A stretch of DNA of 64,000 bases from Chitinophagales bacterium (lineage in GTDB: Bacteria > Bacteroidota > Bacteroidia > Chitinophagales > JADIYW01). The stretch covers positions 496,001-560,000 of the forward strand of contig JAMLHI010000001.1 of NCBI GenBank assembly GCA_023957235.1. Reading direction: 5' to 3'. Of the stretch, positions 1 to 64,000 are shown one piece after another. The stretch's first letter is position 1. Every line of letters starts with the position of its first letter. The position numbers and the translations under genes were made by a program. The notes under the pieces were generated by a model. It searched no databases. It was given only the letters and a program-made list of their open reading frames with translations, and was not told the origin of the DNA.

Positions 1-973
1 TAGCGGCGATTTTTGCAATTGGGTAGCCTGTTGCTTTAGAGGCAAGAGCAGATGAACGAGAAACTCTTGGGTTGATTTCAATCACAATGATTTGCTCTGT
101 CTCAGGATCTACTGCAAATTGCACATTACAGCCACCTGCAAAATTCCCTAGATTTCTCATCAAGGTAATTGACTGGCTTCTAAGCTTTTGGAAGACAGTG
201 TCAGGTAGAGTCATTGCTGGGGCAACTGTAATCGAATCCCCAGTATGAACACCCATTGGGTCAAGATTTTCTACTGTACAGATAATCACAACATTATCGT
301 TGGTATCTCTCAGCAATTCCAATTCAAACTCTTTCCAGCCTAATACCGCCTTGTCAATCAATACTTCATGAATAGGGGAAGCTTTTAGACCTCTAGACAA
401 TAGGGGTTCAAATTCTTCTGCTTTGTAAACTATACTACCTCCTGTCCCACCAAGAGTAAATGAAGGTCTGATGACCAGAGGAAATCCTAGCTTTTGTGCT
501 GCATCCTTTCCTTCCAACATTGAATTGGCAACAATTGAGGGTGCAACTTCTAAACCTAAGTTGATGCAATACTCTCTAAACAACTCTCTGTCTTCTGTAG
601 TGTCAATTGTTTTAAGATCGACCCCAATCACTTTTACTCCATATTTCTCCCAAAGACCTACCTCAGCGGCTTCCATACAGAGGTTGAGAGCAGTCTGGCC
701 GCCCATAGTAGGAAGAACACTGTCAATATTACGTTCTTGTAGTATCTGCTCAATAGATTCTATAGTCAAAGGTAAAAGATAGATATTGTCAGCTGTTACC
801 TCATCGGTCATAATCGTTGCAGGATTGGAATTAATGAGAGAGACCTCTATCCCTTCTTCCCTTAAGGATCTAGAAGCTTGAGAGCCAGAGTAATCAAATT
901 CACAGGCCTGACCTATAACAATAGGACCGCTACCTATAATCAGTACGGATTTTATTGAGTTATCTTTTGGCAT
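1..973 (-). CDS. carB: Carbamoyl-phosphate synthase large subunit, N-terminal part (cut by window edge)
   Basis: Makes carbamoyl phosphate from ammonia (from the small subunit), bicarbonate and ATP for arginine and pyrimidine synthesis in the cytoplasm. The reading frame opens with MPKDNSIKSVLIIGSGPIVI, followed by GQACEFDYSGSQA, the N-terminal dinucleotide-like signature of CarB. Further on come MGGQTALN, GGTGGSIV, the LEVEL-type KEFELELLRD block and EINPRVSRSSALASKATGYP, all in the order of the first ATP-grasp (carboxyphosphate) domain. About 324 of a usual 1070 residues are present; the 3' part lies left of the window. The ATG at 971-973 is the first start after a likely TATATTTG -7 box. 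The gene is divergent from the PKD protein. Family assignment is very secure. Confidence 0.97.
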   Translation of the reverse strand, partial: MPKDNSIKSVLIIGSGPIVIGQACEFDYSGSQASRSLREEGIEVSLINSNPATIMTDEVTADNIYLLPLTIESIEQILQERNIDSVLPTMGGQTALNLCMEAAEVGLWEKYGVKVIGVDLKTIDTTEDRELFREYCINLGLEVAPSIVANSMLEGKDAAQKLGFPLVIRPSFTLGGTGGSIVYKAEEFEPLLSRGLKASPIHEVLIDKAVLGWKEFELELLRDTNDNVVIICTVENLDPMGVHTGDSITVAPAMTLPDTVFQKLRSQSITLMRNLGNFAGGCNVQFAVDPETEQIIVIEINPRVSRSSALASKATGYPIAKIAA

Positions 974-1014
974 GGGTATAAAATGAGAAAGAATTAGACT
1001 TGAGTAAATCGGCG

Positions 1015-1022
1015 CAAATATA
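1015..1022 (-). promoter_or_regulatory. Bacteroidota-type -7 box before carB
   Basis: On the minus strand this reads TATATTTG, matching the TAnnTTTG -7 element of Bacteroidota housekeeping promoters. It sits about 40 bases before the carB ATG. I see no clear -33 TTTG at the expected distance, so this rests on the -7 box alone. Confidence 0.45.
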
Positions 1023-1130
1023 ATGGATTCTTATGTAAATTGGAATTATTTAAGATTAGATTTGCAGTATTTTCTGTTAAAGTTATATTACCCACTGTTT
1101 TGTTTGCTTTTTGATGCTGTGTTTTTAATT

Positions 1131-1138
1131 TAACTTTG
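1131..1138 (+). promoter_or_regulatory. -7 box before the PKD/CHU_C protein
   Basis: TAACTTTG fits TAnnTTTG. If it is the -7 element, transcription begins near 1145, which excludes the first ATG at 1143 and supports the ATG at 1161 as the translation start. A TTTG at 1103-1106 lies slightly too far upstream for an ideal -33 element. Confidence 0.4.
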
Positions 1139-1160
1139 AAAAATGTTTGATGGTTGTTTG

Positions 1161-4100
1161 ATGAAGAAAACACTTTTTTCTATATTATTATTCATTACTT
1201 GTCTGGCAAATTCTTCCAATTTTGCTTTTGCTGAACATTTGACAGGAGGTGAAATGAAATATCAATACATTTCTTCTTTACCTGGCAACAAGCAAATTTA
1301 TGCTATTGTAATCACAATTTATCGGGATGCCCTCGGATATGGGGCTGATTTTGACAATCCTTTATATCTTACAAGATATGATATGGATAATTATTCTATT
1401 AAGAATACAGAAGTCTATTTGGATAGAATAAATGTCAGTACACTTCCATTGAATGACTTGGGGTCTTGTGCGCGCAATATTCCTAATGTTAGAATTGAAA
1501 AAGCAATATATACCACTTATGATACTGTCAGCATAAATAATTACGGATATGTCTATGCTCATCAAAGATGTTGCCGTCCTTCTAATATAACAAATTTATA
1601 TAACCCTGGAGAACAAGGATCTACCTATTCAGTATATCTGACAAGACCAGCGATGTTAGCTAAAAATTCAAATGCAGAATTTCTTCAAGACCCACCATTA
1701 TTGGTATGTATCCAATCAAATTTTGAATATCAATTTAGTGCCACAGATAAAAATAGCCACCAACTCAAATATTATTTGTGTGAGCCTACAATAGGGGGAA
1801 ATAATTATGATAATGATGGTATTCGCCCAGTGACAGCATCTTCTCCTCCCTATTCTTCAGTTCATTACGGCAATAATTATTCTTCTTTGCAGCCTTTCGG
1901 TCAGAAAGTAGATGTAGTCCTTGACTCTAATAGTGGAATTCTAAGATTTAGACCTGATAGAGTAGGAATTTATACAGTGGCGGTATGTATAGAAGAATTG
2001 GATTCGCAAAACAAATCTTTAGGATTTACAAAAAGAGATATACAATTTAATGTTGCCAATTGTATCACAGCTTCCGCTTCTGCTTATATCGAAGCCAACC
2101 AGCCTTCAGAAGGAGTATTTGCTACTTGTAGAGGACGAGAAGTTTCTTTTAAAAATAATAGCACCGATGCCAAAACCTTTTATTGGGATTTCGGTGTCAA
2201 AGGTCTATCCAATGATACATCTACGTTAAAAGAGCCTATATATACTTATCCAGACTCAGGAACTTATCAGGTATCTCTCATCATTAACAAAGGAGAAACT
2301 TGTGCTGACACAGCCAATATTACGATAAATATTTATCCTACGTTAACTCCAAATTTTGATTTTAATATCCTATGCGAGAATAAACCTGTATCCTTCAAAA
2401 GCACATCTACTTCAACTATTGACCCTATTGTAAAATATACTTGGCTCAATAAGAAAGATACTTTATCTCAAAGCCAAAACGTAGCCCATACCTTCTCTGG
2501 CAAAGGACCTTTCCCTATTCAACTTCTTGTTGAAACTAAAAAAGGATGCCAAGATACGATTACAAAAATGGTTACACTTCCAGCTTTTAGCCCTTCAAAT
2601 TTTGACATTGTCGGAATACAAGCAAATGCTCAAGATATTTATGTAGTGTGTAATACACAGTCTAAAATATCTTTTAAAAATAATGCTAGTAATAATATAC
2701 CAGCTATATGGAAAATTGACAATAAGCAATTCACTGACCATTCAATTGATTACACATTTTCTAATATCGGAGATTATTATGTTCAACTCATACTTAATCC
2801 CAATACATCTTGCGCTGACACCTCCTCAAAATGGATAAAAGTCACACCATTACCTTCCCCATCATTTACAAGTCCTCCAATTTGTTTACACACTCCTCAG
2901 ATTCTACAAAATACTTCTAGCATTTCACAAGGAACTATCAACAGCTATTCGTGGAATATCCCCAATGTTGGTACTTTTTCTAATATTTCCCCAACATTTA
3001 CTTTTATAACAGCTGGCACATACAATGTAACTTTGAAAGCTACTAGCGATATGGGATGCACTGCGAGTATTACTCAGCCTATTGAAGTTCTTAAACCATC
3101 TATTGTAGATTTTGATTATAGTAATATTTGTTATAAAGCTCCCGTCTATTTTGAAGATAAAACAATATCTCCTTATGCTGATATCAAAAAATGGACATGG
3201 ACATTTGACAATTCAACAATAAAAAATGGGAAAAATACATCTTATACATTTTCCTCACCAGACACACATACGGTTAAGCTATTAGTAGAATCTTCAAATG
3301 GTTGTAAAGATTCGATTATTAAACAAATAGACATCTCTCCTGCTCCAATAGCAGATTTCATTTTAGATGGCGATGATTTGGGCAATCACAAATTTGTAAA
3401 ATGTGATGACACCTATAAAATTAATTTTTCAAATACTAGCCTTTATAATACTTCCAATTCATGGATTTTTGATAAATATGGCACAACAAAAGAGGTTTCT
3501 CCATCGTTTACTTTCCCAGATACTGGACATTATTTTGTTCAATTGATTATCAACGAAGGCTCTATTTGTAGTGATAGTCAAAAAATACAGATAGATGTCT
3601 TGCCAGATATCAAACCAGATTTTTCATATTCAACAGCTTGTGAGAAAAATGAAATTCAATTGAAAAATATTTCTCAAAGCACATTAAATGATATTGTCAG
3701 TTCAAATTGGACGTTTGATAACCAAGATAAAAAATCTGGAAATTTAGCTTCTTATATCTTTAATAATGATGGGCAACACACTATCATGCTCAAAATTCAA
3801 TCTCAAAGAGGTTGTATAGACTCTATTCAGAAATCAATAGATGTTTTTCCTCTGCCTATCGTTGATTTTGATTTTCCAGAGGCTTGTTTAAATCAGTCTA
3901 TGAAGATAAATAATACTTCAAAAGGAGTAGGGGCAAGCCAAATACAATCTTATTATTGGATTTTGAACAATACGACCTCTATCGAACAATATCCTTTTGT
4001 TACCTATGACAGTCCGGGAGTTTTCCCTATCAAGTTGAAAGCAACAACCGTAGAAGGATGTAAAGACAGCATTAGTAAGGATGTCCTTGTCAGAGATATA

Positions 4101-4835
4101 GTTGTACCTATCATAGACCCTTCAAAACTTTCATCATGTCAATATGATTGGGTGATTTTTGATGGGACTCATTCTACTGGAAATTATCAATATTATAGTT
4201 GGGATTTTGGCAATGGTCAAGTTTCTAATTCAGGGAAAGATAGTGTTCAATATTTGGCTGGAGGAGATTATCATATCTCTCTCATGCTTACTGATAAATT
4301 ATGTGGAGAATTTACTTCAGAGTCAGAATTCAAAATCACTACAGCTCCAGTCATAGACATAGGAGATGATTTTGCATTATGTCCCTTGCTGACAAAACCT
4401 ATCTCACTGTCAAGTGATATTTTAAATCTAGATAGTGTCGTATGGAATTCTGGAGAAAATAATATTTGGGAGATTATCGCCAATGGCAATTCAGGGACTG
4501 TTATAGTAGAAACCTATTACAAGGAATGTCATATTTCAGACACACTACAAATCATACCTAAGTGTGATATTAATGCACCTCAGGCATTTTCACCTAATGG
4601 AGATGGTCAGAATGACTACTTCAATCTTATTCCAGATAATGTACAATCTTTCGAATTATCCTTATTTAATAGATGGGGTCAACTAATTTTTCAGACCAAT
4701 AATCTTTCGCAATCTTGGGATGGCACTTTTCAAGGACTGGGCCAACCCATGGACAATTACACTTATTATGCTAGAGGGATAAATATAGATGGTACTGAGT
4801 TTGCAATTCAAGGAGTAGTCTTACTTGTCAGGTAA
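1161..4835 (+). CDS. Large secreted PKD-repeat protein with type IX secretion type B (CHU_C) tail
   Basis: A 1224-residue exported protein, probably an adhesin or cell-surface structural protein. It starts MKKTLFSILLFITCLANSSN, a typical signal peptide. An N-terminal region of about 300 residues is followed by a run of Ig-like PKD domains recognisable by repeated tryptophan cores (FYWDFG, YTWLNK, WTWTFD, YYWILN, YSWDFG) and YxFxxxGxY strands, with a cysteine pair near most domain borders. The last ~85 residues, starting PQAFSPNGDGQNDYFNL and containing LFNRWGQLIF, are the gliding-motility CHU_C domain used as a type B signal for the type IX secretion system. I chose the second methionine because it begins the signal peptide and lies after the probable promoter. 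Ligand unknown. Confidence 0.9.
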   Translation: MKKTLFSILLFITCLANSSNFAFAEHLTGGEMKYQYISSLPGNKQIYAIVITIYRDALGYGADFDNPLYLTRYDMDNYSIKNTEVYLDRINVSTLPLNDLGSCARNIPNVRIEKAIYTTYDTVSINNYGYVYAHQRCCRPSNITNLYNPGEQGSTYSVYLTRPAMLAKNSNAEFLQDPPLLVCIQSNFEYQFSATDKNSHQLKYYLCEPTIGGNNYDNDGIRPVTASSPPYSSVHYGNNYSSLQPFGQKVDVVLDSNSGILRFRPDRVGIYTVAVCIEELDSQNKSLGFTKRDIQFNVANCITASASAYIEANQPSEGVFATCRGREVSFKNNSTDAKTFYWDFGVKGLSNDTSTLKEPIYTYPDSGTYQVSLIINKGETCADTANITINIYPTLTPNFDFNILCENKPVSFKSTSTSTIDPIVKYTWLNKKDTLSQSQNVAHTFSGKGPFPIQLLVETKKGCQDTITKMVTLPAFSPSNFDIVGIQANAQDIYVVCNTQSKISFKNNASNNIPAIWKIDNKQFTDHSIDYTFSNIGDYYVQLILNPNTSCADTSSKWIKVTPLPSPSFTSPPICLHTPQILQNTSSISQGTINSYSWNIPNVGTFSNISPTFTFITAGTYNVTLKATSDMGCTASITQPIEVLKPSIVDFDYSNICYKAPVYFEDKTISPYADIKKWTWTFDNSTIKNGKNTSYTFSSPDTHTVKLLVESSNGCKDSIIKQIDISPAPIADFILDGDDLGNHKFVKCDDTYKINFSNTSLYNTSNSWIFDKYGTTKEVSPSFTFPDTGHYFVQLIINEGSICSDSQKIQIDVLPDIKPDFSYSTACEKNEIQLKNISQSTLNDIVSSNWTFDNQDKKSGNLASYIFNNDGQHTIMLKIQSQRGCIDSIQKSIDVFPLPIVDFDFPEACLNQSMKINNTSKGVGASQIQSYYWILNNTTSIEQYPFVTYDSPGVFPIKLKATTVEGCKDSISKDVLVRDIVVPIIDPSKLSSCQYDWVIFDGTHSTGNYQYYSWDFGNGQVSNSGKDSVQYLAGGDYHISLMLTDKLCGEFTSESEFKITTAPVIDIGDDFALCPLLTKPISLSSDILNLDSVVWNSGENNIWEIIANGNSGTVIVETYYKECHISDTLQIIPKCDINAPQAFSPNGDGQNDYFNLIPDNVQSFELSLFNRWGQLIFQTNNLSQSWDGTFQGLGQPMDNYTYYARGINIDGTEFAIQGVVLLVR

Positions 4836-4921
4836 GCCTTTAAAAAACAAAACCTGTTAAATATAAATTTTACCTATCTAAATATATAATTAATCAATTT
4901 TTTAATTCTTTAGTCTTTTCG

Positions 4922-4929
4922 TATTTTTG
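4922..4929 (+). promoter_or_regulatory. -7 box before the cytochrome c peroxidase gene
   Basis: TATTTTTG matches TAnnTTTG and lies 11 to 17 bases before the two possible ATG starts. It predicts transcription from about 4936 and so a very short leader. Confidence 0.4.
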
Positions 4930-4939
4930 TGACAATTTA

Positions 4940-6010
4940 ATGACTATGAGAAACATATATGCCATCCTTGCCATTATTTCATTTTCACTTTATGCTTGTG
5001 GAAATTTTGACGAGCAGAAGAAGCAAGATGAAGAGAAGTTTCAAAGTTCACAATATGATGTGAGCTTAGAAAAAGTAATGGGCGATTTTTTTAAGCCTAT
5101 TTATGGAGATAAAAATCTAAATTTAAGTGCTGATGCAAAAGTGAATTTAGGGTACCATTTGTATTATGATCCTAGATTATCAAAAAACAGTACTATCAGT
5201 TGTAATTCATGCCATAATCTGAGTACCTATGGGGTGGACAATGAAGCTACTTCTTTAGGAGATGATGGGCAAACTCGTGGTGGAAGAAACTCTCCAACTG
5301 TGTTGAATGCAGGAGATCATATTGCACAATTCTGGGATGGCAGAGCTGAGACTATTGAGGATCAAGCAGGTATGCCTATTACCAACCCTGTAGAAATGAT
5401 GATTCCCAATGAAGATTTTCTTGTTCAGAGATTAAGAGAAATAGATTTGTATAAAAAATTATTCAAGAGAGCATATCCAAAAGAAGTTCAGCCTATCACT
5501 TATGAGAATCTTAAGGTGGCAATTGGCGCATTTGAAAGAAAATTGGTAACTCCTTCACGTTTTGATGATTATTTAAGAGGAAATAAAGAAGCTTTGACAT
5601 TGCAAGAGAAAAAAGGAATGTTGTCTTTCATCAATGTAGGATGTACAACATGTCATACCGGACCTTTACTTGGAGCGACTATGTTCCAAAAATTTGGAGT
5701 TTTTCATAATTATTGGGCTTTGACAAAATCTCCAAATATTGACAACGGAGTATTTGATGTCATTAAAGAAGAGGATAAAAAATTTGTTTTCAAGGTTCCT
5801 TCTTTAAGAAATATTGAGCATACTGGACCTTATTTTCACGATGGGAGTGTCAAATCCTTGGAAGATGCTGTCAAAATCATGGCAACATTACAATTAAATT
5901 ATAAACTCAGCCCTGAAGAAACAGAGAACATTGTAGCATTTTTAAAATCTCTTAGCGGAGAAGTCCCTAATGCTGCAAAGCAAATTCCCTTTGCTATAGC
6001 TCAGAAATAA
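4940..6010 (+). CDS. Di-haem cytochrome c peroxidase family lipoprotein
   Basis: Reduces hydrogen peroxide with electrons from c-type cytochromes, or is a MauG-like relative; acts outside the inner membrane. Two c-haem sites are visible: CNSCH at residues 88-92 and CTTCH at 235-239. The conserved stretches GDDGQTRGGRNSPTVLNA, FWDGRAETIEDQA, PSLRNIEHTGPYFHDG and a C-terminal IVAFLKSLSG are diagnostic of the CcpA family. The N-terminus MRNIYAILAIISFSLYAC ends in a lipobox (LYAC), so the protein is probably a periplasmic lipoprotein. The ATG at 4946 is equally likely as start, and better given the -7 box. A Rho-independent terminator follows, so it is likely a single-gene transcript. Confidence 0.93.
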   Translation: MTMRNIYAILAIISFSLYACGNFDEQKKQDEEKFQSSQYDVSLEKVMGDFFKPIYGDKNLNLSADAKVNLGYHLYYDPRLSKNSTISCNSCHNLSTYGVDNEATSLGDDGQTRGGRNSPTVLNAGDHIAQFWDGRAETIEDQAGMPITNPVEMMIPNEDFLVQRLREIDLYKKLFKRAYPKEVQPITYENLKVAIGAFERKLVTPSRFDDYLRGNKEALTLQEKKGMLSFINVGCTTCHTGPLLGATMFQKFGVFHNYWALTKSPNIDNGVFDVIKEEDKKFVFKVPSLRNIEHTGPYFHDGSVKSLEDAVKIMATLQLNYKLSPEETENIVAFLKSLSGEVPNAAKQIPFAIAQK

Positions 6011-6033
6011 TTGATAATCAATAAAAGTTTAAG

Positions 6034-6063
6034 GCATCTGAAAATTATCAGATGCTTTTTTTA
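6034..6063 (+). terminator. Intrinsic terminator after the peroxidase gene
   Basis: A perfect 7-bp stem, GCATCTG (6034-6040) with CAGATGC (6049-6055), an 8-base loop and a following run of T (6056-6061). Confidence 0.85.
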
Positions 6064-6153
6064 TTCATATAGGTTGTTTTCATAACAGAAAAGAAGCGTT
6101 TTTCTATTATTAATTATTAGAATTAAGTAGAATTGCAGAAACATTTCAATCTT

Positions 6154-7440
6154 ATGCAATCTTCTCCTCAAAAGATATGGCTTTTAGTATTGGTTGCCTC
6201 TCTAGGATATTTTGTAGATATCTATGATTTGATTCTTTTCAATGTCATAAAAAAGGAAAGTATCATGGACTTGTTTGGACATTTGCCAATGGAGACGCTG
6301 ATTGCTTATGAAATGAATTTATTCAGCTATCAGATGATAGGCATGTTAGTAGGAGGTATTCTATGGGGAATATGGGGCGATAAAAAAGGACGTGTCTCTG
6401 TCATGTTTGGCTCTATTACTATGTATTCATTAGCTAATATTGCCAATGCATTTGCAACAGACTTTACTACATATAGCATTTTACGTTTTGTGGCAGGTCT
6501 TGGATTAGCAGGTGAGCTAGGGGCTGGAGTAACATTGGTTGTAGAGTCTATGAGTAAGAAAAATCGAGGTTGGGGGACAATGATTATTGTTACAGTAGGG
6601 GTTTGCGGTGCAGTTGTTGCCTCTCTAGTAGGTACAGAAGGACATATTATTGCAGATTGGATATATCCATTGACAGGAATAAAATTTTTAAGTTGGCAAG
6701 TAGCCTATCTGATGGGTGGAATCATGGGATTAATGCTATTAGTGATGAGAGCAGGAGCATTAGAGTCGGGAATGTTCAGAAATATCCAAGCAAAAGATTC
6801 TATTTCTAAAGGGAATATTGCTTTATTCATTAGAGATAAAAAGAGATTTTTTAAATATATTAATTCTATTTTGATAGGATTGCCAATATGGATGGTCGTA
6901 GGAATTCTTGTTGCTCAATCTGACAAAATCGCTTTAGCATTGGGTGTAGAAGGTGAAGTCAAAGTCAGTGACAGTATCATGTTTGCTTATATAGGTTTGT
7001 CAATTGGAGATTTCTCAAGTGGATTTTTTAGTCAAATTTTTAAAACACGTAAAAAGATTATTCTAGCCTTTCAAGTGATATTGTTCACTATTTGTATCGT
7101 CTATCTTTTCAATAAAAATGTAAGTGTTACCTATTTCAAAGTAATGTGCTTATTGTTAGGATTTGCATCAGGCTATTGGGCTTTATTTGTTACCAATGCT
7201 GCTGAGCAATTTGGCACTAATATCAGATCTTTAGCTTCCAATACCGTACCAAATTTTGTTCGAGGAGCCGTCTGGCCTATTTCAGAATTATTCAAGTCAA
7301 TGTTACCTAAAGACGATCCTATTTCAGGTATATTGTCTGCTTCCATATCTATCACTTTTGCAGTCTTTATTGTTGCATTTATTGCGACTTATTTTACAGA
7401 AGAAACATTTGGTAAGGAACTCAACTACGTCGAAGAGTAG
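6154..7440 (+). CDS. Major facilitator superfamily transporter
   Basis: A 428-residue inner-membrane carrier with about twelve hydrophobic segments. The loop after the second segment has WGIWGDKKGRVSVMFGS, the GDxxGRR-type MFS signature, and the second-half equivalent is weak. The sequence order (long first periplasmic loop, FVAGLGLAGELGAG in segment four) resembles the sugar-phosphate/metabolite-H+ symporter group, but the substrate cannot be told. A TTG at 6133 is in frame, but the ATG at 6154 places the first helix normally and is preferred. It follows the terminator of the peroxidase gene, so it is separately transcribed. Confidence 0.88.
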   Translation: MQSSPQKIWLLVLVASLGYFVDIYDLILFNVIKKESIMDLFGHLPMETLIAYEMNLFSYQMIGMLVGGILWGIWGDKKGRVSVMFGSITMYSLANIANAFATDFTTYSILRFVAGLGLAGELGAGVTLVVESMSKKNRGWGTMIIVTVGVCGAVVASLVGTEGHIIADWIYPLTGIKFLSWQVAYLMGGIMGLMLLVMRAGALESGMFRNIQAKDSISKGNIALFIRDKKRFFKYINSILIGLPIWMVVGILVAQSDKIALALGVEGEVKVSDSIMFAYIGLSIGDFSSGFFSQIFKTRKKIILAFQVILFTICIVYLFNKNVSVTYFKVMCLLLGFASGYWALFVTNAAEQFGTNIRSLASNTVPNFVRGAVWPISELFKSMLPKDDPISGILSASISITFAVFIVAFIATYFTEETFGKELNYVEE

Positions 7441-7591
7441 ATTTATTAGGGTATAATAAAACTCATTTAAACTTTCAACAAGATTAGGGCATAAGCTAAA
7501 TAATGCCAATTTAACCAATGGTTATCACTTGTATCAAATCGCATTAACTAATGACCGTCATTAGAAATATAGTCCTTTTGAACTTTTTGGG

Positions 7592-7822
7592 TTAATTATT
7601 CTCTTTTTGTTGTAGTCTCTGTTTTTGATAAAAGTATAACGAATGTATAGTTATAGCTATAAAAAACATGTTTACAACACCATGAATAAGTAATTCATTA
7701 TTAGTCAGTTCAACATTACTTAGATTTATCGTCCATAAATCAAACAATACCAACGATGCTGAGAAAAAAGCGGTCAATACATGACTTTTTACATACCTGT
7801 TTTTTCTAATCTCATTTTTCAC
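7592..7822 (-). CDS. Small two-helix membrane protein of unknown function
   Basis: A 76-residue protein with a basic N-terminus (MKNEIRKNRYVKSH), a first hydrophobic helix (VLTAFFSASLVLFDLWTI) and a second one (VVNMFFIAITIHSLYFY), ending in a charged QKQRLQQKENN tail. I recognise no family. It lies on the same strand 121 bases downstream of the type III res gene and could be the last gene of that locus or an unrelated orphan. No paralogue is seen in the window. Coding status is supported by the helix pattern and charge distribution only. Confidence 0.5.
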   Translation of the reverse strand: MKNEIRKNRYVKSHVLTAFFSASLVLFDLWTINLSNVELTNNELLIHGVVNMFFIAITIHSLYFYQKQRLQQKENN

Positions 7823-7943
7823 GCCTTCTTTTATTTAAATTTAGCAATTAAGTACTCCTAATCCAAAGGAGCAAGTAGCTATTAAAAACATTCCAAAAGG
7901 AGCTCCTTTCAAAATAAACATTCGTGAGTAAGTAGCGTGGGAT

Positions 7944-10580
7944 TTACATTTTACTAATCAATTCCTTTGCTTTGTCCAGTGTGTATGCTCCTTTAATTTC
8001 TTTCTTGTCAAATACCATAAAATAAGCAAAATCATTCCCTGCTTGCCTTTCCCATTCGTTTCCAAGTCTGCACTTTGCTTCGCTGTCTGAACCGTCTAAA
8101 TGGTCGCCTTTGGTTTCTACTAAAATCGTTTTGCCTGATTTTGTCCGCATAATAAAGTCTGGGTAGTGATTGGCTTTAAATCCATTGATATAAAAACCTT
8201 TGCCTCGTTCTAAGTTTCTATGCCAAAATGCAATATTTGAGGAAGTTCCGATTTCCATGGCAACTCGTTCTTCAAAATTATTCATAGAGCCTTCTCTTTC
8301 GTAAAGTGAATTTCCAATGGATGACCCTGTATTACCTGGTACTATTTCATTCCCTAATTTCCAATTCACTTTGGTGTTGATTTTTTTGGATTTCAGCAAG
8401 TCCATAAATCGCCCTTCTGCATAAGTATCTGATAATTGACGGATTTTACTTTTAATCTTGTCTGTGTAACTCCATTTTCTCACCAAAATATCCCGAAGTT
8501 GTTCAGTGTTCATGCCATTTAAAATACGACCAACGTATGCCTTGATTTCTTGGTCAGGAATTGGGTACATATTTCCAATAATCTGCATCATTTGATGTGT
8601 AATGTCCGTTATTTGATTGTCTTTGGGTTTTGCTAAAATGTACTCTGCAATTGGGTCTTTAACCATCATGTCTTCAATTTTGGTAAAAGAAGGTCGGTAT
8701 TCATTCTTTTTAGATTCTTCTAAGTCGATTTTATATAAATCAGAAGAGATTTGGTCAAAATCAATTTTAATATCTTCGTCTGAAAGTTTGAAATCTTTAA
8801 GCAAGGATTCACGATTCAGTAACTCTTCTTCTGTCCCAAAAATATCGCTTGCGGCTACTCGAATAAAGAATTGAGGAAATTCAATCTTATCAATATAATT
8901 CTTGTTTGATTCTTTTACTTTATAACGTTTTACTTTTGTTCCCATTTCTTGAAATATAGTTGAGTCAACTGGTTGTCGTTCTTGTTCTTTTATTTGTTCT
9001 TCTAACTGTCGATTTTGTTCTTCCGCAATAGTTTCAATTTCTGTAATTACCGAAGTTGTTTCAGTTTCTTCTTCGTCTGCATTTGGGTCAAATGATACTC
9101 TATTTGCATCAATACTTTCTTCTTGCTGTTCTTCTTGTTGTTCAGGAAATAAGAATGATTCTACTGGAGAAATAGCAACAGATTCTTTTTCTTCTTCTGG
9201 TATTTTATCGACTTTGCGATAATCTTTTTCACTAAAACCAGATTCTTGTAAACCTTTTACAATACTCTGTAAAGTCTCATTGAACTTAGCCGAAGCTGTT
9301 AAAACATAAGAAAGATTTAGCTGAAATGATTTGTGTTTTTGAACATAAGGCTGACGCAATACACGCCCCAAGATTTGCTCCACATCTACAGCACTTGATT
9401 TATCGGCTAGAGATGCCAAAATGTAAGCAAAAGGACAGTCCCAACCCTCTTTTAATGCGTTTATGGTAATAATATATCGAACTTCACATTCCTTACTCAT
9501 TAAATCAACGCCTTTCAATTCATCAATATTAGCGGTTTTGATTTTGATATGATTTTCAGGGATTCCTAAACTTAGTAATTGTGCTTTTAGCTTTTCAAAA
9601 GTAGTGTTGTCGTCTTTAGTTTTAGGTTGTGCCTGAAATAATACAATCGGACGAATATATCTACCGCCTTCGGCTTCTTGTTTTTTAGCAAGATTCTCCA
9701 ATTTGCGTTGTAAATGTAACGCATTGTTAATGACTTCCGTTTTATCATAATTGTTATAGACAATTACAGGAAGTTTGACCATGTGTTCTTTTTTTAATTC
9801 TATTGCAGGAACAAGGCTAACGATATTACTATTATCTTTTGGAGTTGCTGTTAAGTCTAAAATAAAGGATGGATTTAAGTTTTTGAGCATATCTACGCTT
9901 AAATCACTTTCAGCATTATGACTTTCATCTACTACTAAAACAGGATTCAATGAACGCAACACATTGATTAACGCAGTATCATCTATTCCATCTAAAATAT
10001 GTTCGTTGCTTTTATATTGAGAAACAAAGGATTCTAATTGTCCATTTTCTTGATACACTTTCCGATCATCTTTATTTCTGGCTCTTAAACTTGCAAAACT
10101 CATTACAATAATGCTTAACTGGTCTTTTACAACGGTAGGGTTGAAATTTGAGCCTTGCAATAAATCTTCCTTTTGGTAAATTTCTACTCGATGATTGAAA
10201 AGGGAGTTTAATTTTTGACGATAAGGGTGTTCAGGATTGGAAAGTGCATTTACTGTTTGTTGTAATAAATTACTCCAAGGCACTAACCAAATAACAGCTT
10301 TCGGTTTTGCGGAATCGTAAGCAGAAAAAATAGTGTGTAAAGCATTCACAGCTATAAAGGTTTTACCACCTGCTGTTGGTACTTTTACACAAACATGCGC
10401 TGCATTAGGAATGTTGTTTTTATAGGGTTCCATTCCTGTATCGTCTAAGGGATTGTATGGACCTATTTTATCTTCCCAATATTGATTAAAGGCTTTAGAA
10501 AGATTTTTATGCTCTTGAACATACTCTAGATATTCTTCTAAGTTTTCTATTACTTTTCGTTGGTAGCTCTTTAATTCCAT
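7944..10580 (-). CDS. Type III restriction enzyme Res subunit (SF2 helicase plus PD-(D/E)XK nuclease)
   Basis: The ATP-dependent restriction subunit that works with Mod to cut unmethylated DNA. The 878-residue protein has Walker A PTAGGKT (68-74), a DESH box near residue 218, LDLTATP, and helicase motif VI in EQILGRVLRQPY. After an acidic, glutamine-rich linker (about 480-540) comes the C-terminal endonuclease: HYPDF near residue 803, then VETKGDH, the PD-(D/E)XK core. All catalytic residues look intact. Fic and a four-helix-bundle gene lie between it and mod, where the two subunits normally adjoin. Its start is 41 bases downstream of the four-helix-bundle stop; those 41 bases are the end of the AT-rich cassette. 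Confidence 0.92.
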   Translation of the reverse strand: MELKSYQRKVIENLEEYLEYVQEHKNLSKAFNQYWEDKIGPYNPLDDTGMEPYKNNIPNAAHVCVKVPTAGGKTFIAVNALHTIFSAYDSAKPKAVIWLVPWSNLLQQTVNALSNPEHPYRQKLNSLFNHRVEIYQKEDLLQGSNFNPTVVKDQLSIIVMSFASLRARNKDDRKVYQENGQLESFVSQYKSNEHILDGIDDTALINVLRSLNPVLVVDESHNAESDLSVDMLKNLNPSFILDLTATPKDNSNIVSLVPAIELKKEHMVKLPVIVYNNYDKTEVINNALHLQRKLENLAKKQEAEGGRYIRPIVLFQAQPKTKDDNTTFEKLKAQLLSLGIPENHIKIKTANIDELKGVDLMSKECEVRYIITINALKEGWDCPFAYILASLADKSSAVDVEQILGRVLRQPYVQKHKSFQLNLSYVLTASAKFNETLQSIVKGLQESGFSEKDYRKVDKIPEEEKESVAISPVESFLFPEQQEEQQEESIDANRVSFDPNADEEETETTSVITEIETIAEEQNRQLEEQIKEQERQPVDSTIFQEMGTKVKRYKVKESNKNYIDKIEFPQFFIRVAASDIFGTEEELLNRESLLKDFKLSDEDIKIDFDQISSDLYKIDLEESKKNEYRPSFTKIEDMMVKDPIAEYILAKPKDNQITDITHQMMQIIGNMYPIPDQEIKAYVGRILNGMNTEQLRDILVRKWSYTDKIKSKIRQLSDTYAEGRFMDLLKSKKINTKVNWKLGNEIVPGNTGSSIGNSLYEREGSMNNFEERVAMEIGTSSNIAFWHRNLERGKGFYINGFKANHYPDFIMRTKSGKTILVETKGDHLDGSDSEAKCRLGNEWERQAGNDFAYFMVFDKKEIKGAYTLDKAKELISKM

Positions 10581-10588
10581 ATTTCTCT

Positions 10589-11034
10589 AATTATGATTTA
10601 TGAATATTTAATGATGAATTTTTAGCGATTCAACTTTTGTTTTACAGTTAAAATTGAACTTTTGATTATTTTCAAAAGTTCAATTGCATTTTCATTTAAC
10701 TCATCCAATTCATTTTGACTTATATATTCTGTTTCTTTTAGTAACTCTAACCAATAACTGGTTTCATCACATTCTTTTTGGGCTATAGCTAACTTATGAA
10801 TAAAATCTGCTTTACTTTCAGCATTTTGGGCTTCGCGAACTAAAGCTCCAATTGCAGTTCCACTTCGTAAAAGTTGTTTGCTCAATACAAACTCTCTTTT
10901 TTCCGTAGAAAGAAGCTTATATAAATTCACAATTCTAATTGCAAAAACAAAAGATTTATCAAGCAAAATATTTTCCTTTTTATTCATAATTCAAAATTTT
11001 ATATTCATCATTCATATTTCATCATTCATATTTC
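10589..11034 (-). mobile_element. Four-helix-bundle cassette A with AT-rich inverted flanks (inferred element)
   Basis: The unit is the four-helix-bundle gene plus its flanks. The left flank (10589-10620) reads like TTATGAATATTTAATGATGA, and the right flank (10988-11034) carries the inverted words ATTCATCATTCAT twice. The left flank and gene end match those of cassette B at 13964-14384 almost base for base, so the two are copies of one unit. That it moves is inference; no transposase is encoded. Confidence 0.5.
10622..10987 (-). CDS. Four helix bundle protein (23S rRNA intervening-sequence / S23, Avd-like)
   Basis: A 121-residue all-helical protein of the family first found in 23S rRNA intervening sequences and related to the Avd accessory protein of diversity-generating retroelements. 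Typical blocks are KSFVFAIRIVNLYKLL, LSKQLLRSGTAIGALVREAQ, AESKADFIHKLAIAQKECDE and SYWLELLKETEYI. The family forms pentameric barrels that bind nucleic acid; its usual role in free-standing form is unknown. The gene lies between fic and res on the same strand. A same-length broken copy lies upstream of mod, and a divergent one sits in the type I locus. Confidence 0.92.
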   Translation of the reverse strand: MNKKENILLDKSFVFAIRIVNLYKLLSTEKREFVLSKQLLRSGTAIGALVREAQNAESKADFIHKLAIAQKECDETSYWLELLKETEYISQNELDELNENAIELLKIIKSSILTVKQKLNR

Positions 11035-11149
11035 CTCGTGCATAACAAAACCACTTTTTTTGTGCATAACATTTTAACGTGGATAAAAAAACGTGTTTTT
11101 TGTCCATGAAAAAAGAACATGTCCAAAAATTTCCACTTTCTTATCCATA

Positions 11150-12214
11150 TTAACGTTGTTCTAAAATTCTAAGTAGTGGTTCATTAATGTAATAATTAAA
11201 TTTACCAATTTTCACTTTGCTTAATAATCCAGCATCTGTAAGTGTATTTAAATAACTGGAAGCCGTATTTCTGTGCACTTTCAATTCACGCTCCAAAAAA
11301 CTGTTCTTGGTGTAGGGATGTTTAAAAAGAATATTAATTAAATCGTGACTGTAAAAACTGAAATTACTGCGAATCTTCTTTTTGTATTCATCCATTAGTA
11401 GCTTTATCTTGTTAACCACCACGATAGTTTCTTTTGCTGTAAGTTCAACACCTTTTAGCATCCACACTATCCATTCCTCCCAACTGTCTTTGGTGCGTAC
11501 CTCCTGCAACAAGCGATAATAATCACTTTTATTCTTTATGATATAACTACTTAAATAAAGAACCGGAATATCCAATAAACCCTGCTGAACCAAATACAAG
11601 ATATTTAGCAAGCGACCCGTTCTGCCATTACCGTCAAAAAAAGGATGGATGCTTTCAAATTGGAAATGAATGACGGGCATCTTTATCAATGCATCTGTTT
11701 CGTGAAATTCAGGTACGTTAATATATTGTTCCAAATTATCGAGTAAAGATTTTATATGCTCATAGTGCTGTGGTGGCGTATAAACAACTTCTTGCGTTCT
11801 CGGATTTTTCAAAACAGTACCTGGTATTTTTCGAATAGGATGGTTGGGCGAAATGATGTGTTGTATTTTGGAAATATCATTAATGGTTAATAGCCCTTTA
11901 GTACGAACAATATCCAATCCCAATTTTATAGCTTTTGAATAATTAAGAGCTTCTTTTGCGGTAACAGAAGCCACCGTTTCATCGATACTGGCTTGGTACA
12001 TTTCATCATCTGTAGTCACTATATTCTCAATCTCATTACTATCTTTGGCTTCTTGTAGTGTAAGTGTATCAAGTAATATTTGAGAATTGGGGATTTTGGA
12101 CACCTCTCCTTTTAGCTGTCCTAAAGCACGTGATGCTTTGTTAAGCTGCTTTAAAATAGCAACAGATTCACAGTCTATCCTTGGAGGTAAGTTTTGTATT
12201 TTAATTTCTTCCAT
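11150..12214 (-). CDS. Fic-domain AMP-transferase-like protein with N-terminal inhibitory motif and winged helix
   Basis: Fic enzymes attach AMP or a related group to a target protein. The 354-residue protein has the catalytic motif HPFFDGNGRTGR starting at His190. Residues 59-64, SNEIEN, fit the (S/T)xxxE(G/N) inhibitory helix placed N-terminal to the Fic core, that is class II self-inhibition. The C-terminal ~90 residues look like a winged helix (HPYTKNSFLEREL, HRNTASSYLNTLTDAGLL), so DNA binding is likely. It starts three bases after the mod stop and is surely co-transcribed with it. The target is unknown; a toxin, a regulator of the restriction operon or an antiphage effector are all possible. 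Confidence 0.9.
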   Translation of the reverse strand: MEEIKIQNLPPRIDCESVAILKQLNKASRALGQLKGEVSKIPNSQILLDTLTLQEAKDSNEIENIVTTDDEMYQASIDETVASVTAKEALNYSKAIKLGLDIVRTKGLLTINDISKIQHIISPNHPIRKIPGTVLKNPRTQEVVYTPPQHYEHIKSLLDNLEQYINVPEFHETDALIKMPVIHFQFESIHPFFDGNGRTGRLLNILYLVQQGLLDIPVLYLSSYIIKNKSDYYRLLQEVRTKDSWEEWIVWMLKGVELTAKETIVVVNKIKLLMDEYKKKIRSNFSFYSHDLINILFKHPYTKNSFLERELKVHRNTASSYLNTLTDAGLLSKVKIGKFNYYINEPLLRILEQR

Positions 12215-12217
12215 AAG

Positions 12218-13954
<1,737 letters not shown>

Positions 13955-13963
13955 ATCTTTTAA

Positions 13964-14384
13964 AATTATGATTTATGAATATTGAATGATGAATTATTAA
14001 CGATTTAAATTTTGCTTTACAATCAAAATTGAGCTTTTGATTATTTTCAATAGTACCGTTGCTTCTACATTCATACTTTCACATTTATTTTGTTTAATAT
14101 ATTCTGTTTCTTTTAGTAACTCTTACCAATAACTAGTTTCATCATATTCTTTTTGAGCAATAGCTAACTGATGAATAAAATCCGCCTAGCTCTTTATATT
14201 TTGAGCTTCATGAATGAAAATACCATTCGCAGTTCCACTTCGTAAAAGTTGTTTGCTCAAAACAAACTCCTTCTTCTCAACAGAAAGAACCTTATAGATA
14301 TTTACAATCCTAATGGCGAAATCAAAAGATTTATCAAGGAGGACATTTTTTCTTTTATTCATAATTCATAATTTTGCATTCATC
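13964..14384 (-). mobile_element. Four-helix-bundle cassette B (decayed copy) with AT-rich flanks (inferred element)
   Basis: The left flank AATTATGATTTATGAATATT (13964-13983) repeats the left flank of cassette A exactly. The interior is the dead four-helix-bundle gene, and the right flank (14363-14384) carries ATTCATAATTTTGCATTCATC. It sits directly before the mod start. Confidence 0.5.
13997..14362 (-). pseudogene. Broken four helix bundle gene, copy of the one at 10622-10987
   Basis: Read on the minus strand from the ATG at 14360-14362 it gives MNKRKNVLLDKSFDFAIRIV and then LSKQLLRSGTANGIF, followed by a TAG after EAQNIKS, ADFIHQLAIAQKEYDETSYW, a TAA, and ELLKETEYI, ending at LNR. Its length is exactly the 366 bases of the intact copy, with no net indel: only substitutions, including two in-frame stops. 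That pattern suggests loss of function after duplication rather than a sequencing error. It lies between the xre gene and mod and could still serve as the mod leader. Confidence 0.88.
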
Positions 14385-14385
14385 A

Positions 14386-14592
14386 CTATTTATCTTTATT
14401 AGAGATTATCAATTCTTTTACGTCAATATCTAGAATTTCAGCAATTTCCATTAATGTTTCCAGTCTAGGTTGTTGTCGGTTTTGTGCATAAGCATTTACC
14501 ATATTGTAGCTTTTGCCGAGCTTCTCAGCCAACCAAGTCTGTTTAATTCCTTTTTGTTCCAACACTTGTTTAATTCGGTTCATTTCAGACAT
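14386..14592 (-). CDS. XRE-family helix-turn-helix regulator (possible restriction controller)
   Basis: A 68-residue Cro/C1-type DNA-binding protein: KQTWLAEKLGKSYNMVNAYA forms the helix-turn-helix, followed by NRQQPRLETLMEIAEIL. It consists of little more than the single domain, the size of C-proteins that time expression of restriction genes. It is first on the strand that continues through the dead four-helix-bundle copy into mod, fic, the intact four-helix-bundle gene and res. Control of that operon is therefore a reasonable inference. The last few residues overlap the edge of cassette B. Confidence 0.85.
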   Translation of the reverse strand: MSEMNRIKQVLEQKGIKQTWLAEKLGKSYNMVNAYAQNRQQPRLETLMEIAEILDIDVKELIISNKDK

Positions 14593-14672
14593 TGTTTATT
14601 CAGGCACTAAAATAGTCAGTTTATTTTAAACATCTCAAAAAACTGTGTATATAATGTAAATATTTTGTTCGG

Positions 14673-14849
14673 ATGGCGGTGGGGAAGGACAAACTCTTTG
14701 GTTTTTTTGGCGTTGGGTTGAGCGTTGGGAAAACCATTATTAATCAATCTTCAGAATCTTTACATGAAGCCCATAAAAATCATATACAATCCCTGGAAAA
14801 TGAAATCAAACATTTAAGAGACATCTTAAACAAAGTTTTATCTAAATAA
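14673..14849 (+). CDS. Possible 58-residue ORF or remnant with a C-terminal coiled helix
   Basis: Opens MAVGKDKLFGFFGVGLSVGK and ends in SLENEIKHLRDILNKVLSK, a pattern like the C-terminal helix of many Bacteroidota helix-turn-helix regulators. It is divergent from the xre gene. The N-terminal half has no recognisable domain, so this may be the tail of a lost regulator rather than a working gene. Confidence 0.25.
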   Translation: MAVGKDKLFGFFGVGLSVGKTIINQSSESLHEAHKNHIQSLENEIKHLRDILNKVLSK

Positions 14850-14860
14850 ATCAAAAAATC

Positions 14861-15499
14861 TCATCTCTGACCAAACTGATATGAAAGACCACCTTCTACC
14901 CATCCCCTCGAACCGAAATTCAATTGAATGTATGGTGAAAACCGATATTTTAGCCTCATTCCTATTGGGGCAATATTGAATACCGGAATGATTTTATGAT
15001 AGCTGCCTGTCTGCTCACCCAAGTCAGTGTCATGGGCTTTTACGTTGTAGTACAAGAGACCCACTTCTGCCCCAAAATACATTTGCACCGTCTTATTACG
15101 CAGGTAGTGAAAGTAAAGATTAGGAGTAAGTGTATAGATTTGTGTAAACTGTTTTCTGTGCGAATATTTCCCATTTTCAAGCACATCATAATTTAACTTA
15201 TAATATCCTGTAGTAAAAGAAACACCCCAACTCCCTCTTTCTTTAAATGGATGACTATAGGAAAGAATCAATGAAGAAAATTTTGATTCCTGTTCATTTT
15301 TAATGCTACCATTTTCACTGCTTTCAATATTTTCGGCATTTTCTATCAAACCCCAAAGTCCAGCATAAATCTTATTGAATGTGTTATAGCCATATCCAAC
15401 CTGAACCTGATGTTTGTGCTCAGAGGTACTTTCCTGAGCATATAAAGAAGTGGCGAGAATAAAAATTCCGCCAAACAATGTTAATATATCTTTTATCAT
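14861..15499 (-). CDS. Predicted outer-membrane beta-barrel protein
   Basis: A 212-residue protein with a signal peptide (IKDILTLFGGIFILATSLYA, cut before QES). The rest alternates polar and aromatic or hydrophobic residues in strands such as SSLILSYSHPF, WGVSFTTGYYKLNY, LTPNLYFHYL and MRLKYRFSPYIQLNFGSRGW. It ends in a strand with a C-terminal FGQR. This is the pattern of a small eight-stranded barrel of the porin-like family common in Bacteroidota. No close family name can be given. A 199-base gap separates it from the LRR gene. It appears monocistronic. Confidence 0.7.
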   Translation of the reverse strand: MIKDILTLFGGIFILATSLYAQESTSEHKHQVQVGYGYNTFNKIYAGLWGLIENAENIESSENGSIKNEQESKFSSLILSYSHPFKERGSWGVSFTTGYYKLNYDVLENGKYSHRKQFTQIYTLTPNLYFHYLRNKTVQMYFGAEVGLLYYNVKAHDTDLGEQTGSYHKIIPVFNIAPIGMRLKYRFSPYIQLNFGSRGWVEGGLSYQFGQR

Positions 15500-15698
15500 T
15501 AGATGAATACTTTTTCTGTGTGCATATAATCGACAGCTCGGTCAGTCACGTTGATAAGAAGTAAACCTTTATAGTTCTTATCTAATAAATCAATGAATAT
15601 TTAAAAATTATTCCAATAATTAATAGAACGTTTTTTAAGACATCTGTGACTTGTTCAGTTCTTACTTTGTAAAAACTTTACTATTATAACTGTGCTTT

Positions 15699-18236
15699 CT
15701 ACTGTATCACTATCTTCTTAGAAACAATATCATTCCCTCGTTGTGCCTGTACGAGATAAGTACCTTTTGCTAATCTATCTAATTGGATAGACAAAATTTG
15801 CCTGTCTTTGTATTGTTTTGTAAAAACAATTTTCCCTTCAATATCTATCACATTAACTTGTATAGGTCGATTGGTATTACTTTTTAACTCCACATAGAAA
15901 TTTCCTTTGGATGGATTAGGATAAACAGATAATTGGATATTGCTAATCTTTTGTTTTACCGAAGTAATCACTTTGTTTTTAATTTCTGAAACAGCCTCAT
16001 TAGTAGTGACTGGCAGGTTGTAATCAAAATAGATATCTGCGTAGTTTTTGATGCTGTCACCAATTTGTAAGTGGTCTTTGAGTTGGATGCTGAAAGCAAC
16101 ATAACCATGTTTGTCAGGCTCTGTAAAAGGCAGCTGTATATCACTGAAAATGAATTGAACTTTATTTTCATTGCTGATTTGTGTATGGCAAATATGTGAA
16201 GCACTGGTAACGAGTAAAGAATTGACATCAAAAACAGTCGTGTCGATATAGTCTGTAACGACTACATTTTCGGCAGGAGCAGTACCTGTATTTTCAAAAC
16301 GAATGAGATAGTTGACTCTTTTACCGACCATATCCGGAGTGATGATATCACCTTCCAAGCAGGTTTTATCATTTGGGTCATAGCTGCCAATAACTGTTTG
16401 GTAAAGAATAGCTGTATTATCATCAGGGGTTTCATCTGTCTGAGCTGTGATATTTACCGAGAAATTCAAAACATCATTGACATTGACTGCCGGATTGTCA
16501 GTAGGAGCGTTGGTGCGCATAGTAATCAGAGCTGATCTACTTTCAAATGGAGCAAGATTGGTAAAATTAAATGTAAGTAATCCGAAATCTGATTGGTCTG
16601 CAACAGGAGATGAAGAGATAGAATTCATCTTATTATCATCAAAATGGAATGTTACAGAACCACTCTGAGTAGTTGTTCCCTGATTTTTGTAGACAATTTT
16701 ATACTGAGCATCTGAAAATCCAGGGCGTGCTGCTCTAACAGGAATAATACTAACCGCTAAGTCATTGAAATTTCCTTTTGGAGTAATACAAAATGCAGGA
16801 GAAGATGGGTTGGGTATGGTATAAGTAGCATTTGTAGGACTAACACTAAAATAATCTGGATGGTCTAATATTGGCTGGAATGTATAAGTTCCAGCTTCTA
16901 AATGAATAGAAAAGTTGCCGTCGGTTCCGGTAATTGCAAATCCGGTATCTACAGCATTGCTGATTTTAATTTTGAGATGAGGGTAGGTTTTATCATTTTC
17001 ATCACAACCGTCATTTTCGAGGTCTAACTTCGTTTGACCATTCAATACATAGTATGCTCCATCGGTAGCTGAATTACAGAATGAACTGATACTAATGTAT
17101 GAAAATGCCCCCCACTCTCCACTATTCGCCATCTGTAACAATTCTTCTATTTCACTGGCATCTGCACAGAGATATTTTAAATCACCAATTACAAAATTGT
17201 CATAAATTTCATTGTGTACCCCATTTTTTATAATTAAGACTTCTATTGGATTGCCAGCAACATCTAATAAGTCAAGTAGTGGTAAATTGCTGACATCCAA
17301 TCTGGTAAGTTGATTGTTTTCACAAGTCAAAAAAGTCATCTGCGGAGAATTGCTCAAGTCTAAATGTGTAAGTTGGTTGTTACCACAGTTTAATAATTCT
17401 AACGCATTGAGTTTTGTTAGATTTAAATCTGATAATTTATTAGCCCCACAATCTAGTTGTTTTAAACTTGTTAAATTATCAATATCTAAATTAGATATTA
17501 TGTTATTGTAACAATTTAATGTAATTAAATTGATTAGCTTGGGTATGTCTAAAGTAGTTAATTTGTTGCTATTGCATATTAATGTCCTTAGACTTGATAA
17601 ATTACCTATCTCTAAGGTTGTTAATTCGTTGTAACCACAATTTAACTCTTCAAGGTTCGGTACATTATTTAGATTAAGTGTGTTTAATATGCCTGACCAT
17701 TGATCGTGACCACAATTAAAAGATTTTAAACTTGGTAAATTGTTTAACGTGATATTGGTTACGGACCTGCAGTTGCTTATGTTTATGTCTTTTAATTCAT
17801 ATAAATCACTGATATTTATGCTTGTTAACTGCTGATTCGATTTGCAGGATAGAGAAACAAGGTTTTTTAGCGCATCTACATTTAGACTTGTAAGTCGATT
17901 TGCACTTAAATCAAGAGTTTCTAATTGAGTCAACTGACTTAAATCAATACTTGAAATTCTATGAAAAGCAATTTTTAAATCTTTTAAATTGGTAAAATAT
18001 TGTAATCCTTCTGTATTGAATATAGAACTAAAGTATGAGCCAACACCATGAAAGGATAACTTGGTGACTTGTAGAGCTTCGTTTATCTGTATCTCTTTAT
18101 CTCCGTTTTTATCTACTCCAGCCTCTATTAATCTTACTTTAAAAACTGAATCGGGTATTGAGATATTCTGTGCGGAAACAAGATTGCTTGTAGCAATAAG
18201 TGTCAAAGCAAAAATAAAGAATATAGGTTTTTTCAT
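15699..18236 (-). CDS. Secreted leucine-rich-repeat protein with type IX secretion type A tail (paralogue 1)
   Basis: An 845-residue exported protein beginning MKKPIFFIFALTLIATSNL with a signal peptide. An EF-hand-like VDKNGDKEIQINEA segment precedes roughly fourteen 21-residue leucine-rich repeats of the form LxxLNCGxNQLTxLDLSxx. Then come a carboxypeptidase-regulatory/SdrD-B-like domain (KLDLENDGCDENDKTYPHLK), a conserved DUF11-like block with NYLIRFENTGTAPAENV, and a type A sorting tail (LSVYPNPSKGNF ... ISKKIVIQ-like end). A longer frame starts at 18317, but its first 27 residues overlap the end of the neighbouring gene and precede the signal peptide, so I place the start at 18236. It is the tandem paralogue of the next gene; the binding partner is unknown. 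Confidence 0.9.
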   Translation of the reverse strand: MKKPIFFIFALTLIATSNLVSAQNISIPDSVFKVRLIEAGVDKNGDKEIQINEALQVTKLSFHGVGSYFSSIFNTEGLQYFTNLKDLKIAFHRISSIDLSQLTQLETLDLSANRLTSLNVDALKNLVSLSCKSNQQLTSINISDLYELKDINISNCRSVTNITLNNLPSLKSFNCGHDQWSGILNTLNLNNVPNLEELNCGYNELTTLEIGNLSSLRTLICNSNKLTTLDIPKLINLITLNCYNNIISNLDIDNLTSLKQLDCGANKLSDLNLTKLNALELLNCGNNQLTHLDLSNSPQMTFLTCENNQLTRLDVSNLPLLDLLDVAGNPIEVLIIKNGVHNEIYDNFVIGDLKYLCADASEIEELLQMANSGEWGAFSYISISSFCNSATDGAYYVLNGQTKLDLENDGCDENDKTYPHLKIKISNAVDTGFAITGTDGNFSIHLEAGTYTFQPILDHPDYFSVSPTNATYTIPNPSSPAFCITPKGNFNDLAVSIIPVRAARPGFSDAQYKIVYKNQGTTTQSGSVTFHFDDNKMNSISSSPVADQSDFGLLTFNFTNLAPFESRSALITMRTNAPTDNPAVNVNDVLNFSVNITAQTDETPDDNTAILYQTVIGSYDPNDKTCLEGDIITPDMVGKRVNYLIRFENTGTAPAENVVVTDYIDTTVFDVNSLLVTSASHICHTQISNENKVQFIFSDIQLPFTEPDKHGYVAFSIQLKDHLQIGDSIKNYADIYFDYNLPVTTNEAVSEIKNKVITSVKQKISNIQLSVYPNPSKGNFYVELKSNTNRPIQVNVIDIEGKIVFTKQYKDRQILSIQLDRLAKGTYLVQAQRGNDIVSKKIVIQ

Positions 18237-18282
18237 GACTGATGTTTTGTTTAAATGTCTTTTGTAATTTCTGTCAACTTTC

Positions 18283-21132
18283 TTACTGCACCACAACCTT
18301 TCTGGAAACGATATCATTTTCCTGTTGTGCCTGTACGAGATATGTACCTTTTGCCAGTTTCTCTAATTGTATAGGAATCAAACCTTGTTGAGCAGTGTAT
18401 TGTTTCGCGAAAACTATTTTTCCTTTGATATCTATCACATTAATGACTACTGGAGCATTTGTATTGCTTTTTAGCTCTACAGAGAAATTTCCTTTGGAAG
18501 GATTTGGATAGACAGACAATTGTATATCACTGATTCTTTGTTTCACAGGAGTGATGACTCTGTTTTTGACTTCTGAGACAGCTTCGTTGGTGGTAATAGG
18601 TAAGTTGTAATCAAAATAGATATCAGCGTGATTCTTAATACTGTCACCTATTTGCAAATATTTTTTCAATTGAATACTGAAAGCTACAAAACCGTGTTTA
18701 TCGGGTTCTGTATATGGCAACTGAATATCGCTGAAAATAAACTGTACCTTATTGCCCTTGCTGATTTGAGTATGACAAGTATGTGAAGCATCTGTCATCA
18801 GTAATGTATTGATATCAAAAACTGTCGTGTCTATATAATCTGTAATAAGTACATTTTCGGCAGGAGCAGTACCTGTGTTTTCAAAACGAATGAGATAATT
18901 GACTCTTTTTCCCACCTTATCAGGAGTGATGATATCACCTTCCAAGCAGGTTTTATCATTCGGATCAAAGCTTCCGATGACTTTCTGATTCAGCAAGGCT
19001 GTATTATCTTCCGGTGTTTCATCCGGCTGTCCATTGATATTAGCCGAAAACTCCAATTCATCACCCACATGAACAGGTGTATTATCAGCAGGTGAGTTTA
19101 TGCGCATAGTGACAATTACAGACCGGCTTTCAAAAGGAGCAAGATTACTAAAGTCAAAGCCCAATTGTCCGTTATTTGACTGGTCAGCAATAGGCGAAGA
19201 ACCTATAACATTCATTTTATTCTCATCAAAGTTGAAAGTCACTGTCCCACTTTGAGTAGTTGTGCCCTGATTTTTGAAGACTACTTTATATTGAGCATCC
19301 GAAAATCCCGGGCGTGCAGCAGTGATAGGAATAATATTGACTGACAAATCGTTGAAATCACCTTTAGGTGTAATGCAAAATATAGGACTAACAGTATCTG
19401 GAAGAGTTAAAGTCGAACTAATCGGACTGGCTTCAAAATATTTTAGATGATTCAAAATAGGTTCAAAAATATAGGTTCCTGGGTTCAAATAGGCTGAAAA
19501 ATTTCCATCAGAACCTGAAATAATATAAGTGGAATCTATATCATTACTAATTTTGACTTTGAGATTTGGATAGGCAGTATCACTTTCATTACAACCATTA
19601 TTATGAATATCCAACTTTACCTGTCCTACAATTAAGCTAAATGTACCTCCCAAAGTAGAACTACAAAGTGAATTGATAGTAATATCGGGATAACCATTAT
19701 TTATGGCTGCTGTCTTAAATCCATCTATTTCTTCTGCATCTGCACAGATATATTTTAAATTGGGAACAGAATCAAACACCTGATACTTATAACAAGGAAA
19801 TGGTGGAGAAAAAGGACAACTTGTCATATTGTAAACTCCGTTTTTAATATATAATGCTTCGATAGGATTATAAGTACAATTAAAATTAGTCAATTGGGGC
19901 AATGGGCTGATATCTATTTGTTTCAGTTGATTTTTTGAACAATCTAGCTCAAAAAGTCTAATCAATTGACTTATATCCAATTCTGTCAGTTGATTTCCTG
20001 AGCAATTAAGAATTTGAAGATTTTCTAAGAAACTCACATCAATATTAGAAAGTAGGTTCTTATTACATTCTAAAAACTCTAAATTAACGACATTATTCAG
20101 GTCTATTTCTTTTAGTAAATTATTTGAACAATTTATACCTTTTAAACTGTTAAGCTCTTGAAAATCAAATTTCTCAATTTTATTGTTTGAACAAGAAATA
20201 AATTCTATCATATCAAGATAACCAATATTAAAATCACTAATTTGGTTATTATCACAAACTACTTCTTTCAAATTTTTAAAATGGCTAATATCCAATTCCG
20301 TTATTTGATTAGACCTTAAATCAATACTTTCTAGTTTATCCAAACCACTAAAACTAATATCTTTTAAATTACACTCTTTAAAATAGATATCTTTAAGACT
20401 TGGAAGATTATGAAGAGATATACTTGTCAAATCTTTACACCCCTCACTACTTATTGATTCCAATTTACTTAGTCCATTAATATTTAAACTTTGTAGCGAG
20501 CTAAAATAACAACTGAAATACTCTAGACCTTTCAAATCTGACAAGTCTATCCCGATCATTTTATTGGAAGCACATTGTAATATTTTTAAGTTAGGTAGAT
20601 TTTTTAATTTTATACTTGTAATATTATTATAATCAATCTGAACATCTTCCAATTTAGTTAGATTATTTAAGTCTAACTCTGTCATTCTGTTACTGGAACA
20701 GGCAAGTTTTTTAAGGTTTGCTAAGTGATTTAACTTCAAACTTGTTAGGCTGTTAAAATGACAAATCAAGGTTTCAAGTTGGAGATTAGAACTCAAATCA
20801 ATATTCGATATTTTATTATAAGTGAAATTTAAAAATTTTATTTGTGCCAGTTGGCTCATATCAATATTGCTCAATGAATTATAAGAGCAGTCTAAATATC
20901 TTAAATTTTTAAACGATTCGATTCCTATCAGATTAGAAATATTTTTAGAACCAATAGTTAAACTGTCCATTTCCAAAGCCTCACTTTCTTGTATTTTCCC
21001 ATCACCGTTCTTATCAACTCCAACTCCAATTAAAGCGTTTTTAAAATTCACATCAGGAATATAGATATTCTGTGCAAAAACATTATTGTTTGCTAAATAA
21101 ACGATTGATATTAAAATTAGAAGTTTTTTCAT
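18283..21132 (-). CDS. Secreted leucine-rich-repeat protein with type IX secretion type A tail (paralogue 2)
   Basis: A 949-residue protein of the same plan: signal peptide MKKLLILISIVYLANNNVFA, a VDKNGDGKIQESEA calcium-loop-like segment, about eighteen leucine-rich repeats (for example LQILNCSGNQLTELDISQL), an SdrD-B-like domain, the NYLIRFENTGTAPAENVLIT block and a type A tail with LSVYPNPSKGNF and TYLVQAQ. From the SdrD-B domain onward it is nearly identical in protein to paralogue 1, whereas the repeat ectodomain is quite different and has more repeats. The two genes are 46 bases apart on one strand and probably arose by tandem duplication. They likely display related recognition surfaces. 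Confidence 0.9.
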   Translation of the reverse strand: MKKLLILISIVYLANNNVFAQNIYIPDVNFKNALIGVGVDKNGDGKIQESEALEMDSLTIGSKNISNLIGIESFKNLRYLDCSYNSLSNIDMSQLAQIKFLNFTYNKISNIDLSSNLQLETLICHFNSLTSLKLNHLANLKKLACSSNRMTELDLNNLTKLEDVQIDYNNITSIKLKNLPNLKILQCASNKMIGIDLSDLKGLEYFSCYFSSLQSLNINGLSKLESISSEGCKDLTSISLHNLPSLKDIYFKECNLKDISFSGLDKLESIDLRSNQITELDISHFKNLKEVVCDNNQISDFNIGYLDMIEFISCSNNKIEKFDFQELNSLKGINCSNNLLKEIDLNNVVNLEFLECNKNLLSNIDVSFLENLQILNCSGNQLTELDISQLIRLFELDCSKNQLKQIDISPLPQLTNFNCTYNPIEALYIKNGVYNMTSCPFSPPFPCYKYQVFDSVPNLKYICADAEEIDGFKTAAINNGYPDITINSLCSSTLGGTFSLIVGQVKLDIHNNGCNESDTAYPNLKVKISNDIDSTYIISGSDGNFSAYLNPGTYIFEPILNHLKYFEASPISSTLTLPDTVSPIFCITPKGDFNDLSVNIIPITAARPGFSDAQYKVVFKNQGTTTQSGTVTFNFDENKMNVIGSSPIADQSNNGQLGFDFSNLAPFESRSVIVTMRINSPADNTPVHVGDELEFSANINGQPDETPEDNTALLNQKVIGSFDPNDKTCLEGDIITPDKVGKRVNYLIRFENTGTAPAENVLITDYIDTTVFDINTLLMTDASHTCHTQISKGNKVQFIFSDIQLPYTEPDKHGFVAFSIQLKKYLQIGDSIKNHADIYFDYNLPITTNEAVSEVKNRVITPVKQRISDIQLSVYPNPSKGNFSVELKSNTNAPVVINVIDIKGKIVFAKQYTAQQGLIPIQLEKLAKGTYLVQAQQENDIVSRKVVVQ

Positions 21133-21189
21133 AACTATAAATTTAATATAAAATAATGAGACAATTGACTTTCAGTGTCTAATTCTAGG

Positions 21190-21219
21190 CACTGTGCTTC
21201 GACAGGCTATTAGATTTGC
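21190..21219. repeat. Dispersed 30-bp repeat, copy 1
   Basis: CACTGTGCTTCGACAGGCTA and the ten bases after it recur without change at 21615-21644. The word CTTCGACAGGCT is part of a repeat family seen widely in Bacteroidota intergenic DNA. Confidence 0.8.
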
Positions 21220-21248
21220 CACAGGATGACACTAAAAATCTATTTTTA

Positions 21249-21287
21249 ACCACAAAGGGCACAAAGGGAGCACAAAGGACACAAAGA
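21249..21287. repeat. Short CACAAAGG tandem repeat
   Basis: ACCACAAAGGGCACAAAGGG followed by AGCACAAAGGACACAAAG, four near-copies of CACAAAGG. This is a known type of dispersed bacterial repeat; no function is visible. Confidence 0.7.
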
Positions 21288-21376
21288 AAATTTCACGAAA
21301 AGAAACTAAGGATGCAAAGAAAGTTCGTATTTCACAATTCTAATTTCGTACTTCAAAATTCAACCTACACGGATGT

Positions 21377-21592
21377 CATGCGTACATTGAGTGCTTCGAT
21401 TTCACTCAGCAACCACTTGTCATGCTGTAAGCATCTATATGTAATACAGTCTAGGAAGGAGATTCTTTCGCTTCGACGGGTGATACAGTGAGTTTATCGA
21501 ACGGCTCAGCAACCAGTGTCGAAGTGCAGTAGGCTTTCGCCTTTGATAGTTCTATTCCCATACTGTCATTCCCTTGCAAAAGGGGAATCTCA
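21377..21592. repeat. Long direct repeat, copy 1 (216 bp)
   Basis: Starts CATGCGTACATTGAGTGCTT and ends with TTGCAAAAGGGGAATCTCA. It is nearly identical to 21749-21963, differing by a handful of bases and one G. It contains a shorter word (CTGTAAGCATCTAT) found a third time at 21680-21738. No gene is visible; the 21133-21923 stretch as a whole is repeat-only. Confidence 0.92.
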
Positions 21593-21614
21593 ATTTCAGT
21601 AGTTTGTCTCTGGA

Positions 21615-21644
21615 CACTGTGCTTCGACAGGCTATTAGATTTGC
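21615..21644. repeat. Dispersed 30-bp repeat, copy 2
   Basis: Identical to 21190-21219. Here it continues into TCAGCGACCGCAGGGTGACA, the fuller form of the dispersed repeat. Confidence 0.8.
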
Positions 21645-21679
21645 TCAGCGACCGCAGGGTGACAATTTTACATTGACGT

Positions 21680-21738
21680 CATGCTGTAAGCATCTATTTG
21701 CAATACAGTATCGGAAGGAGATTCTTTCAGAATGACAG
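21680..21738. repeat. Third, partial copy of the inner part of the long repeat
   Basis: CATGCTGTAAGCATCTATTT through GGAAGGAGATTCTTTCAGAA, about 55 bases alike to the centre of the long direct repeats but ending differently (AATGACAG instead of GCTTCGACGGG). Confidence 0.75.
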
Positions 21739-21748
21739 AAAGGTAAGC

Positions 21749-21963
21749 CATGCGTACATTGAGTGCTTCGATTTCACTCAGCAACCACTTGTCATACTGT
21801 AAGCATCTATATGTAATACAGTCTAGGAAGGAGATTCTTTCGCTTCGACGGGTGATACAGTGAGTTTATCGAACTGCTCAGCAACCAGTGTCGAAGTGCA
21901 GTAGGCTTTCGCCTTTGATAGTTCTATTCCCATACTGTCATTCCCTTGCAAAAGGGAATCTCA
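21749..21963. repeat. Long direct repeat, copy 2 (215 bp)
   Basis: Second copy of the 21377-21592 unit, 372 bases downstream. Its right end overwrites the 3' end of the gene remnant that follows. Confidence 0.92.
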
Positions 21964-22239
21964 GTTTCATTTATAGATTCAATATTTACATCTTTCATAT
22001 CAGTAACGACTAAAAATTGTAATGTTACAGTAGGTTTATTTCTTGAATTGTCTATGGAAATAATTTCACCAAAAGCTATGTTCTTTTTAATAGTGTCAAT
22101 ATAATTATAAATACTAACTCTTTCCCCTGGATTAAGATTATTCAATTGATTCCTTGAACTTGTTGTATACTTAACATTTACTGCTCTAGTTTGGTCTTTC
22201 TCAAAATCAACAATTAAATCTTCTACAGGAAGAGATGTT
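21949..22239 (-). pseudogene. Gene remnant of unknown family, truncated at both ends
   Basis: Minus strand reading from about 22239 gives SKTKTSLPVEDLIVDFEKDQ, then TRAVNVKYTTSS, NNLNPGERVSIYNYIDTIKK, NIAFGEIISIDNSRN and TLQFLVVTDMKDVNIE. The composition looks protein-like over about 95 codons, but no ATG or GTG opens it: the only start is an internal TTG at 22145, and a stop lies just upstream. The 5' side abuts the IS4 fragment and the 3' side runs into the long direct repeat. I read it as the middle of a lost gene. No family recognised. Confidence 0.45.
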
Positions 22240-22380
22240 TTGGTTTTTGAAAATATTTACCATGAGTTACTCAAGCAATACGGCAGTTTTTTATCGGACA
22301 GCCGAATAAAAGATGTGATTGAAAAGTAGGTAAAAATCTTTGACAGCACCACTATCAGTTTGTTTAAAGATATTTTTAGT
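22237..22380 (+). pseudogene. IS4-family transposase fragment
   Basis: Plus-strand reading gives ENIYHELLKQYGSFLSDSRI, then KDVIEK, a TAG stop, and VKIFDSTTISLFKDIFS. FDSTTISLF is the region around the first catalytic aspartate of IS4-type DDE transposases from Bacteroidota. Both the N-terminal region and the rest of the DDE domain are missing, and an in-frame stop interrupts it, so it is a dead scar. The bases 22381-22459 after it hold nothing recognisable. Confidence 0.72.
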
Positions 22381-22459
22381 ACTCTATCTCTGCCATTTTT
22401 ACGATATAACTACCAATATTTAAGGTGGTGTATCTGATTGTTTTGAAGGTAGGATTTTG

Positions 22460-23227
22460 TTATCTTACAAAAGCCCACTGATTGTCTTTACTCAAAGGTT
22501 CGCTAAAACTATAGTCTTTTGAATTAAAATTTTTAATCAGTTCAGGAGAGTTTATTTGATTGTCAATAATATATCTCGCCATCAATCCTCGTGCTTTTTT
22601 AGCATAAAAACTGATGATTTTATACTGTCCATTTTTGTATTCATAAAAAACAGGAGTGATTACTTGAGCCATCAATGATTTCGTTTCAATCACTTTAAAG
22701 TATTCTTCTGAAGCCAGATTGATGAGATAATCAGAGCGACCTAACTCTTTGTTCAATTGAGTCGTCACTCTATGACTCCAAAACTGATAAAGATTTTTAT
22801 TGTTTTCAACTGCTAAGGATGTCCCCATTTCTAAACGGTAAGGATATATTAAATCTAATGGGCGAAGCATCCCATATAGTCCAGACAATATCCTCAAATG
22901 ATTTTGTGCAAACTGAATATTTTTTTTGTCCATTGTATAAGCATCTAATCCAACATAAACATCTCCATTAAATGCATAAATTGCTGGTCGAGTATTTTGG
23001 GAATGATTGACAGACCAAGACTGATACCTATCCATATTCAACCGAGCCAAATTGGGAGAAATACCCATCAATTGTCTAATATCTTCTTCTGTCTTCACTT
23101 TAAGAGTATCCACCAAAATTTCAGCCTGTGCTATCCATTGTGGCTGAGTAGGTTGATGAGCGATAAATTTAGAATTCCAATCTAATGATTTGGCTGGTGA
23201 TAAAACAAAATGCATTTTTGAAGACAT
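22460..23227 (-). CDS. yaaA: YaaA family peroxide-stress protein (DUF328)
   Basis: A 255-residue cytoplasmic protein; family members lower free intracellular iron and limit DNA damage during hydrogen peroxide stress. The N-terminus MHFVLSPAKSLDW is the family signature, and AIYAFNGDVYVGLDA, LRILSGLYGMLRPLDLI, PYRLEMGT, NLASEEYFKVI, PVFYEYKNGQYKIISFYAKK and ARGLMARYII follow in the canonical order. The usual length is about 255, so it is complete. The start at 23227 adds SSK before MHFVL; the fifth codon ATG is the conserved start and could equally be used. It is divergent from the next gene. Regulation is not visible. Confidence 0.93.
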   Translation of the reverse strand: MSSKMHFVLSPAKSLDWNSKFIAHQPTQPQWIAQAEILVDTLKVKTEEDIRQLMGISPNLARLNMDRYQSWSVNHSQNTRPAIYAFNGDVYVGLDAYTMDKKNIQFAQNHLRILSGLYGMLRPLDLIYPYRLEMGTSLAVENNKNLYQFWSHRVTTQLNKELGRSDYLINLASEEYFKVIETKSLMAQVITPVFYEYKNGQYKIISFYAKKARGLMARYIIDNQINSPELIKNFNSKDYSFSEPLSKDNQWAFVR

Positions 23228-23288
23228 AAATTGTAAATTTTTAAAGTCTATTTTTACAAAATGTTTAAAGATAGCTGTATTTTGAGAA

Positions 23289-23852
23289 ATGAGTAAGAAT
23301 AGAATCCATATTCATATACAAAATCAAAGTATGACTATTCTTGTTCCAGTTAAGAAACAAAAGAAACAGTTGATAGTGATATTGCTGCTTGCTTTGCCTT
23401 GGGTATTGGGCTTATGGACTATCATCGAAGTGTTTTATTCTACTTCAGCTTCATTATGGCATAAAGCCTTTACTTTAATGATTATTTTATTTTGGTCTTC
23501 AATAGGAGTTGTAGGCTATACTCTTTTGACTTTTATGTTTTTTGGAAGAGAAAAAATATTTATCACCCCTCAACAGATATTGATAGAAAAGCCTTTGGTG
23601 TTTTACAATAGAAGAAATTATTATCTGGTTCAGAATATTTCTATGCTGAGAGTAGGAGTGGAACAATATAAGGCTCAAGAAAACAATCAATGGGTAGATA
23701 GAGAACGGAGTATTTTGCAATTAGAATATCCTGAAAAGATTGTTTCTTTTGCACGTGGAACTTCTCCTGAGGAAGCTGAATGGATATTGTTAAAAATTGC
23801 CCAAAGTGGACTATTGCCTAGCCAAGCATTTGCTACCTTTCATCAAGTTTAA
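23289..23852 (+). CDS. Two-helix membrane protein with PH-like C-terminal domain
   Basis: A 187-residue protein with no confident family. A basic stretch (PVKKQKKQL) precedes one hydrophobic helix (VILLLALPWVLGLWTIIEVF) and a second (TLMIILFWSSIGVVGYTLLT). Thereafter a beta-rich segment, EKIFITPQQILIEKPLVFYN ... MLRVGVEQ ... SILQLEYPEKIVSFARG, ends with a helix (SPEEAEWILLKIAQ). That layout resembles bacterial PH-like (YcxB-type) membrane proteins, where the soluble beta domain and final helix follow two membrane spans. It is divergent from yaaA and convergent with the carbon-nitrogen hydrolase. Role unknown. Confidence 0.7.
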   Translation: MSKNRIHIHIQNQSMTILVPVKKQKKQLIVILLLALPWVLGLWTIIEVFYSTSASLWHKAFTLMIILFWSSIGVVGYTLLTFMFFGREKIFITPQQILIEKPLVFYNRRNYYLVQNISMLRVGVEQYKAQENNQWVDRERSILQLEYPEKIVSFARGTSPEEAEWILLKIAQSGLLPSQAFATFHQV

Positions 23853-23900
23853 TTCACAAGATTGGGAATCCATTTCCAAGTGTCAGAAGCCAATCCTAGA

Positions 23901-24788
23901 TTAATCTCTATATCTTTTGACTAAATCTCCATAATTTTCGATACGTCTATCTCTCAAGAAAGGCCATATTCTTCTCACTTGTTCAGAACGTACCATATCA
24001 ATATCCACTACTACAGAAACGCTTTTGTCTTCTGGAGCACAATACAAGATTTCACCTTGAGGCCCTGCAACAAAACTCTGTCCCCAAAAATATATCCCAT
24101 TAGTGACTCCACTCCAATCTGGCTCATGACCTACTCTGTTGACAACAATTACAGGTAGTCCATTAGCGACAGCATGACCACGTTGAATCGTCTCCCACGC
24201 ACTATGTTGACGAAATTTTTCAGCTTGTTCGTCAGTGCTTTCCCATCCGATAGCAGTCGGATAAATTAATAATTCAGCACCAGACAATGCCATTAATCGA
24301 GCAGCTTCTGGAAACCATTGATCCCAACATACTAATACACCTAGTTTTCCTACAGATGTTTGAATAGGTTCAAATCCTATATCTCCAGGAGTGAAATAAA
24401 ACTTTTCATAATATGCAGGGTCGTCAGGGATGTGCATTTTTCTATATTTCCCAGCTATGCTACCATCTTTTTCAAATACGACAGAAGTATTGTGATATAA
24501 GCCTGCTGCTCTTTTTTCGAATAGAGATGTAACAAGTACAACCTGATTTTCTTTTGCTGCCTGGCTAAATATTTGGGTGTCTTCTCCCGGTATTGGAAAA
24601 GCTAAATCAAACATTTCGGTATCTTCTACTTGACAAAAGTATATTCCAGTATGCAATTCCTGAAGAACAACAATCTGAGCTCCTTGATCTGCGCAAGATT
24701 TGATACCCTCAATACTTTTTTGAATATTTTCCTTACGGTTATTGCCACAAGAATGTTGCACAATACCCACTTTTAAAATACTTTCCAT
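23901..24788 (-). CDS. aguB: Carbon-nitrogen hydrolase, probable N-carbamoylputrescine amidase
   Basis: Hydrolyses N-carbamoylputrescine to putrescine, CO2 and ammonia in the agmatine route to polyamines. The nitrilase catalytic triad is visible: Glu in VVLQELHTGIYF, Lys in YRKMHIPDDP and Cys in VLVCWDQWFPEAARLMAL. EKFYFTPGD, TAIGWE, NGIYFWGQSFVAGPQGEIL and RRIWPFLRDRRIE are characteristic of the AguB/N-carbamoylputrescine subgroup. At 295 residues it has normal length. No agmatine deiminase is adjacent; in many genomes the two lie together, so the partner is presumably elsewhere. It is transcribed toward the PH-like gene, with 48 bases between stops. Confidence 0.88.
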   Translation of the reverse strand: MESILKVGIVQHSCGNNRKENIQKSIEGIKSCADQGAQIVVLQELHTGIYFCQVEDTEMFDLAFPIPGEDTQIFSQAAKENQVVLVTSLFEKRAAGLYHNTSVVFEKDGSIAGKYRKMHIPDDPAYYEKFYFTPGDIGFEPIQTSVGKLGVLVCWDQWFPEAARLMALSGAELLIYPTAIGWESTDEQAEKFRQHSAWETIQRGHAVANGLPVIVVNRVGHEPDWSGVTNGIYFWGQSFVAGPQGEILYCAPEDKSVSVVVDIDMVRSEQVRRIWPFLRDRRIENYGDLVKRYRD

Positions 24789-24879
24789 GAAAACAAAATA
24801 TAGAAGGTAAAATTACAGATTAAAAAGAGACTAGACAAATTCCATCAAGGGATAAGATCACACCTTATTACGACTGAAC

Positions 24880-25743
24880 TTATTTAAATGATGATTGAGA
24901 GGCTTTCTCCCCATCTTGCTCAGCCATTTTCTGTTCTCTGATTTTTCGAGCATCAGCAATTAAGGACTCAATCTCTCTTTTAACTTTGGCTACATCATGC
25001 CCTAATTGATAATCATGATCATCTAAATCATCAAAATACATTGGTTTACCAATTTTGATAATGACCTTAGATTTGAAAAAATAAGGAATCAATACGGGTG
25101 CTGCAGGAAATCTTAGGAATTTTTCAAGAAAATCTACATTTCCAAAATTGTACATAATTTCTTCACATCCTGCAATGCCTACTGGAATAATAGGCGAACC
25201 AGTCTTTTTTGCCATATACATAAACCCATTCCCAAATCTTTGAAGGCGATATCTTTTTGACCATGGTTTTGAAATACCTTTTGCTCCTTCAGGAAACACC
25301 ATCACAGCCTCTTCATTATTGAGCATTTTGATGCAATTTTCTACATCTCCTAATGCTCCTCCCATTTGACTGAACCATATACTGAAAAATGGAATAGTCG
25401 GAATAAATCGCTCGTACATTCCTTTGCTTGCTCTAGGAGCTATCGGGTTTTTGACCAATGAATAACCTAATAAAATTGCATCTATTGGCAATTGACCACT
25501 ATGATTGGCTATAATCAGACATCGGCCTGTAGGAGGAATATTTTCATAGCCTTCAACTTCTACTTCAAAATAATCTTCATACATAAACCGACCTAAAGCA
25601 ATAAATTGCTTAATTGTCTTTACATTAAAGCCCCATGCATCAAAGCCAAATTCTCCTATTTTTTTTGGGAATTTATTTACCATCTCATCCGCATCTTGAT
25701 TTTTAGGAAAATAATCAAGTATTTTATCTAATATACTGCTCAT
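24880..25743 (-). CDS. Lysophospholipid / 1-acylglycerol-3-phosphate acyltransferase family protein
   Basis: Probably transfers an acyl group to a glycerolipid at the inner membrane. The acyltransferase core is present: ANHSGQLPIDA (the NH...D motif in the longer spacing H-x6-D seen in one PlsC subfamily), FSQMGGALGDVENCIKML, VMVFPEGAKGISKPW and SPIIPVGIAG. The N-terminal 60 residues are soluble and the C-terminus is charged (ARKIREQKMAEQDGEKA). At 287 residues it fits the family. It is divergent from the lipoprotein phosphatase gene and 91 bases upstream of the carbon-nitrogen hydrolase on the same strand. The exact substrate is not determinable. Confidence 0.85.
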   Translation of the reverse strand: MSSILDKILDYFPKNQDADEMVNKFPKKIGEFGFDAWGFNVKTIKQFIALGRFMYEDYFEVEVEGYENIPPTGRCLIIANHSGQLPIDAILLGYSLVKNPIAPRASKGMYERFIPTIPFFSIWFSQMGGALGDVENCIKMLNNEEAVMVFPEGAKGISKPWSKRYRLQRFGNGFMYMAKKTGSPIIPVGIAGCEEIMYNFGNVDFLEKFLRFPAAPVLIPYFFKSKVIIKIGKPMYFDDLDDHDYQLGHDVAKVKREIESLIADARKIREQKMAEQDGEKASQSSFK

Positions 25744-25793
25744 AAGATGATTAAAATTAATAGATTTATTTCAAAGTCTTAAAATCAAATATA

Positions 25794-26867
25794 GTGAATA
25801 TACTTATCTATTTAATAGTATTTATTTCTGCAATTATTTATGGATGTAATCCATCTTCTGTTGTTCAACAATCTCCAGCACCATCCAATAGTAATCAAGC
25901 AACTTCTTATGACTTTAGAATCATGACATATAATGTTGAAAATCTTTTTGACATCTATGATGACTCATTAAAAAAGGATGAAGATTTTCTCCCTTGGGGA
26001 ATCAATAAATGGAATCGAGAACGATATCAAGATAAGCTAAAAAAAATATTTAAAGTCATTGCTAATGTCAGCGAATGGGAATATCCCTCACTCATCGCAT
26101 TGACTGAAATAGAGAACCAAAGTGTATTGGAAGAATTGGTTCATGGTACTCCTTTATCCGAATCAGATTATCATATTATCCATGAAGAATCGCCAGATGC
26201 ACGAGGAATAGATGTTGCTTTGCTTTATAGACGTTCATTGTTTAGGCCTATACAGCATCAAATAATTCCGGTAACGATGCCTAATGATAGTCTATTTAAA
26301 ACTAGAGATATTTTGTATGTCAGTGGAATTGTTCATCATACAGATACCTTACATTTTTTTGTAGTTCATTTTCCATCACGAAGGGGAGGAGAGGCGATTA
26401 GTGAACCCAAAAGAATCATTGCAGCAGAAAAAGTAAGAGAAAAATGTGATAGCATATTAGCCAAGCAAGCTCATGCCAATATTATTATCACAGGCGATTT
26501 TAATGATGAACCTATTAATACAAGTACATTTGAAATCTTGAGAGGAAAAGGTTATCAAAATGAGATGCAAGAAGGAGACTTCTTTAATATGATGTATGAT
26601 ACATATAAGAAAGGTTATGGTTCTTATAAGTTTCAATCTTCATGGAATTTGATTGACCAATTTATTATCAGCCCATCTCTTTTAAACACCAATAATTCAA
26701 TATATACAACTATTCACTCTGCTCGTATTTTCCAACCAGAATGGCTGTCAATAAAAGATGATGCTTATCCAGGAGTTAAACCTTTCAGGACATATAGTGG
26801 TCCAAATTATATTGGGGGATATAGTGATCATTACCCGATTTTTATGGATATTTTCTTTAAAAAATAA
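25794..26867 (+). CDS. Endonuclease/exonuclease/phosphatase family lipoprotein
   Basis: A 357-residue member of the DNase I-like fold. The signal MNILIYLIVFISAIIYGC ends in a lipobox (IYGC) and is followed by a serine/asparagine-rich spacer, so it is probably anchored outside the inner membrane. The catalytic core is intact: MTYNVENLFD, LIALTEIENQSVLEEL, RGIDVALLYRR, ITGDFNDEPIN and GGYSDHYPIFMDI, giving the metal-binding Asn/Glu and catalytic Asp/His. The start is a GTG at 25794. It could act on DNA, nucleotides or phospholipids; sequence alone does not decide. It is convergent with the hydrolase and shares a hairpin terminator with it. Confidence 0.85.
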   Translation: MNILIYLIVFISAIIYGCNPSSVVQQSPAPSNSNQATSYDFRIMTYNVENLFDIYDDSLKKDEDFLPWGINKWNRERYQDKLKKIFKVIANVSEWEYPSLIALTEIENQSVLEELVHGTPLSESDYHIIHEESPDARGIDVALLYRRSLFRPIQHQIIPVTMPNDSLFKTRDILYVSGIVHHTDTLHFFVVHFPSRRGGEAISEPKRIIAAEKVREKCDSILAKQAHANIIITGDFNDEPINTSTFEILRGKGYQNEMQEGDFFNMMYDTYKKGYGSYKFQSSWNLIDQFIISPSLLNTNNSIYTTIHSARIFQPEWLSIKDDAYPGVKPFRTYSGPNYIGGYSDHYPIFMDIFFKK

Positions 26868-26900
26868 TTCTTGTTCGAAACATCGTTTCCAACAAGAATT
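26866..26900. terminator. Bidirectional hairpin between convergent genes
   Basis: A perfect 10-bp inverted repeat, AATTCTTGTT (26866-26875) and AACAAGAATT (26891-26900), placed exactly between two convergent stop codons. It is AT-rich with A/T tracts outside both arms, so it may end transcription both ways. Confidence 0.6.
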
Positions 26901-26918
26901 ATATATCCTACAATACTA

Positions 26919-27587
26919 TTATGCTAAGAAATCTTGCATAGCCTTGACTACTCCATGAATGTCCAAGTCCATAGGGAAATGCCCCCCTTCAACTTCGACA
27001 TAAGGCTCATCAGGTAGTCTGACAAGTTTATCTGTTTTTGAATGTATTCTTAATGGTGAAGGTAAAGGAGAAATTGGCTTCTCATCCAAAGCAAGTACCA
27101 TGCTGATTTTAAATAGTTCAATATTGTTAAAATCCTTCATTTGTAACATTGCTCTTTCCATAGGTGCTGCTATAGGTTTCCCTTTGACTTTATCCAGCAT
27201 ATATTTTCTAGCATATACACTTTTTGTAAAACCAGTAATACTCAGCAATGGAGTAGTGAGCCATGAATGAGAAAAAGGATGAACAACTTTAGCGCAATCA
27301 CTAAATCCTGCAATCATACAAATTTCATTGCCAATTATTTCCCTAATTAAAAAAGAAAAATATCCTCCAGTAGAATGTCCTACAAGTTTATCTTCTGGTT
27401 GTATGCCATAATGTTGGATAATCACTTTGGCTATTTCAAACCCATTTATATTGAAAAATGGAATTTGTGAAAGTACTTTTCTATAATCGACATACTTGAT
27501 TTCATAGCCTTTTAAATAGGGTATAAGCGGGTCATAAGCTTCTGCATTCTCTCCAAAACCTGGAAATAAAAAGATTCTTTTAGCCAT
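26919..27587 (-). CDS. Alpha/beta hydrolase
   Basis: A short (222-residue) hydrolase of unknown substrate. The fold is indicated by FLFPGFGENAEAYDPLI (oxyanion region), the nucleophile elbow VGHSTGGYFSFL (GxSxG) and a C-terminal catalytic histidine in VEGGHFPMD; an aspartate in RIHSKTDKLVRLPD fits the acid. The start codon overlaps the stop of the SDR gene by one base, so the two are translated from one message together with the TetR gene upstream. The small size suggests a lid-less carboxylesterase-like enzyme. Its coupling to an SDR and TetR suggests metabolism of a hydrophobic or carbonyl compound that the regulator senses; this is inference. Confidence 0.82.
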   Translation of the reverse strand: MAKRIFLFPGFGENAEAYDPLIPYLKGYEIKYVDYRKVLSQIPFFNINGFEIAKVIIQHYGIQPEDKLVGHSTGGYFSFLIREIIGNEICMIAGFSDCAKVVHPFSHSWLTTPLLSITGFTKSVYARKYMLDKVKGKPIAAPMERAMLQMKDFNNIELFKISMVLALDEKPISPLPSPLRIHSKTDKLVRLPDEPYVEVEGGHFPMDLDIHGVVKAMQDFLA

Positions 27588-28408
27588 TAAGAGAGTATTT
27601 TATTCATTCCCCAGTTGATCAATTTCGTATAATTCTGTGGCATTGCCCTTGTCATCCAGTCAAATAAATAAGCTTCTTCTCCAATGAGAATTTTGTAGTT
27701 TTTCTTTTTTACAGCAGTCAATATCACATTTGCTGCTCTCTCTGGAGAATGGGCAAGCATCTTTTTGAAACTTTCTACTTCTTTACGCTTTTTGACATCA
27801 TCGCCTGCATCTTTTAATGCATCTTCAGCAATATTGGTATTGATTCCTCCGGGATGAACACAGTAAACTTCCACACTAGAACCTTCCATTTCTGCTCTTA
27901 ATGATTCAGTAAAACCTCTTACCGCAAACTTTGTCGTACAATATGGAAGTTGTTCGGGTATTCCAGCAATTCCAAATACGCTAGAAATATTGATTACTGC
28001 AGCTTCTGGTCTTTTCATCAGATGAGGTAATGCTTCTTTTGAACCATAAATAACACCCCATAGATTGACACCCATGATTTTTTCCCATTCAGGATAGGTC
28101 AATTCTAGTAAAGTCTTTTTGCCTAAGGCAATACCAGCATTGTTAAATATCATATCAATATATCCGAAATTTTGAAGTGAATCGGCAATAAATGATTGAA
28201 CATCCTCCAATATGGAAACATTGCTCTTTTTAGAAAAAACTTTTGCTCCAAGTGTTTCTGATTTTGCTACTGTTTCTTTCAATCCATCTTCATTGATATC
28301 AGTCAAAGCTAAACTAGCTCCTTCTTTAGCCAATTGATATGCAATAGCTCTGCCTATTCCAGAGCCTGCTCCCGTAATCACGGCTACTTTGTTTTTAAAA
28401 CTTTTCAT
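27587..28408 (-). CDS. Short-chain dehydrogenase/reductase
   Basis: NAD(P)-dependent oxidoreductase of the classical SDR type, 273 residues. Visible features are the nucleotide-binding AVITGAGSGIGRAIAYQLA, NNAGIALGKKTL, the serine of INISSVFGIAG and the catalytic YCTTKFAVRGF (YxxxK). PGGINTNIAED follows as in enzymes acting on hydrophobic alcohols or ketones. The start overlaps the TetR stop by four bases (ATGA) and its stop overlaps the hydrolase start, giving a tight three-gene operon. The substrate is unknown. Confidence 0.92.
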   Translation of the reverse strand: MKSFKNKVAVITGAGSGIGRAIAYQLAKEGASLALTDINEDGLKETVAKSETLGAKVFSKKSNVSILEDVQSFIADSLQNFGYIDMIFNNAGIALGKKTLLELTYPEWEKIMGVNLWGVIYGSKEALPHLMKRPEAAVINISSVFGIAGIPEQLPYCTTKFAVRGFTESLRAEMEGSSVEVYCVHPGGINTNIAEDALKDAGDDVKKRKEVESFKKMLAHSPERAANVILTAVKKKNYKILIGEEAYLFDWMTRAMPQNYTKLINWGMNKILS

Positions 28409-29091
28409 GTTGTTTGATTTAAAATGTTTTTTATAGTTTCAATAATGTTTTTCTGCCATAATAACCTATCGATATGAAAATCAGAAAAGGACTCAGTGAT
28501 GATATCTTTAAAATAAGAATCAGCAACACTTAATTTTTCATAGCCCAACATCATGGACCAAAGATTGGCAAAAATAATTTTTGCATCTGTCTGATTCAGA
28601 ATACTCCCTTCTTTTTGACCTTTTTCAATCAGTCCTACTAGCAATGAAGTTGTAAGAAACTGAGCTAAAAGTACCTCTTCATAATATTTACTTTCCCTCA
28701 TTCCAGAGGTAATTCCCGTCTCGCATCCTACTTGTCTAGAAGGATGGGACATACTGATATATTCAGATATTGGATATTGCAATTCGGGATAGTCTTCAAT
28801 CAGTTTGAAATAAAAGTTTAAAAAAGCTACTATTTGCTCATTAGCTTTTTGATTTTTTACTGCATTGAGAATTTGTAAGGTGTACTCATGAATCTTTAAT
28901 AAAGAATAGTGAATCAATGCCATAAAAAGATCTTCCTTATTTTTAAAATAAAAATATAAAACCCCTTTACTTACCCCTGCTTCTTTAGCAACATGTTCCA
29001 TTTTTGTCCCATGAAATCCTTGAAAATAAAAGACTTTTGTTGCTGTCAGTAACAAAAAATCAATTTTCTTATTTCGATGCTTCATATTCAT
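28405..29091 (-). CDS. TetR/AcrR family transcriptional regulator
   Basis: A 228-residue repressor-type protein. The N-terminal helix-turn-helix is KVFYFQGFHGTKMEHVAKEA followed by GVSKGVLYFYFKNKEDLFMA, the canonical TetR signature. The C-terminal ~160 residues are helical and would form the ligand and dimer domain. It heads an operon with an SDR and an alpha/beta hydrolase, which it probably regulates together with itself. The first ATG is used; a second at codon 3 (MKHRNKK) is as likely. The ligand cannot be inferred. Confidence 0.92.
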   Translation of the reverse strand: MNMKHRNKKIDFLLLTATKVFYFQGFHGTKMEHVAKEAGVSKGVLYFYFKNKEDLFMALIHYSLLKIHEYTLQILNAVKNQKANEQIVAFLNFYFKLIEDYPELQYPISEYISMSHPSRQVGCETGITSGMRESKYYEEVLLAQFLTTSLLVGLIEKGQKEGSILNQTDAKIIFANLWSMMLGYEKLSVADSYFKDIITESFSDFHIDRLLWQKNIIETIKNILNQTT

Positions 29092-29193
29092 AGATAAATG
29101 AAATTATAAATATTGACCCAAAAGTCAAAATTTTTAGGATAAATTTTTTTACTTCAAAAGAAAGGAGGGTGTAATACAGGAAAAAAACTTTTA

Positions 29194-30432
29194 TTATTCT
29201 TTTCCTGGAACGATAGAAGATAATTGCTTTATAGCCCTTTGTGAAGGAAGCCAAGACATTAATAAGCTGATAAAGATGATCACTAAAACAATCAATATAA
29301 CATCTCCCCAATGTATTTGTACGGGATAATAATCAATCATAAAGGAACTTCCTGGCATTTTAATTATACCGAAATAAATTTGCAACCAACATATTCCAAG
29401 TCCAAATAAAAGACCGACACTTGCGCCCAGCAAGGATATTAATAACCCTTCAACTAGAAAGATATTTCTTATGGTTTGCTTACTTGCCCCTAATGCTATC
29501 AAGGTGGCTATATCCTGTTTCTTCTCTAAAACCAGCATAGAAAGTGAACTAATGATGTTGAATGCCGCTATCAATACAATAAAACTCAAAATTGTAAATA
29601 CCGCCCATTTCTCAGTACGCATCACCTTATAAAGGGTTTCGTTTTGTTCAAATCTTGTTTTGATTACATAAGAAGTTCCAAATTTTTCAGTCAATTGTTT
29701 TTTGAGTTCGGATACATTAGCCTTGGGAGCAAGTCGTATTTCTATTGCTGAAATTTTGTTTTCTGCATTCATTAACTCTTTAGCAAAATTGATAGGCACT
29801 AACATATAATTGTCGTCAAAATCTTGTTGTACGGCAAATGTGCCTCTAGCATATATCTGACTATTTCGAAATGCATTGGCGACATCACTTACATTATTTT
29901 TGTCATTGCGTGGCAAATAAAGATTGAGTAAGGTATTGGGTAGTGATAAATTCACACCTAAAGTATAAGCTACACCCACACCCAAAACGGCTAAGGGCAT
30001 ATCTTCATAATATAAACTAGGGCTACCGCTATAAATATGGTCGCTCAATTCACTGACTACGTCATAATATTTATCATCAATACCTTTCATAGTGAAGATA
30101 TGTTGCTTGCCCTCATATTCGGCAAGTACATTTTCTTCTATGACTTGAGAATAGCAAGCGATATTAGAGTTCTCCTCCAATATTTGCAATAAATTTTCTT
30201 CAGGAGTGAAAAATTTCCCCTCTGCAGGTAGAATAATTAAATCTGTATAAAATACTTTATATAGCGATTTTACTAAATCTTCAAAGCCATTAAAAGTGGA
30301 CATGACTATGATTAATGCAGCTGCACCTATTGCCATTGCAAAAGCAGTTACCATCGAGATAATATTAATGACTCTGGTTGATTTGCGAGAGAAAAGGTAC
30401 CTTCTCGCTATAGATAGAGCAGGAAATCTCAT
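29194..30432 (-). CDS. LolC/E-like ABC transporter permease (FtsX domain)
   Basis: An inner-membrane subunit related to the lipoprotein-releasing LolCE permeases. The 412-residue protein starts with SIARRYLFSRKSTRVINIIS and a first membrane helix (MAIGAAALIIVMSTFNGFEDLV). A large periplasmic domain of about 200 residues follows, then three more helices: VFTILSFIVLIAAFNIISSL, GLLISLLGASVGLLFGLG and VILIVLVIIFISLLMSWLPS. LVLEKKQDIATLIALGAS is the LolC/E cytoplasmic signature. No ATPase gene is adjacent, so the partner must be elsewhere. It lies 11 bases downstream of rbfA and is probably co-transcribed. Confidence 0.88.
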   Translation of the reverse strand: MRFPALSIARRYLFSRKSTRVINIISMVTAFAMAIGAAALIIVMSTFNGFEDLVKSLYKVFYTDLIILPAEGKFFTPEENLLQILEENSNIACYSQVIEENVLAEYEGKQHIFTMKGIDDKYYDVVSELSDHIYSGSPSLYYEDMPLAVLGVGVAYTLGVNLSLPNTLLNLYLPRNDKNNVSDVANAFRNSQIYARGTFAVQQDFDDNYMLVPINFAKELMNAENKISAIEIRLAPKANVSELKKQLTEKFGTSYVIKTRFEQNETLYKVMRTEKWAVFTILSFIVLIAAFNIISSLSMLVLEKKQDIATLIALGASKQTIRNIFLVEGLLISLLGASVGLLFGLGICWLQIYFGIIKMPGSSFMIDYYPVQIHWGDVILIVLVIIFISLLMSWLPSQRAIKQLSSIVPGKE

Positions 30433-30443
30433 GCTCGGTTTAT

Positions 30444-30881
30444 TTAGTCTTCTTTATAAGGATTCGTATCAACAAAATCGCTATTATCTCTTAATTCTTT
30501 TATTTTATCATCTTTTTCTTTGATGACTTTCATCAGACTATCTAGTTGAATGACAGTATCCATAGTATCGTCTCTATAAAACACTAATTCTGGCATACTT
30601 CGCATTTTATTTCTAATCCTTTTACTCAATAATCCTCTTATTTCTTTGGTATTAAGTTGAATGATTGCTAGTAATTCATCGGGATTTGCTACATTATAAA
30701 TACTCAGATTAACGCGTGCAGTATAAAGATCAGGAGTGATTCTAATGGAGGAAACAGTGACTAAGGCATTTCCCAAAATCTCTTTAGCTTCTTTCTGAAA
30801 AATATCGCTTAGTGCGACTTGTATCAACTTATTGACCTGTTGTTGCCTCTTAGTTTCCATAACTCGTTCTAATTCTGCCAT
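30444..30881 (-). CDS. rbfA: Ribosome-binding factor A
   Basis: Small KH-like protein that binds the 30S subunit and aids 16S rRNA 5'-end maturation, including in cold. The 145-residue sequence has TKRQQQVNKLIQVALSDIF, ITPDLYTARVNLSIYN, RIRNKMRSMPELVFYRDDT and a charged C-terminal tail, matching RbfA in order and length. The proline-rich KH turn is seen as VTVSSIRITPDL. It is divergent from the ABC exporter with only 38 bases between start codons, so the promoters overlap or are very short. The permease gene downstream is likely in the same operon. Confidence 0.9.
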   Translation of the reverse strand: MAELERVMETKRQQQVNKLIQVALSDIFQKEAKEILGNALVTVSSIRITPDLYTARVNLSIYNVANPDELLAIIQLNTKEIRGLLSKRIRNKMRSMPELVFYRDDTMDTVIQLDSLMKVIKEKDDKIKELRDNSDFVDTNPYKED

Positions 30882-30901
30882 AAAAGTAAGAAAAGTATAG
30901 A

Positions 30902-30909
30902 TATATTTG
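30902..30909 (+). promoter_or_regulatory. -7 box before the first ABC exporter
   Basis: TATATTTG matches TAnnTTTG and ends 10 bases before the ATG at 30920, predicting an almost leaderless message. The rbfA start lies just on the other side. Confidence 0.4.
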
Positions 30910-30919
30910 TTGTAAGCAA

Positions 30920-32743
30920 ATGGACAAGCTACGATTACTATTACGAATTGTCAAAAAGTATCCGACATTACTGGCATTAAATATTGTTTTCAATATTCTA
31001 TCTGCCTGCTTGTCAATTTTCTCTTTGCTCATGATGATTCCTTTTCTACAAGTATTGTTTTATCAGGGTGAACAGATAAACAAGTTGTCCGAACTTCCCA
31101 AATTTCCCTTTCTAGATGATATCTATTTGGAATGGGTTTCTATTTTAACAATTCATGGGAAGCAAAATGCTTTATTGATGTTGTGCTTGGTTCTTATCTT
31201 CGCTTTTTTATTAAAAAATGGAACACGTTATCTAGCGGCATTTTTCTTAGTTTCTGTTCGCACTGGTTTGATGCGAGATTTGAGAATGCAGATATATCAA
31301 AAATTGCTCTCATTGGATTTCACTTTTTTTCAGAATAAAAGAAGAGGAGATATTTTGACAAGGTTTGGGAGTGATGTTCAGGAAGTAGAATATGGCATCA
31401 TCAATTTTATAGAAACCGGAATAAAAGAACCAGTGACTATCGCATTCACATTAGGTAGTTTAGTCATCATGAGCCCATATCTGACGATTTGGGTATTGGT
31501 CTTGCTTCCTGTTTCGGCATTGATTATTGGAAAAATTGGTAAACAATTAAAAAGAGATTCTTTCAAGGCTCAATATCAACTCTCTTTATTGCAAATATTA
31601 GTAGATGAAGTCATGCATGGAATCAGAGTGATACAATCTTTTAAAAATGTAGATGTATTCTCTGAAAAATTTCAACATATCAATCAAGAATACAAAGTTC
31701 TCCATTCAGAAATGCTACGCCGCAAGGAGTTGGCATCCCCTTTATCTGAAGTATTAGGAATTATTGTTATTGTAGCTATCTTATTAATAGGAGGCAATGC
31801 CATATTTCAAGGTGACAGCTCATTGACACCAGAGGTTTTCATTACTTATATTGTAGTGTTCTCACAGATTATTTCTCCTTCAAAAGCATTTTCAAATGCC
31901 TGGTACTTTATTCAAAAAGGAGTTGCCTCTCTCCAAAGAATTCAAGAATTGCTGGAAGAAAAATCTTTTTATGACAATATCAATGGGACTCTTTCTAAAT
32001 CATCTTTTGATCAAGATATTACGATTCAAAACCTTAGTTATTCCTTCGGCGATAAAACCGTATTGAAAGATATTCATCTAAAGATAAGCAAAGGGCAAAA
32101 AATTGCTTTTGTCGGTCCATCAGGCAGTGGTAAAACGACTTTATTGCGACTTCTCTCTCGAACTTATAGCCTTCCAGACAATCACATTTTCATTGATGGA
32201 GAATGTATCAATAAGATAAAACTAGAAGATTACAGAGCACTTTTTGCTATTGTAACTCAAGATCCCATTTTGTTTTATGGTACTATTGAAGAAAATTTAA
32301 AAGTTGCCAAATCTAATGCAAGTCCTGAAGAGATGATTGATGCATTACATCATGCAGATGCATTAAATTTTGTTCTTGATTTGCCCGAATCTCTTGCTAC
32401 AAATATAGGAGAACGAGGCCATGCTCTTAGTGGAGGTCAACAACAGCGAATTGCGCTTGCCCGTGCATATTTGAAAGATGCACCTGTTTTGCTTTTAGAT
32501 GAGGTGTCTTCATCATTGGATGGTGTCTCTGACCTTAGCATTCGCAATGCCTTATCAAAAATAACTCATGGAAAAACTGTGATTTCAATAGCTCATAGGT
32601 TAGCATCTATTTATGATTACGACCAGATAGTGTTTTTTGAAGATGGTAAAATCACTGGAAAAGGAACTCATCTTGAGCTCATGGAGACTCATTTACCTTA
32701 TCGTCAGATGGTCAATTCTCAACAGATATTTTCAGAATCATAA
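30920..32743 (+). CDS. MsbA-like ABC exporter, fused membrane and ATPase domains
   Basis: A half-transporter of 607 residues working as a homodimer in the inner membrane, probably flipping or exporting a lipid or peptide. The N-terminal ~330 residues hold six hydrophobic segments and RFGSDVQEVEYGI in the coupling region. The ATPase domain has Walker A GPSGSGKTTLL, Q-loop VTQDPILFYG, signature LSGGQQQRIALARAYL, Walker B VLLLDEVSSSLD and switch IAHRLA. All are intact. The order and long second loop resemble MsbA/lipid A exporters. It is divergent from rbfA, and its stop directly abuts the stop of the convergent M1 peptidase gene. Confidence 0.9.
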   Translation: MDKLRLLLRIVKKYPTLLALNIVFNILSACLSIFSLLMMIPFLQVLFYQGEQINKLSELPKFPFLDDIYLEWVSILTIHGKQNALLMLCLVLIFAFLLKNGTRYLAAFFLVSVRTGLMRDLRMQIYQKLLSLDFTFFQNKRRGDILTRFGSDVQEVEYGIINFIETGIKEPVTIAFTLGSLVIMSPYLTIWVLVLLPVSALIIGKIGKQLKRDSFKAQYQLSLLQILVDEVMHGIRVIQSFKNVDVFSEKFQHINQEYKVLHSEMLRRKELASPLSEVLGIIVIVAILLIGGNAIFQGDSSLTPEVFITYIVVFSQIISPSKAFSNAWYFIQKGVASLQRIQELLEEKSFYDNINGTLSKSSFDQDITIQNLSYSFGDKTVLKDIHLKISKGQKIAFVGPSGSGKTTLLRLLSRTYSLPDNHIFIDGECINKIKLEDYRALFAIVTQDPILFYGTIEENLKVAKSNASPEEMIDALHHADALNFVLDLPESLATNIGERGHALSGGQQQRIALARAYLKDAPVLLLDEVSSSLDGVSDLSIRNALSKITHGKTVISIAHRLASIYDYDQIVFFEDGKITGKGTHLELMETHLPYRQMVNSQQIFSES

Positions 32744-35308
32744 TCAATTGTCAGAAGAAATTTTGCTCTGATAATTTTTCAATATGAGTTTTTTAGCACT
32801 CGTCATTCCTTCTTTCCCGACAGCTATATTGGAGAGGTTTTTTATCAATTCTTGAGCATATTTTACTCTTTCATTAGGGTATTCATTTTGAATCACATTG
32901 GTTAATAACTCCATTCCTTTTTGAAATATACTATTGTCAAGTTGTAAAAGATATTTTTGGAAAGAAGAATAAATGTTTTTAGAATAATATCTATTCATGG
33001 TAAAAATCAATTTTTCAAAATATACAAAGTCTTCACTATGAGGGTTTGAAGCAAATATTTGTGCTATTACCATTTTAAGATTGATATTTTCTGCTTGTAA
33101 AAGATCTCTGGTATAAGGATATGCAGCTACACCTAAAGAATCTTTGATGATACTTAGACAAACATATTTCATATATTCTGAGCTGTCTGAAACCAAATAG
33201 CTTTTTGCTAATTCAAAATAATCACTACTGCCCATATTTTTGAGCTGCTGTATAGCAGAAGCTCTATCTAAAACTATATCAGACAATAATCGCTTTTTAA
33301 GAATATGAATGGCATCTAGTTTATCTTTTTCAATAAAACTACTGAATAAATCCACTATTTTATCTTGAACGAACCAATGTTGTTGATCAAATCCTGGTAT
33401 CAAAATCTGGGCAGCTTTCTCAAATTCTTTTCTATTGGTTAGCTCATCAATGACAAATATTTTATCTAATATTTTAGAAGATTTTTGATAGATATATTTC
33501 AATTCCTCTATTGAATGACTATAGTTTGTTTCCCATAATTGCATCTTCCCTGAATCATAATTAATAGCTAAAGGAGCTCGTTCAGAGAAAAATCTAAACT
33601 GATTTTCTTTACTATTCAAAATTACAGAATGTGTAATGATAGTATCAGCATAGATGAAATCAACGTCTATCAATAGTTTGTGAATCGGGATTTCTGAATT
33701 ATAATATTTGTTTTGGTTCTGATTGAAAGTAAGCACGACTTCATGATGTGTCGTGTCGTATTGATGCTGAGTTTCCATAATAGGATGACCAGGGCTATAA
33801 TACCATTGGTTAAAAAACCAGTTGAGATCTTGTCCTGTCACTTTTTCAAAGGAAGTTCTTAACTGAGATACTTCTGCTGACTGGAAAGCAAATTGATTTA
33901 AATAATATTTTAACCCTTCAAAAAAAGCCTCATCACCAATATATTTCCTCAAAAGATGGAGTACTATTCCTCCCTTTTCATATCTATGCCTATTGAAGAC
34001 ATCTTTGGGTTCTTCGTAATAATTTTGAACTATGGGTTCTATACCAAAATTCTTACATTCATATAAATATCTTTTGTAACAGTTGTACCAATGTGCCTCA
34101 GCATCTTCTCTTCCTTTCCATTTTTCTAGCCACAAGAATTCTCCATAATTGGCAAAAGATTCATTAAGTGTGAGCTCAGCCCAACTCTCGCAAGTGACCA
34201 AATCACCAAACCATTGATGGACTAGCTCGTGAGCGATAATTAAGTCATTGCCCCATCTATTGCTCTCGGTAATATTTTTATTTTTTTGCATTAATCCCTC
34301 ATGAAATACAGATATAGAAGTGTTTTCCATCGCTCCACTGATAAAATCATAAACAGCGACTTGAGCATATTTGTCCCAAGGAAAATCATAGGAGAATAAA
34401 GATGAAAAATAGGCTATCATTTCTGGTGTTCTCTCAAAAACATGACCTTCGTTTTGATGAAATTCAGAAAGAGTATAATATGCTACTTCTAGATTTTTCC
34501 ATTTGTCTTGATATTTTTTGAATGGACCTATTACCAATGCAAACAGATATGGAGAATGTGTCAAATCTTGTTTCCAATAATCAGTTTTAGTGCCATTATC
34601 ATGAATAATTTCCTGAATCAATTTCCCATTAGAAATACTTACTAAAGTATCTGGAATTGTTACAAAAAGTTCTTGGGAACATCTCTGATTTGTAGCATCT
34701 AAAGTTGGAAACCAGAAAGAAGCCGCCTCAGGTTCGCCTTGGGTCCAAAACATCATCTCCCTATATGGATTCGTCTGATGACTATTAATAAAATAGGCTC
34801 CCTGACCGTCTTTTTTCATTGAGGATGCCACATCATAAGGATGGGCAATGTATTGAATCTTGACTTCAAAAGTATCTTTTCTTGAAACAGATTTAGGCAG
34901 TTCTATCGTCAATGACCTCCCATTATAACTATATTTTGTAGGAGTATTAAAATTATCAAAATTGATGAATATTGAGTCAAAAACCATTCCTACTGCATCA
35001 AGTGTAAGCTCTGATTGTGCATAAAAATGAGGGGTCAGTTTTAAAGTAGCAAGTCCTTTGATAGTCTTTTCTTTAAATGAAGGCATCAGGTCTAAGCGCG
35101 TATGAAGCAAATCAAAATATTGTGTATAAGAACCTTTATAATCCAAAATTTTGTCAGTCGGGTATATCTCCAATGTGTCAGCAATAATGCATTCTTTCAA
35201 GGTTTTGTGCTTTATTTTTTTGGTAGGCCTAGCTTCAGCATTAAAATATTGAAGGGAAAAAAGAATCCATACAATTGTAAGAAATATAAATCGTTTCTTT
35301 AAAATCAT
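32744..35308 (-). CDS. M1 family metallopeptidase (aminopeptidase N-like)
   Basis: A zinc aminopeptidase, 854 residues from the ATG at 35308; an in-frame TTG four codons upstream is less likely. An N-terminal hydrophobic signal (LKKRFIFLTIVWILFSLQYF) indicates export. The substrate-binding GAMENTS and the zinc site HELVHQWFGD with the following glutamate in LNESFANYGE (HExxH-18-E) are intact. The C-terminal ~250 residues carry HEAT-like helices (KRLLSDIVLDRASAIQQLKN), as in many Bacteroidota M1 enzymes. It probably trims peptides in the periplasm or at the surface. It stands alone, convergent with the ABC exporter. Confidence 0.92.
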   Translation of the reverse strand: MILKKRFIFLTIVWILFSLQYFNAEARPTKKIKHKTLKECIIADTLEIYPTDKILDYKGSYTQYFDLLHTRLDLMPSFKEKTIKGLATLKLTPHFYAQSELTLDAVGMVFDSIFINFDNFNTPTKYSYNGRSLTIELPKSVSRKDTFEVKIQYIAHPYDVASSMKKDGQGAYFINSHQTNPYREMMFWTQGEPEAASFWFPTLDATNQRCSQELFVTIPDTLVSISNGKLIQEIIHDNGTKTDYWKQDLTHSPYLFALVIGPFKKYQDKWKNLEVAYYTLSEFHQNEGHVFERTPEMIAYFSSLFSYDFPWDKYAQVAVYDFISGAMENTSISVFHEGLMQKNKNITESNRWGNDLIIAHELVHQWFGDLVTCESWAELTLNESFANYGEFLWLEKWKGREDAEAHWYNCYKRYLYECKNFGIEPIVQNYYEEPKDVFNRHRYEKGGIVLHLLRKYIGDEAFFEGLKYYLNQFAFQSAEVSQLRTSFEKVTGQDLNWFFNQWYYSPGHPIMETQHQYDTTHHEVVLTFNQNQNKYYNSEIPIHKLLIDVDFIYADTIITHSVILNSKENQFRFFSERAPLAINYDSGKMQLWETNYSHSIEELKYIYQKSSKILDKIFVIDELTNRKEFEKAAQILIPGFDQQHWFVQDKIVDLFSSFIEKDKLDAIHILKKRLLSDIVLDRASAIQQLKNMGSSDYFELAKSYLVSDSSEYMKYVCLSIIKDSLGVAAYPYTRDLLQAENINLKMVIAQIFASNPHSEDFVYFEKLIFTMNRYYSKNIYSSFQKYLLQLDNSIFQKGMELLTNVIQNEYPNERVKYAQELIKNLSNIAVGKEGMTSAKKLILKNYQSKISSDN

Positions 35309-35399
35309 CTTAATTAACAATTAGGTATATAAAAGCCTAAAATTAGGAGAGAATAATTTTCTATCTTGTCCCTGAATTAATAGACCAACAGTAATATTC

Positions 35400-35903
35400 A
35401 TGAAATATAAGGTTAATGACTCAAAAGAACACTCAATTGACATTTCTTTTGATGGAGAAAAAATAAAATTGAATGAAGAAGAAGTGAATTTGAACTTTGG
35501 AAACCTTTCTAAAGGAAAATATCATGTCATTAAGGATAATCAGTCATATAACCTTGAAGTCATTTCATCTAATATTGCCGAAAAAACTTTCACAATAAAA
35601 GTCAATGGGAAGATTTTTCAACTATCGGTTGAAGATGCACTCGATAAGCAACTCAGGGAAATGGGAATGTCAAAATCCAAAGAAGACAAAGTGGATAAAA
35701 TCATTGCACCAATGCCAGGGCTTGTTCTTAAAATATTAGTAACTCCTGGACAGACTGTCAACAAAGGGGATTCTATCATTATTTTAGAAGCAATGAAGAT
35801 GGAAAATGTCATCAAATGTACTGGTGATGCAGTGGTAAAGGCTGTTCATATTCAAGAAAAAGATGCAGTTGAAAAAAATCAATTATTAATAGAAATGGAA
35901 TAA
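35400..35903 (+). CDS. Biotin carboxyl carrier protein subunit (acyl-CoA carboxylase type)
   Basis: Carries CO2 on biotin between the carboxylase and carboxyltransferase of an acyl-CoA carboxylase. The 167-residue protein has a beta-rich N-terminal half, a hinge with APMPGLVLKI and the biotinyl domain with EAMKMENV; the lysine is the attachment site. This N-terminal extension is typical of the stand-alone carrier of Bacteroidota propionyl- or methylcrotonyl-type carboxylases rather than of AccB. No carboxylase subunits are adjacent. The next gene starts one base after its stop, so they are translationally coupled. Confidence in the domain is high; the parent enzyme is a guess. Confidence 0.88.
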   Translation: MKYKVNDSKEHSIDISFDGEKIKLNEEEVNLNFGNLSKGKYHVIKDNQSYNLEVISSNIAEKTFTIKVNGKIFQLSVEDALDKQLREMGMSKSKEDKVDKIIAPMPGLVLKILVTPGQTVNKGDSIIILEAMKMENVIKCTGDAVVKAVHIQEKDAVEKNQLLIEME

Positions 35904-35904
35904 A

Positions 35905-36543
35905 ATGTCGGAATTGCTTTCCAATGAAATAGAAGATTATATCCACATTCATTGTTCGGAAGTGTCCAGCGTTTTACAACGTCTGGAAAGGAAGACATAT
36001 ACTGATGTTTTGATGCCTAGAATGCTTTCAGGAAAAGTACAGGGAACATTTCTTTCTATCATCAGTAGGATGATGCAACCCAAAAGAATACTAGAAATAG
36101 GCACTTTTACGGGATATTCTGCGTTGTGTCTTGCCGAAGGATTGTCAAATGATGGACTATTGGTGACGATAGATATTAATGAAGAGAGAGAAGATATTAT
36201 ACAAGAAGCGATACAAGAAGCTGGATTAAAGAAAAAAATTCAAACATTCACTGGGAATGCTTTACATCTTATTCCTCAAATAGATGAGATATTTGATATC
36301 GTATTTATTGATGCTGACAAAATCAATTATTGCAATTATTTTGATTTAGTCATTGATAAAGTTCGCACAGGAGGAATCATATTGGCAGATAATGTTTTGT
36401 GGAGTGGTAAAGTGATATCGGAGAAAAGAGACAAGGATACTGAGGCCTTGAAAGAATTTAATAAAAAAGTACAAGAAGATTCTAGAGTTGATAACGTTAT
36501 TTTGTCTATCAGAGATGGAATCACATTGATTTACAAAAAATAA
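35905..36543 (+). CDS. SAM-dependent O-methyltransferase (caffeoyl-CoA/catechol type)
   Basis: A 212-residue class I methyltransferase of the O-methyltransferase 3 family. SAM-binding motif I is ILEIGTFTGYSALCLAEG; DIVFIDADKINYCNYFDLV supplies the metal-binding aspartates and GGIILADNVLWSGKV the NDN-like region. The N-terminal helix (IEDYIHIHCSEVSSVL) is also typical. In bacteria these enzymes methylate diols, including catechol-like or tRNA-wobble uridine substrates (TrmR), and the assignment to one is open. It follows the biotin carrier by one base and is followed by the glucosaminidase gene after 13 bases, so the genes form one operon. Confidence 0.9.
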   Translation: MSELLSNEIEDYIHIHCSEVSSVLQRLERKTYTDVLMPRMLSGKVQGTFLSIISRMMQPKRILEIGTFTGYSALCLAEGLSNDGLLVTIDINEEREDIIQEAIQEAGLKKKIQTFTGNALHLIPQIDEIFDIVFIDADKINYCNYFDLVIDKVRTGGIILADNVLWSGKVISEKRDKDTEALKEFNKKVQEDSRVDNVILSIRDGITLIYKK

Positions 36544-36556
36544 AAAATTGAATGAT

Positions 36557-37918
36557 ATGAAAAAAATATTGTCGATACTTTTATTCTTCTTAATGTTGAA
36601 TGGCTCTATCGTTTCAATATTTGCCAATACCGAAGCTACTGCTGAAGAATATATTCAGACGTATAAAGGAATAGCCATTTCCGAGATGAAAAGGTATGGT
36701 ATCCCTGCAAGCATCAAACTCGCACAAGGACTTCTAGAAAGCGGTATGGGGACTAGTAAGTTGGCGGTTCAAGGCAATAACCATTTTGGGATTAAATGCC
36801 ATACAACGTGGAATGGGTCAACAATGAAGCACACAGATGATGCGATAGACGAATGTTTCAGAGTATATAGCGATCCTCGTCAATCGTATATGGACCACTC
36901 TCAGTTTTTATTGACTCGCCCAAGATATGCTAACTTGTTTCTACTAAAACCCAATGATTATAAAGGCTGGGCTTATGGCTTGAAAAAAGCCGGATATGCT
37001 ACAAATGCGAAATATGCTGAAATGCTGATAGATGTCATTGAGCGTCACCAATTATATGTTTATGATATGGATATTTCTGAAAGAGAAATGGAAGTATATC
37101 GCCAGAAATTAATTAGTGATGATAAAGAACATTTGATTGCCTTGCAAAAGCAGAATGTCATTATTGGTAAAAACGGGACTGATATTACTCTCCCTGTCAG
37201 CAACAAACCTGTCATTGTTCCTCATCAAAAAGGAGGAGATTTTTACAATAATAAAGTAAAAGTGGTCAGAATGAAAAAAGGAGAAACACTAAAAGATATC
37301 AGTAAAAGATATAACATTTCCAGTAATCAGCTCAGAGCATTCAATGATTTAACACCCCAACAAGAATTAACTGAAGGGCAGTTGGTTTATTTGGCATCCA
37401 AGAAAAATAAAGCAAAATCTAAAACGCATCTTGTTCTTTCACATGAATCCTTATGGAGCATTTCCCAAGATTATGGTATAAAACTCAGTAAAATTTTAGA
37501 GAAAAACTATCTTAAAAGAGGAGAAGAACCAGCTGTAGGTACGACATTGTTTTTGAGAAAAAAGGCACTTCAAAAACCAGCATTAAGAAATGCTAAAGAG
37601 ATTACTCCTTCTCAAATGTCAATATCTATTCCTACTAATGGTGAGATTGTATTGCCGGCAAAGCCTATTCAGGAATTTAATAATCAGGAAAAAGAAGTTA
37701 AAAAAGCAATATTTAATCCAAGACCATTTAATGAGCCTTATGCTCCTTCTTCACAAACCCCTTCCTCAGACAGTCGCATATACCATACTGTTCAACAAGG
37801 TGATACACTATATAATATCTCTAAAAAATTTAATGTAGATATTGAAAATATTAAAAAATGGAACGGAATGTCTGATAATAATATTCATATCGGACAACAA
37901 TTAATCATACCACAATAA
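36557..37918 (+). CDS. Secreted glucosaminidase with LysM repeats
   Basis: A peptidoglycan hydrolase of 453 residues. The signal peptide is MKKILSILLFFLMLNGSIVS. The catalytic domain (about 35-170) has GIPASIKLAQGLLESGMGTS with the general acid glutamate, NNHFGIKCHTTWNG, CFRVYSDPRQSYMDH and AGYATNAKYAEMLI, all standard for glucosaminidase (FlgJ/Auto type). LysM modules follow: MKKGETLKDISKRYNI, LVLSHESLWSISQDYGI and the C-terminal VQQGDTLYNISKKFNVD, ending LIIPQ. The start at 36557 gives a proper signal peptide; an upstream in-frame TTG does not. It probably remodels the cell wall at division. It sits between the methyltransferase and hpt genes with short gaps. Confidence 0.93.
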   Translation: MKKILSILLFFLMLNGSIVSIFANTEATAEEYIQTYKGIAISEMKRYGIPASIKLAQGLLESGMGTSKLAVQGNNHFGIKCHTTWNGSTMKHTDDAIDECFRVYSDPRQSYMDHSQFLLTRPRYANLFLLKPNDYKGWAYGLKKAGYATNAKYAEMLIDVIERHQLYVYDMDISEREMEVYRQKLISDDKEHLIALQKQNVIIGKNGTDITLPVSNKPVIVPHQKGGDFYNNKVKVVRMKKGETLKDISKRYNISSNQLRAFNDLTPQQELTEGQLVYLASKKNKAKSKTHLVLSHESLWSISQDYGIKLSKILEKNYLKRGEEPAVGTTLFLRKKALQKPALRNAKEITPSQMSISIPTNGEIVLPAKPIQEFNNQEKEVKKAIFNPRPFNEPYAPSSQTPSSDSRIYHTVQQGDTLYNISKKFNVDIENIKKWNGMSDNNIHIGQQLIIPQ

Positions 37919-37928
37919 TCTATTAATT

Positions 37929-38471
37929 ATGGATAATATTCAAATTGACGGGAAAGAATTCAAAATATTTATTTCAGAAACCCAGATTCAAAAAAGGGTC
38001 AGTGAAATGGCCCAGAAAGTGGAGAAAAAATACAAAGGAAAGAATCCTTTATTTATTGTCATATTAAATGGTGCCTTTGTATTTGCCTCTGATTTCTTTA
38101 AAACATATTCTTCTTCTTGCGAGATAGAATTTGTCAAGCTCATTTCTTATGTTGAAAAGGAAAGCTCTGGAGAAGTCATCAATTGCATTGGAATTACAGA
38201 AGAAATGGTCAAAAATAGACAGGTCATTATTCTAGAAGATATTATTGAATCAGGTTTGACAATGGAATATTTTATTGACTATCTCAATCATTTTCATCCG
38301 AAATCTGTAGAAGTGATTTCATTACTTTTTAAGCCTGACTGTTTACGTAAAGACATCAACTTGAACTGCTTCGGATTCAGTATAGACTCTGGTTTTGTAG
38401 TGGGATATGGACTGGATTATAATCACAAAGGGAGAAACCTAAACAATATTTATCAAATTGTTAACTCATAA
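37929..38471 (+). CDS. hpt: Hypoxanthine phosphoribosyltransferase
   Basis: Salvages hypoxanthine (and usually guanine) to IMP/GMP with PRPP. In the 180-residue protein, NPLFIVILNGAFVFASDFF is the N-terminal loop, IIEDIIESGLT-like VIILEDIIESGLTMEYFIDY is read as the PRPP-binding motif, and the late FVVGYGLDYNHKGRNL block is typical of Hpt. Length is normal. It follows the glucosaminidase stop by 10 bases and probably ends that operon; a separate promoter precedes adk. Confidence 0.9.
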   Translation: MDNIQIDGKEFKIFISETQIQKRVSEMAQKVEKKYKGKNPLFIVILNGAFVFASDFFKTYSSSCEIEFVKLISYVEKESSGEVINCIGITEEMVKNRQVIILEDIIESGLTMEYFIDYLNHFHPKSVEVISLLFKPDCLRKDINLNCFGFSIDSGFVVGYGLDYNHKGRNLNNIYQIVNS

Positions 38472-38486
38472 GAACATAGATAATCT

Positions 38487-38494
38487 TATTTTTG
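38487..38494 (+). promoter_or_regulatory. -7 box before adk
   Basis: TATTTTTG fits TAnnTTTG, 22 bases before the adk ATG. It suggests that adk has its own start of transcription between hpt and adk. Confidence 0.45.
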
Positions 38495-38516
38495 TACAAA
38501 CATTCTTTTATACCAC

Positions 38517-39095
38517 ATGCTTAATTTAATATTATTTGGTCCTCCAGGAAGCGGGAAAGGCACTCAAGCACAGCATTTAGTTGAACAATATCAACTGCTT
38601 CATATCTCTACTGGAGATCTTTTGCGTAGCGAATTGAAAAATGAGACACCTTTAGGACTTGAAGCCAAAAAATTTATTGACAAAGGTGAATTAGTTCCTG
38701 ATGAAGTTGTCATTGGAATGATTAGTCAACAATTAGACCTCAATATCGGCAAGGTTAAAGGATTTATCTTTGATGGCTTTCCAAGAACAAAAGCGCAAGC
38801 CGAAGCTTTAGATAAATTATTAGACTTTAAAGGGACAGCGATAACTCAAGTATTAGCTTTAGATGTTTCAGAAGATGAGGTTGTGGAGCGTATTGTAAAT
38901 CGTGGAAAAACTTCTGGTAGATCAGATGATAATAATAAAGAAATTATCAAAAACAGATTTAATATTTACCTAAAAGAAACAACTGCTGTTGCCGAACATT
39001 ATAAAGAGTTTGATAAATTTACGCTTATCCCTGGGGAAGGGACAATAGAAGAAGTCTTAGGTTCGCTACAAGACGTCATCAATCATTTGATATAA
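38517..39095 (+). CDS. adk: Adenylate kinase
   Basis: Interconverts ATP and AMP with two ADP in the cytoplasm. The P-loop GPPGSGKGTQAQHLVEQY is at the N-terminus; HISTGDLLRSE, FDGFPRTKAQAEALD and VERIVNRGKTSGRSDDN follow. The lid region is short, with no zinc-finger cysteines, so this is the short-form enzyme, in line with its 192 residues. A hairpin terminator follows 20 bases after the stop. obgE lies downstream with a separate promoter. Confidence 0.95.
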   Translation: MLNLILFGPPGSGKGTQAQHLVEQYQLLHISTGDLLRSELKNETPLGLEAKKFIDKGELVPDEVVIGMISQQLDLNIGKVKGFIFDGFPRTKAQAEALDKLLDFKGTAITQVLALDVSEDEVVERIVNRGKTSGRSDDNNKEIIKNRFNIYLKETTAVAEHYKEFDKFTLIPGEGTIEEVLGSLQDVINHLI

Positions 39096-39114
39096 TTTCA
39101 TTAAATATATAGGG

Positions 39115-39147
39115 AAGGAGTCGTGAATATCGGCTCCTTTTCTTTTT
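39115..39147 (+). terminator. Intrinsic terminator after adk
   Basis: Arms AAGGAGTCG (39115-39123) and CGGCTCCTT (39131-39139) pair over nine positions with one G-T pair, followed by TTTTCTTTTT. Confidence 0.85.
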
Positions 39148-39285
39148 AGGCGAATTGATTTTTGGAGATGGTTTTTATAAATATATACTTGGTCTCTTTC
39201 ATCAAAATAGATTCTTCATTAAATGGAGCTTCCTTTCTATAGAAAAGGAATGAAACCTATTCACAAAAAAATCTATCGCTTTAAC

Positions 39286-39293
39286 TACCTTTG
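39286..39293 (+). promoter_or_regulatory. -7 box immediately before obgE
   Basis: TACCTTTG matches TAnnTTTG. It ends five bases before the ATG, which predicts a leaderless or nearly leaderless obgE message. Confidence 0.45.
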
Positions 39294-39298
39294 CACTT

Positions 39299-40309
39299 AT
39301 GGAAGGAGGCAATTTTGTTGATTATGTGAAGATATTTATGCGGTCTGGCAACGGCGGGGCTGGGGCTGTTTCTTTTTGGAGAGAGAAATTTGTCGCAAAA
39401 GGAGGCCCAGATGGCGGAAATGGTGGACGAGGCGGACATATTATCCTCAGAGCTAATCAACAACTTTGGACCCTTTTACACTTAAAGTATCGCAAGCATA
39501 TTCATGCTGATGATGGAGGTAGAGGTGAAGGCGGCAGGCGGTCAGGAGCCAATGGCGAAGATATCATCTTGGAAGTGCCATTGGGAACGATTGTACGTGA
39601 TGCTGAAACTGGAGAAAAGAAGGCGGAGTTATTAGAAAACGGACAAGAGATTATTTTGATGCCGGGAGGTCGTGGAGGTCTAGGAAATGAAAACTTCAAA
39701 AGTGCGACCAACCAAGTTCCTCATTATGCCCAACCTGGAGAAGCAGGAATAGAAGGGTGGATGATATTAGAACTTAAGGTCTTGGCAGATGTTGGACTCG
39801 TTGGATTTCCTAATGCTGGGAAAAGTACACTCCTTTCTGTTATCAGTGCTGCCAAACCTGCAATTGCAGATTATGCTTTTACTACTATTGTTCCTAATCT
39901 AGGTATGGTATATTATCATGACAACCAATCTTTTGTTGTTGCTGATATTCCTGGCATCATTGAAGATGCGCATAAAGGGAAAGGATTAGGAGCTAGATTT
40001 CTCAGACACATAGAAAGAAATGCGGTCTTACTATTTTTAGTACCTGCTGATAGTGATGATATCAAAAGAGATTATTTAGTTCTACTCAATGAACTTAAAC
40101 AATACAATTCCGAATTGCTTCATAAAGACAGGATACTTGGGATTAGTAAGAGTGATTTGTTAGATGAAGAATTAAAACAATTAATACAAGAAGAGTTACC
40201 TAAGGATATTCCAGTATTGTTTTTCTCTGCTGTAACTCAGTCCAATCTCAATCAATTGAAAGACACTCTTTGGAAGGCTATCCAACATACTCATAATACT
40301 GAAGTATAA
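39299..40309 (+). CDS. obgE: Obg family GTPase
   Basis: Essential GTPase linked to 50S ribosome assembly and growth control. The glycine-rich N-terminal Obg fold is obvious ([43 protein letters not shown]). The G domain has G1 [10 protein letters not shown]2/switch [12 protein letters not shown]3 [17 protein letters not shown] and a G4-like GISKSDLLD. The 336-residue length is the short form without a C-terminal OCT domain. [12 protein letters not shown] is the usual Bacteroidota start, so the ATG at 39299 is correct even though the promoter is so close. It is convergent with the second ABC exporter, 20 bases apart. Confidence 0.95.
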
Positions 40310-40329
40310 TTTTAGGTCAAGCATTATCT

Positions 40330-42075
40330 TTAAGATTGTACATCCCAAAGCTGAGCATAAGAGCCTCCCTGTTGAATCAATTCTGAGTGGTTTCCCTTTT
40401 CTATTATTTTGCCATGATCTAGAATAATGATTTGATCAGCATTCTTCATGGTTGATAATCTATGAGCAATAATGATGGCTGTTTTGCCTTTAGTCAGCAA
40501 CTGAAGATTTTCCTGAATAATTTTCTCCGTTTCAGTATCAACTGCACTTGTTGCTTCATCTAGGACAATGATAGGAGCATCTTTTAAAATCGCTCTAGCA
40601 ATACTCAGACGTTGCCTTTGTCCTCCGCTGAGCTTAATTCCTCTTTCTCCTACAATAGTATCATATTGTTGAGGTAAAGAAACCACAAAATCATGCATAG
40701 CTGCTTTTTTTGAAGCCTCATGAATTTCTTCAATAGTAGCATTTCCCTTTCCGTAAGCGATGTTTTCAGCAATAGTACCCTGAAAGAGATATACATCTTG
40801 ACTGACCAATGAGATGTGTTGCCGTAAGGAATGTATATCAAGTTGAGAGATAGGAGTTTGGTCAAAATATATTTCTCCCTGATTCAAAGGATAAAAGCCT
40901 AAAATCAGTTTTATCAAAGAACTTTTGCCTGCACCTGTAGCTCCCGCTATTCCTGTAAGTTTAGATGCTTGAATCACTAGTGACAAGTCTTCAAAAACGG
41001 GTAATCCATCTTGGTGATACTGGAAGGATACTTTGTTAAAATAGATACCTGATTTCAAGTTTTCTTTCATTTCAACACTTCCGACAATTCGCTCTTCTGG
41101 TTCATCTATTAGTTGAAAAATTCGTTGGGTCCCAGCCAATGAACGCTGCCATTCGTCAAAGACTTTGCCTAATCGAGTAAGCGGCCATAATAGTCGCTGT
41201 ATCAACATCCCAAACAGTGCCAATTGACCTACACTTATTTCATTCAGTCCATTGAGTACCCAATAAGACGCTAGTAACAATACACCTGCAAATCCTACGG
41301 CTACCAACATTCTAATGACGGGTGTATATAGCACCTGATAAGAAATTGCTTTCTGATTGGCATCTAAATAATCTTTAGAAGCTTGTTCCACACGTGCTTT
41401 TTCAAAACTTTCTGTAGAAAAACTTTTTATCACTTGAATACCTGATATGTTGTTTTCCAATCTAGAATTAAGTATTCCTGCTTGATTTCTGATATTTTTA
41501 TAATATTTTTCAATCCATATTTGATAAAATACACTACCACCAATGATAAATGGAATTGGAATTAATGCGAAGATTGCCAATTGCCAAGAAACACTAAAAA
41601 AAGCAATAGTCGAAAATATCAAAAGCACTGTTATCTGTATCATCTCATTGTAAACATCATGAAAGAATCTTTCTAGCCTATTGATATCTTCATTGACGAT
41701 TGAAAGGAGATTGCCAGTACGGTTATTTTCAAAAAATGATAATGGTTTATTTTGTAGTTTATCGTAAGTATCTATCCTCAACCGGTGCTGAACATCTTGT
41801 GCAATGGACAAGAATCCTTTTGAGTACATCCACTCTGTAAAGCTTTCAAAGAAAAAAATGACAAATGTAGCTACACCAATAAAAATAGCCCCCTTCCATG
41901 GATCATTGTCAGTATATGGAATCAACCATTGAGGAGAATGTCCACTGACAATATCGACAAGCCAACCGACCAAAAGGGGAGGCATAAGGTCAAGAACTTT
42001 ATTGAAAATACTTGAGAGGGTAGAAAAATAAAATTTTGTCTTATAGTATTGAAGATATTGTACAAGTCGAAGCAT
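40330..42075 (-). CDS. ABC exporter, fused membrane and ATPase domains
   Basis: A 581-residue half-transporter for an unknown lipophilic or peptide substrate. The membrane half has six helices; NRTGNLLSIVNEDINRLERF is the conserved intracellular region. The ATPase half has Walker A GATGAGKSSLI, LVSQDVYLFQGTIAENIAYG, signature LSGGQRQRLSIARAIL, Walker B IIVLDEATSAVD and IAHRLST. It belongs to the multidrug/lipid MsbA-type class but is only moderately similar to the exporter at 30920. It runs toward obgE. The outer-membrane-like gene at 42098 lies 22 bases upstream on the same strand and is probably co-transcribed. Confidence 0.9.
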   Translation of the reverse strand: MLRLVQYLQYYKTKFYFSTLSSIFNKVLDLMPPLLVGWLVDIVSGHSPQWLIPYTDNDPWKGAIFIGVATFVIFFFESFTEWMYSKGFLSIAQDVQHRLRIDTYDKLQNKPLSFFENNRTGNLLSIVNEDINRLERFFHDVYNEMIQITVLLIFSTIAFFSVSWQLAIFALIPIPFIIGGSVFYQIWIEKYYKNIRNQAGILNSRLENNISGIQVIKSFSTESFEKARVEQASKDYLDANQKAISYQVLYTPVIRMLVAVGFAGVLLLASYWVLNGLNEISVGQLALFGMLIQRLLWPLTRLGKVFDEWQRSLAGTQRIFQLIDEPEERIVGSVEMKENLKSGIYFNKVSFQYHQDGLPVFEDLSLVIQASKLTGIAGATGAGKSSLIKLILGFYPLNQGEIYFDQTPISQLDIHSLRQHISLVSQDVYLFQGTIAENIAYGKGNATIEEIHEASKKAAMHDFVVSLPQQYDTIVGERGIKLSGGQRQRLSIARAILKDAPIIVLDEATSAVDTETEKIIQENLQLLTKGKTAIIIAHRLSTMKNADQIIILDHGKIIEKGNHSELIQQGGSYAQLWDVQS

Positions 42076-42097
42076 ACTGCAAAGCTACATCTTCAAC

Positions 42098-42766
42098 TCA
42101 TTTTTTATTGTTATTTCTTCCTAATCCAAAGCCAAAACCCATTTTTAAAATCAAAGGAAATGAGCCAAATGTCCCACTATAAATAGATTCATCCGAGTCT
42201 AAAACATTAAATAGTGCTGAAATATAAAAATTGCCATTCTGTCCTATAGGTTGAATATAACCCCCTCCTAACAGAAGAGAAGATACATTCACTCGGTTTG
42301 TATTAAAATAGGATTCCTTATTGACCAATTCATATTCTCCGTGAGCAAAAATACCATTCCAGATAACATAGTCCACAAAAGCTCCACCTCCATATAAAAA
42401 GCTCTTCCATTTTTCACCATTATCATAACGGACACTTTGATAAATATACTTAGAACTCAAGCCTACTTGTAATTTTTCTGGGATGACCCAATAACCAAAT
42501 GTGGGAGACAATTCTACAAAAGTGATACTGCCAAAACTCAATCCAAAATTTCCTCCTATTCTAAAAAGATTCCATTTCCATTTTTTGTCTTCATCAGCAG
42601 TTTTCTGCTGTTTATTACTCTTTTCATTTGGCTTTTCATTTACTTTTGGATTGTCCAATTGCTCTTCTTTCTGGATACTTTGATACTCTTGCTCCTGAGC
42701 ATTCAATGTGATACTCCACAAACTCAAACTACAAAAAAAGATAAATGAAAAAATAAATTTTCGCAT
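42098..42766 (-). CDS. Predicted outer-membrane protein with charged N-terminal linker
   Basis: A 222-residue protein of no named family. A signal peptide (MRKFIFSFIFFCSLSLWSI) is followed by about 35 charged, glutamine- and lysine-rich residues (KVNEKPNEKSNKQQKTADED). After that come amphipathic strands with aromatic girdles, such as RIGGNFGLSFGSITFVELSP, VGLSSKYIYQSVRYDNG, YVIWNGIFAHGEYELVN and LILKMGFGFGLGRN. This is the pattern of a small beta-barrel. It is divergent from the S9 peptidase and probably shares a transcript with the ABC exporter that follows it. Confidence 0.68.
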   Translation of the reverse strand: MRKFIFSFIFFCSLSLWSITLNAQEQEYQSIQKEEQLDNPKVNEKPNEKSNKQQKTADEDKKWKWNLFRIGGNFGLSFGSITFVELSPTFGYWVIPEKLQVGLSSKYIYQSVRYDNGEKWKSFLYGGGAFVDYVIWNGIFAHGEYELVNKESYFNTNRVNVSSLLLGGGYIQPIGQNGNFYISALFNVLDSDESIYSGTFGSFPLILKMGFGFGLGRNNNKK

Positions 42767-42877
42767 AATGATTCCAACTATTTATGTAACAGAAAAGGAT
42801 TGCTGTCCTTTCCATTGTAAAATAAAACGATTAAAGGATAACTTAGTATTTAAAGTCAATAAATTTTTATCATTCAA

Positions 42878-45028
42878 ATGAAATTAGTAAGCCCTACATC
42901 ACGATTTTATAGCCTATTTTTCTTTGTAGCTTTATCTTTCTCACTGGTTAAAGCTCAAGCTCCCTTCTCTCTGGAAGACATATTTATTCATCACAGATTT
43001 CAAGCAAAACAGCTACCTAAAATGCAATGGATGGATGAGTCACATTATTTGACTATTGACAATCAGTTGAATGACTTGAGTAGTAAAGTTTTTAAACAAA
43101 ATATCTACACTCATGACAACATTTTGATTTTTGATAGTGAACAATTAAAAAGTCGCTTTGCTCTGAGTGATGCTTTTGTCAAAAGTTTTGATATCCTAGA
43201 TAGCTCTCTCTTTCTTGTGGGTGTCCAATCAGAAAAAATCTATAGAAGGTCCTCTCAAGGGCTCTATTTTCTTATTGATATTGTCAATAATGAGATTGTT
43301 CGTATTGGAGAAAAGGGAAAAATTATGTATCCAACTATTTCTCCAGATCGAAAAAAGATAGCTTATGTACAAGAAAACAACATTTTTATTTTTTATATCA
43401 AAAGTAAAAAGATAAAGCAAATCACTCATGATGGACGTGTCAATTTTATAATTAATGGGGCTTGTGACTGGGTGTATGAGGAAGAATTTGGCTTAACAAA
43501 TACGATGTCATGGTCGCCTAATAGTGAGAGTTTGCTCTATTTAAAAACTGACGAATCTGAGGTCAAATTATTTTCTTTTGAGCTTTATTATCAAGATTAT
43601 CCCACACTGTTTCAGTATAAATATCCTCGTGCAGGTGAACAAATTTCCAATGTCTCCTTATGGGTCTATCAAAATAAAAAAAAGCATTTAAAGGTCAATA
43701 TGGATGATTTTTATATGCCTATGTTTCGTTGGAAGGACAATCAAACGATTGCTGCTTTGACATTAAATAGACTTCAGAATGACTTGAAGATTTATTCTTA
43801 TGATATTCAAAACAAAACAAAAACATTGTGGTACAGAGAAGAAGACAGAAGGTATGTTGATCTACCAAGTATTTTCTCTATTCTTCCATCTGGAGAATTA
43901 GCTATCACATCTGAAAAATCAGGATATAATCATTTGTATTTTATTGATAAGCAAGCAGCCTATCAGATAACAAAAGGAGATTTTGATATTAATGAGGTTT
44001 TGAGAATAGATTTGGAGGATAGTACTATCATATTTTCAGCTCATCTTCCTTTACCAGAGAGAAAAAGTCTTTTGTCATGGGATATGAAAAATCAATCGTT
44101 AAAATACCTTTCAGATACAACAGGGACTATCAATGTGTCAATGCTGGGCAATGGGCATTACCTAGAAAAATTTAGTAATAGCTATGTTAGAAATAAAATA
44201 GCTATTAAATCATTGGAAAATAAAACTTCCATTACCCTTCTTGAAGATCAGAGAGAGGAAGATTCTATTCTGATAAAAAAAGATTTTTTTTGGCTACCTA
44301 TTGACAACTATGTTTTAAGAGCGTGGCAACTGACTCCCCCACATTTTGATAGTACAAAAAAATATCCGGTATTATTTTATGTCTATGGAGGTCCTAATTC
44401 CAATACAGTCAAAAATGAATGGGATAGAAATTTAATCCTTTGGTTGAATTACATGGCCTATCAAGGATATATTGTTGTCTCTGTTGACAATAGAGGAACG
44501 GGTAATAGAGGTGCAAATTTTAAAAAAATCAGCTACGCAAAGCTGGGAAAATATGAAGTGGAAGACCAAATCAAATCCATACAATATTTTTCCCAACTGC
44601 CTTATGTGGATAAAGAACAGATTGCGATGATAGGTTGGAGCTATGGTGGATATTTGACCTTGATGAGTATGATGAGTGACACACTTATTCAAAAAGGGAT
44701 TAGTATTGCCCCTGTAACAGACTGGAAATATTATGATGCTATATATACAGAAAGATATATGCGTACACCAGAAGGAAATTTATCTGAATATAAAAGAAGC
44801 TCACCTGTAGAACAGGCCAACAAGTTGTCAGGAGATTTATTGCTGATTCATGGTACTGCAGATGATAATGTACATTATCAAAATAGCTTAGAACTTGCCC
44901 AAAGATTTATTTATTATAATAAAAGATTTCAGATGCTTTCCTATCCAAATAGCAACCATAGCATAGGTGGAACAAAAACCCAGTTGCAATTATTTGGTAC
45001 GATGACAGATTTTCTTCTCAAAGATTAA
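42878..45028 (+). CDS. S9 family prolyl oligopeptidase (dipeptidyl peptidase IV type)
   Basis: A secreted serine peptidase of 716 residues that removes X-Pro dipeptides or similar. The signal peptide is RFYSLFFFVALSFSLVKAQ. Residues to about 450 form the beta-propeller, with DWVYEEEFGLTN carrying the conserved Glu pair that binds the substrate amino terminus in DPP IV. The catalytic domain has GWSYGGYLTLMSM (Ser), HGTADDNVH (Asp) and PNSNHSIGG (His). YPVLFYVYGGPNSNTV is the oxyanion loop. All key residues are present. Bacteroidota use these enzymes in peptide feeding. It is a single gene, divergent from the outer-membrane-like protein. Confidence 0.93.
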   Translation: MKLVSPTSRFYSLFFFVALSFSLVKAQAPFSLEDIFIHHRFQAKQLPKMQWMDESHYLTIDNQLNDLSSKVFKQNIYTHDNILIFDSEQLKSRFALSDAFVKSFDILDSSLFLVGVQSEKIYRRSSQGLYFLIDIVNNEIVRIGEKGKIMYPTISPDRKKIAYVQENNIFIFYIKSKKIKQITHDGRVNFIINGACDWVYEEEFGLTNTMSWSPNSESLLYLKTDESEVKLFSFELYYQDYPTLFQYKYPRAGEQISNVSLWVYQNKKKHLKVNMDDFYMPMFRWKDNQTIAALTLNRLQNDLKIYSYDIQNKTKTLWYREEDRRYVDLPSIFSILPSGELAITSEKSGYNHLYFIDKQAAYQITKGDFDINEVLRIDLEDSTIIFSAHLPLPERKSLLSWDMKNQSLKYLSDTTGTINVSMLGNGHYLEKFSNSYVRNKIAIKSLENKTSITLLEDQREEDSILIKKDFFWLPIDNYVLRAWQLTPPHFDSTKKYPVLFYVYGGPNSNTVKNEWDRNLILWLNYMAYQGYIVVSVDNRGTGNRGANFKKISYAKLGKYEVEDQIKSIQYFSQLPYVDKEQIAMIGWSYGGYLTLMSMMSDTLIQKGISIAPVTDWKYYDAIYTERYMRTPEGNLSEYKRSSPVEQANKLSGDLLLIHGTADDNVHYQNSLELAQRFIYYNKRFQMLSYPNSNHSIGGTKTQLQLFGTMTDFLLKD

Positions 45029-45126
45029 TCTACTTAGGCCTAATAGACATTTTTTAGGCTAAAATCTGCTATAACCCTTATTGTCATTAGCTTTTAGAAC
45101 AATCAAAGCTTATGAAGAAAATAATC

Positions 45127-45597
45127 CTATCTATTCAATACATCCCCCAAGGCAGCGGGTGAATAATTTATAGATTTTAATGTTTTATGATCAGAACTCC
45201 TATACACTAAAAACAAATTATCTTTTTCGATATAATAACTTTCAGTGCCATCTTTTTTCAAATAATACTGCATGGTCGCCTCTGCTTCCTGAATAGATTT
45301 ACAGGCTTTACTCATATTTGATCTTTGTACCTCATCAAATAAATCTGAAAATTTATCTTGTAATCCAAACTCTAAAACTGCACCAGATAATACATATTGA
45401 ATATCACAAAGAGCATCAGCTATCTCAACTAAATCTTGATTTTCTATGGCTTCTTCGAGTTCTTTTAATTCTTCTGCAATAAGAGATACTCTTAGACGAC
45501 AACGTTCTTTGGAGGGAATTTGAGGTGTAGCTAAGATGGGATGCTGAAATGTTTGGTGAAATTCTGCTACAAAACTTAATGTTTTCGGATCTTTCAT
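45127..45597 (-). CDS. MazG-like nucleotide pyrophosphohydrolase
   Basis: A 156-residue all-alpha NTP pyrophosphatase-like protein, probably clearing non-canonical nucleotides. The hallmark helices are visible: LIAEELKELEEAIENQDLVE with EExxE, then EIADALCDIQYVLSGA with the ExxD metal ligands and ALCD. The C-terminal part (TMQYYLKKDGTESYYIEKDN) resembles phage and bacterial MazG-related proteins annotated as phosphoribosyl-ATP pyrophosphohydrolase-like. The first in-frame start is a TTG, so I use the ATG at 45597. The 297 bases between it and the PIN gene show nothing recognisable. Confidence 0.82.
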   Translation of the reverse strand: MKDPKTLSFVAEFHQTFQHPILATPQIPSKERCRLRVSLIAEELKELEEAIENQDLVEIADALCDIQYVLSGAVLEFGLQDKFSDLFDEVQRSNMSKACKSIQEAEATMQYYLKKDGTESYYIEKDNLFLVYRSSDHKTLKSINYSPAALGDVLNR

Positions 45598-45909
45598 AAA
45601 TGTATTTGTCAATTCTTTTCTGTAAAAGATAATTTCTATTCTTTAATTAAGTGCTCAACTAAAATTATAACTGTTAGCGTCAGTCTGTGAAAAAACCATT
45701 CGCCAACTCATTCAAAAGTAGTAAAAACTTTGAATTTTTAAAGTATAATATTTGTACAAAAAGGTCTGTAATTACTGATATTCACCGCGAGCAGATTGCC
45801 TTTTCAAATTTAGAGAGTCAGATAACTTAGGACAAGCTCTTTTGCAAACTTTGACTAGTGAGTCGGATTGTGCGGTATTGCAAATATACTTACACCTATG
45901 TTTTGCCAT

Positions 45910-46379
45910 TTAAAACAATTCTCCCTTGTAGTCTTTTAGCGGGATTTCTAAATCAAGAAGTTCAACCTGAAAATTTTTCGAGGACTGAATCGGTGCAAAA
46001 AACTTACTGAATGATTTGCGGTCTTTAGTAATATAACCTTGTATATTTCTATTGAACAATTGTGCTATTAATTTACAATCATCTTTTACTATATCTCTTC
46101 CAATTTCTTTTACGAGTTCTTTATCATTCAATAAAATCGAATGAAATTCACCGGCAGTTTACCATCGAAAAAATCAAATGGAATAATTTTAACAAACTCC
46201 AAAGGCAAATTAGCAGGATCGTCTTTAACTGAGTACTCTGCAATAACAATAGTGGATAAGTAAATCTCAATTTTCTTTTCCAGAAAATATTTGAAGTAAT
46301 CTTTAGCGTTTTGATGTAAGGTGTCATTGCTTTTGAGCAATCTGATACAAAAAGAGGTGTCGAGTAAAATACTATCCAT
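45910..46379 (-). pseudogene. PIN-domain ribonuclease (VapC-like), split by a frameshift
   Basis: Two adjoining frames make one PIN domain. The first starts MDSILLDTSFCIRLLKSN at 46379 with the first catalytic Asp, then AEYS with the conserved Glu. Near 46144 the frame is lost: the direct reading is GKLPVNFIRFY and a stop. Adding one base after AAACT gives KLAGEFHSILLNDKELVKEI, then KDDCKLIAQ and YITKDRKSF with the remaining acidic residues. So one base has been deleted in this gene, or there is a sequence error. It overlaps the end of the upstream gene by eight bases, as toxin-antitoxin pairs often do. If truly frameshifted, the toxin is dead. Confidence 0.8.
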
Positions 46380-47148
46380 TTGCACCTCCTCTTATCTGTT
46401 GAAGCCATGTATCTACGTTGGGAACCTTATTCCAATTTGTCGAGGCTCGTTCAATTAACAAATCCAATTTATGTTCATCATAATTTGGATTGTAAGTGAT
46501 GTAGTCAATTAACTTTAAATCAAATGGTTTTCCATCTGCAAGGTTTTGTTTTCCCTTTGCCCTAACGCCATACACTTTAAACAGCCGTTTTTCTCCCTCT
46601 AAGAGCTGTTGCTCGGTTGCACTGACTACCAACTTGCCGTATTCTTTTGTTAATAGATGAAAATTAGGGTTGTTTCCTCCTTCTTCATTTATTTTACCAT
46701 AGAGTACAAATTCTGTCTCAATAAAAGTGGCGGCAACTTTAAAATAAGCAGTGTCTTTATTTATTTTTAAAATAGGTTCTTTTGCGGATGAACTGTAAAA
46801 TGAAATTTCAAGATTTTTTTCTGCTGCTCTCCGCTGAAACTTATCAATAATTTCAGCTCGTTTATTGTCCAGAAAATCAATGTTTCCTCTGTTCTTAATT
46901 TCGGTGCTTAACCCATTAAAAAGCAGAACTCCTGAAATTGGCAGGTAAAACAAATTACGGGCAGAACCTTCTTCAATTCTGTAGGATATGTGTGGTCTAT
47001 CAGCTTTATCACCTCTTGAAGGGTACAAAAAGGTTTCCACATCGCTGATGATTTCTTTTATCTCAGCAATGTCTATATCAATGGGTTTCATTGGCTTATT
47101 GCCGACTGTCCCATCAATTTTAACTTCTATGTAACCTTGTTCTTCCAC
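46372..47148 (-). CDS. Uncharacterised 258-residue protein paired with the PIN gene (candidate antitoxin)
   Basis: No family recognised. It starts with a GTG (the only possible start, since a stop lies four codons upstream): MEEQGYIEVKIDGTVGNKPM. It is a mixed alpha/beta, charged, soluble protein without signal or membrane segments. It contains DIAEIKEIISDVETFLYP, RIEEGSARNLFYLPI and a C-terminal YNPNYDEHKLDLLIERAS. Its stop lies eight bases inside the PIN gene, so translation is coupled. The usual VapB is about 80 residues with a ribbon-helix-helix or AbrB fold, which I do not see. An antitoxin role is therefore only suggested by position. It starts 17 bases after the orphan hsdS tail. Confidence 0.65.
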   Translation of the reverse strand: MEEQGYIEVKIDGTVGNKPMKPIDIDIAEIKEIISDVETFLYPSRGDKADRPHISYRIEEGSARNLFYLPISGVLLFNGLSTEIKNRGNIDFLDNKRAEIIDKFQRRAAEKNLEISFYSSSAKEPILKINKDTAYFKVAATFIETEFVLYGKINEEGGNNPNFHLLTKEYGKLVVSATEQQLLEGEKRLFKVYGVRAKGKQNLADGKPFDLKLIDYITYNPNYDEHKLDLLIERASTNWNKVPNVDTWLQQIRGGANG

Positions 47149-47165
47149 TCTGCAAATTTACAAAT

Positions 47166-47243
47166 TTAAATGGCAGTTTCCACCTCCTCCTTCACTCCCC
47201 AAACCTCACCAATCTTCTCTTTTATCTTTTGCTCAAAACCTAT
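47166..47243 (-). pseudogene. Orphaned 3' end of hsdS
   Basis: Minus strand reading gives IGFEQKIKEKIGEVWGVKEE and VETAI before a stop, preceded by an in-frame stop. FEQKIKEKIGEVWG repeats the last residues of the live fused gene (FEKKIKEKIGEVWGG) with one change. The 42 bases 47196-47237 match 47666-47707 at 38 positions. The four-helix-bundle cassette lies exactly between. I read this as the original end of hsdS, cut off by the insertion. Confidence 0.8.
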
Positions 47244-47245
47244 TT

Positions 47246-47660
47246 AATTACGAATTTCAAATTTCGAATTACGATTGCTTCATTGTTATTTGAATTTTGC
47301 CAATAATTCTACAAATTTCTTCTATATCGTTGATTAGGCTGTCTGCAATTTCGTTAGTTAAGTATTCTGTTTCTTTCAAAAGTTTTATCCAATACAGAGT
47401 TTCTCTTGCTTCTTTGTAAGTAATAGAAAGTTTTGAAATAAAATCAGCTTTTGATTGTCCATCAATAGCTTCTTCTACATTTGCCCCAATTGACGTTCCA
47501 CTACGAAGAATTTGTTTAGAAAGAATAAACTCTTTCTTTTCATTTATCAAATATTTATACGCATTTACAATCCTGATGGCAAAAGCAAAACTCTTTTCTT
47601 GAATAATATTATTCGTTTTCATCGTAATTCGTAATTTCTAATTCGTAATTCGTAATTAAT
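47246..47660 (-). mobile_element. Four-helix-bundle cassette C with inverted AT-rich ends (inferred element)
   Basis: The left end ATTTCGAATTACGAT (47261-47275) mirrors the right end ATCGTAATTCGTAATTTCTA (47621-47640), with further AATTCGTAATT words up to 47660. The four-helix-bundle gene fills the space, and its stop codon lies inside the left repeat. The outer neighbours are duplicated hsdS 3' sequence. Mobility is inferred. Confidence 0.55.
47269..47622 (-). CDS. Four helix bundle protein (S23/Avd-like), third copy
   Basis: 117 residues. FAFAIRIVNAYKYLINEKKE, LSKQILRSGTSIGANVEEAI, SKADFISKLSITYKEARETL and YWIKLLKETEYLTNEIAD match the family and align along their whole length with the copy at 10622, though only about half the residues are identical. 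The start codon ATG lies in the right inverted repeat and the stop in the left, so the cassette is almost nothing but this gene. It interrupts the end of the type I specificity gene. Function unknown; binding of structured nucleic acid is plausible from the family. Confidence 0.92.
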   Translation of the reverse strand: MKTNNIIQEKSFAFAIRIVNAYKYLINEKKEFILSKQILRSGTSIGANVEEAIDGQSKADFISKLSITYKEARETLYWIKLLKETEYLTNEIADSLINDIEEICRIIGKIQITMKQS

Positions 47661-50200
47661 CACCCTCCCCAAACTTCCCCAATCTTCTCTTTTATTTTTT
47701 TCTCAAAGATTTCAATCAATCGTTTGTTGGCATTGACCAATTGCATTTCTTCTTCTATGGCTTTTACTATTTCTGTTTGCTCAATAATATCAGGAACTGG
47801 AATTGGAAACTTTCTCAATGTTGTCAGCCCGATAAATTGTTGTGCTCCACCGCTTGACATCAAACTTATGTATTCCAGTGCATTCTGTGATTTTAGATAA
47901 TACAGCAAAAAAGTATGATTGATTTTGCCAAGTGGTTTTATTAAACCAACATTTTTAATACTGAATTCTCTTTTATCATCAATTACGCAACTCATTCCTC
48001 TGTTTGCACCAATCATTGAAATAATAATATCGCCAAATTCAACATTGGAACGTTTAATTATTTTTTGATGGTCTTCTCTTGAAATAAACTGAATATCATC
48101 AAATGAAAGTCCATCTTTTGTAATGTTCTTTTGAGTTACAAATGGAATTCCGTTCTCCAAAACATATTTTGGCGAATCGTGTGTTCCGTCTCTAACATCA
48201 CACAATTGGTCAAGTTCCACCATTTCGTAATTCGTAATTGGTAATTCATAATTGATTACCGGTTTGTAGTTGTTTACTATTTGCTTGGCTCCGTCTATTA
48301 TTTTTTGGTAGCCTTCTATTTCGGCTACTATTTGCTGTTGAATAGAAAGCGGTGGGAGCGGGATTTCAAGTTCGCTAAAACTTGTTTTTGAAATTTCTTT
48401 GAATGTGCTTCCTGAAGACATTTCATTCATTTCTTCAATCCTTTCAGTAAGCACAAATGCAATATATTCTGGAATTGCTTTATCAAAATCTTGAATGATG
48501 ATGTTTTTAAATCCTTGATTGGTAGCAACAGGGATTTTGTTTATTGCTATTCTGCCAATTGTTGCTCTTGACGATACTAAAACCGATTTTGCTGGAAGCA
48601 ATTTTGCGGACGATTTTGCTAAACCTAGCTCTGAAATTTTTCTTTCTGTGTCATTAATAATCGTAATAAAGTCACTTGAGGGTAAATCTTTCAAAGTGGC
48701 CCAATGAATATTTCCATTCCAATATTCAGCTTTTTCTGAACTTGGCGTTCCGCCGCTTTCAATTTTAAAATACCGTTCATCACCTAGTTTTACTAATTCA
48801 AATTCCGTCTGAACTTTTTCAGTTTCAAAATACCTCTCCGCACTTAAAAGAATATCCTTGTTAGCGAGCACTGTCTCCTTTTCAACCAAAGTAGCCATAC
48901 TCGGCATTTCATCTAAAGGTTCATCATTAGCAATTCGTAATTTGTAATTCGTAATTACTGCCAAAGCAGTCGGCAAATCGTTTTTATCAATTTCTCTGCG
49001 TTGTGCTCCAAGGTCAAAGCCATCGTTTTCAATTTTTAAAAACAATATGTGTTGGCATTTTTTCGCTAGTTTTTTGTCTAAAATAAGAATGGAAGTTTTT
49101 ACACCACTGTAAGGTTGAAACACACCTGCCGGCAAACTAATCACCGCTATCAAACTATCCTGCACCAACATTTTCCGCAATTGCTTGTAAGCGTTTTGGC
49201 TGGTGGCTACAATGCCGTTGGGTACAACAATACCTGCTCGTCCGTTGCTGTTCAGGTGTTCGGCTATGTAGTCTGTAAACAATACTTCAGCTTTGTTGGC
49301 TTGCACGCCAAATTTTTTGTGTGGTCGTATGCCGCCTTTCGGTGTCATAAATGGCGGATTTGCCAATATCACATCAAAGGTTTCCTGCCAGCGGTCTTCA
49401 CTGCTCAAGGTGTCGTATTCGTGTATTTGCGGAGTGGCAAATCCGTGTAAATACATATTGGCCAAACTCAACCGCACCATATCGGGGCTAATATCGTAAC
49501 CCACTATGCTTTGTCCTATTTTTTTGCGTTCGCCAGGTGTTAGACCCATTACGAATTTAGAATTACGAATTGCTGCATCTTCGTCATTTTTAATTTGAAA
49601 TTCGTAATTGATTATATGTTTGTAGGCACTTAATAAGAAGCCTGCCGTACCGCAAGCTGGGTCAAGCACGGTTTCATTTTTCTGTGGGTTTACACAAGCC
49701 GTTACAAAATCAATAATATGTCGTGGCGTTCTGAATTGTCCTGCATCGCCTTGACTTCCCATTACACTCAACAGGTATTCAAAAGCATCGCCCAATTTTT
49801 CGCTGTGGCTGTATTCAAACTCGTTAATGTGTTTTAAAAACAGTTTCAGCGTGGCAGGGTCACGGTAGGGCAAGTACGCATTTTTAAATATGTTTCGGAA
49901 CAGTTCGGGAATATTCGGATTGGTGTTCAGTTTTTCCAATGCTTCACTGTAAAGCGAAAGCATATCCTGTCCGCTCAATGATGGGTCAAACAGTTTTCGC
50001 CAACCGTATTTGGCATATTCACCAGTAAAGAACTTGGCTTTGCCTTTGAATTTTTCAACGGCTTCCTTATCCATATCATCCATAAACTTATAGATAAGAG
50101 CCAGCGTAATTTGCTCAATTTGGCTTTTCGGGTCGGGCACTTTACCTACCAGCACATCACGGCAATCGTCAATATTTTTCTTTGTTATGTTGTCTAGCAT
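47660..50200 (-). CDS. Type I restriction-modification fused methyltransferase/specificity protein (HsdM-HsdS)
   Basis: An 846-residue fusion that methylates DNA and sets the target of the type I enzyme. Residues to about 460 are HsdM: an N-terminal helical domain, SAM motif I DPACGTAGFL near 180 and catalytic NPPF near 281 (gamma class). From about 470, two target-recognition domains follow: KLGDERYFKIESGGTPSSEK with the helix SIQQQIVAEIEGYQKIID, then ELDQLCDVRDGTHDSPKYV with the last helix. Three stretches encoded by AT-rich repeats are inserted in frame: INYEFQIKNDEDAAIRNSKF, ITNYKLRIANDEP and INYELPITNYEMVEL. Core motifs are intact. The gene ends early at a stop created by the cassette junction. 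Confidence 0.9.
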   Translation of the reverse strand: MLDNITKKNIDDCRDVLVGKVPDPKSQIEQITLALIYKFMDDMDKEAVEKFKGKAKFFTGEYAKYGWRKLFDPSLSGQDMLSLYSEALEKLNTNPNIPELFRNIFKNAYLPYRDPATLKLFLKHINEFEYSHSEKLGDAFEYLLSVMGSQGDAGQFRTPRHIIDFVTACVNPQKNETVLDPACGTAGFLLSAYKHIINYEFQIKNDEDAAIRNSKFVMGLTPGERKKIGQSIVGYDISPDMVRLSLANMYLHGFATPQIHEYDTLSSEDRWQETFDVILANPPFMTPKGGIRPHKKFGVQANKAEVLFTDYIAEHLNSNGRAGIVVPNGIVATSQNAYKQLRKMLVQDSLIAVISLPAGVFQPYSGVKTSILILDKKLAKKCQHILFLKIENDGFDLGAQRREIDKNDLPTALAVITNYKLRIANDEPLDEMPSMATLVEKETVLANKDILLSAERYFETEKVQTEFELVKLGDERYFKIESGGTPSSEKAEYWNGNIHWATLKDLPSSDFITIINDTERKISELGLAKSSAKLLPAKSVLVSSRATIGRIAINKIPVATNQGFKNIIIQDFDKAIPEYIAFVLTERIEEMNEMSSGSTFKEISKTSFSELEIPLPPLSIQQQIVAEIEGYQKIIDGAKQIVNNYKPVINYELPITNYEMVELDQLCDVRDGTHDSPKYVLENGIPFVTQKNITKDGLSFDDIQFISREDHQKIIKRSNVEFGDIIISMIGANRGMSCVIDDKREFSIKNVGLIKPLGKINHTFLLYYLKSQNALEYISLMSSGGAQQFIGLTTLRKFPIPVPDIIEQTEIVKAIEEEMQLVNANKRLIEIFEKKIKEKIGEVWGG
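48222..48260. repeat. AT-rich repeat block between the two recognition domains of hsdS
   Basis: ATTTCGTAATTCGTAATTGG followed by TAATTCATAATTGATTACC; it encodes INYELPITNYE on the minus strand. The words match the ends of cassette C. Confidence 0.75.
48931..48958. repeat. AT-rich repeat block between HsdM and HsdS parts
   Basis: CAATTCGTAATTTGTAATTC followed by GTAATTAC. It encodes VITNYKLRI at the methyltransferase-specificity junction. Confidence 0.75.
49548..49615. repeat. AT-rich repeat block inside the HsdM domain
   Basis: ATTACGAATTTAGAATTACG and, 20 bases on, the inverted TTTGAAATTCGTAATTGAT. It inserts INYEFQIKND...IRNSKF shortly after motif I, in a loop of the methyltransferase. 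Confidence 0.75.
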
Positions 50201-50212
50201 TGTTTTGTTATT

Positions 50213-50530
50213 GTGTCACCCCTTCGGGGTTTTTGTTGTGTTTCAATGTTTTTTTATAATCCTATCAGCCCTTCGGGCTTGTTTGTTTTATCATTGGTTT
50301 TATTTTATAATTCTGTCACCCTTTCAGGGTTTTTGTTGTGTTTCAATGTTTTTTCTATAATCCTATCAGCCCTTCGGGCTTGTTTGTTTTATCATTGGTT
50401 TTATTCTATAATCCTGTCAGCCCTTCGGGCTTTATTATAATTATGGATTTTATTAATCCCGAAGGGATGTCATAATTATAGAAAAATAAATTTCATAATC
50501 GTCATCAACCCCGAATGGGGTGACATTATG
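50213..50530. repeat. REP-like palindrome cluster next to the RAYT gene
   Basis: Seven GC-rich hairpins in AT-rich DNA. Five are in one orientation (CACCCCTTCGGGGT, CAGCCCTTCGGGCTTG, CACCCTTTCAGGGT, CAGCCCTTCGGGCTTG, CAGCCCTTCGGGCTTT). Two are inverted (AATCCCGAAGGGATGTC, CAACCCCGAATGGGGTGAC). The units from 50241 and 50341 form a 100-base tandem repeat with two hairpins each. They alternate TGTCACC-type and CTATCAGCC-type tags, as in BIME-like REP pairs, and occupy the space between hsdM/S and the transposase gene. Confidence 0.85.
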
Positions 50531-50549
50531 CAATTCCCAATTTGTCGAA

Positions 50550-51011
50550 TTATTCAATCCATTCAAACAAATATTTTTCATTGTGCTCAATTTCAAATTT
50601 TCTTAAAAATTCTACGTACTCCTCTTTAAACGTTTTCTGTTTATGGTGCTCCTCTTGATCTAAAATATAATTGTAAACATTTTCAATTTGTGAATGTGAA
50701 TACGAAAAAGCTCCATATCCCTCTTGCCATTGAAACTTTCCCTTTATCAACCTATTCTCATTAATCCATTTGCTAGAGTTGTTTTTAATATCCCTGACCA
50801 AATCAGAAACAGACATAGAAGGTCTTAATCCTATAAAAGCGTGAATATGATCAGGCATTCCATTCACAATAATTGATTTTTGTTCTTTTCCTTTAATGAT
50901 TCCTGCTATATATTTATGCAAGTCATCTTTCCAAACATTGTTTATTAAATTCTCTCTGCCTTTCACTGCAAAGACCACCTGGATATAAATTTGTGAAAAT
51001 GTTCCTGGCAT
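50550..51011 (-). CDS. REP-associated tyrosine transposase (RAYT, IS200-like Y1 family)
   Basis: A 153-residue single-strand DNA nuclease of the HUH Y1 type. The HUH motif is seen in VNGMPDHIHAFIGLRP and the catalytic tyrosine region in SQIENVYNYILDQEEHHKQ; FQWQEGYGAFSYS is the conserved strand before it. KTFKEEYVEFLRKFEIEHNE is a frequent RAYT tail. RAYTs act on REP hairpins, and a cluster of these lies right after its stop. It starts two bases after the hsdR stop, so it is embedded in the restriction operon. No full insertion sequence ends are evident; RAYTs are usually domesticated singletons. Confidence 0.92.
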   Translation of the reverse strand: MPGTFSQIYIQVVFAVKGRENLINNVWKDDLHKYIAGIIKGKEQKSIIVNGMPDHIHAFIGLRPSMSVSDLVRDIKNNSSKWINENRLIKGKFQWQEGYGAFSYSHSQIENVYNYILDQEEHHKQKTFKEEYVEFLRKFEIEHNEKYLFEWIE

Positions 51012-51013
51012 AT

Positions 51014-53572
51014 TTAAGCAGATAAAAATTTATTCAACGATACATAGGTTTTAACATAGTAGGGCAGTTTACTTTTCATTTCATCGGGCACACGGTTAAA
51101 ATCTTCCACGTTAAACGTTGGGTTGTGATACAATTCTGTAAAATCTTGTTGGTCTATAATTTCTCTTACACTTGGGTCGGTGATGTAGGCATAAAAGAAA
51201 TAGCGTAAACCTTGTAAATCGTTGATGTCGGCAACATTGTTGGTGGTGATGAATTTTTCAAATTCGTCACTCAACAAATCGTCTTTGCCTTTTATCTGAT
51301 TTCCGAAATAAATGAGTTCCAACAATTCACGCCAACCAATTTTGCGGTCAATCTTCAACGACCTGCGAAGCTTTTCCAAATCAAAATATTCTTCGGGTTT
51401 GTTGTCGTATTTCTCTTTGGCTCTTGCAGTGGCAATTTCAACATCACCCGCTTCCATCAGTTGTTTTATTTCTTCATCAGTTTTTACTTTCTCCTCAAAT
51501 TGCTGAAAAAACATTCGGTCAACTTTCATTCCTGTAAAGTCAACTTGTTGTTCGTTCCAAGTGGCAATCTTGTCATTCTCTTTGTATTCGTAACCGTCAC
51601 GCTTTGGCTTCAAGGTGTTGTCGTCAACGGTTGGAAAATCATCGCCTTGCTCAAAGTTTTTCGGCAGTTTCAATACTTGGTCGTACTGATATTTTTCTTC
51701 AAAGTATTCGCAAGTGGCAAAGAAGTCAAAGAGTTTGAAAGTGGTTTTGTCAATGGAAATGGTTTCTTCTTCTCCAAGTTCGTTCTTGAATTTATGTTCA
51801 AAGGTGTGAACACGGGTGCCACGTCCTTTTATCTGAATAAATTCAGTGGGCGAAAAAATAGGTCGCATCAAAGCCAAATTCAAAATGTTGGGACAATCCC
51901 AACCTGTAGTCATCATTCCAACAGTAACACAAACTCTTGCTTTACTGGTTTTGTATGATTCCAACATTTCGTTGCCTTTGGCAAAATTGCTAAAGCCCAA
52001 CAGTTTGTCGTTGCTGTAATCAACGGTCATTTGCTGACTGTTCTGCACGTTGGAAGTTACCTGAACGGCAAAGTCGCTTTGATACTTGCCAGGGAAATAT
52101 TGATGTGCATATTCATTGAGCAGTTGAGCCAATTTTGCAGCGTGATTTTGCGAAACAGCAAAAACCAAACTCTTTCCAAACTCTCCAGTGATTGGGTCTT
52201 TCAGTCCGTTTTCAATAAATGTTTTGCAAAATACACGGTTGGTTTCATCGCTGAAAAATTTCCGTTCAAAGTGATTTTGTTTGTATTTTACTTCTTCCAA
52301 AACATCTTCCTGCTCGATGGTGGCAACTGTAACCATTACGCCATAACCTTGCTCAGAAAGTAGTTTGGTGGTTACATCTGTTCTTGCATCCACTACAATT
52401 GGCTGTCTCAAATAACCGTCTTTAGCACCATCTACAAGCGTATAACGATAAGTTGGAATACCACTCTCACAACCGAAGGTTGTGTATGTGTCCAACAACA
52501 TTCTTCGTTCCAATTCTCTTGGGTCTTCAATATTTTCGGTGTCAAGATGTTTTAAATAGTCCTTTGGCGTGGCTGTCAACCCCAATTTGTAACCCAAGAA
52601 ATATTCAAATAAAGCACGGCTGTTTCCTCCTCCTAAAAGTCGGTGTGATTCATCTGAAATGATTAAATCAAAGTCAGTTGGTGAAAACAGTTTTTTGTAT
52701 TTGTTATTCACCATCAATGATTGAATGGTGGTAACAACAATTTCCGCTTTTCTCCAGTCGTTGCGTTTCTCCTTGTAAACAACTGTTGTCAGGTCGTTTT
52801 TAAGATAATTGGTAAAATCTTTTCTTGCTTGTTCTTCCAATTCCAAACGGTCAACCAAAAATAAAACTCGTCTTGCGTTGCCAGTTCTATAAAATAATTT
52901 AATGATTGCAGCAGATGTTAGCGTTTTGCCTGTTCCTGTTGCCATTTCCAGCAAGAAACGTTTTTTGCCTTCACTCACTGCTTTCTGAACAGCTTGTATG
53001 GCTTCAACTTGGTAATATCTTAGGAAACGAAGTTTTAAATTGAAGATTAAATCTTTCTTTTTCTGTTCGTCCTGAAATTCTGGAATTTGTTTGTAGTTCG
53101 GAAGCTGCGTTAAAACAACATAGTCGTCATTTACTTGTTCGCTAACTAATTTGCTAGGGTCGGGATTGAATTGATAATATTGTTTAATGGATTCCAATGT
53201 CGGAAACACTTGAATTTGTTCAGGATTTCCAGTTTCAATATTCCATAAGAAATGCAGTATCCCGTTGGAAAGAATTACAAACTTTACTTTCTGCGACTTG
53301 GCGTAATTTCTTGCTTGTTCTTTTCCAACCAGTGGATTCAAACTTTCTTTTTTGGCTTCTAAAACCAATACAGGATTTTGGTTTTCGTCAACCAGCAAAA
53401 AGTCAATGAAACCATTTTTGGAATGTTCAAAGTTTTCTCCTAAGTCATCCATTTTGATGGAAGATTCCAATTTAATGGTCGCTTTATCTTTGTCCGTGTC
53501 AAAGAAACGCCAGCCTGCTTCTTCAAGCAGTTTATTAATCTTAATTCTTGCCTTTGCTTCCTTTTCAGCCAT
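51014..53572 (-). CDS. hsdR: Type I restriction enzyme HsdR subunit
   Basis: The motor and nuclease subunit of the type I enzyme, 852 residues. The N-terminal nuclease domain shows IDFLLVDENQNPVLVLEAKK, the PD-(D/E)XK core. SF2 helicase motifs follow: Walker A ATGTGKTLTSAAIIK near 214, DESHR, LGLTATP, TTGWDCPNI and IKGRGTRVH. The C-terminal ~180 residues are the EcoEI-type helical domain that contacts HsdM/S. All catalytic residues are intact. It is first in the order hsdR, RAYT, hsdM/S on the minus strand, which is not the usual order, and hsdM and hsdS are fused downstream. The 520 bases upstream hold only the doubtful remnant at 53788-53982. Confidence 0.93.
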   Translation of the reverse strand: MAEKEAKARIKINKLLEEAGWRFFDTDKDKATIKLESSIKMDDLGENFEHSKNGFIDFLLVDENQNPVLVLEAKKESLNPLVGKEQARNYAKSQKVKFVILSNGILHFLWNIETGNPEQIQVFPTLESIKQYYQFNPDPSKLVSEQVNDDYVVLTQLPNYKQIPEFQDEQKKKDLIFNLKLRFLRYYQVEAIQAVQKAVSEGKKRFLLEMATGTGKTLTSAAIIKLFYRTGNARRVLFLVDRLELEEQARKDFTNYLKNDLTTVVYKEKRNDWRKAEIVVTTIQSLMVNNKYKKLFSPTDFDLIISDESHRLLGGGNSRALFEYFLGYKLGLTATPKDYLKHLDTENIEDPRELERRMLLDTYTTFGCESGIPTYRYTLVDGAKDGYLRQPIVVDARTDVTTKLLSEQGYGVMVTVATIEQEDVLEEVKYKQNHFERKFFSDETNRVFCKTFIENGLKDPITGEFGKSLVFAVSQNHAAKLAQLLNEYAHQYFPGKYQSDFAVQVTSNVQNSQQMTVDYSNDKLLGFSNFAKGNEMLESYKTSKARVCVTVGMMTTGWDCPNILNLALMRPIFSPTEFIQIKGRGTRVHTFEHKFKNELGEEETISIDKTTFKLFDFFATCEYFEEKYQYDQVLKLPKNFEQGDDFPTVDDNTLKPKRDGYEYKENDKIATWNEQQVDFTGMKVDRMFFQQFEEKVKTDEEIKQLMEAGDVEIATARAKEKYDNKPEEYFDLEKLRRSLKIDRKIGWRELLELIYFGNQIKGKDDLLSDEFEKFITTNNVADINDLQGLRYFFYAYITDPSVREIIDQQDFTELYHNPTFNVEDFNRVPDEMKSKLPYYVKTYVSLNKFLSA

Positions 53573-53787
53573 CTAGTTCAATGCAAATTTTGTACAGTGG
53601 GAAAAAATTAAAACACAGAAGGGTAGCTAATGAGTGTCGACTTACTCGTTGTCCAATTGTTATATTGTTTGTATGTCTGTGTTCACCTATCAAAATGGTT
53701 TACTATCTGTTTAAGTTTCGGTCATTTGTTCAATGTTCGGAGTGTCGTCCTACCATTCTGACTATTGTAAAAAATAGCTACTGTATA

Positions 53788-53982
53788 TCAATTAGTTATA
53801 TTTTCCAATTCTTTATTAGTCAATCCAAATTTAGTGATTTGCTTTTGTATTCTTTTTCCAATTCCCAATTTTCTTTTTTGGTCTAAAAATAAACATCCTT
53901 CTGGGTTGATATATTGTACGCCTTTTACAGCTATGTTCTAAATTATTGACAATGTCCATTGGTGTTTTTCTTCTTCTACCAT
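53788..53982 (-). pseudogene. Possible small gene remnant with one internal stop
   Basis: Minus strand reading starts MVEEEKHQWTLSII, meets a TAG, then continues NIAVKGVQYINPEGCLFLDQ, KRKLGIGKRIQKQITKFGLT and NKELENITN before a TGA. The part after the stop has a plausible protein composition and a basic helix. I recognise no family. It lies upstream of hsdR on the same strand. Nothing else is visible in the 520-base gap. Confidence 0.3.
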
Positions 53983-54092
53983 AAAAAAATATTTTTTTAA
54001 ATGCTCTAAGAAGATGCGCTTTTGGCTAAGACTGTATAGGTAGGATTACACATAACTATTTGGAAAGACAATACTCAGCTATTACCTCCAAC

Positions 54093-55577
54093 TTACAGTT
54101 CTGGCTGTCTATGCTTCCATGGCTGTGCTATTTCTAATTGTCCAGCTATGCGGAATAATGTGGCTTCATCTCCCATCTTGGCTGTAAACATCACTCCGAT
54201 TGGCAATCCTTCTCTATTCCAATACAGAGGAAGATTCATTGAAGGTTGTCCAGTCATATTAGCAATAGGTGTGTAAGGAATGTATCCCAAAGTTCGCTTG
54301 GCTATATTATCAATAATTTTAGTGCCTTTGAAAAAAGGTACTAGTCCTGCTTTTATAGCTATTTTTAAGACAAACTCTTCTACAGCATTGCTCTGCAAAC
54401 TTCCATTTTTTATAGGTGCTTGAGCGATGGTGGGGCAGAGCCACAAGTCGTAAGTTTGGTGTATTTGACCAAATCTTCTAGAGATAGTATTCCATTGCTT
54501 ACGCGAATAGGCAAAATCTCTTGCAGAATAGGTGCGTCCGAGGATATTGAGAAGCCATGTTGTCAATTCTACTTCATGCTTTTGAATCTGTTGCCCTCTC
54601 ATCTCTCCTAGTATGTCTAAATCAGCTGCGACATCTGCCATTAGCATAAAAAAAGTTTTAGTCAACAGGTCTTCTTGGTAGGGCAATGGAATTTCTTCTA
54701 CTTCATGCCCCAGCGAACTTAAAAGTTTCACTGTTTGAGCTATAGCTTCTATACAATCTGGATCCACTTTTTGACCAAAAGGGTGTTGGGTACTATATGC
54801 AATTTTGAGCTTCTGAGGAGTTCTTTCTACTTCTGACAAAAATGAATTTTCTGGAGCTTGGAATATAAAAGGATCTCCTGGTTGTGGACCAATAAGTGCA
54901 TCTAATAATGCAGCGCTGTCTCTGACAGTCCTAGATAATGCAAATGAAGAGACCAAACCACTCCATGCTTCACCATTGCCTGGGCCTAAACTAATACGTC
55001 CACGACTGGGTTTGATTCCAAAAAGCCCACAAGCTGATGCAGGTATTCTGATGGAACCTCCACCATCACCACCGCTAGCCATAGGCACGACACCTGCTGC
55101 TATAGCTGCCGCCGAACCACCACTGCTGCCACCAGCACTATATGATGGATTCCATGGATTTTTAGTGACACCATTGGCTTTAGGTTCAGTAAAAGGAGTG
55201 ATGCCAAATTCAGGCGTATTGGTTTTGCCAAAGATATTTAAGCCTATATCTTTCATTTTTTTTACTGCATAACTGTCTTCTTTAGGAATATAGTTTTTCA
55301 TTGACAGCGAACCATGAGACATAGGTTCGCCAGCAAGATACAATTCCAAATCTTTCATCAAGAAAGGTACACCTGCAAGAATATGGTTTGGGAATGGCTG
55401 CTTAGCCCTTTCTCTTGCTTTGCCATACATTGTATGCACAATGGCATTGAGAGATGGGTTGACTTGTTCGGCTCTTAAGATTGCTGCATCTAATACTTCA
55501 AAAGCACTGACTTCTCCTTTTCGAATCAGCTCAGCCAATCCAAGAGCATCATATTGTCTATAAGATTTAAAATCCAT
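54093..55577 (-). CDS. Amidase (amidase-signature family)
   Basis: Hydrolyses an unknown amide through a Ser-cisSer-Lys triad; 494 residues, cytoplasmic. The lysine is in AGVPFLMKDLELYLAG and the signature is GGSSGGSAAAIAAGV followed by GGDGGGSIRIPASACGLFG with the nucleophilic serine. The C-terminal PYTPIANMTGQPSMNLPLYW is typical of 6-aminohexanoate-cyclic-dimer hydrolase-like and other amidases. It starts two bases after the stop of the M28 peptidase gene, so the two are one operon, perhaps for peptide or amide breakdown. Confidence 0.9.
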   Translation of the reverse strand: MDFKSYRQYDALGLAELIRKGEVSAFEVLDAAILRAEQVNPSLNAIVHTMYGKARERAKQPFPNHILAGVPFLMKDLELYLAGEPMSHGSLSMKNYIPKEDSYAVKKMKDIGLNIFGKTNTPEFGITPFTEPKANGVTKNPWNPSYSAGGSSGGSAAAIAAGVVPMASGGDGGGSIRIPASACGLFGIKPSRGRISLGPGNGEAWSGLVSSFALSRTVRDSAALLDALIGPQPGDPFIFQAPENSFLSEVERTPQKLKIAYSTQHPFGQKVDPDCIEAIAQTVKLLSSLGHEVEEIPLPYQEDLLTKTFFMLMADVAADLDILGEMRGQQIQKHEVELTTWLLNILGRTYSARDFAYSRKQWNTISRRFGQIHQTYDLWLCPTIAQAPIKNGSLQSNAVEEFVLKIAIKAGLVPFFKGTKIIDNIAKRTLGYIPYTPIANMTGQPSMNLPLYWNREGLPIGVMFTAKMGDEATLFRIAGQLEIAQPWKHRQPEL

Positions 55578-55579
55578 GT

Positions 55580-56755
55580 CTAAGATATTGATTGTTCTTT
55601 ATCCCAATTTTCAATAAACTGAATCATGACTGTTTTTAAAGCATTCATTCCATCAGGGTTTAAATGCTCCAAATTATCTAGTCTGGTATGATAGCTGTGG
55701 TCGTATTTACTAGAATCCATACCCAATATAAATGCAGAAGGAAGTCCAAGTATTGCGAATGCAGATGCATCTGAGGCACCTATTGGGAGAGGTCCTTTCT
55801 TTACTGGGATATTGGATTGTTGGAATGCTATTTCTAATTTTTGTACCAAGTGCTCAGGAAATTTCACTAATGTATTTAGCTCTTTAGTTGCAATCGTCAA
55901 GTGAGCTTTTTCTTTGATAGTGTCGATATTGATTAAAACAGCATTTTCTTTTAAAAGCTCTTCTTTATGAGTCTGTGCATAAGCAAATGCGCCTCTCAAT
56001 GCGGGTTCTTCACTACCAAAGCTTACAAGTTTTAAGCGAGTATGTTTTAATTTTTCCTGAGAAAAATGTTTTCCCATTTCAACTGCCATAGCTACCCCTG
56101 TCAAATTATCGATTGCGCCATCTACAGGGTCTTCTCCATGCATAAAAAACATAGATAGTGCTGCTGGAGAAATGGCTACAAAAACATAATATGGCCACAT
56201 TACTACTCCTTCAGGAGCTCCAAAATAAGTATATATCCATAGCAACCCTAGATATATTGGAAGCAGAACAAATCCAAAACCAGCTATCACATTGAGCACC
56301 ATCCCAAATGTCTTAAAATGATACCACCATTGAAATTCATACACACTGTCAATATGCCCAGCAATAATAAGAGTGGATTTTACTTCTGCTGTAGGTTCAA
56401 TTTTTCCTTCGACGTTCCATGATTTTTCTTTGGGAAATAGAAAATCTAATACGTGCCTATAGGTCAAAAAATGCCAAATAAAAAACACCGCTCCTATACC
56501 AGAAATCAATACGCTCAAAAGGATTTTCTGATTTGTATTGGTAGTAAGAAACCATAGTGTAAACCAATAGATTAAAGAAAATAACTTTAATGATTCAAAA
56601 TGGGCAGACAAAGGACTTTTAAATTCTTCTATTTTTACTTGGTCACAGAAACCTTTTAATGTGTCAGCGGTAAACTCCTGCGCTCCTTTCTCTTGTTCAG
56701 AACCAGCAGGACGACCTCCGTATTTCTCAATAACATTTGAAATAAACTGTATCAT
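55580..56755 (-). CDS. M28 family zinc peptidase with membrane segments
   Basis: A 391-residue aminopeptidase-like protein. The N-terminal YGGRPAGSEQEKGAQEF is characteristic. Unusually, hydrophobic helices split the domain: LFSLIYWFTLWFLT and LLSVLISGIGAVFFIWHFL after residue 60, and MVLNVIAGFGFVLLPIYLGL plus MWPYYVFVAISPAAL in the middle. The metal ligands are His in IAGHIDSVYEF, Asp in DGAIDNLTGV, Glu pair in SFGSEEPALRGAF, Asp in INIDTIKEK and His in YHTRLDNLEHLN. The active site therefore looks complete, with the enzyme held in the membrane. It is followed after two bases by the amidase gene. Confidence 0.88.
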   Translation of the reverse strand: MIQFISNVIEKYGGRPAGSEQEKGAQEFTADTLKGFCDQVKIEEFKSPLSAHFESLKLFSLIYWFTLWFLTTNTNQKILLSVLISGIGAVFFIWHFLTYRHVLDFLFPKEKSWNVEGKIEPTAEVKSTLIIAGHIDSVYEFQWWYHFKTFGMVLNVIAGFGFVLLPIYLGLLWIYTYFGAPEGVVMWPYYVFVAISPAALSMFFMHGEDPVDGAIDNLTGVAMAVEMGKHFSQEKLKHTRLKLVSFGSEEPALRGAFAYAQTHKEELLKENAVLINIDTIKEKAHLTIATKELNTLVKFPEHLVQKLEIAFQQSNIPVKKGPLPIGASDASAFAILGLPSAFILGMDSSKYDHSYHTRLDNLEHLNPDGMNALKTVMIQFIENWDKEQSIS

Positions 56756-56888
56756 CTATTTAAAAATTTGAAGTTAAAGTACTAAATTTTTAAAAGAAAA
56801 TGGAAGTAAGAAGCTTATTGTTTGACCAAAAGAAAAATCATTTAGCTCAAATGCATTTTTGTACTCAAATATTTGAAAAAATACTTCC

Positions 56889-58157
56889 CTAATCAATCAT
56901 TTCAAATCCTGTATATTTTTGAAGTGCTGAAGGAATTTTAATTCCTTCAGGTGATTGGTTGATTTCCAAGATAGCAGCTAGCACTCTAGGCAGAGCCATT
57001 GCACTCCCATTGAGAGTATGAGCTAATATTTTTTTGTTGTCAGCAGTTCTATATCTCAACTTCAATCTATTAGATTGAAAAGTTTCAAAATTGGATACAG
57101 AGCTCACTTCTAGCCATCTTTCTTGAGCAACGGAATAGACTTCAAAGTCATAAGTTAAGGCACTTGCAAAACTCATGTCTCCTCCACAAAGCCTTAATAT
57201 TCTATACGGTAATTGTAGTTTTTTCAAAAGATTTTCTACATGCATACACATCTCATCAAGTGTCTGATATGATTTTTCAGGATGTTGAATCTGTACAATT
57301 TCAACTTTGTCAAATTGATGCAAACGATTTAACCCACGGACATCTTTTCCATAGCTACCTGCCTCTCTTCTGAAACATGGAGTATAACCTGTTATTTTGA
57401 TTGGAAAGTCTTTCTCTTCCAAAATGGTATCTCTATATATATTGGTTAATGGGACTTCCGCAGTGGGAATCAGATAAAAATTATCTACTGTCGCATGATA
57501 CATTTGCCCTTCTTTGTCTGGTAATTGTCCAGTTGCAAATGCAGACTCTTCATTGACCATGTGTGGAACCATCATTTCTGTATAGCCTGCTGATGCGGCT
57601 TCAAATAAGAAGAAATTAATTAATGCTCTTTGTAAAATGGCTCCTTTGCCTTTATATACTGGGAATCCGGGGCCTGTCAATTTTGTTCCTAATTCAAAAT
57701 CTATGATATTATATTTTTTGGCAAGTTCCCAATGTGGAAGAGCTCCACCGATTGCAGAAGGGATATTATCGACTTGATAAGATATAAAATTATCTTCAGC
57801 CGTTTTCCCAGCAGGTACAATATCAGCAGGAAGATTGGGAAGTAATACCAAGTTTTGGTGCAACTCTTGCTCTAGATTTTGAAATGTCAACTCCAAAGAT
57901 TCCAAAGCAAATTTGATTTCTGATACTCGGGTTTTAACTTTTTCGGCTTCTGGATCATTATTTTTTACTAAAAGTCCTATCTCTTTAGACAATTTGTTTC
58001 TCTCCGATAATAAAGTATCTATTTCTGATTTTGTCGCTCGTCTTTTTTCGTCGATAGCAATAATTATATCTACTAACTCTAGTTGTTGGAAATTTTTCTT
58101 TGCCAAGCGCGCTTTAACTTCTGAAGGGTTAGATTTTAAAACTTCTAATTGTAACAT
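56889..58157 (-). CDS. serS: Serine--tRNA ligase
   Basis: Charges tRNA-Ser and tRNA-Sec with serine; 422 residues. The N-terminal coiled coil (LLSERNKLSKEIGLLVKNND ... LTFQNLEQELHQN) binds the tRNA. Class II motifs are ALINFFLFEAASAGYTEMMV (motif 1 region), TAEVPLTNIYRD with GYTPCFRREAGSYGKDVRGL (motif 2) and HTLNGSAMALPRVLAAILE (motif 3). It is complete. It stands alone, with a -7 box 18 bases before its ATG. Confidence 0.96.
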   Translation of the reverse strand: MLQLEVLKSNPSEVKARLAKKNFQQLELVDIIIAIDEKRRATKSEIDTLLSERNKLSKEIGLLVKNNDPEAEKVKTRVSEIKFALESLELTFQNLEQELHQNLVLLPNLPADIVPAGKTAEDNFISYQVDNIPSAIGGALPHWELAKKYNIIDFELGTKLTGPGFPVYKGKGAILQRALINFFLFEAASAGYTEMMVPHMVNEESAFATGQLPDKEGQMYHATVDNFYLIPTAEVPLTNIYRDTILEEKDFPIKITGYTPCFRREAGSYGKDVRGLNRLHQFDKVEIVQIQHPEKSYQTLDEMCMHVENLLKKLQLPYRILRLCGGDMSFASALTYDFEVYSVAQERWLEVSSVSNFETFQSNRLKLRYRTADNKKILAHTLNGSAMALPRVLAAILEINQSPEGIKIPSALQKYTGFEMID

Positions 58158-58174
58158 AACACAAATTGAAGTGA

Positions 58175-58182
58175 CAAAGATA
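58175..58182 (-). promoter_or_regulatory. -7 box before serS
   Basis: On the minus strand reads TATCTTTG, matching TAnnTTTG, 18 bases upstream of the serS ATG. Confidence 0.5.
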
Positions 58183-58266
58183 AGTAATCACCTATTTAAA
58201 ATGATATAAAGAGATGTGGAATTCAATTATTAACTATCTGAAATACTACAAAGAAGAAGCTGGTTT

Positions 58267-59322
58267 TTATCCGTAAATAGCTCCTCCCATACTATCAGAT
58301 TTCGCTCCAGTAACTGAGGATAAACAATTGTTCCTGCCTAAATATCGCATAAGTCCCAAAAAACCTATGATTAATGCTTCTTTGAACTCAATGGTTTCTT
58401 TGGGTGGGACTATTATTTCTGATGATGAATAATGTTGGATTCTTTCGATTAAATATTGATTGAAAGCGCCTCCCCCGGTTATTAAAGTCTTTGAAGGTTG
58501 AGAAATAGCCTTTGCTAGCTCTATTGCAATATGCTCTACTACAGTTGAAAGTTTGTCTTCTAAAGAAATGTTCATCCCATTTAAATGAGGCAACCAATCA
58601 GATAAGATGTTTTCAGTTCCTAATGATTTAGGAATGGATTTTTGATAATAAGATACAGATTCAAAAGCCTTTAATAAATTTTGATCCATCTTTCCTGCTC
58701 GTGCAAATTGCCCTTGGTAATCATAAGGAAAACCCTTTTGTTGGGAGAGTAAATTTAATAGTGTATTGCCTGGACAGACATCATAGGCATGAATGTATTC
58801 TCTATGATGAATGGAGACATTGCAAATTCCACCAATGTTTATAAAGTTGGAATAGGAAGGAAATAAATATCTTTCTCCCAATGGCACCAATGGGGCTCCC
58901 TGCCCTCCTAATGCCATATCGTAAGTTCTCAAATCACACACTACTGGTTTGCCTGTCAGAGCAGATAATGTGGCTCCGCACCCAATCTGAGTAGTAAAAG
59001 ATTTATTGGGTTGATGAAATATCGTCTGCCCATGGGAAACAATGATAATAGCGTTGAGGCTTTGGGGATAGTCAGTAAAAAAACTTTGAATAAGTTCAGC
59101 TTGCATAACTGAAAATTGTTGATGCATTTCAGCCAATTCATAAGCTGTTCCTTGATGAAGATTTCTCAGTTCTTTCTGGAAGGAAGGAGTATATTCATAG
59201 CATTTTGAAGCCTGAATTTCAAAATTCCATTTGCCATTATCTTCAGTAAATAAGGAATAGCAGATATCTAACCCGTCCAAAGATGTCCCTGACATTAAGC
59301 CGATAACACGATATTCATTCAT
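58267..59322 (-). CDS. anmK: Anhydro-N-acetylmuramic acid kinase
   Basis: Phosphorylates and opens 1,6-anhydro-MurNAc in cell-wall recycling to give MurNAc-6-phosphate. In the 351-residue protein, VIGLMSGTSLDGLDI is the phosphate-binding N-terminus. VSHGQTIFHQP, GCGATLSALTGKPVVCDLRT, GGQGAPLVPLGE, NIGGICNVS, CPGNTLLNLL and LITGGGAFNQYLIERI follow, all diagnostic of AnmK. Length is normal. It is divergent from rho, with 273 AT-rich bases between them that contain the rho promoter. The window also has a glucosaminidase, so wall turnover products may feed this enzyme. Confidence 0.95.
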   Translation of the reverse strand: MNEYRVIGLMSGTSLDGLDICYSLFTEDNGKWNFEIQASKCYEYTPSFQKELRNLHQGTAYELAEMHQQFSVMQAELIQSFFTDYPQSLNAIIIVSHGQTIFHQPNKSFTTQIGCGATLSALTGKPVVCDLRTYDMALGGQGAPLVPLGERYLFPSYSNFINIGGICNVSIHHREYIHAYDVCPGNTLLNLLSQQKGFPYDYQGQFARAGKMDQNLLKAFESVSYYQKSIPKSLGTENILSDWLPHLNGMNISLEDKLSTVVEHIAIELAKAISQPSKTLITGGGAFNQYLIERIQHYSSSEIIVPPKETIEFKEALIIGFLGLMRYLGRNNCLSSVTGAKSDSMGGAIYG

Positions 59323-59461
59323 TGTAATATTTCAAGTTTGCAAATTAAATAGATGAATAGAATAAAATGAAAATAAATATTATTTCATTCTAAAGAATAT
59401 CTTTTTTATTTACTTAAATAATGGTATTTAGGCAGTTTTAATCAAAATAATCAAAAAAAAA

Positions 59462-59492
59462 TTGCAACGTTTCAAAAATTATCATTTCTTTG
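59462..59492 (+). promoter_or_regulatory. Likely promoter of rho with long leader
   Basis: TTG at 59462-59464 and, after 20 bases, TTTCTTTG at 59485-59492 approximate the TTTG / TAnnTTTG pair. Transcription would begin near 59500, leaving about 95 untranslated bases before rho. Confidence 0.35.
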
Positions 59493-59595
59493 CAGTACTT
59501 TATATTTCATAAACAATTTTCATTGTTAGTTTTCTAAAAACAAACTCAAAAGAACCCAATATTAAGGTGTGTTCTACAATTGTATTTAAAATTTT

Positions 59596-61476
59596 ATGCA
59601 CTCTATCGAAGATTTAAAAAAGATGCTACTCCTTGATTTAAAGGAAATTGCATTAGATTTTGGTGAAAACAAGACCAATGTTTCAAAAATGAAAAAGCAA
59701 GATCTTATTGATACTATATTAAATAAGCAGGGGAGTCCTTCTGTGATTAATGAACAAGAAGCTGCTTCTAAAGAAGTTGCAGAAGAAGAAACAAGGGATA
59801 GTTCTTCTGAAAAGAAAAAACGGAATAGAATATTCAGAAAAGTATCTGAGCCAGTTTCTATTCAAACTAAAAATTACTCTTCTGCTAATGAAGAAGAAAT
59901 TTCTATGGTTAATGCCAATGAAGTGAATGAAGCAAATAAGGAGGAAGTAATATCTTCTGCTCATTCTATTGATGTTCCTCCCGGTATGCCTGAAATACCG
60001 AGTGTTCAATTACAAAGAAAACCTTCACAGCATCCAATAAAAAGGAAGACAGAAGAAGCTCCAGAAGAAACAAGTGATCAAGAAAAGATAGTATTTGATT
60101 TTGAACCAGTAGAGCCTAAAAGTGAAGAACCTTTGCATGTTGAAAAAGAAGTAAAGGTGAGTGGTGAAAAAAATGATAAAGAAGTTCATGTTCATCCAAC
60201 TCCAAAAGAAAATAATTCTGAGCGTCATTCAAGAGGTCATAAAGATAGGAATGACAAAATGCCTTACCCTAATAGAGATAAAGGGCAGGTAAATGGAGAT
60301 AAAGAGAAGCAAAATGAAAATCAAGAAGCAGAGAAGGCTAATGTGGATATTTTTGCTCAGTTAGATGCATATATTACAGCAGAAGGAGTGCTTGAAATTA
60401 TCCCTGATGGATATGGATTTTTGAGGTCTGCAGATTATAATTATCTTTCATCTCCTGATGATGTATATGTTTCTCCATCACAAATCAAAAATTTAGGCCT
60501 AAAAACTGGAGATACTATTGTGGGAGTAATTCGCCCTCCAAAAGAAGGTGAAAAATATTTTGCCCTTCAAAAAGTAGATAATATCAATGGGAAAACGCCT
60601 CACATGATTAGAGATAGAGTTCCATTTGACTATCTGACTCCACTGTTTCCAACTGAAAAATTAAATTTGTTTATAGAACCCAATAATTTTTCAACGAGAG
60701 TAGTTGATTTATTTGCTCCGATTGGTAAAGGACAAAGAGGAATGATAGTTGCCCAGCCTAAGGTTGGTAAAACTATGTTATTGAAAGATATTGCTAATGC
60801 TATTGCCAAAAATCATCCTGAAGTATATCTGATAGTTCTTCTAATAGATGAACGTCCAGAAGAGGTGACAGATATGCAACGTAGTGTGAATGCTGAAGTT
60901 GTAGCTTCTACATTTGACGAGCCAGCAGATAGGCACGTTAAAGTGTCTAATATTGTCCTACAGAAAGCTAAAAGGCTAGTAGAATGTGGTCACGATGTTG
61001 TTATTTTATTAGATTCTATCACTAGACTAGCAAGAGCCTATAATACTACTGCTCCTTCAAGTGGAAAAGTTCTTTCAGGTGGTGTGGAAGCCAATGCACT
61101 TCATAAACCTAAGCAATTCTTTGGTGCTGCAAGAAATATTGAAAATGGAGGTTCTCTGACAATCGTAGCAACAGCATTGATAGACACTGGTTCTAAAATG
61201 GACGAGGTGATTTTTGAAGAGTTTAAGGGTACAGGTAATATGGAACTTGCTCTAGATAGGAAGATTGCTAATAAACGTATTTTCCCTGCAGTTGATGTTG
61301 TTGCTTCCTCAACGAGAAGAGATGACTTACTATTGAAAAAAGAAGTACAACAAAAAACATGGATTTTGCGTAATCATTTGGCGGATATGAACCCTGATGA
61401 AGCTATCCAATTTGTATTAAATCAGATGAGAGGCACTCGTAGTAATGAGGAATTTTTAATTACAATGAATAAATAA
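59596..61476 (+). CDS. rho: Transcription termination factor Rho, with long charged linker
   Basis: Hexameric RNA helicase that ends transcription. Its 626 residues are far more than the 420 of the E. coli protein. Residues 1-40 are the Rho_N helix domain ([20 protein letters not shown]). Residues about 45-250 form a low-complexity acidic and asparagine-rich linker. Then comes the RNA-binding OB fold ([14 protein letters not shown]-like [35 protein letters not shown]). The ATPase follows: Walker [37 protein letters not shown] loops in [13 protein letters not shown] and [20 protein letters not shown]. The long insertion is usual in Bacteroidota. A possible 95-base leader precedes it. Confidence 0.96.
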
Positions 61477-61498
61477 CATATTATTTAACATAAAAAGA

Positions 61499-61527
61499 TT
61501 GTAAAGAGGTAAAAAAACGTATCTTTG
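61499..61527 (+). promoter_or_regulatory. Promoter of rpmH
   Basis: TTG at 61499-61501, 18 bases, then TATCTTTG at 61520-61527, matching the Bacteroidota -33/-7 arrangement, 24 bases before the rpmH ATG. Confidence 0.6.
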
Positions 61528-61551
61528 CAGTCCTTGAAAAAAATATAGAAA

Positions 61552-61707
61552 ATGAAAAGGACTTATCAACCTTCAGTACGTAAGAGAAAAAATAAACATG
61601 GTTTTAGAGAAAGAATGAAAACCAGAGGGGGAAGAGCTGTTTTAAATGCACGTAGAGCAAGAGGTCGTAAAAAACTCTCTGTTTCTGACGAGTTAAAATT
61701 AAAATAA
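61552..61707 (+). CDS. rpmH: 50S ribosomal protein L34
   Basis: A 51-residue basic ribosomal protein: [20 protein letters not shown], then [20 protein letters not shown] and [11 protein letters not shown]. The TYQPS..KR..HGFR..M.T..GR.vl..RR.kGR pattern is unmistakable. It has its own promoter and lies 75 bases after rho. The stop TAA is in frame with the rnpA reading that follows directly. Confidence 0.98.
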
Positions 61708-61710
61708 ACT

Positions 61711-62157
61711 ATTCTGAAAAAGGAAGGGTCACATAAAAATACTTTTCCTAAAAGCATAAGCCTAAAAAGCGTTAAAGATATTGATGCGCTTTTTAGGCAT
61801 CGCTATTTTTTAAGCAGTGGTTTTTTTAGAATTTATTTTCTGCAAAGAGAACTTGCTGATAATAAAGAAAGAATGTCATTTTTAGTCAGTGTTACTAAGA
61901 AAAAATTTCCTAGGGCAGTCGATAGAAATCGTATTAAACGTCTCATTCGTGAAGCTATCCGTCATGAAAAAGGGATACTTCAGAATTTGATTGACAATTC
62001 TGAATTTAGATTTATTTTTGCAGTAACTTATCTTGGAAATTCATTGCCAGATAGTGAGATAACAACTAGTAGTGTAAAAAAACTTTTTCAGCTTTGGGTG
62101 AAGAAATATGAAAAAAATTCGACAAGTTCTCATCTTCCCTCTGATACTATTGATTAA
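61711..62157 (+). CDS. rnpA: Ribonuclease P protein component, start codon unclear
   Basis: Protein subunit of RNase P, which trims tRNA 5' ends. The conserved basic RNR motif is [20 protein letters not shown]. The frame contains family-like N-terminal sequence before it: [20 protein letters not shown] and [20 protein letters not shown]. The first ATG in this frame is at 61873, inside the domain, and would remove about 50 conserved residues. No ATG, GTG or TTG lies between the rpmH stop (61705-61707) and 61873. ATT at 61711 or CTG at 61714 are the only near-cognate starts at the right place, so 61711 is provisional. A 12-bp hairpin lies in the N-terminal part. The 3' end overlaps yidD by 50 bases. 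Confidence 0.85.
61760..61798 (+). promoter_or_regulatory. Perfect hairpin within the 5' part of rnpA
   Basis: GCCTAAAAAGCG (61760-61771) and CGCTTTTTAGGC (61787-61798) form a 12-bp perfect stem with a 15-base loop, 53 bases after the rpmH stop. A T-run (61806-61811) follows seven bases after the stem. It may act as an attenuator or translation control between rpmH and rnpA, or as a leaky terminator. Confidence 0.6.
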
Positions 62158-62341
62158 ATTCTATCAATGGGTGATATCTCCAATGTTGGGACCTAATAAA
62201 TGCAGATATCAGCCGACATGTTCTCATTATGCATTGGAAGCACTAAAAAAACATGGTTTGTTTAAAGGAGGCTTTTTGGCAATAAAAAGAATTTTATCTT
62301 GTCATCCTTGGGGCGGTCATGGTTATGACCCTGTACCGTAG
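62108..62341 (+). CDS. yidD: Membrane protein insertion efficiency factor YidD
   Basis: A 77-residue membrane-associated protein that helps YidC insert inner-membrane proteins. [20 protein letters not shown], then [15 protein letters not shown] and [17 protein letters not shown] contain the three conserved cysteines and the family C-terminus. It overlaps the rnpA end by 50 bases in another frame, an arrangement typical for rpmH-rnpA-yidD clusters. The following gene is convergent, 14 bases away. Confidence 0.95.
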
Positions 62342-62355
62342 CACACTACAATATA

Positions 62356-63294
62356 TCACTCCACAAACTCATACCATATCTTCAACCCAGCAATTTCCAA
62401 GGTCCTAGTTTCCACATCGTGCTTGTATGGAAAGTCTTCTGTCAACGTTCTTTCGTATTCTTCCTCTCCGACTTCATTGACTTTGTATATTCGGGTAGTT
62501 CTTTTAGATAAAATATGCGAACTTTTTTCTTCCAATATATAGTACTGTGGGAGACCGAAAGATACGAGCCAATTACCTTCGCCGTAGTAACTATGATTTT
62601 TGCCTTCAAAATAAATCGTATTGATATCCATATTAGTTACCCCATATTTATTTATGTGAAGTAGTTCTTCGTTAACCAAGCGCTTCAACTGGGTAGGAAT
62701 ATCTTTAGCCTCAACGTATTCGAAAGCAAATCCAAATGCGACATCAATAGGATTCACCCAGCTTTTTATATATATAGACTCGGATGCTTTCGGTAAATTA
62801 TAAGAATTATAGGAAGTTATACGCGATTTAAGTGGTTGGTATTGGGCCACCTTGCTTAACATACTGTCATTTATATTTACAGATTGGAGTTTGCCCTCAT
62901 TTATATTGAAATTAACAATTCCCTCAACCGAAGGAATATTGTTAACTGGGAACTTAGTCCATACTGTCACGTAATCCATTCTATCATTTAAATATCTTAT
63001 ATTAGATTTTTGCCAACCGTCAAGTGCTTTGGTTTCAAAGATTATTTCACCATCACCAAAAACTATTTCTATTTTTTCTAAGTCATTTTTATCTGTAACA
63101 ATATATTTTAGTTTGCCTAACTCATCATAATGGTAGATTGTTTCTCTATTTTCTTTGTAGTCCACCTTTAAAATCCTGATATCTCTATCGTCTCCATTTA
63201 TGATATCTTCTTTTTCTACTGTGTCTTTCTTGCATGCCCCCATCATTAGCAGCATGAGAGCGAAGAATATGTATTGTATTTTAATTTTTTTCAT
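62356..63294 (-). CDS. Uncharacterised lipoprotein
   Basis: A 312-residue exported protein. The start at 63294 gives MKKIKIQYIFFALMLLMMGA followed by a lipobox cysteine (GACKKD). The mature part is beta-rich and polar: ILKVDYKENRETIYHYDELG with KLKYIVTDKND looks like YD/Rhs-type or DUF4595-like strands, common in Bacteroidota surface lipoproteins. The family is not certain. It lies 54 bases downstream of the type A-tail protein on the same strand and may be co-transcribed. Confidence 0.72.
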   Translation of the reverse strand: MKKIKIQYIFFALMLLMMGACKKDTVEKEDIINGDDRDIRILKVDYKENRETIYHYDELGKLKYIVTDKNDLEKIEIVFGDGEIIFETKALDGWQKSNIRYLNDRMDYVTVWTKFPVNNIPSVEGIVNFNINEGKLQSVNINDSMLSKVAQYQPLKSRITSYNSYNLPKASESIYIKSWVNPIDVAFGFAFEYVEAKDIPTQLKRLVNEELLHINKYGVTNMDINTIYFEGKNHSYYGEGNWLVSFGLPQYYILEEKSSHILSKRTTRIYKVNEVGEEEYERTLTEDFPYKHDVETRTLEIAGLKIWYEFVE

Positions 63295-63348
63295 GATTTG
63301 TAATTTTAAGGATTGACTTCTAATGTAGTTCATAATGGTATTTATAAA

Positions 63349-64000
63349 TCATCTCTGGATAATAAATCTTTTTGTATATGCATGCGAGCCTTCCTGATAT
63401 ATCGCCACATATATCCCATTAGGAAGCTGACTCACATCGATCTTTTTTTGTTGACCGTCTATTCTTAAGGTCTGATATGCTTTGCCGTCAGCGCCTGTTA
63501 TTATTAAGTGACCAGAAAAGTGTTCTTTAGACTGGATGGTGAATGTGGAGGAGGTTGGATTAGGATAAATCGTCCAATGCAATTGCTCTTCAGAAAGTTG
63601 ATTTATTACTTGGGTGACTTTCCCGCCGTCCCAGCTCCAAATGATAAAATTATCGCCCTCTTTGTCTGTGGCACCAAACAATACTTCATTTTCCACATTG
63701 ATGATAGATAATATTCCCCAGGCACCCTCTGTCAATGGGTTATATCTTTCAAAATCAATATTTCTGTAACTTTCACTTACCAAAAAATCAAGATGAGTTG
63801 TGTAACCACCCAAGTCTTCATTGGGCCTTTCATGGTGTCTGAAAACAGTGAGCTTCTCTCCAACGTTCCAACATCTGTATTCGCTATAACTCCACTGACT
63901 TTCATTGGGGTCAATCGGATAATTTGCTAAATATTGCTTCACCTGATTGCCTTCTATACCTACTACATTCAGATAATGGGAAATATCACTACTTGAGTCA
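63349..64000 (-). CDS. Secreted protein with type IX secretion type A tail (5' end outside window)
   Basis: The frame is open to the window edge, so only the last ~217 residues are seen. It includes ISHYLNVVGIEGNQVKQYLA at the upstream end, a beta-rich region with WGILSIINVENEVLFGATDK and FIIWSWDGGKV, and a C-terminal sorting domain: LHWTIYPNPTSSTFTIQSKE ... GIYVAIYQEG ... YTKRFIIQR. The GTG at about 63942 is internal and not a start. The preceding domain is unrecognised. The protein is probably anchored at the surface or released. Confidence 0.85.
   Translation of the reverse strand, partial: DSSSDISHYLNVVGIEGNQVKQYLANYPIDPNESQWSYSEYRCWNVGEKLTVFRHHERPNEDLGGYTTHLDFLVSESYRNIDFERYNPLTEGAWGILSIINVENEVLFGATDKEGDNFIIWSWDGGKVTQVINQLSEEQLHWTIYPNPTSSTFTIQSKEHFSGHLIITGADGKAYQTLRIDGQQKKIDVSQLPNGIYVAIYQEGSHAYTKRFIIQR

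What the first reader, a model, noticed from the sequence alone, without database searches (positions are those of the whole stretch)
47166..47710. Cassette C splits the 3' end of hsdS and leaves a duplicated 42-bp end
47196-47237 and 47666-47707 agree at 38 of 42 positions and encode FEQKIKEKIGEVWG and FEKKIKEKIGEVWG. The four-helix-bundle cassette, with its inverted ends, is exactly between. The inner copy ends the live gene with a new stop; the outer copy continues VKEEVETAI, the likely ancestral C-terminus. This looks like an insertion that rebuilds the target's 3' end, as some integrating elements do. A 42-bp target duplication is too long for usual DDE elements, so recombination with another hsdS allele is an alternative.
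Basis: seen in the sequence. Interest (0 to 1): 0.78.

Follow-up and report, generated by a model that had tools for sequence, protein, structure and literature searches.

The report
S23 cassette splitting a restriction-specificity gene's end
A small gene (S23, four-helix bundle) with inverted 7-base repeat arrays on either side has lodged at the end of a DNA-restriction specificity gene, leaving that gene's old end stranded behind it; the doubled end is real, but it looks more like a scar of gene-end exchange, seen only next to such genes, than the footprint every such insertion leaves.

Summary
Two 43-bp copies (47195-47237 and 47665-47707, 39/43 identical) flank an S23/PF05635 gene (47269-47622, minus strand) that carries inverted AATTACG arrays at its ends. 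Four homologous hsdS loci without the cassette (L023, L024, L025, L027) run straight into ...VWGVKEEV-type tails. L024 also has the same next gene, so the orphan tail is the ancestral hsdS C-terminus and the cassette is an insertion.

The target-duplication reading is weaker. Of 152 S23 loci, a copy of the upstream gene's end lies behind S23 only when that gene is hsdS: 6 of 12 hsdS loci, against 0 of about 140 others. In 77 of 146 loci the next start codon is under 60 nt from the S23 stop, leaving no room for such a duplication. G430 has a related cassette in front of the same tail and next gene, but its hsdS is a half-subunit with a different end. There S23 is more diverged (dS 0.78) than its flanks (0.40-0.54).

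Best reading: exchange of an "hsdS 3' end + S23" module, with the recipient's own tail left behind. One point against it: the two copies share bases that relatives lack.

More general: about half of S23 genes sampled lie beside inverted 7-nt arrays, mostly co-directional inside operons, like 23S rRNA intervening sequences.

The parts
47660..50200 (-). fused hsdM-hsdS ORF (846 aa): N6_Mtase plus two Methylase_S stretches; ends ...FEKKIKEKIGEVWGG*
47665..47707 (-). inner copy of the 43-bp hsdS 3' end (conserved region 2, last helix)
47623..47664 (-). left (5') heptamer array of the cassette, consensus AATTACG on the minus strand; contains the hsdS stop
47269..47622 (-). S23 / 23S_rRNA_IVP four-helix-bundle gene, 117 aa; solved relative 2RLD
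   Evidence: PF05635 E 2.9e-27; 2rld E 5.6e-37
47240..47275 (-). right (3') heptamer array, inverted copy of the left array; overlaps the last codons of S23
   Evidence: inverted repeat I2, 90% over 30 nt; closes a stem of about 27 bp in the predicted RNA fold, z -4.6
47195..47237 (-). outer copy of the hsdS 3' end
47166..47195 (-). orphan tail VKEEVETAI* = ancestral hsdS C-terminus
   Evidence: continuous in L023, L024, L025, L027 and L016
46372..47148 (-). conserved neighbour (258 aa, no Pfam match) that directly follows hsdS at the empty site L024
48224..48260 (-). heptamer array in frame at the junction of hsdS conserved region 1 and target recognition domain 2 (peptide INYELPITNYE); direct repeat of 47628-47664 (84%)
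   Evidence: absent from L023/L024/L025/L027
49548..49615 (-). array - short spacer - inverted array, in frame in hsdM (mini-cassette without S23)
   Evidence: absent from L023/L024/L025/L027 and from the G430 protein

Best explanation
The element is an S23 cassette (S23 gene between inverted AATTACG heptamer arrays) that rides at the 3' end of hsdS. The current hsdS 3' end and the cassette entered this locus as one exchange module. The module joined by homology inside hsdMS on one side. On the other side it made a non-homologous join just inside the last helix of the resident hsdS. The resident's last 43 bp plus VKEEVETAI* were left stranded behind the cassette as the 'outer copy'. Shown: insertion, ancestral tail, hsdS-specificity of the tail copies. 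Inferred: the order of events, the one-sided homologous join, and gene conversion to explain bases shared by the two copies.
For: (1) Empty sites: L024 has hsdS ending ...EVWGVKEEVSEL* directly before the same 258-aa gene; L023, L025 and L027 have continuous tails. (2) A copy of the upstream gene's C-terminus behind S23 occurs in 6 of 12 hsdS-S23 loci and 0 of about 140 other S23 loci (chance 6e-8, or 1e-5 if only 4 events are counted as independent). Of about 28 hsdS loci without S23, one shows it, and that one is two half-hsdS genes in tandem. (3) The copied piece is always the local hsdS type: FEQKIKEK (window), QHKKGLMQGLFP (L063), EYKKSLEELEKMYGSLSQRAFKGEL (L171). (4) In G430, G465 and L071 the hsdS before S23 is a half-subunit whose own end differs from the tail behind S23. 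G430 and G465 share this half-subunit end plus S23 at different loci, so [hsdS end + S23] appears to travel as a unit. (5) Window against G430: S23 dS 0.78, flanking genes 0.40-0.54, so the cassettes look older than the split of the locus. (6) L028, an hsdS 3'-end fragment with its own different tail, shares two synonymous states of the inner copy (GGG, GAA).
Against: Inner and outer copies share bases (GAG, AAG, ATTGG) that G430, L016, L023 and L025 lack. That is what a fresh duplication predicts; under exchange it needs gene conversion. No donor with the inner end plus S23 and no second tail was found. Six tail-copy loci are few, and two of them (window, G430) are the same locus. All six outer copies begin within roughly the last 40-120 bp of hsdS, which a random non-homologous join would not require.
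Confidence: 0.55

Rival explanations
1. Target duplication: the S23 cassette inserted near the hsdS stop and the insertion itself copied about 40-100 bp of target, so the live gene kept its last helix and the old end was left outside.
For: The window copies share lineage-specific bases. L171 has a 110/122-nt copy and L063 a degenerate 37-nt copy, both of the local hsdS. Related cassettes seem to have arrived independently at the same hsdS end (dS).
Against: No such copies beside about 140 non-hsdS genes. In 77 of 146 loci the next start codon lies within 60 nt of the S23 stop. G430, G465 and L071 have divergent rather than matching ends on the two sides. Six of the nine codon differences in the window and L171 copies are synonymous (read from the alignments), more than expected if the outer copy had decayed freely.
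Confidence: 0.3
2. Tandem remnant: there were once two hsdS (or hsdS-S23) units in tandem, and recombination between arrays or between hsdS ends deleted all of the second except its last helix.
For: G465 has half-hsdS - S23 - CR2 tail - array - second S23. L029 has an hsdS 3' fragment, large AATTACG arrays and partial S23 copies. Arrays 48224-48260 and 47628-47664 are direct repeats. Tandem half-hsdS genes exist (L243).
Against: No locus was found with S23 followed by a longer hsdS piece of the same gene. The tails are always short.
Confidence: 0.12
3. Assembly or chance artefact.
For: None found.
Against: The contig is 637 kb and the genome is rated 100% complete. The repeat far exceeds controls and related arrangements recur in unrelated genomes.
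Confidence: 0.01

Closest known systems
23S rRNA intervening sequences (IVS) encoding S23p, e.g. Coxiella burnetii (PMC4990558)
   Same: One S23p gene enclosed by terminal inverted repeats that pair into a stem of about 28 bp. In Coxiella, tandem 7-nt repeats (GACAGAT) also stand just before the S23p start (PMC4990558).
   Different: This cassette sits between protein genes in an operon, not in 23S rRNA. Its termini are AATTACG arrays. Excision of the RNA by RNase III is untested.
Type I restriction hsdS variation by recombination (PMC7394358, title and abstract only)
   Same: hsdS genes exchange specificity regions by recombination.
   Different: Here only a 23-codon remnant of a second hsdS end remains, separated by an S23 cassette. 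No second hsdS gene or recombinase was found beside it.
Heptamer arrays TAACTGA in Beggiatoaceae, Cyanobacteria and Bacteroidetes (PMC4679880)
   Same: Tandem 7-nt arrays, mostly intergenic and near start codons, sometimes translated, of unknown mobility.
   Different: That paper's main text does not contain '23S', 'intervening' or 'four helix'. Here the arrays flank S23 in inverted orientation.
Avd-type four-helix bundle proteins of diversity-generating retroelements (from memory)
   Same: Same protein fold class, homopentameric (from memory).
   Different: No reverse transcriptase or template repeat was looked for or seen in the cassette.

Membership tests
23S rRNA IVS (S23p type) | contains an S23p/PF05635 gene | tested here: met
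   PF05635 E 2.9e-27, over cut-off; 2RLD relative
23S rRNA IVS (S23p type) | terminal inverted repeats able to pair in RNA | tested here: met
   30-nt arms 90% complementary; fold z -4.6, arms paired
23S rRNA IVS (S23p type) | located inside a 23S rRNA gene | tested here: not met
   lies between hsdS and a 258-aa protein gene
23S rRNA IVS (S23p type) | excised from the transcript by RNase III | not testable with these tools
   needs RNA mapping
DDE-type insertion sequence | encodes a transposase | tested here: not met
   the only gene in the cassette is S23
DDE-type insertion sequence | short fixed-length target duplication at each site | tested here: not met
   no general flanking duplication in 144 loci; no room for a 42-bp one in 77 of 146; duplications of a few bp were not tested for
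Type I restriction-modification hsdS | Methylase_S domains next to N6_Mtase and an hsdR helicase gene | tested here: met
   PF01420 and PF02384 in one ORF; the 852-aa ORF upstream (51014-53572) reads as hsdR by its sequence, not scanned against Pfam
Diversity-generating retroelement accessory (Avd) | adjacent reverse transcriptase and template/variable repeats | not tested
   no reverse transcriptase search was run

The most novel reading that the evidence does not exclude
S23 cassettes bounded by inverted 7-nt arrays are a widespread mobile family, the protein-operon counterpart of 23S rRNA intervening sequences. They insert in sense orientation between genes, recognise or spread their own heptamer, and, when they land in hsdS, copy and rebuild the target's 3' end so that both flanking genes survive.
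Probability: 0.25. Interest if true: 0.75.

Novelty: new variant of a known kind. Interest (0 to 1): 0.52.

Why it matters
S23 'four helix bundle' genes occur in 82% of the sampled genomes of this order, and their function is unknown. Here one is caught with an empty-site comparison, defined ends and an ancestral gene tail, which makes its movement testable. The finding also ties S23 to the 7-nt tandem arrays seen in these genomes and even translated inside proteins, and to variation at restriction-specificity genes.

Tried and rejected
General target duplication was tested at DNA level and protein level. The only other long DNA repeats around S23 were arrays, minisatellites or partial S23 copies (L043, L089, L029), so these were not counted.

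A shared-insertion argument with G430 was first accepted because S23, array, tail and neighbour are collinear at 89% over 1737 bp. It was then weakened: L171 has a similar right array at another hsdS, and S23 is more diverged than its flanks.

Assigning inner and outer copies to different allele clades was tried; diagnostic positions gave a mixed answer.

No paper describing S23 cassettes with heptamer ends in operons was found in the held library.

Full report
OBSERVATION. The direct repeat is real: 47195-47237 and 47665-47707, 43 nt, 39 identical. The two copies flank an S23 (PF05635) gene at 47269-47622 on the minus strand. The gene is bounded by arrays with a 7-nt period, AATTACG-type, in inverted orientation. 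The inner copy ends the 846-aa hsdM-hsdS ORF with VWGG*; the outer copy continues VKEEVETAI*. In a test of 144 S23 loci with arrays masked, the repeat scored 33.0 against a control maximum of 14.5.

EMPTY SITES. A genome-wide search for the hsdS end returned L023, L024 and L025, 93-95% identical over the second target recognition domain and running through the orphan tail. L024 (Bacteroidetes bacterium UKL13-3, CP012155.1) has ...FEQKIKTKIGEVWGVKEEVSEL*, then directly the same 258-aa neighbour and PIN gene, without S23. L023 and L025 end VKEEVETV*, L027 VKVEVETV*. L016 (G135) has lost most of hsdS but keeps ...FEQKIKDKISGVWGVKEEVKTAI* directly before the neighbour. The cassette is therefore an insertion relative to these, and the outer piece is the ancestral C-terminus.

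SAME LOCUS, OTHER hsdS. The closest S23 found (L169, G430, 88% aa) lies before the same neighbour, with the same tail behind it...NKRLIEIFEQKIKDKISEVWGVKEEVETAI*. The tail starts 24 nt further upstream, and the hsdS in front is a half-subunit ending ...NYKLKITKKQNQIKSAVSKVWGI. G465 (L170) has the same half-subunit end and S23, then a tail FEQKIKDKISEVWGVETITN* and a second S23. L071 has a similar layout. Between window and G430, S23 has dS 0.78 while the flanking genes have 0.40-0.54, so the cassettes probably separated before the locus did; S23 is short (117 codons), so this is suggestive, not conclusive.

IS THE DUPLICATION A PROPERTY OF S23 INSERTION? S23 loci from three family or protein searches were oriented with an HMM. 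A copy of the last 60 residues of the upstream gene was sought behind S23. Genuine copies appear in six loci: window, L063, L071, L169, L170, L171. All have hsdS upstream. L063 and L170 score at the control's 99% level only; they are accepted because the matching piece is the end of the same gene type in frame order. A seventh high score, L174, reflects translated array repeats. By homology to seeds, 12 upstream genes are hsdS; Pfam counted 8 Methylase_S among the 126 upstream genes of the first sample. The chance that all six fall on hsdS is 6e-8, or 1e-5 with four events. hsdS genes without S23 show one case in about 28, a pair of tandem half-genes. In 77 of 146 loci the next ATG lies within 60 nt of the S23 stop, too near for array plus duplication. 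The pieces are of local origin: L171 carries a 110/122-nt copy of a different hsdS type, L063 a degenerate copy of a third type.

READING. Exchange of an hsdS end together with its S23 cassette, with a non-homologous join just inside the resident hsdS, explains why only hsdS shows tails, why the ends on the two sides can be very different (G430, G465, L071), why S23 is older than the flanks, and why the differences between copies are mostly synonymous (3 of 4 in the window). Duplication on insertion explains better why the window copies share GAG, AAG and ATTGG that G430, L016, L023 and L025 lack. I put exchange at 0.55, duplication on insertion at 0.30 and tandem remnant at 0.12. The join mechanism is inferred.

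WHAT THE CASSETTE IS. Of 148 S23 genes, 73 have a 7-nt-period array in the 150 nt upstream and 60 in the 150 nt downstream. Regions 300-450 nt away show 1 of 143, and only lags 7, 14 and 21 stand out. Upstream arrays are reverse complements of downstream ones (5.98 of 7 matches; shuffled mean 4.38, maximum 4.64). Heptamer similarity rises with S23 identity, from 4% of pairs sharing at least 6 of 7 below 25% identity to 77% above 75%. S23 is co-directional with both neighbours in 112 loci and opposed to both in 6. The cassette RNA folds with its arrays paired, z -4.6. The 23S rRNA intervening sequence of Coxiella has the same plan: S23p, a 28-bp terminal stem and heptameric repeats before the start codon (PMC4990558). 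This cassette works like an IVS in plan but is not filed as one, because it is not in 23S rRNA and RNA excision is untested.

LIMITS. The sampled S23 loci were chosen by match strength and are not independent. The PF05635 searches were within one order, the S23-protein search also within one class. Host names of G genomes are hidden. Neighbour genes were called by longest ORF. Paper searches cover only the held open-access library.

Noticed in passing
window 10661-10975 and 14036-14347 (L004, L006), and G000 C14/C15 (L001, L002, L005): The genome has six S23 genes, most with 7-nt-period ends of differing sequence; L006 has internal stops. L001 sits between an hsdS and an ORF that reads as hsdR, with a 21-nt unit repeated about ten times inside that hsdS.
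   Followed up: partly
window 49548-49615, 48932-48956, 48224-48260: Heptamer arrays translated in frame inside hsdM and hsdS as NYELxITNYE-like peptides at variable linkers; relatives L023, L024, L025 and L027 lack them. The hsdM one is array-spacer-inverted array, like an S23 cassette without S23.
   Followed up: partly
window 50205-51013: IS200-like Y1 transposase gene (PF01797) in a stretch that looks like an exact insert between the upstream 852-aa (hsdR-like) ORF and hsdM; L023 and L025 are empty sites with a 3-bp overlap.
   Followed up: partly
window 45910-46385: The PIN-domain gene after the 258-aa neighbour is split into two frames here, whereas L016 and L017 carry one intact ORF of 156-158 aa.
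   Followed up: no
L064, L066, L130, L131, L175, L179: S23 cassettes sit in the same gap between an HlyD-type membrane fusion gene and an RND-type transporter gene in several genomes, some in different families.
   Followed up: no
L029 4200-5300: hsdS 3' fragment, long AATTACG arrays, one full S23 (80% DNA identity to cassette C) and two partial S23 3' ends next to a valS-like gene: cassettes seem to multiply and decay locally.
   Followed up: partly
S23 loci: Very strong sense orientation of S23 relative to both neighbours (112 against 6); the array often supplies the stop codon of the upstream gene.
   Followed up: partly
literature: TAACTGA heptamer arrays in Beggiatoaceae, Cyanobacteria and Bacteroidetes (PMC4679880) may be relics of S23-type cassettes; S23 relatives were found on many cyanobacterial plasmids.
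   Followed up: no
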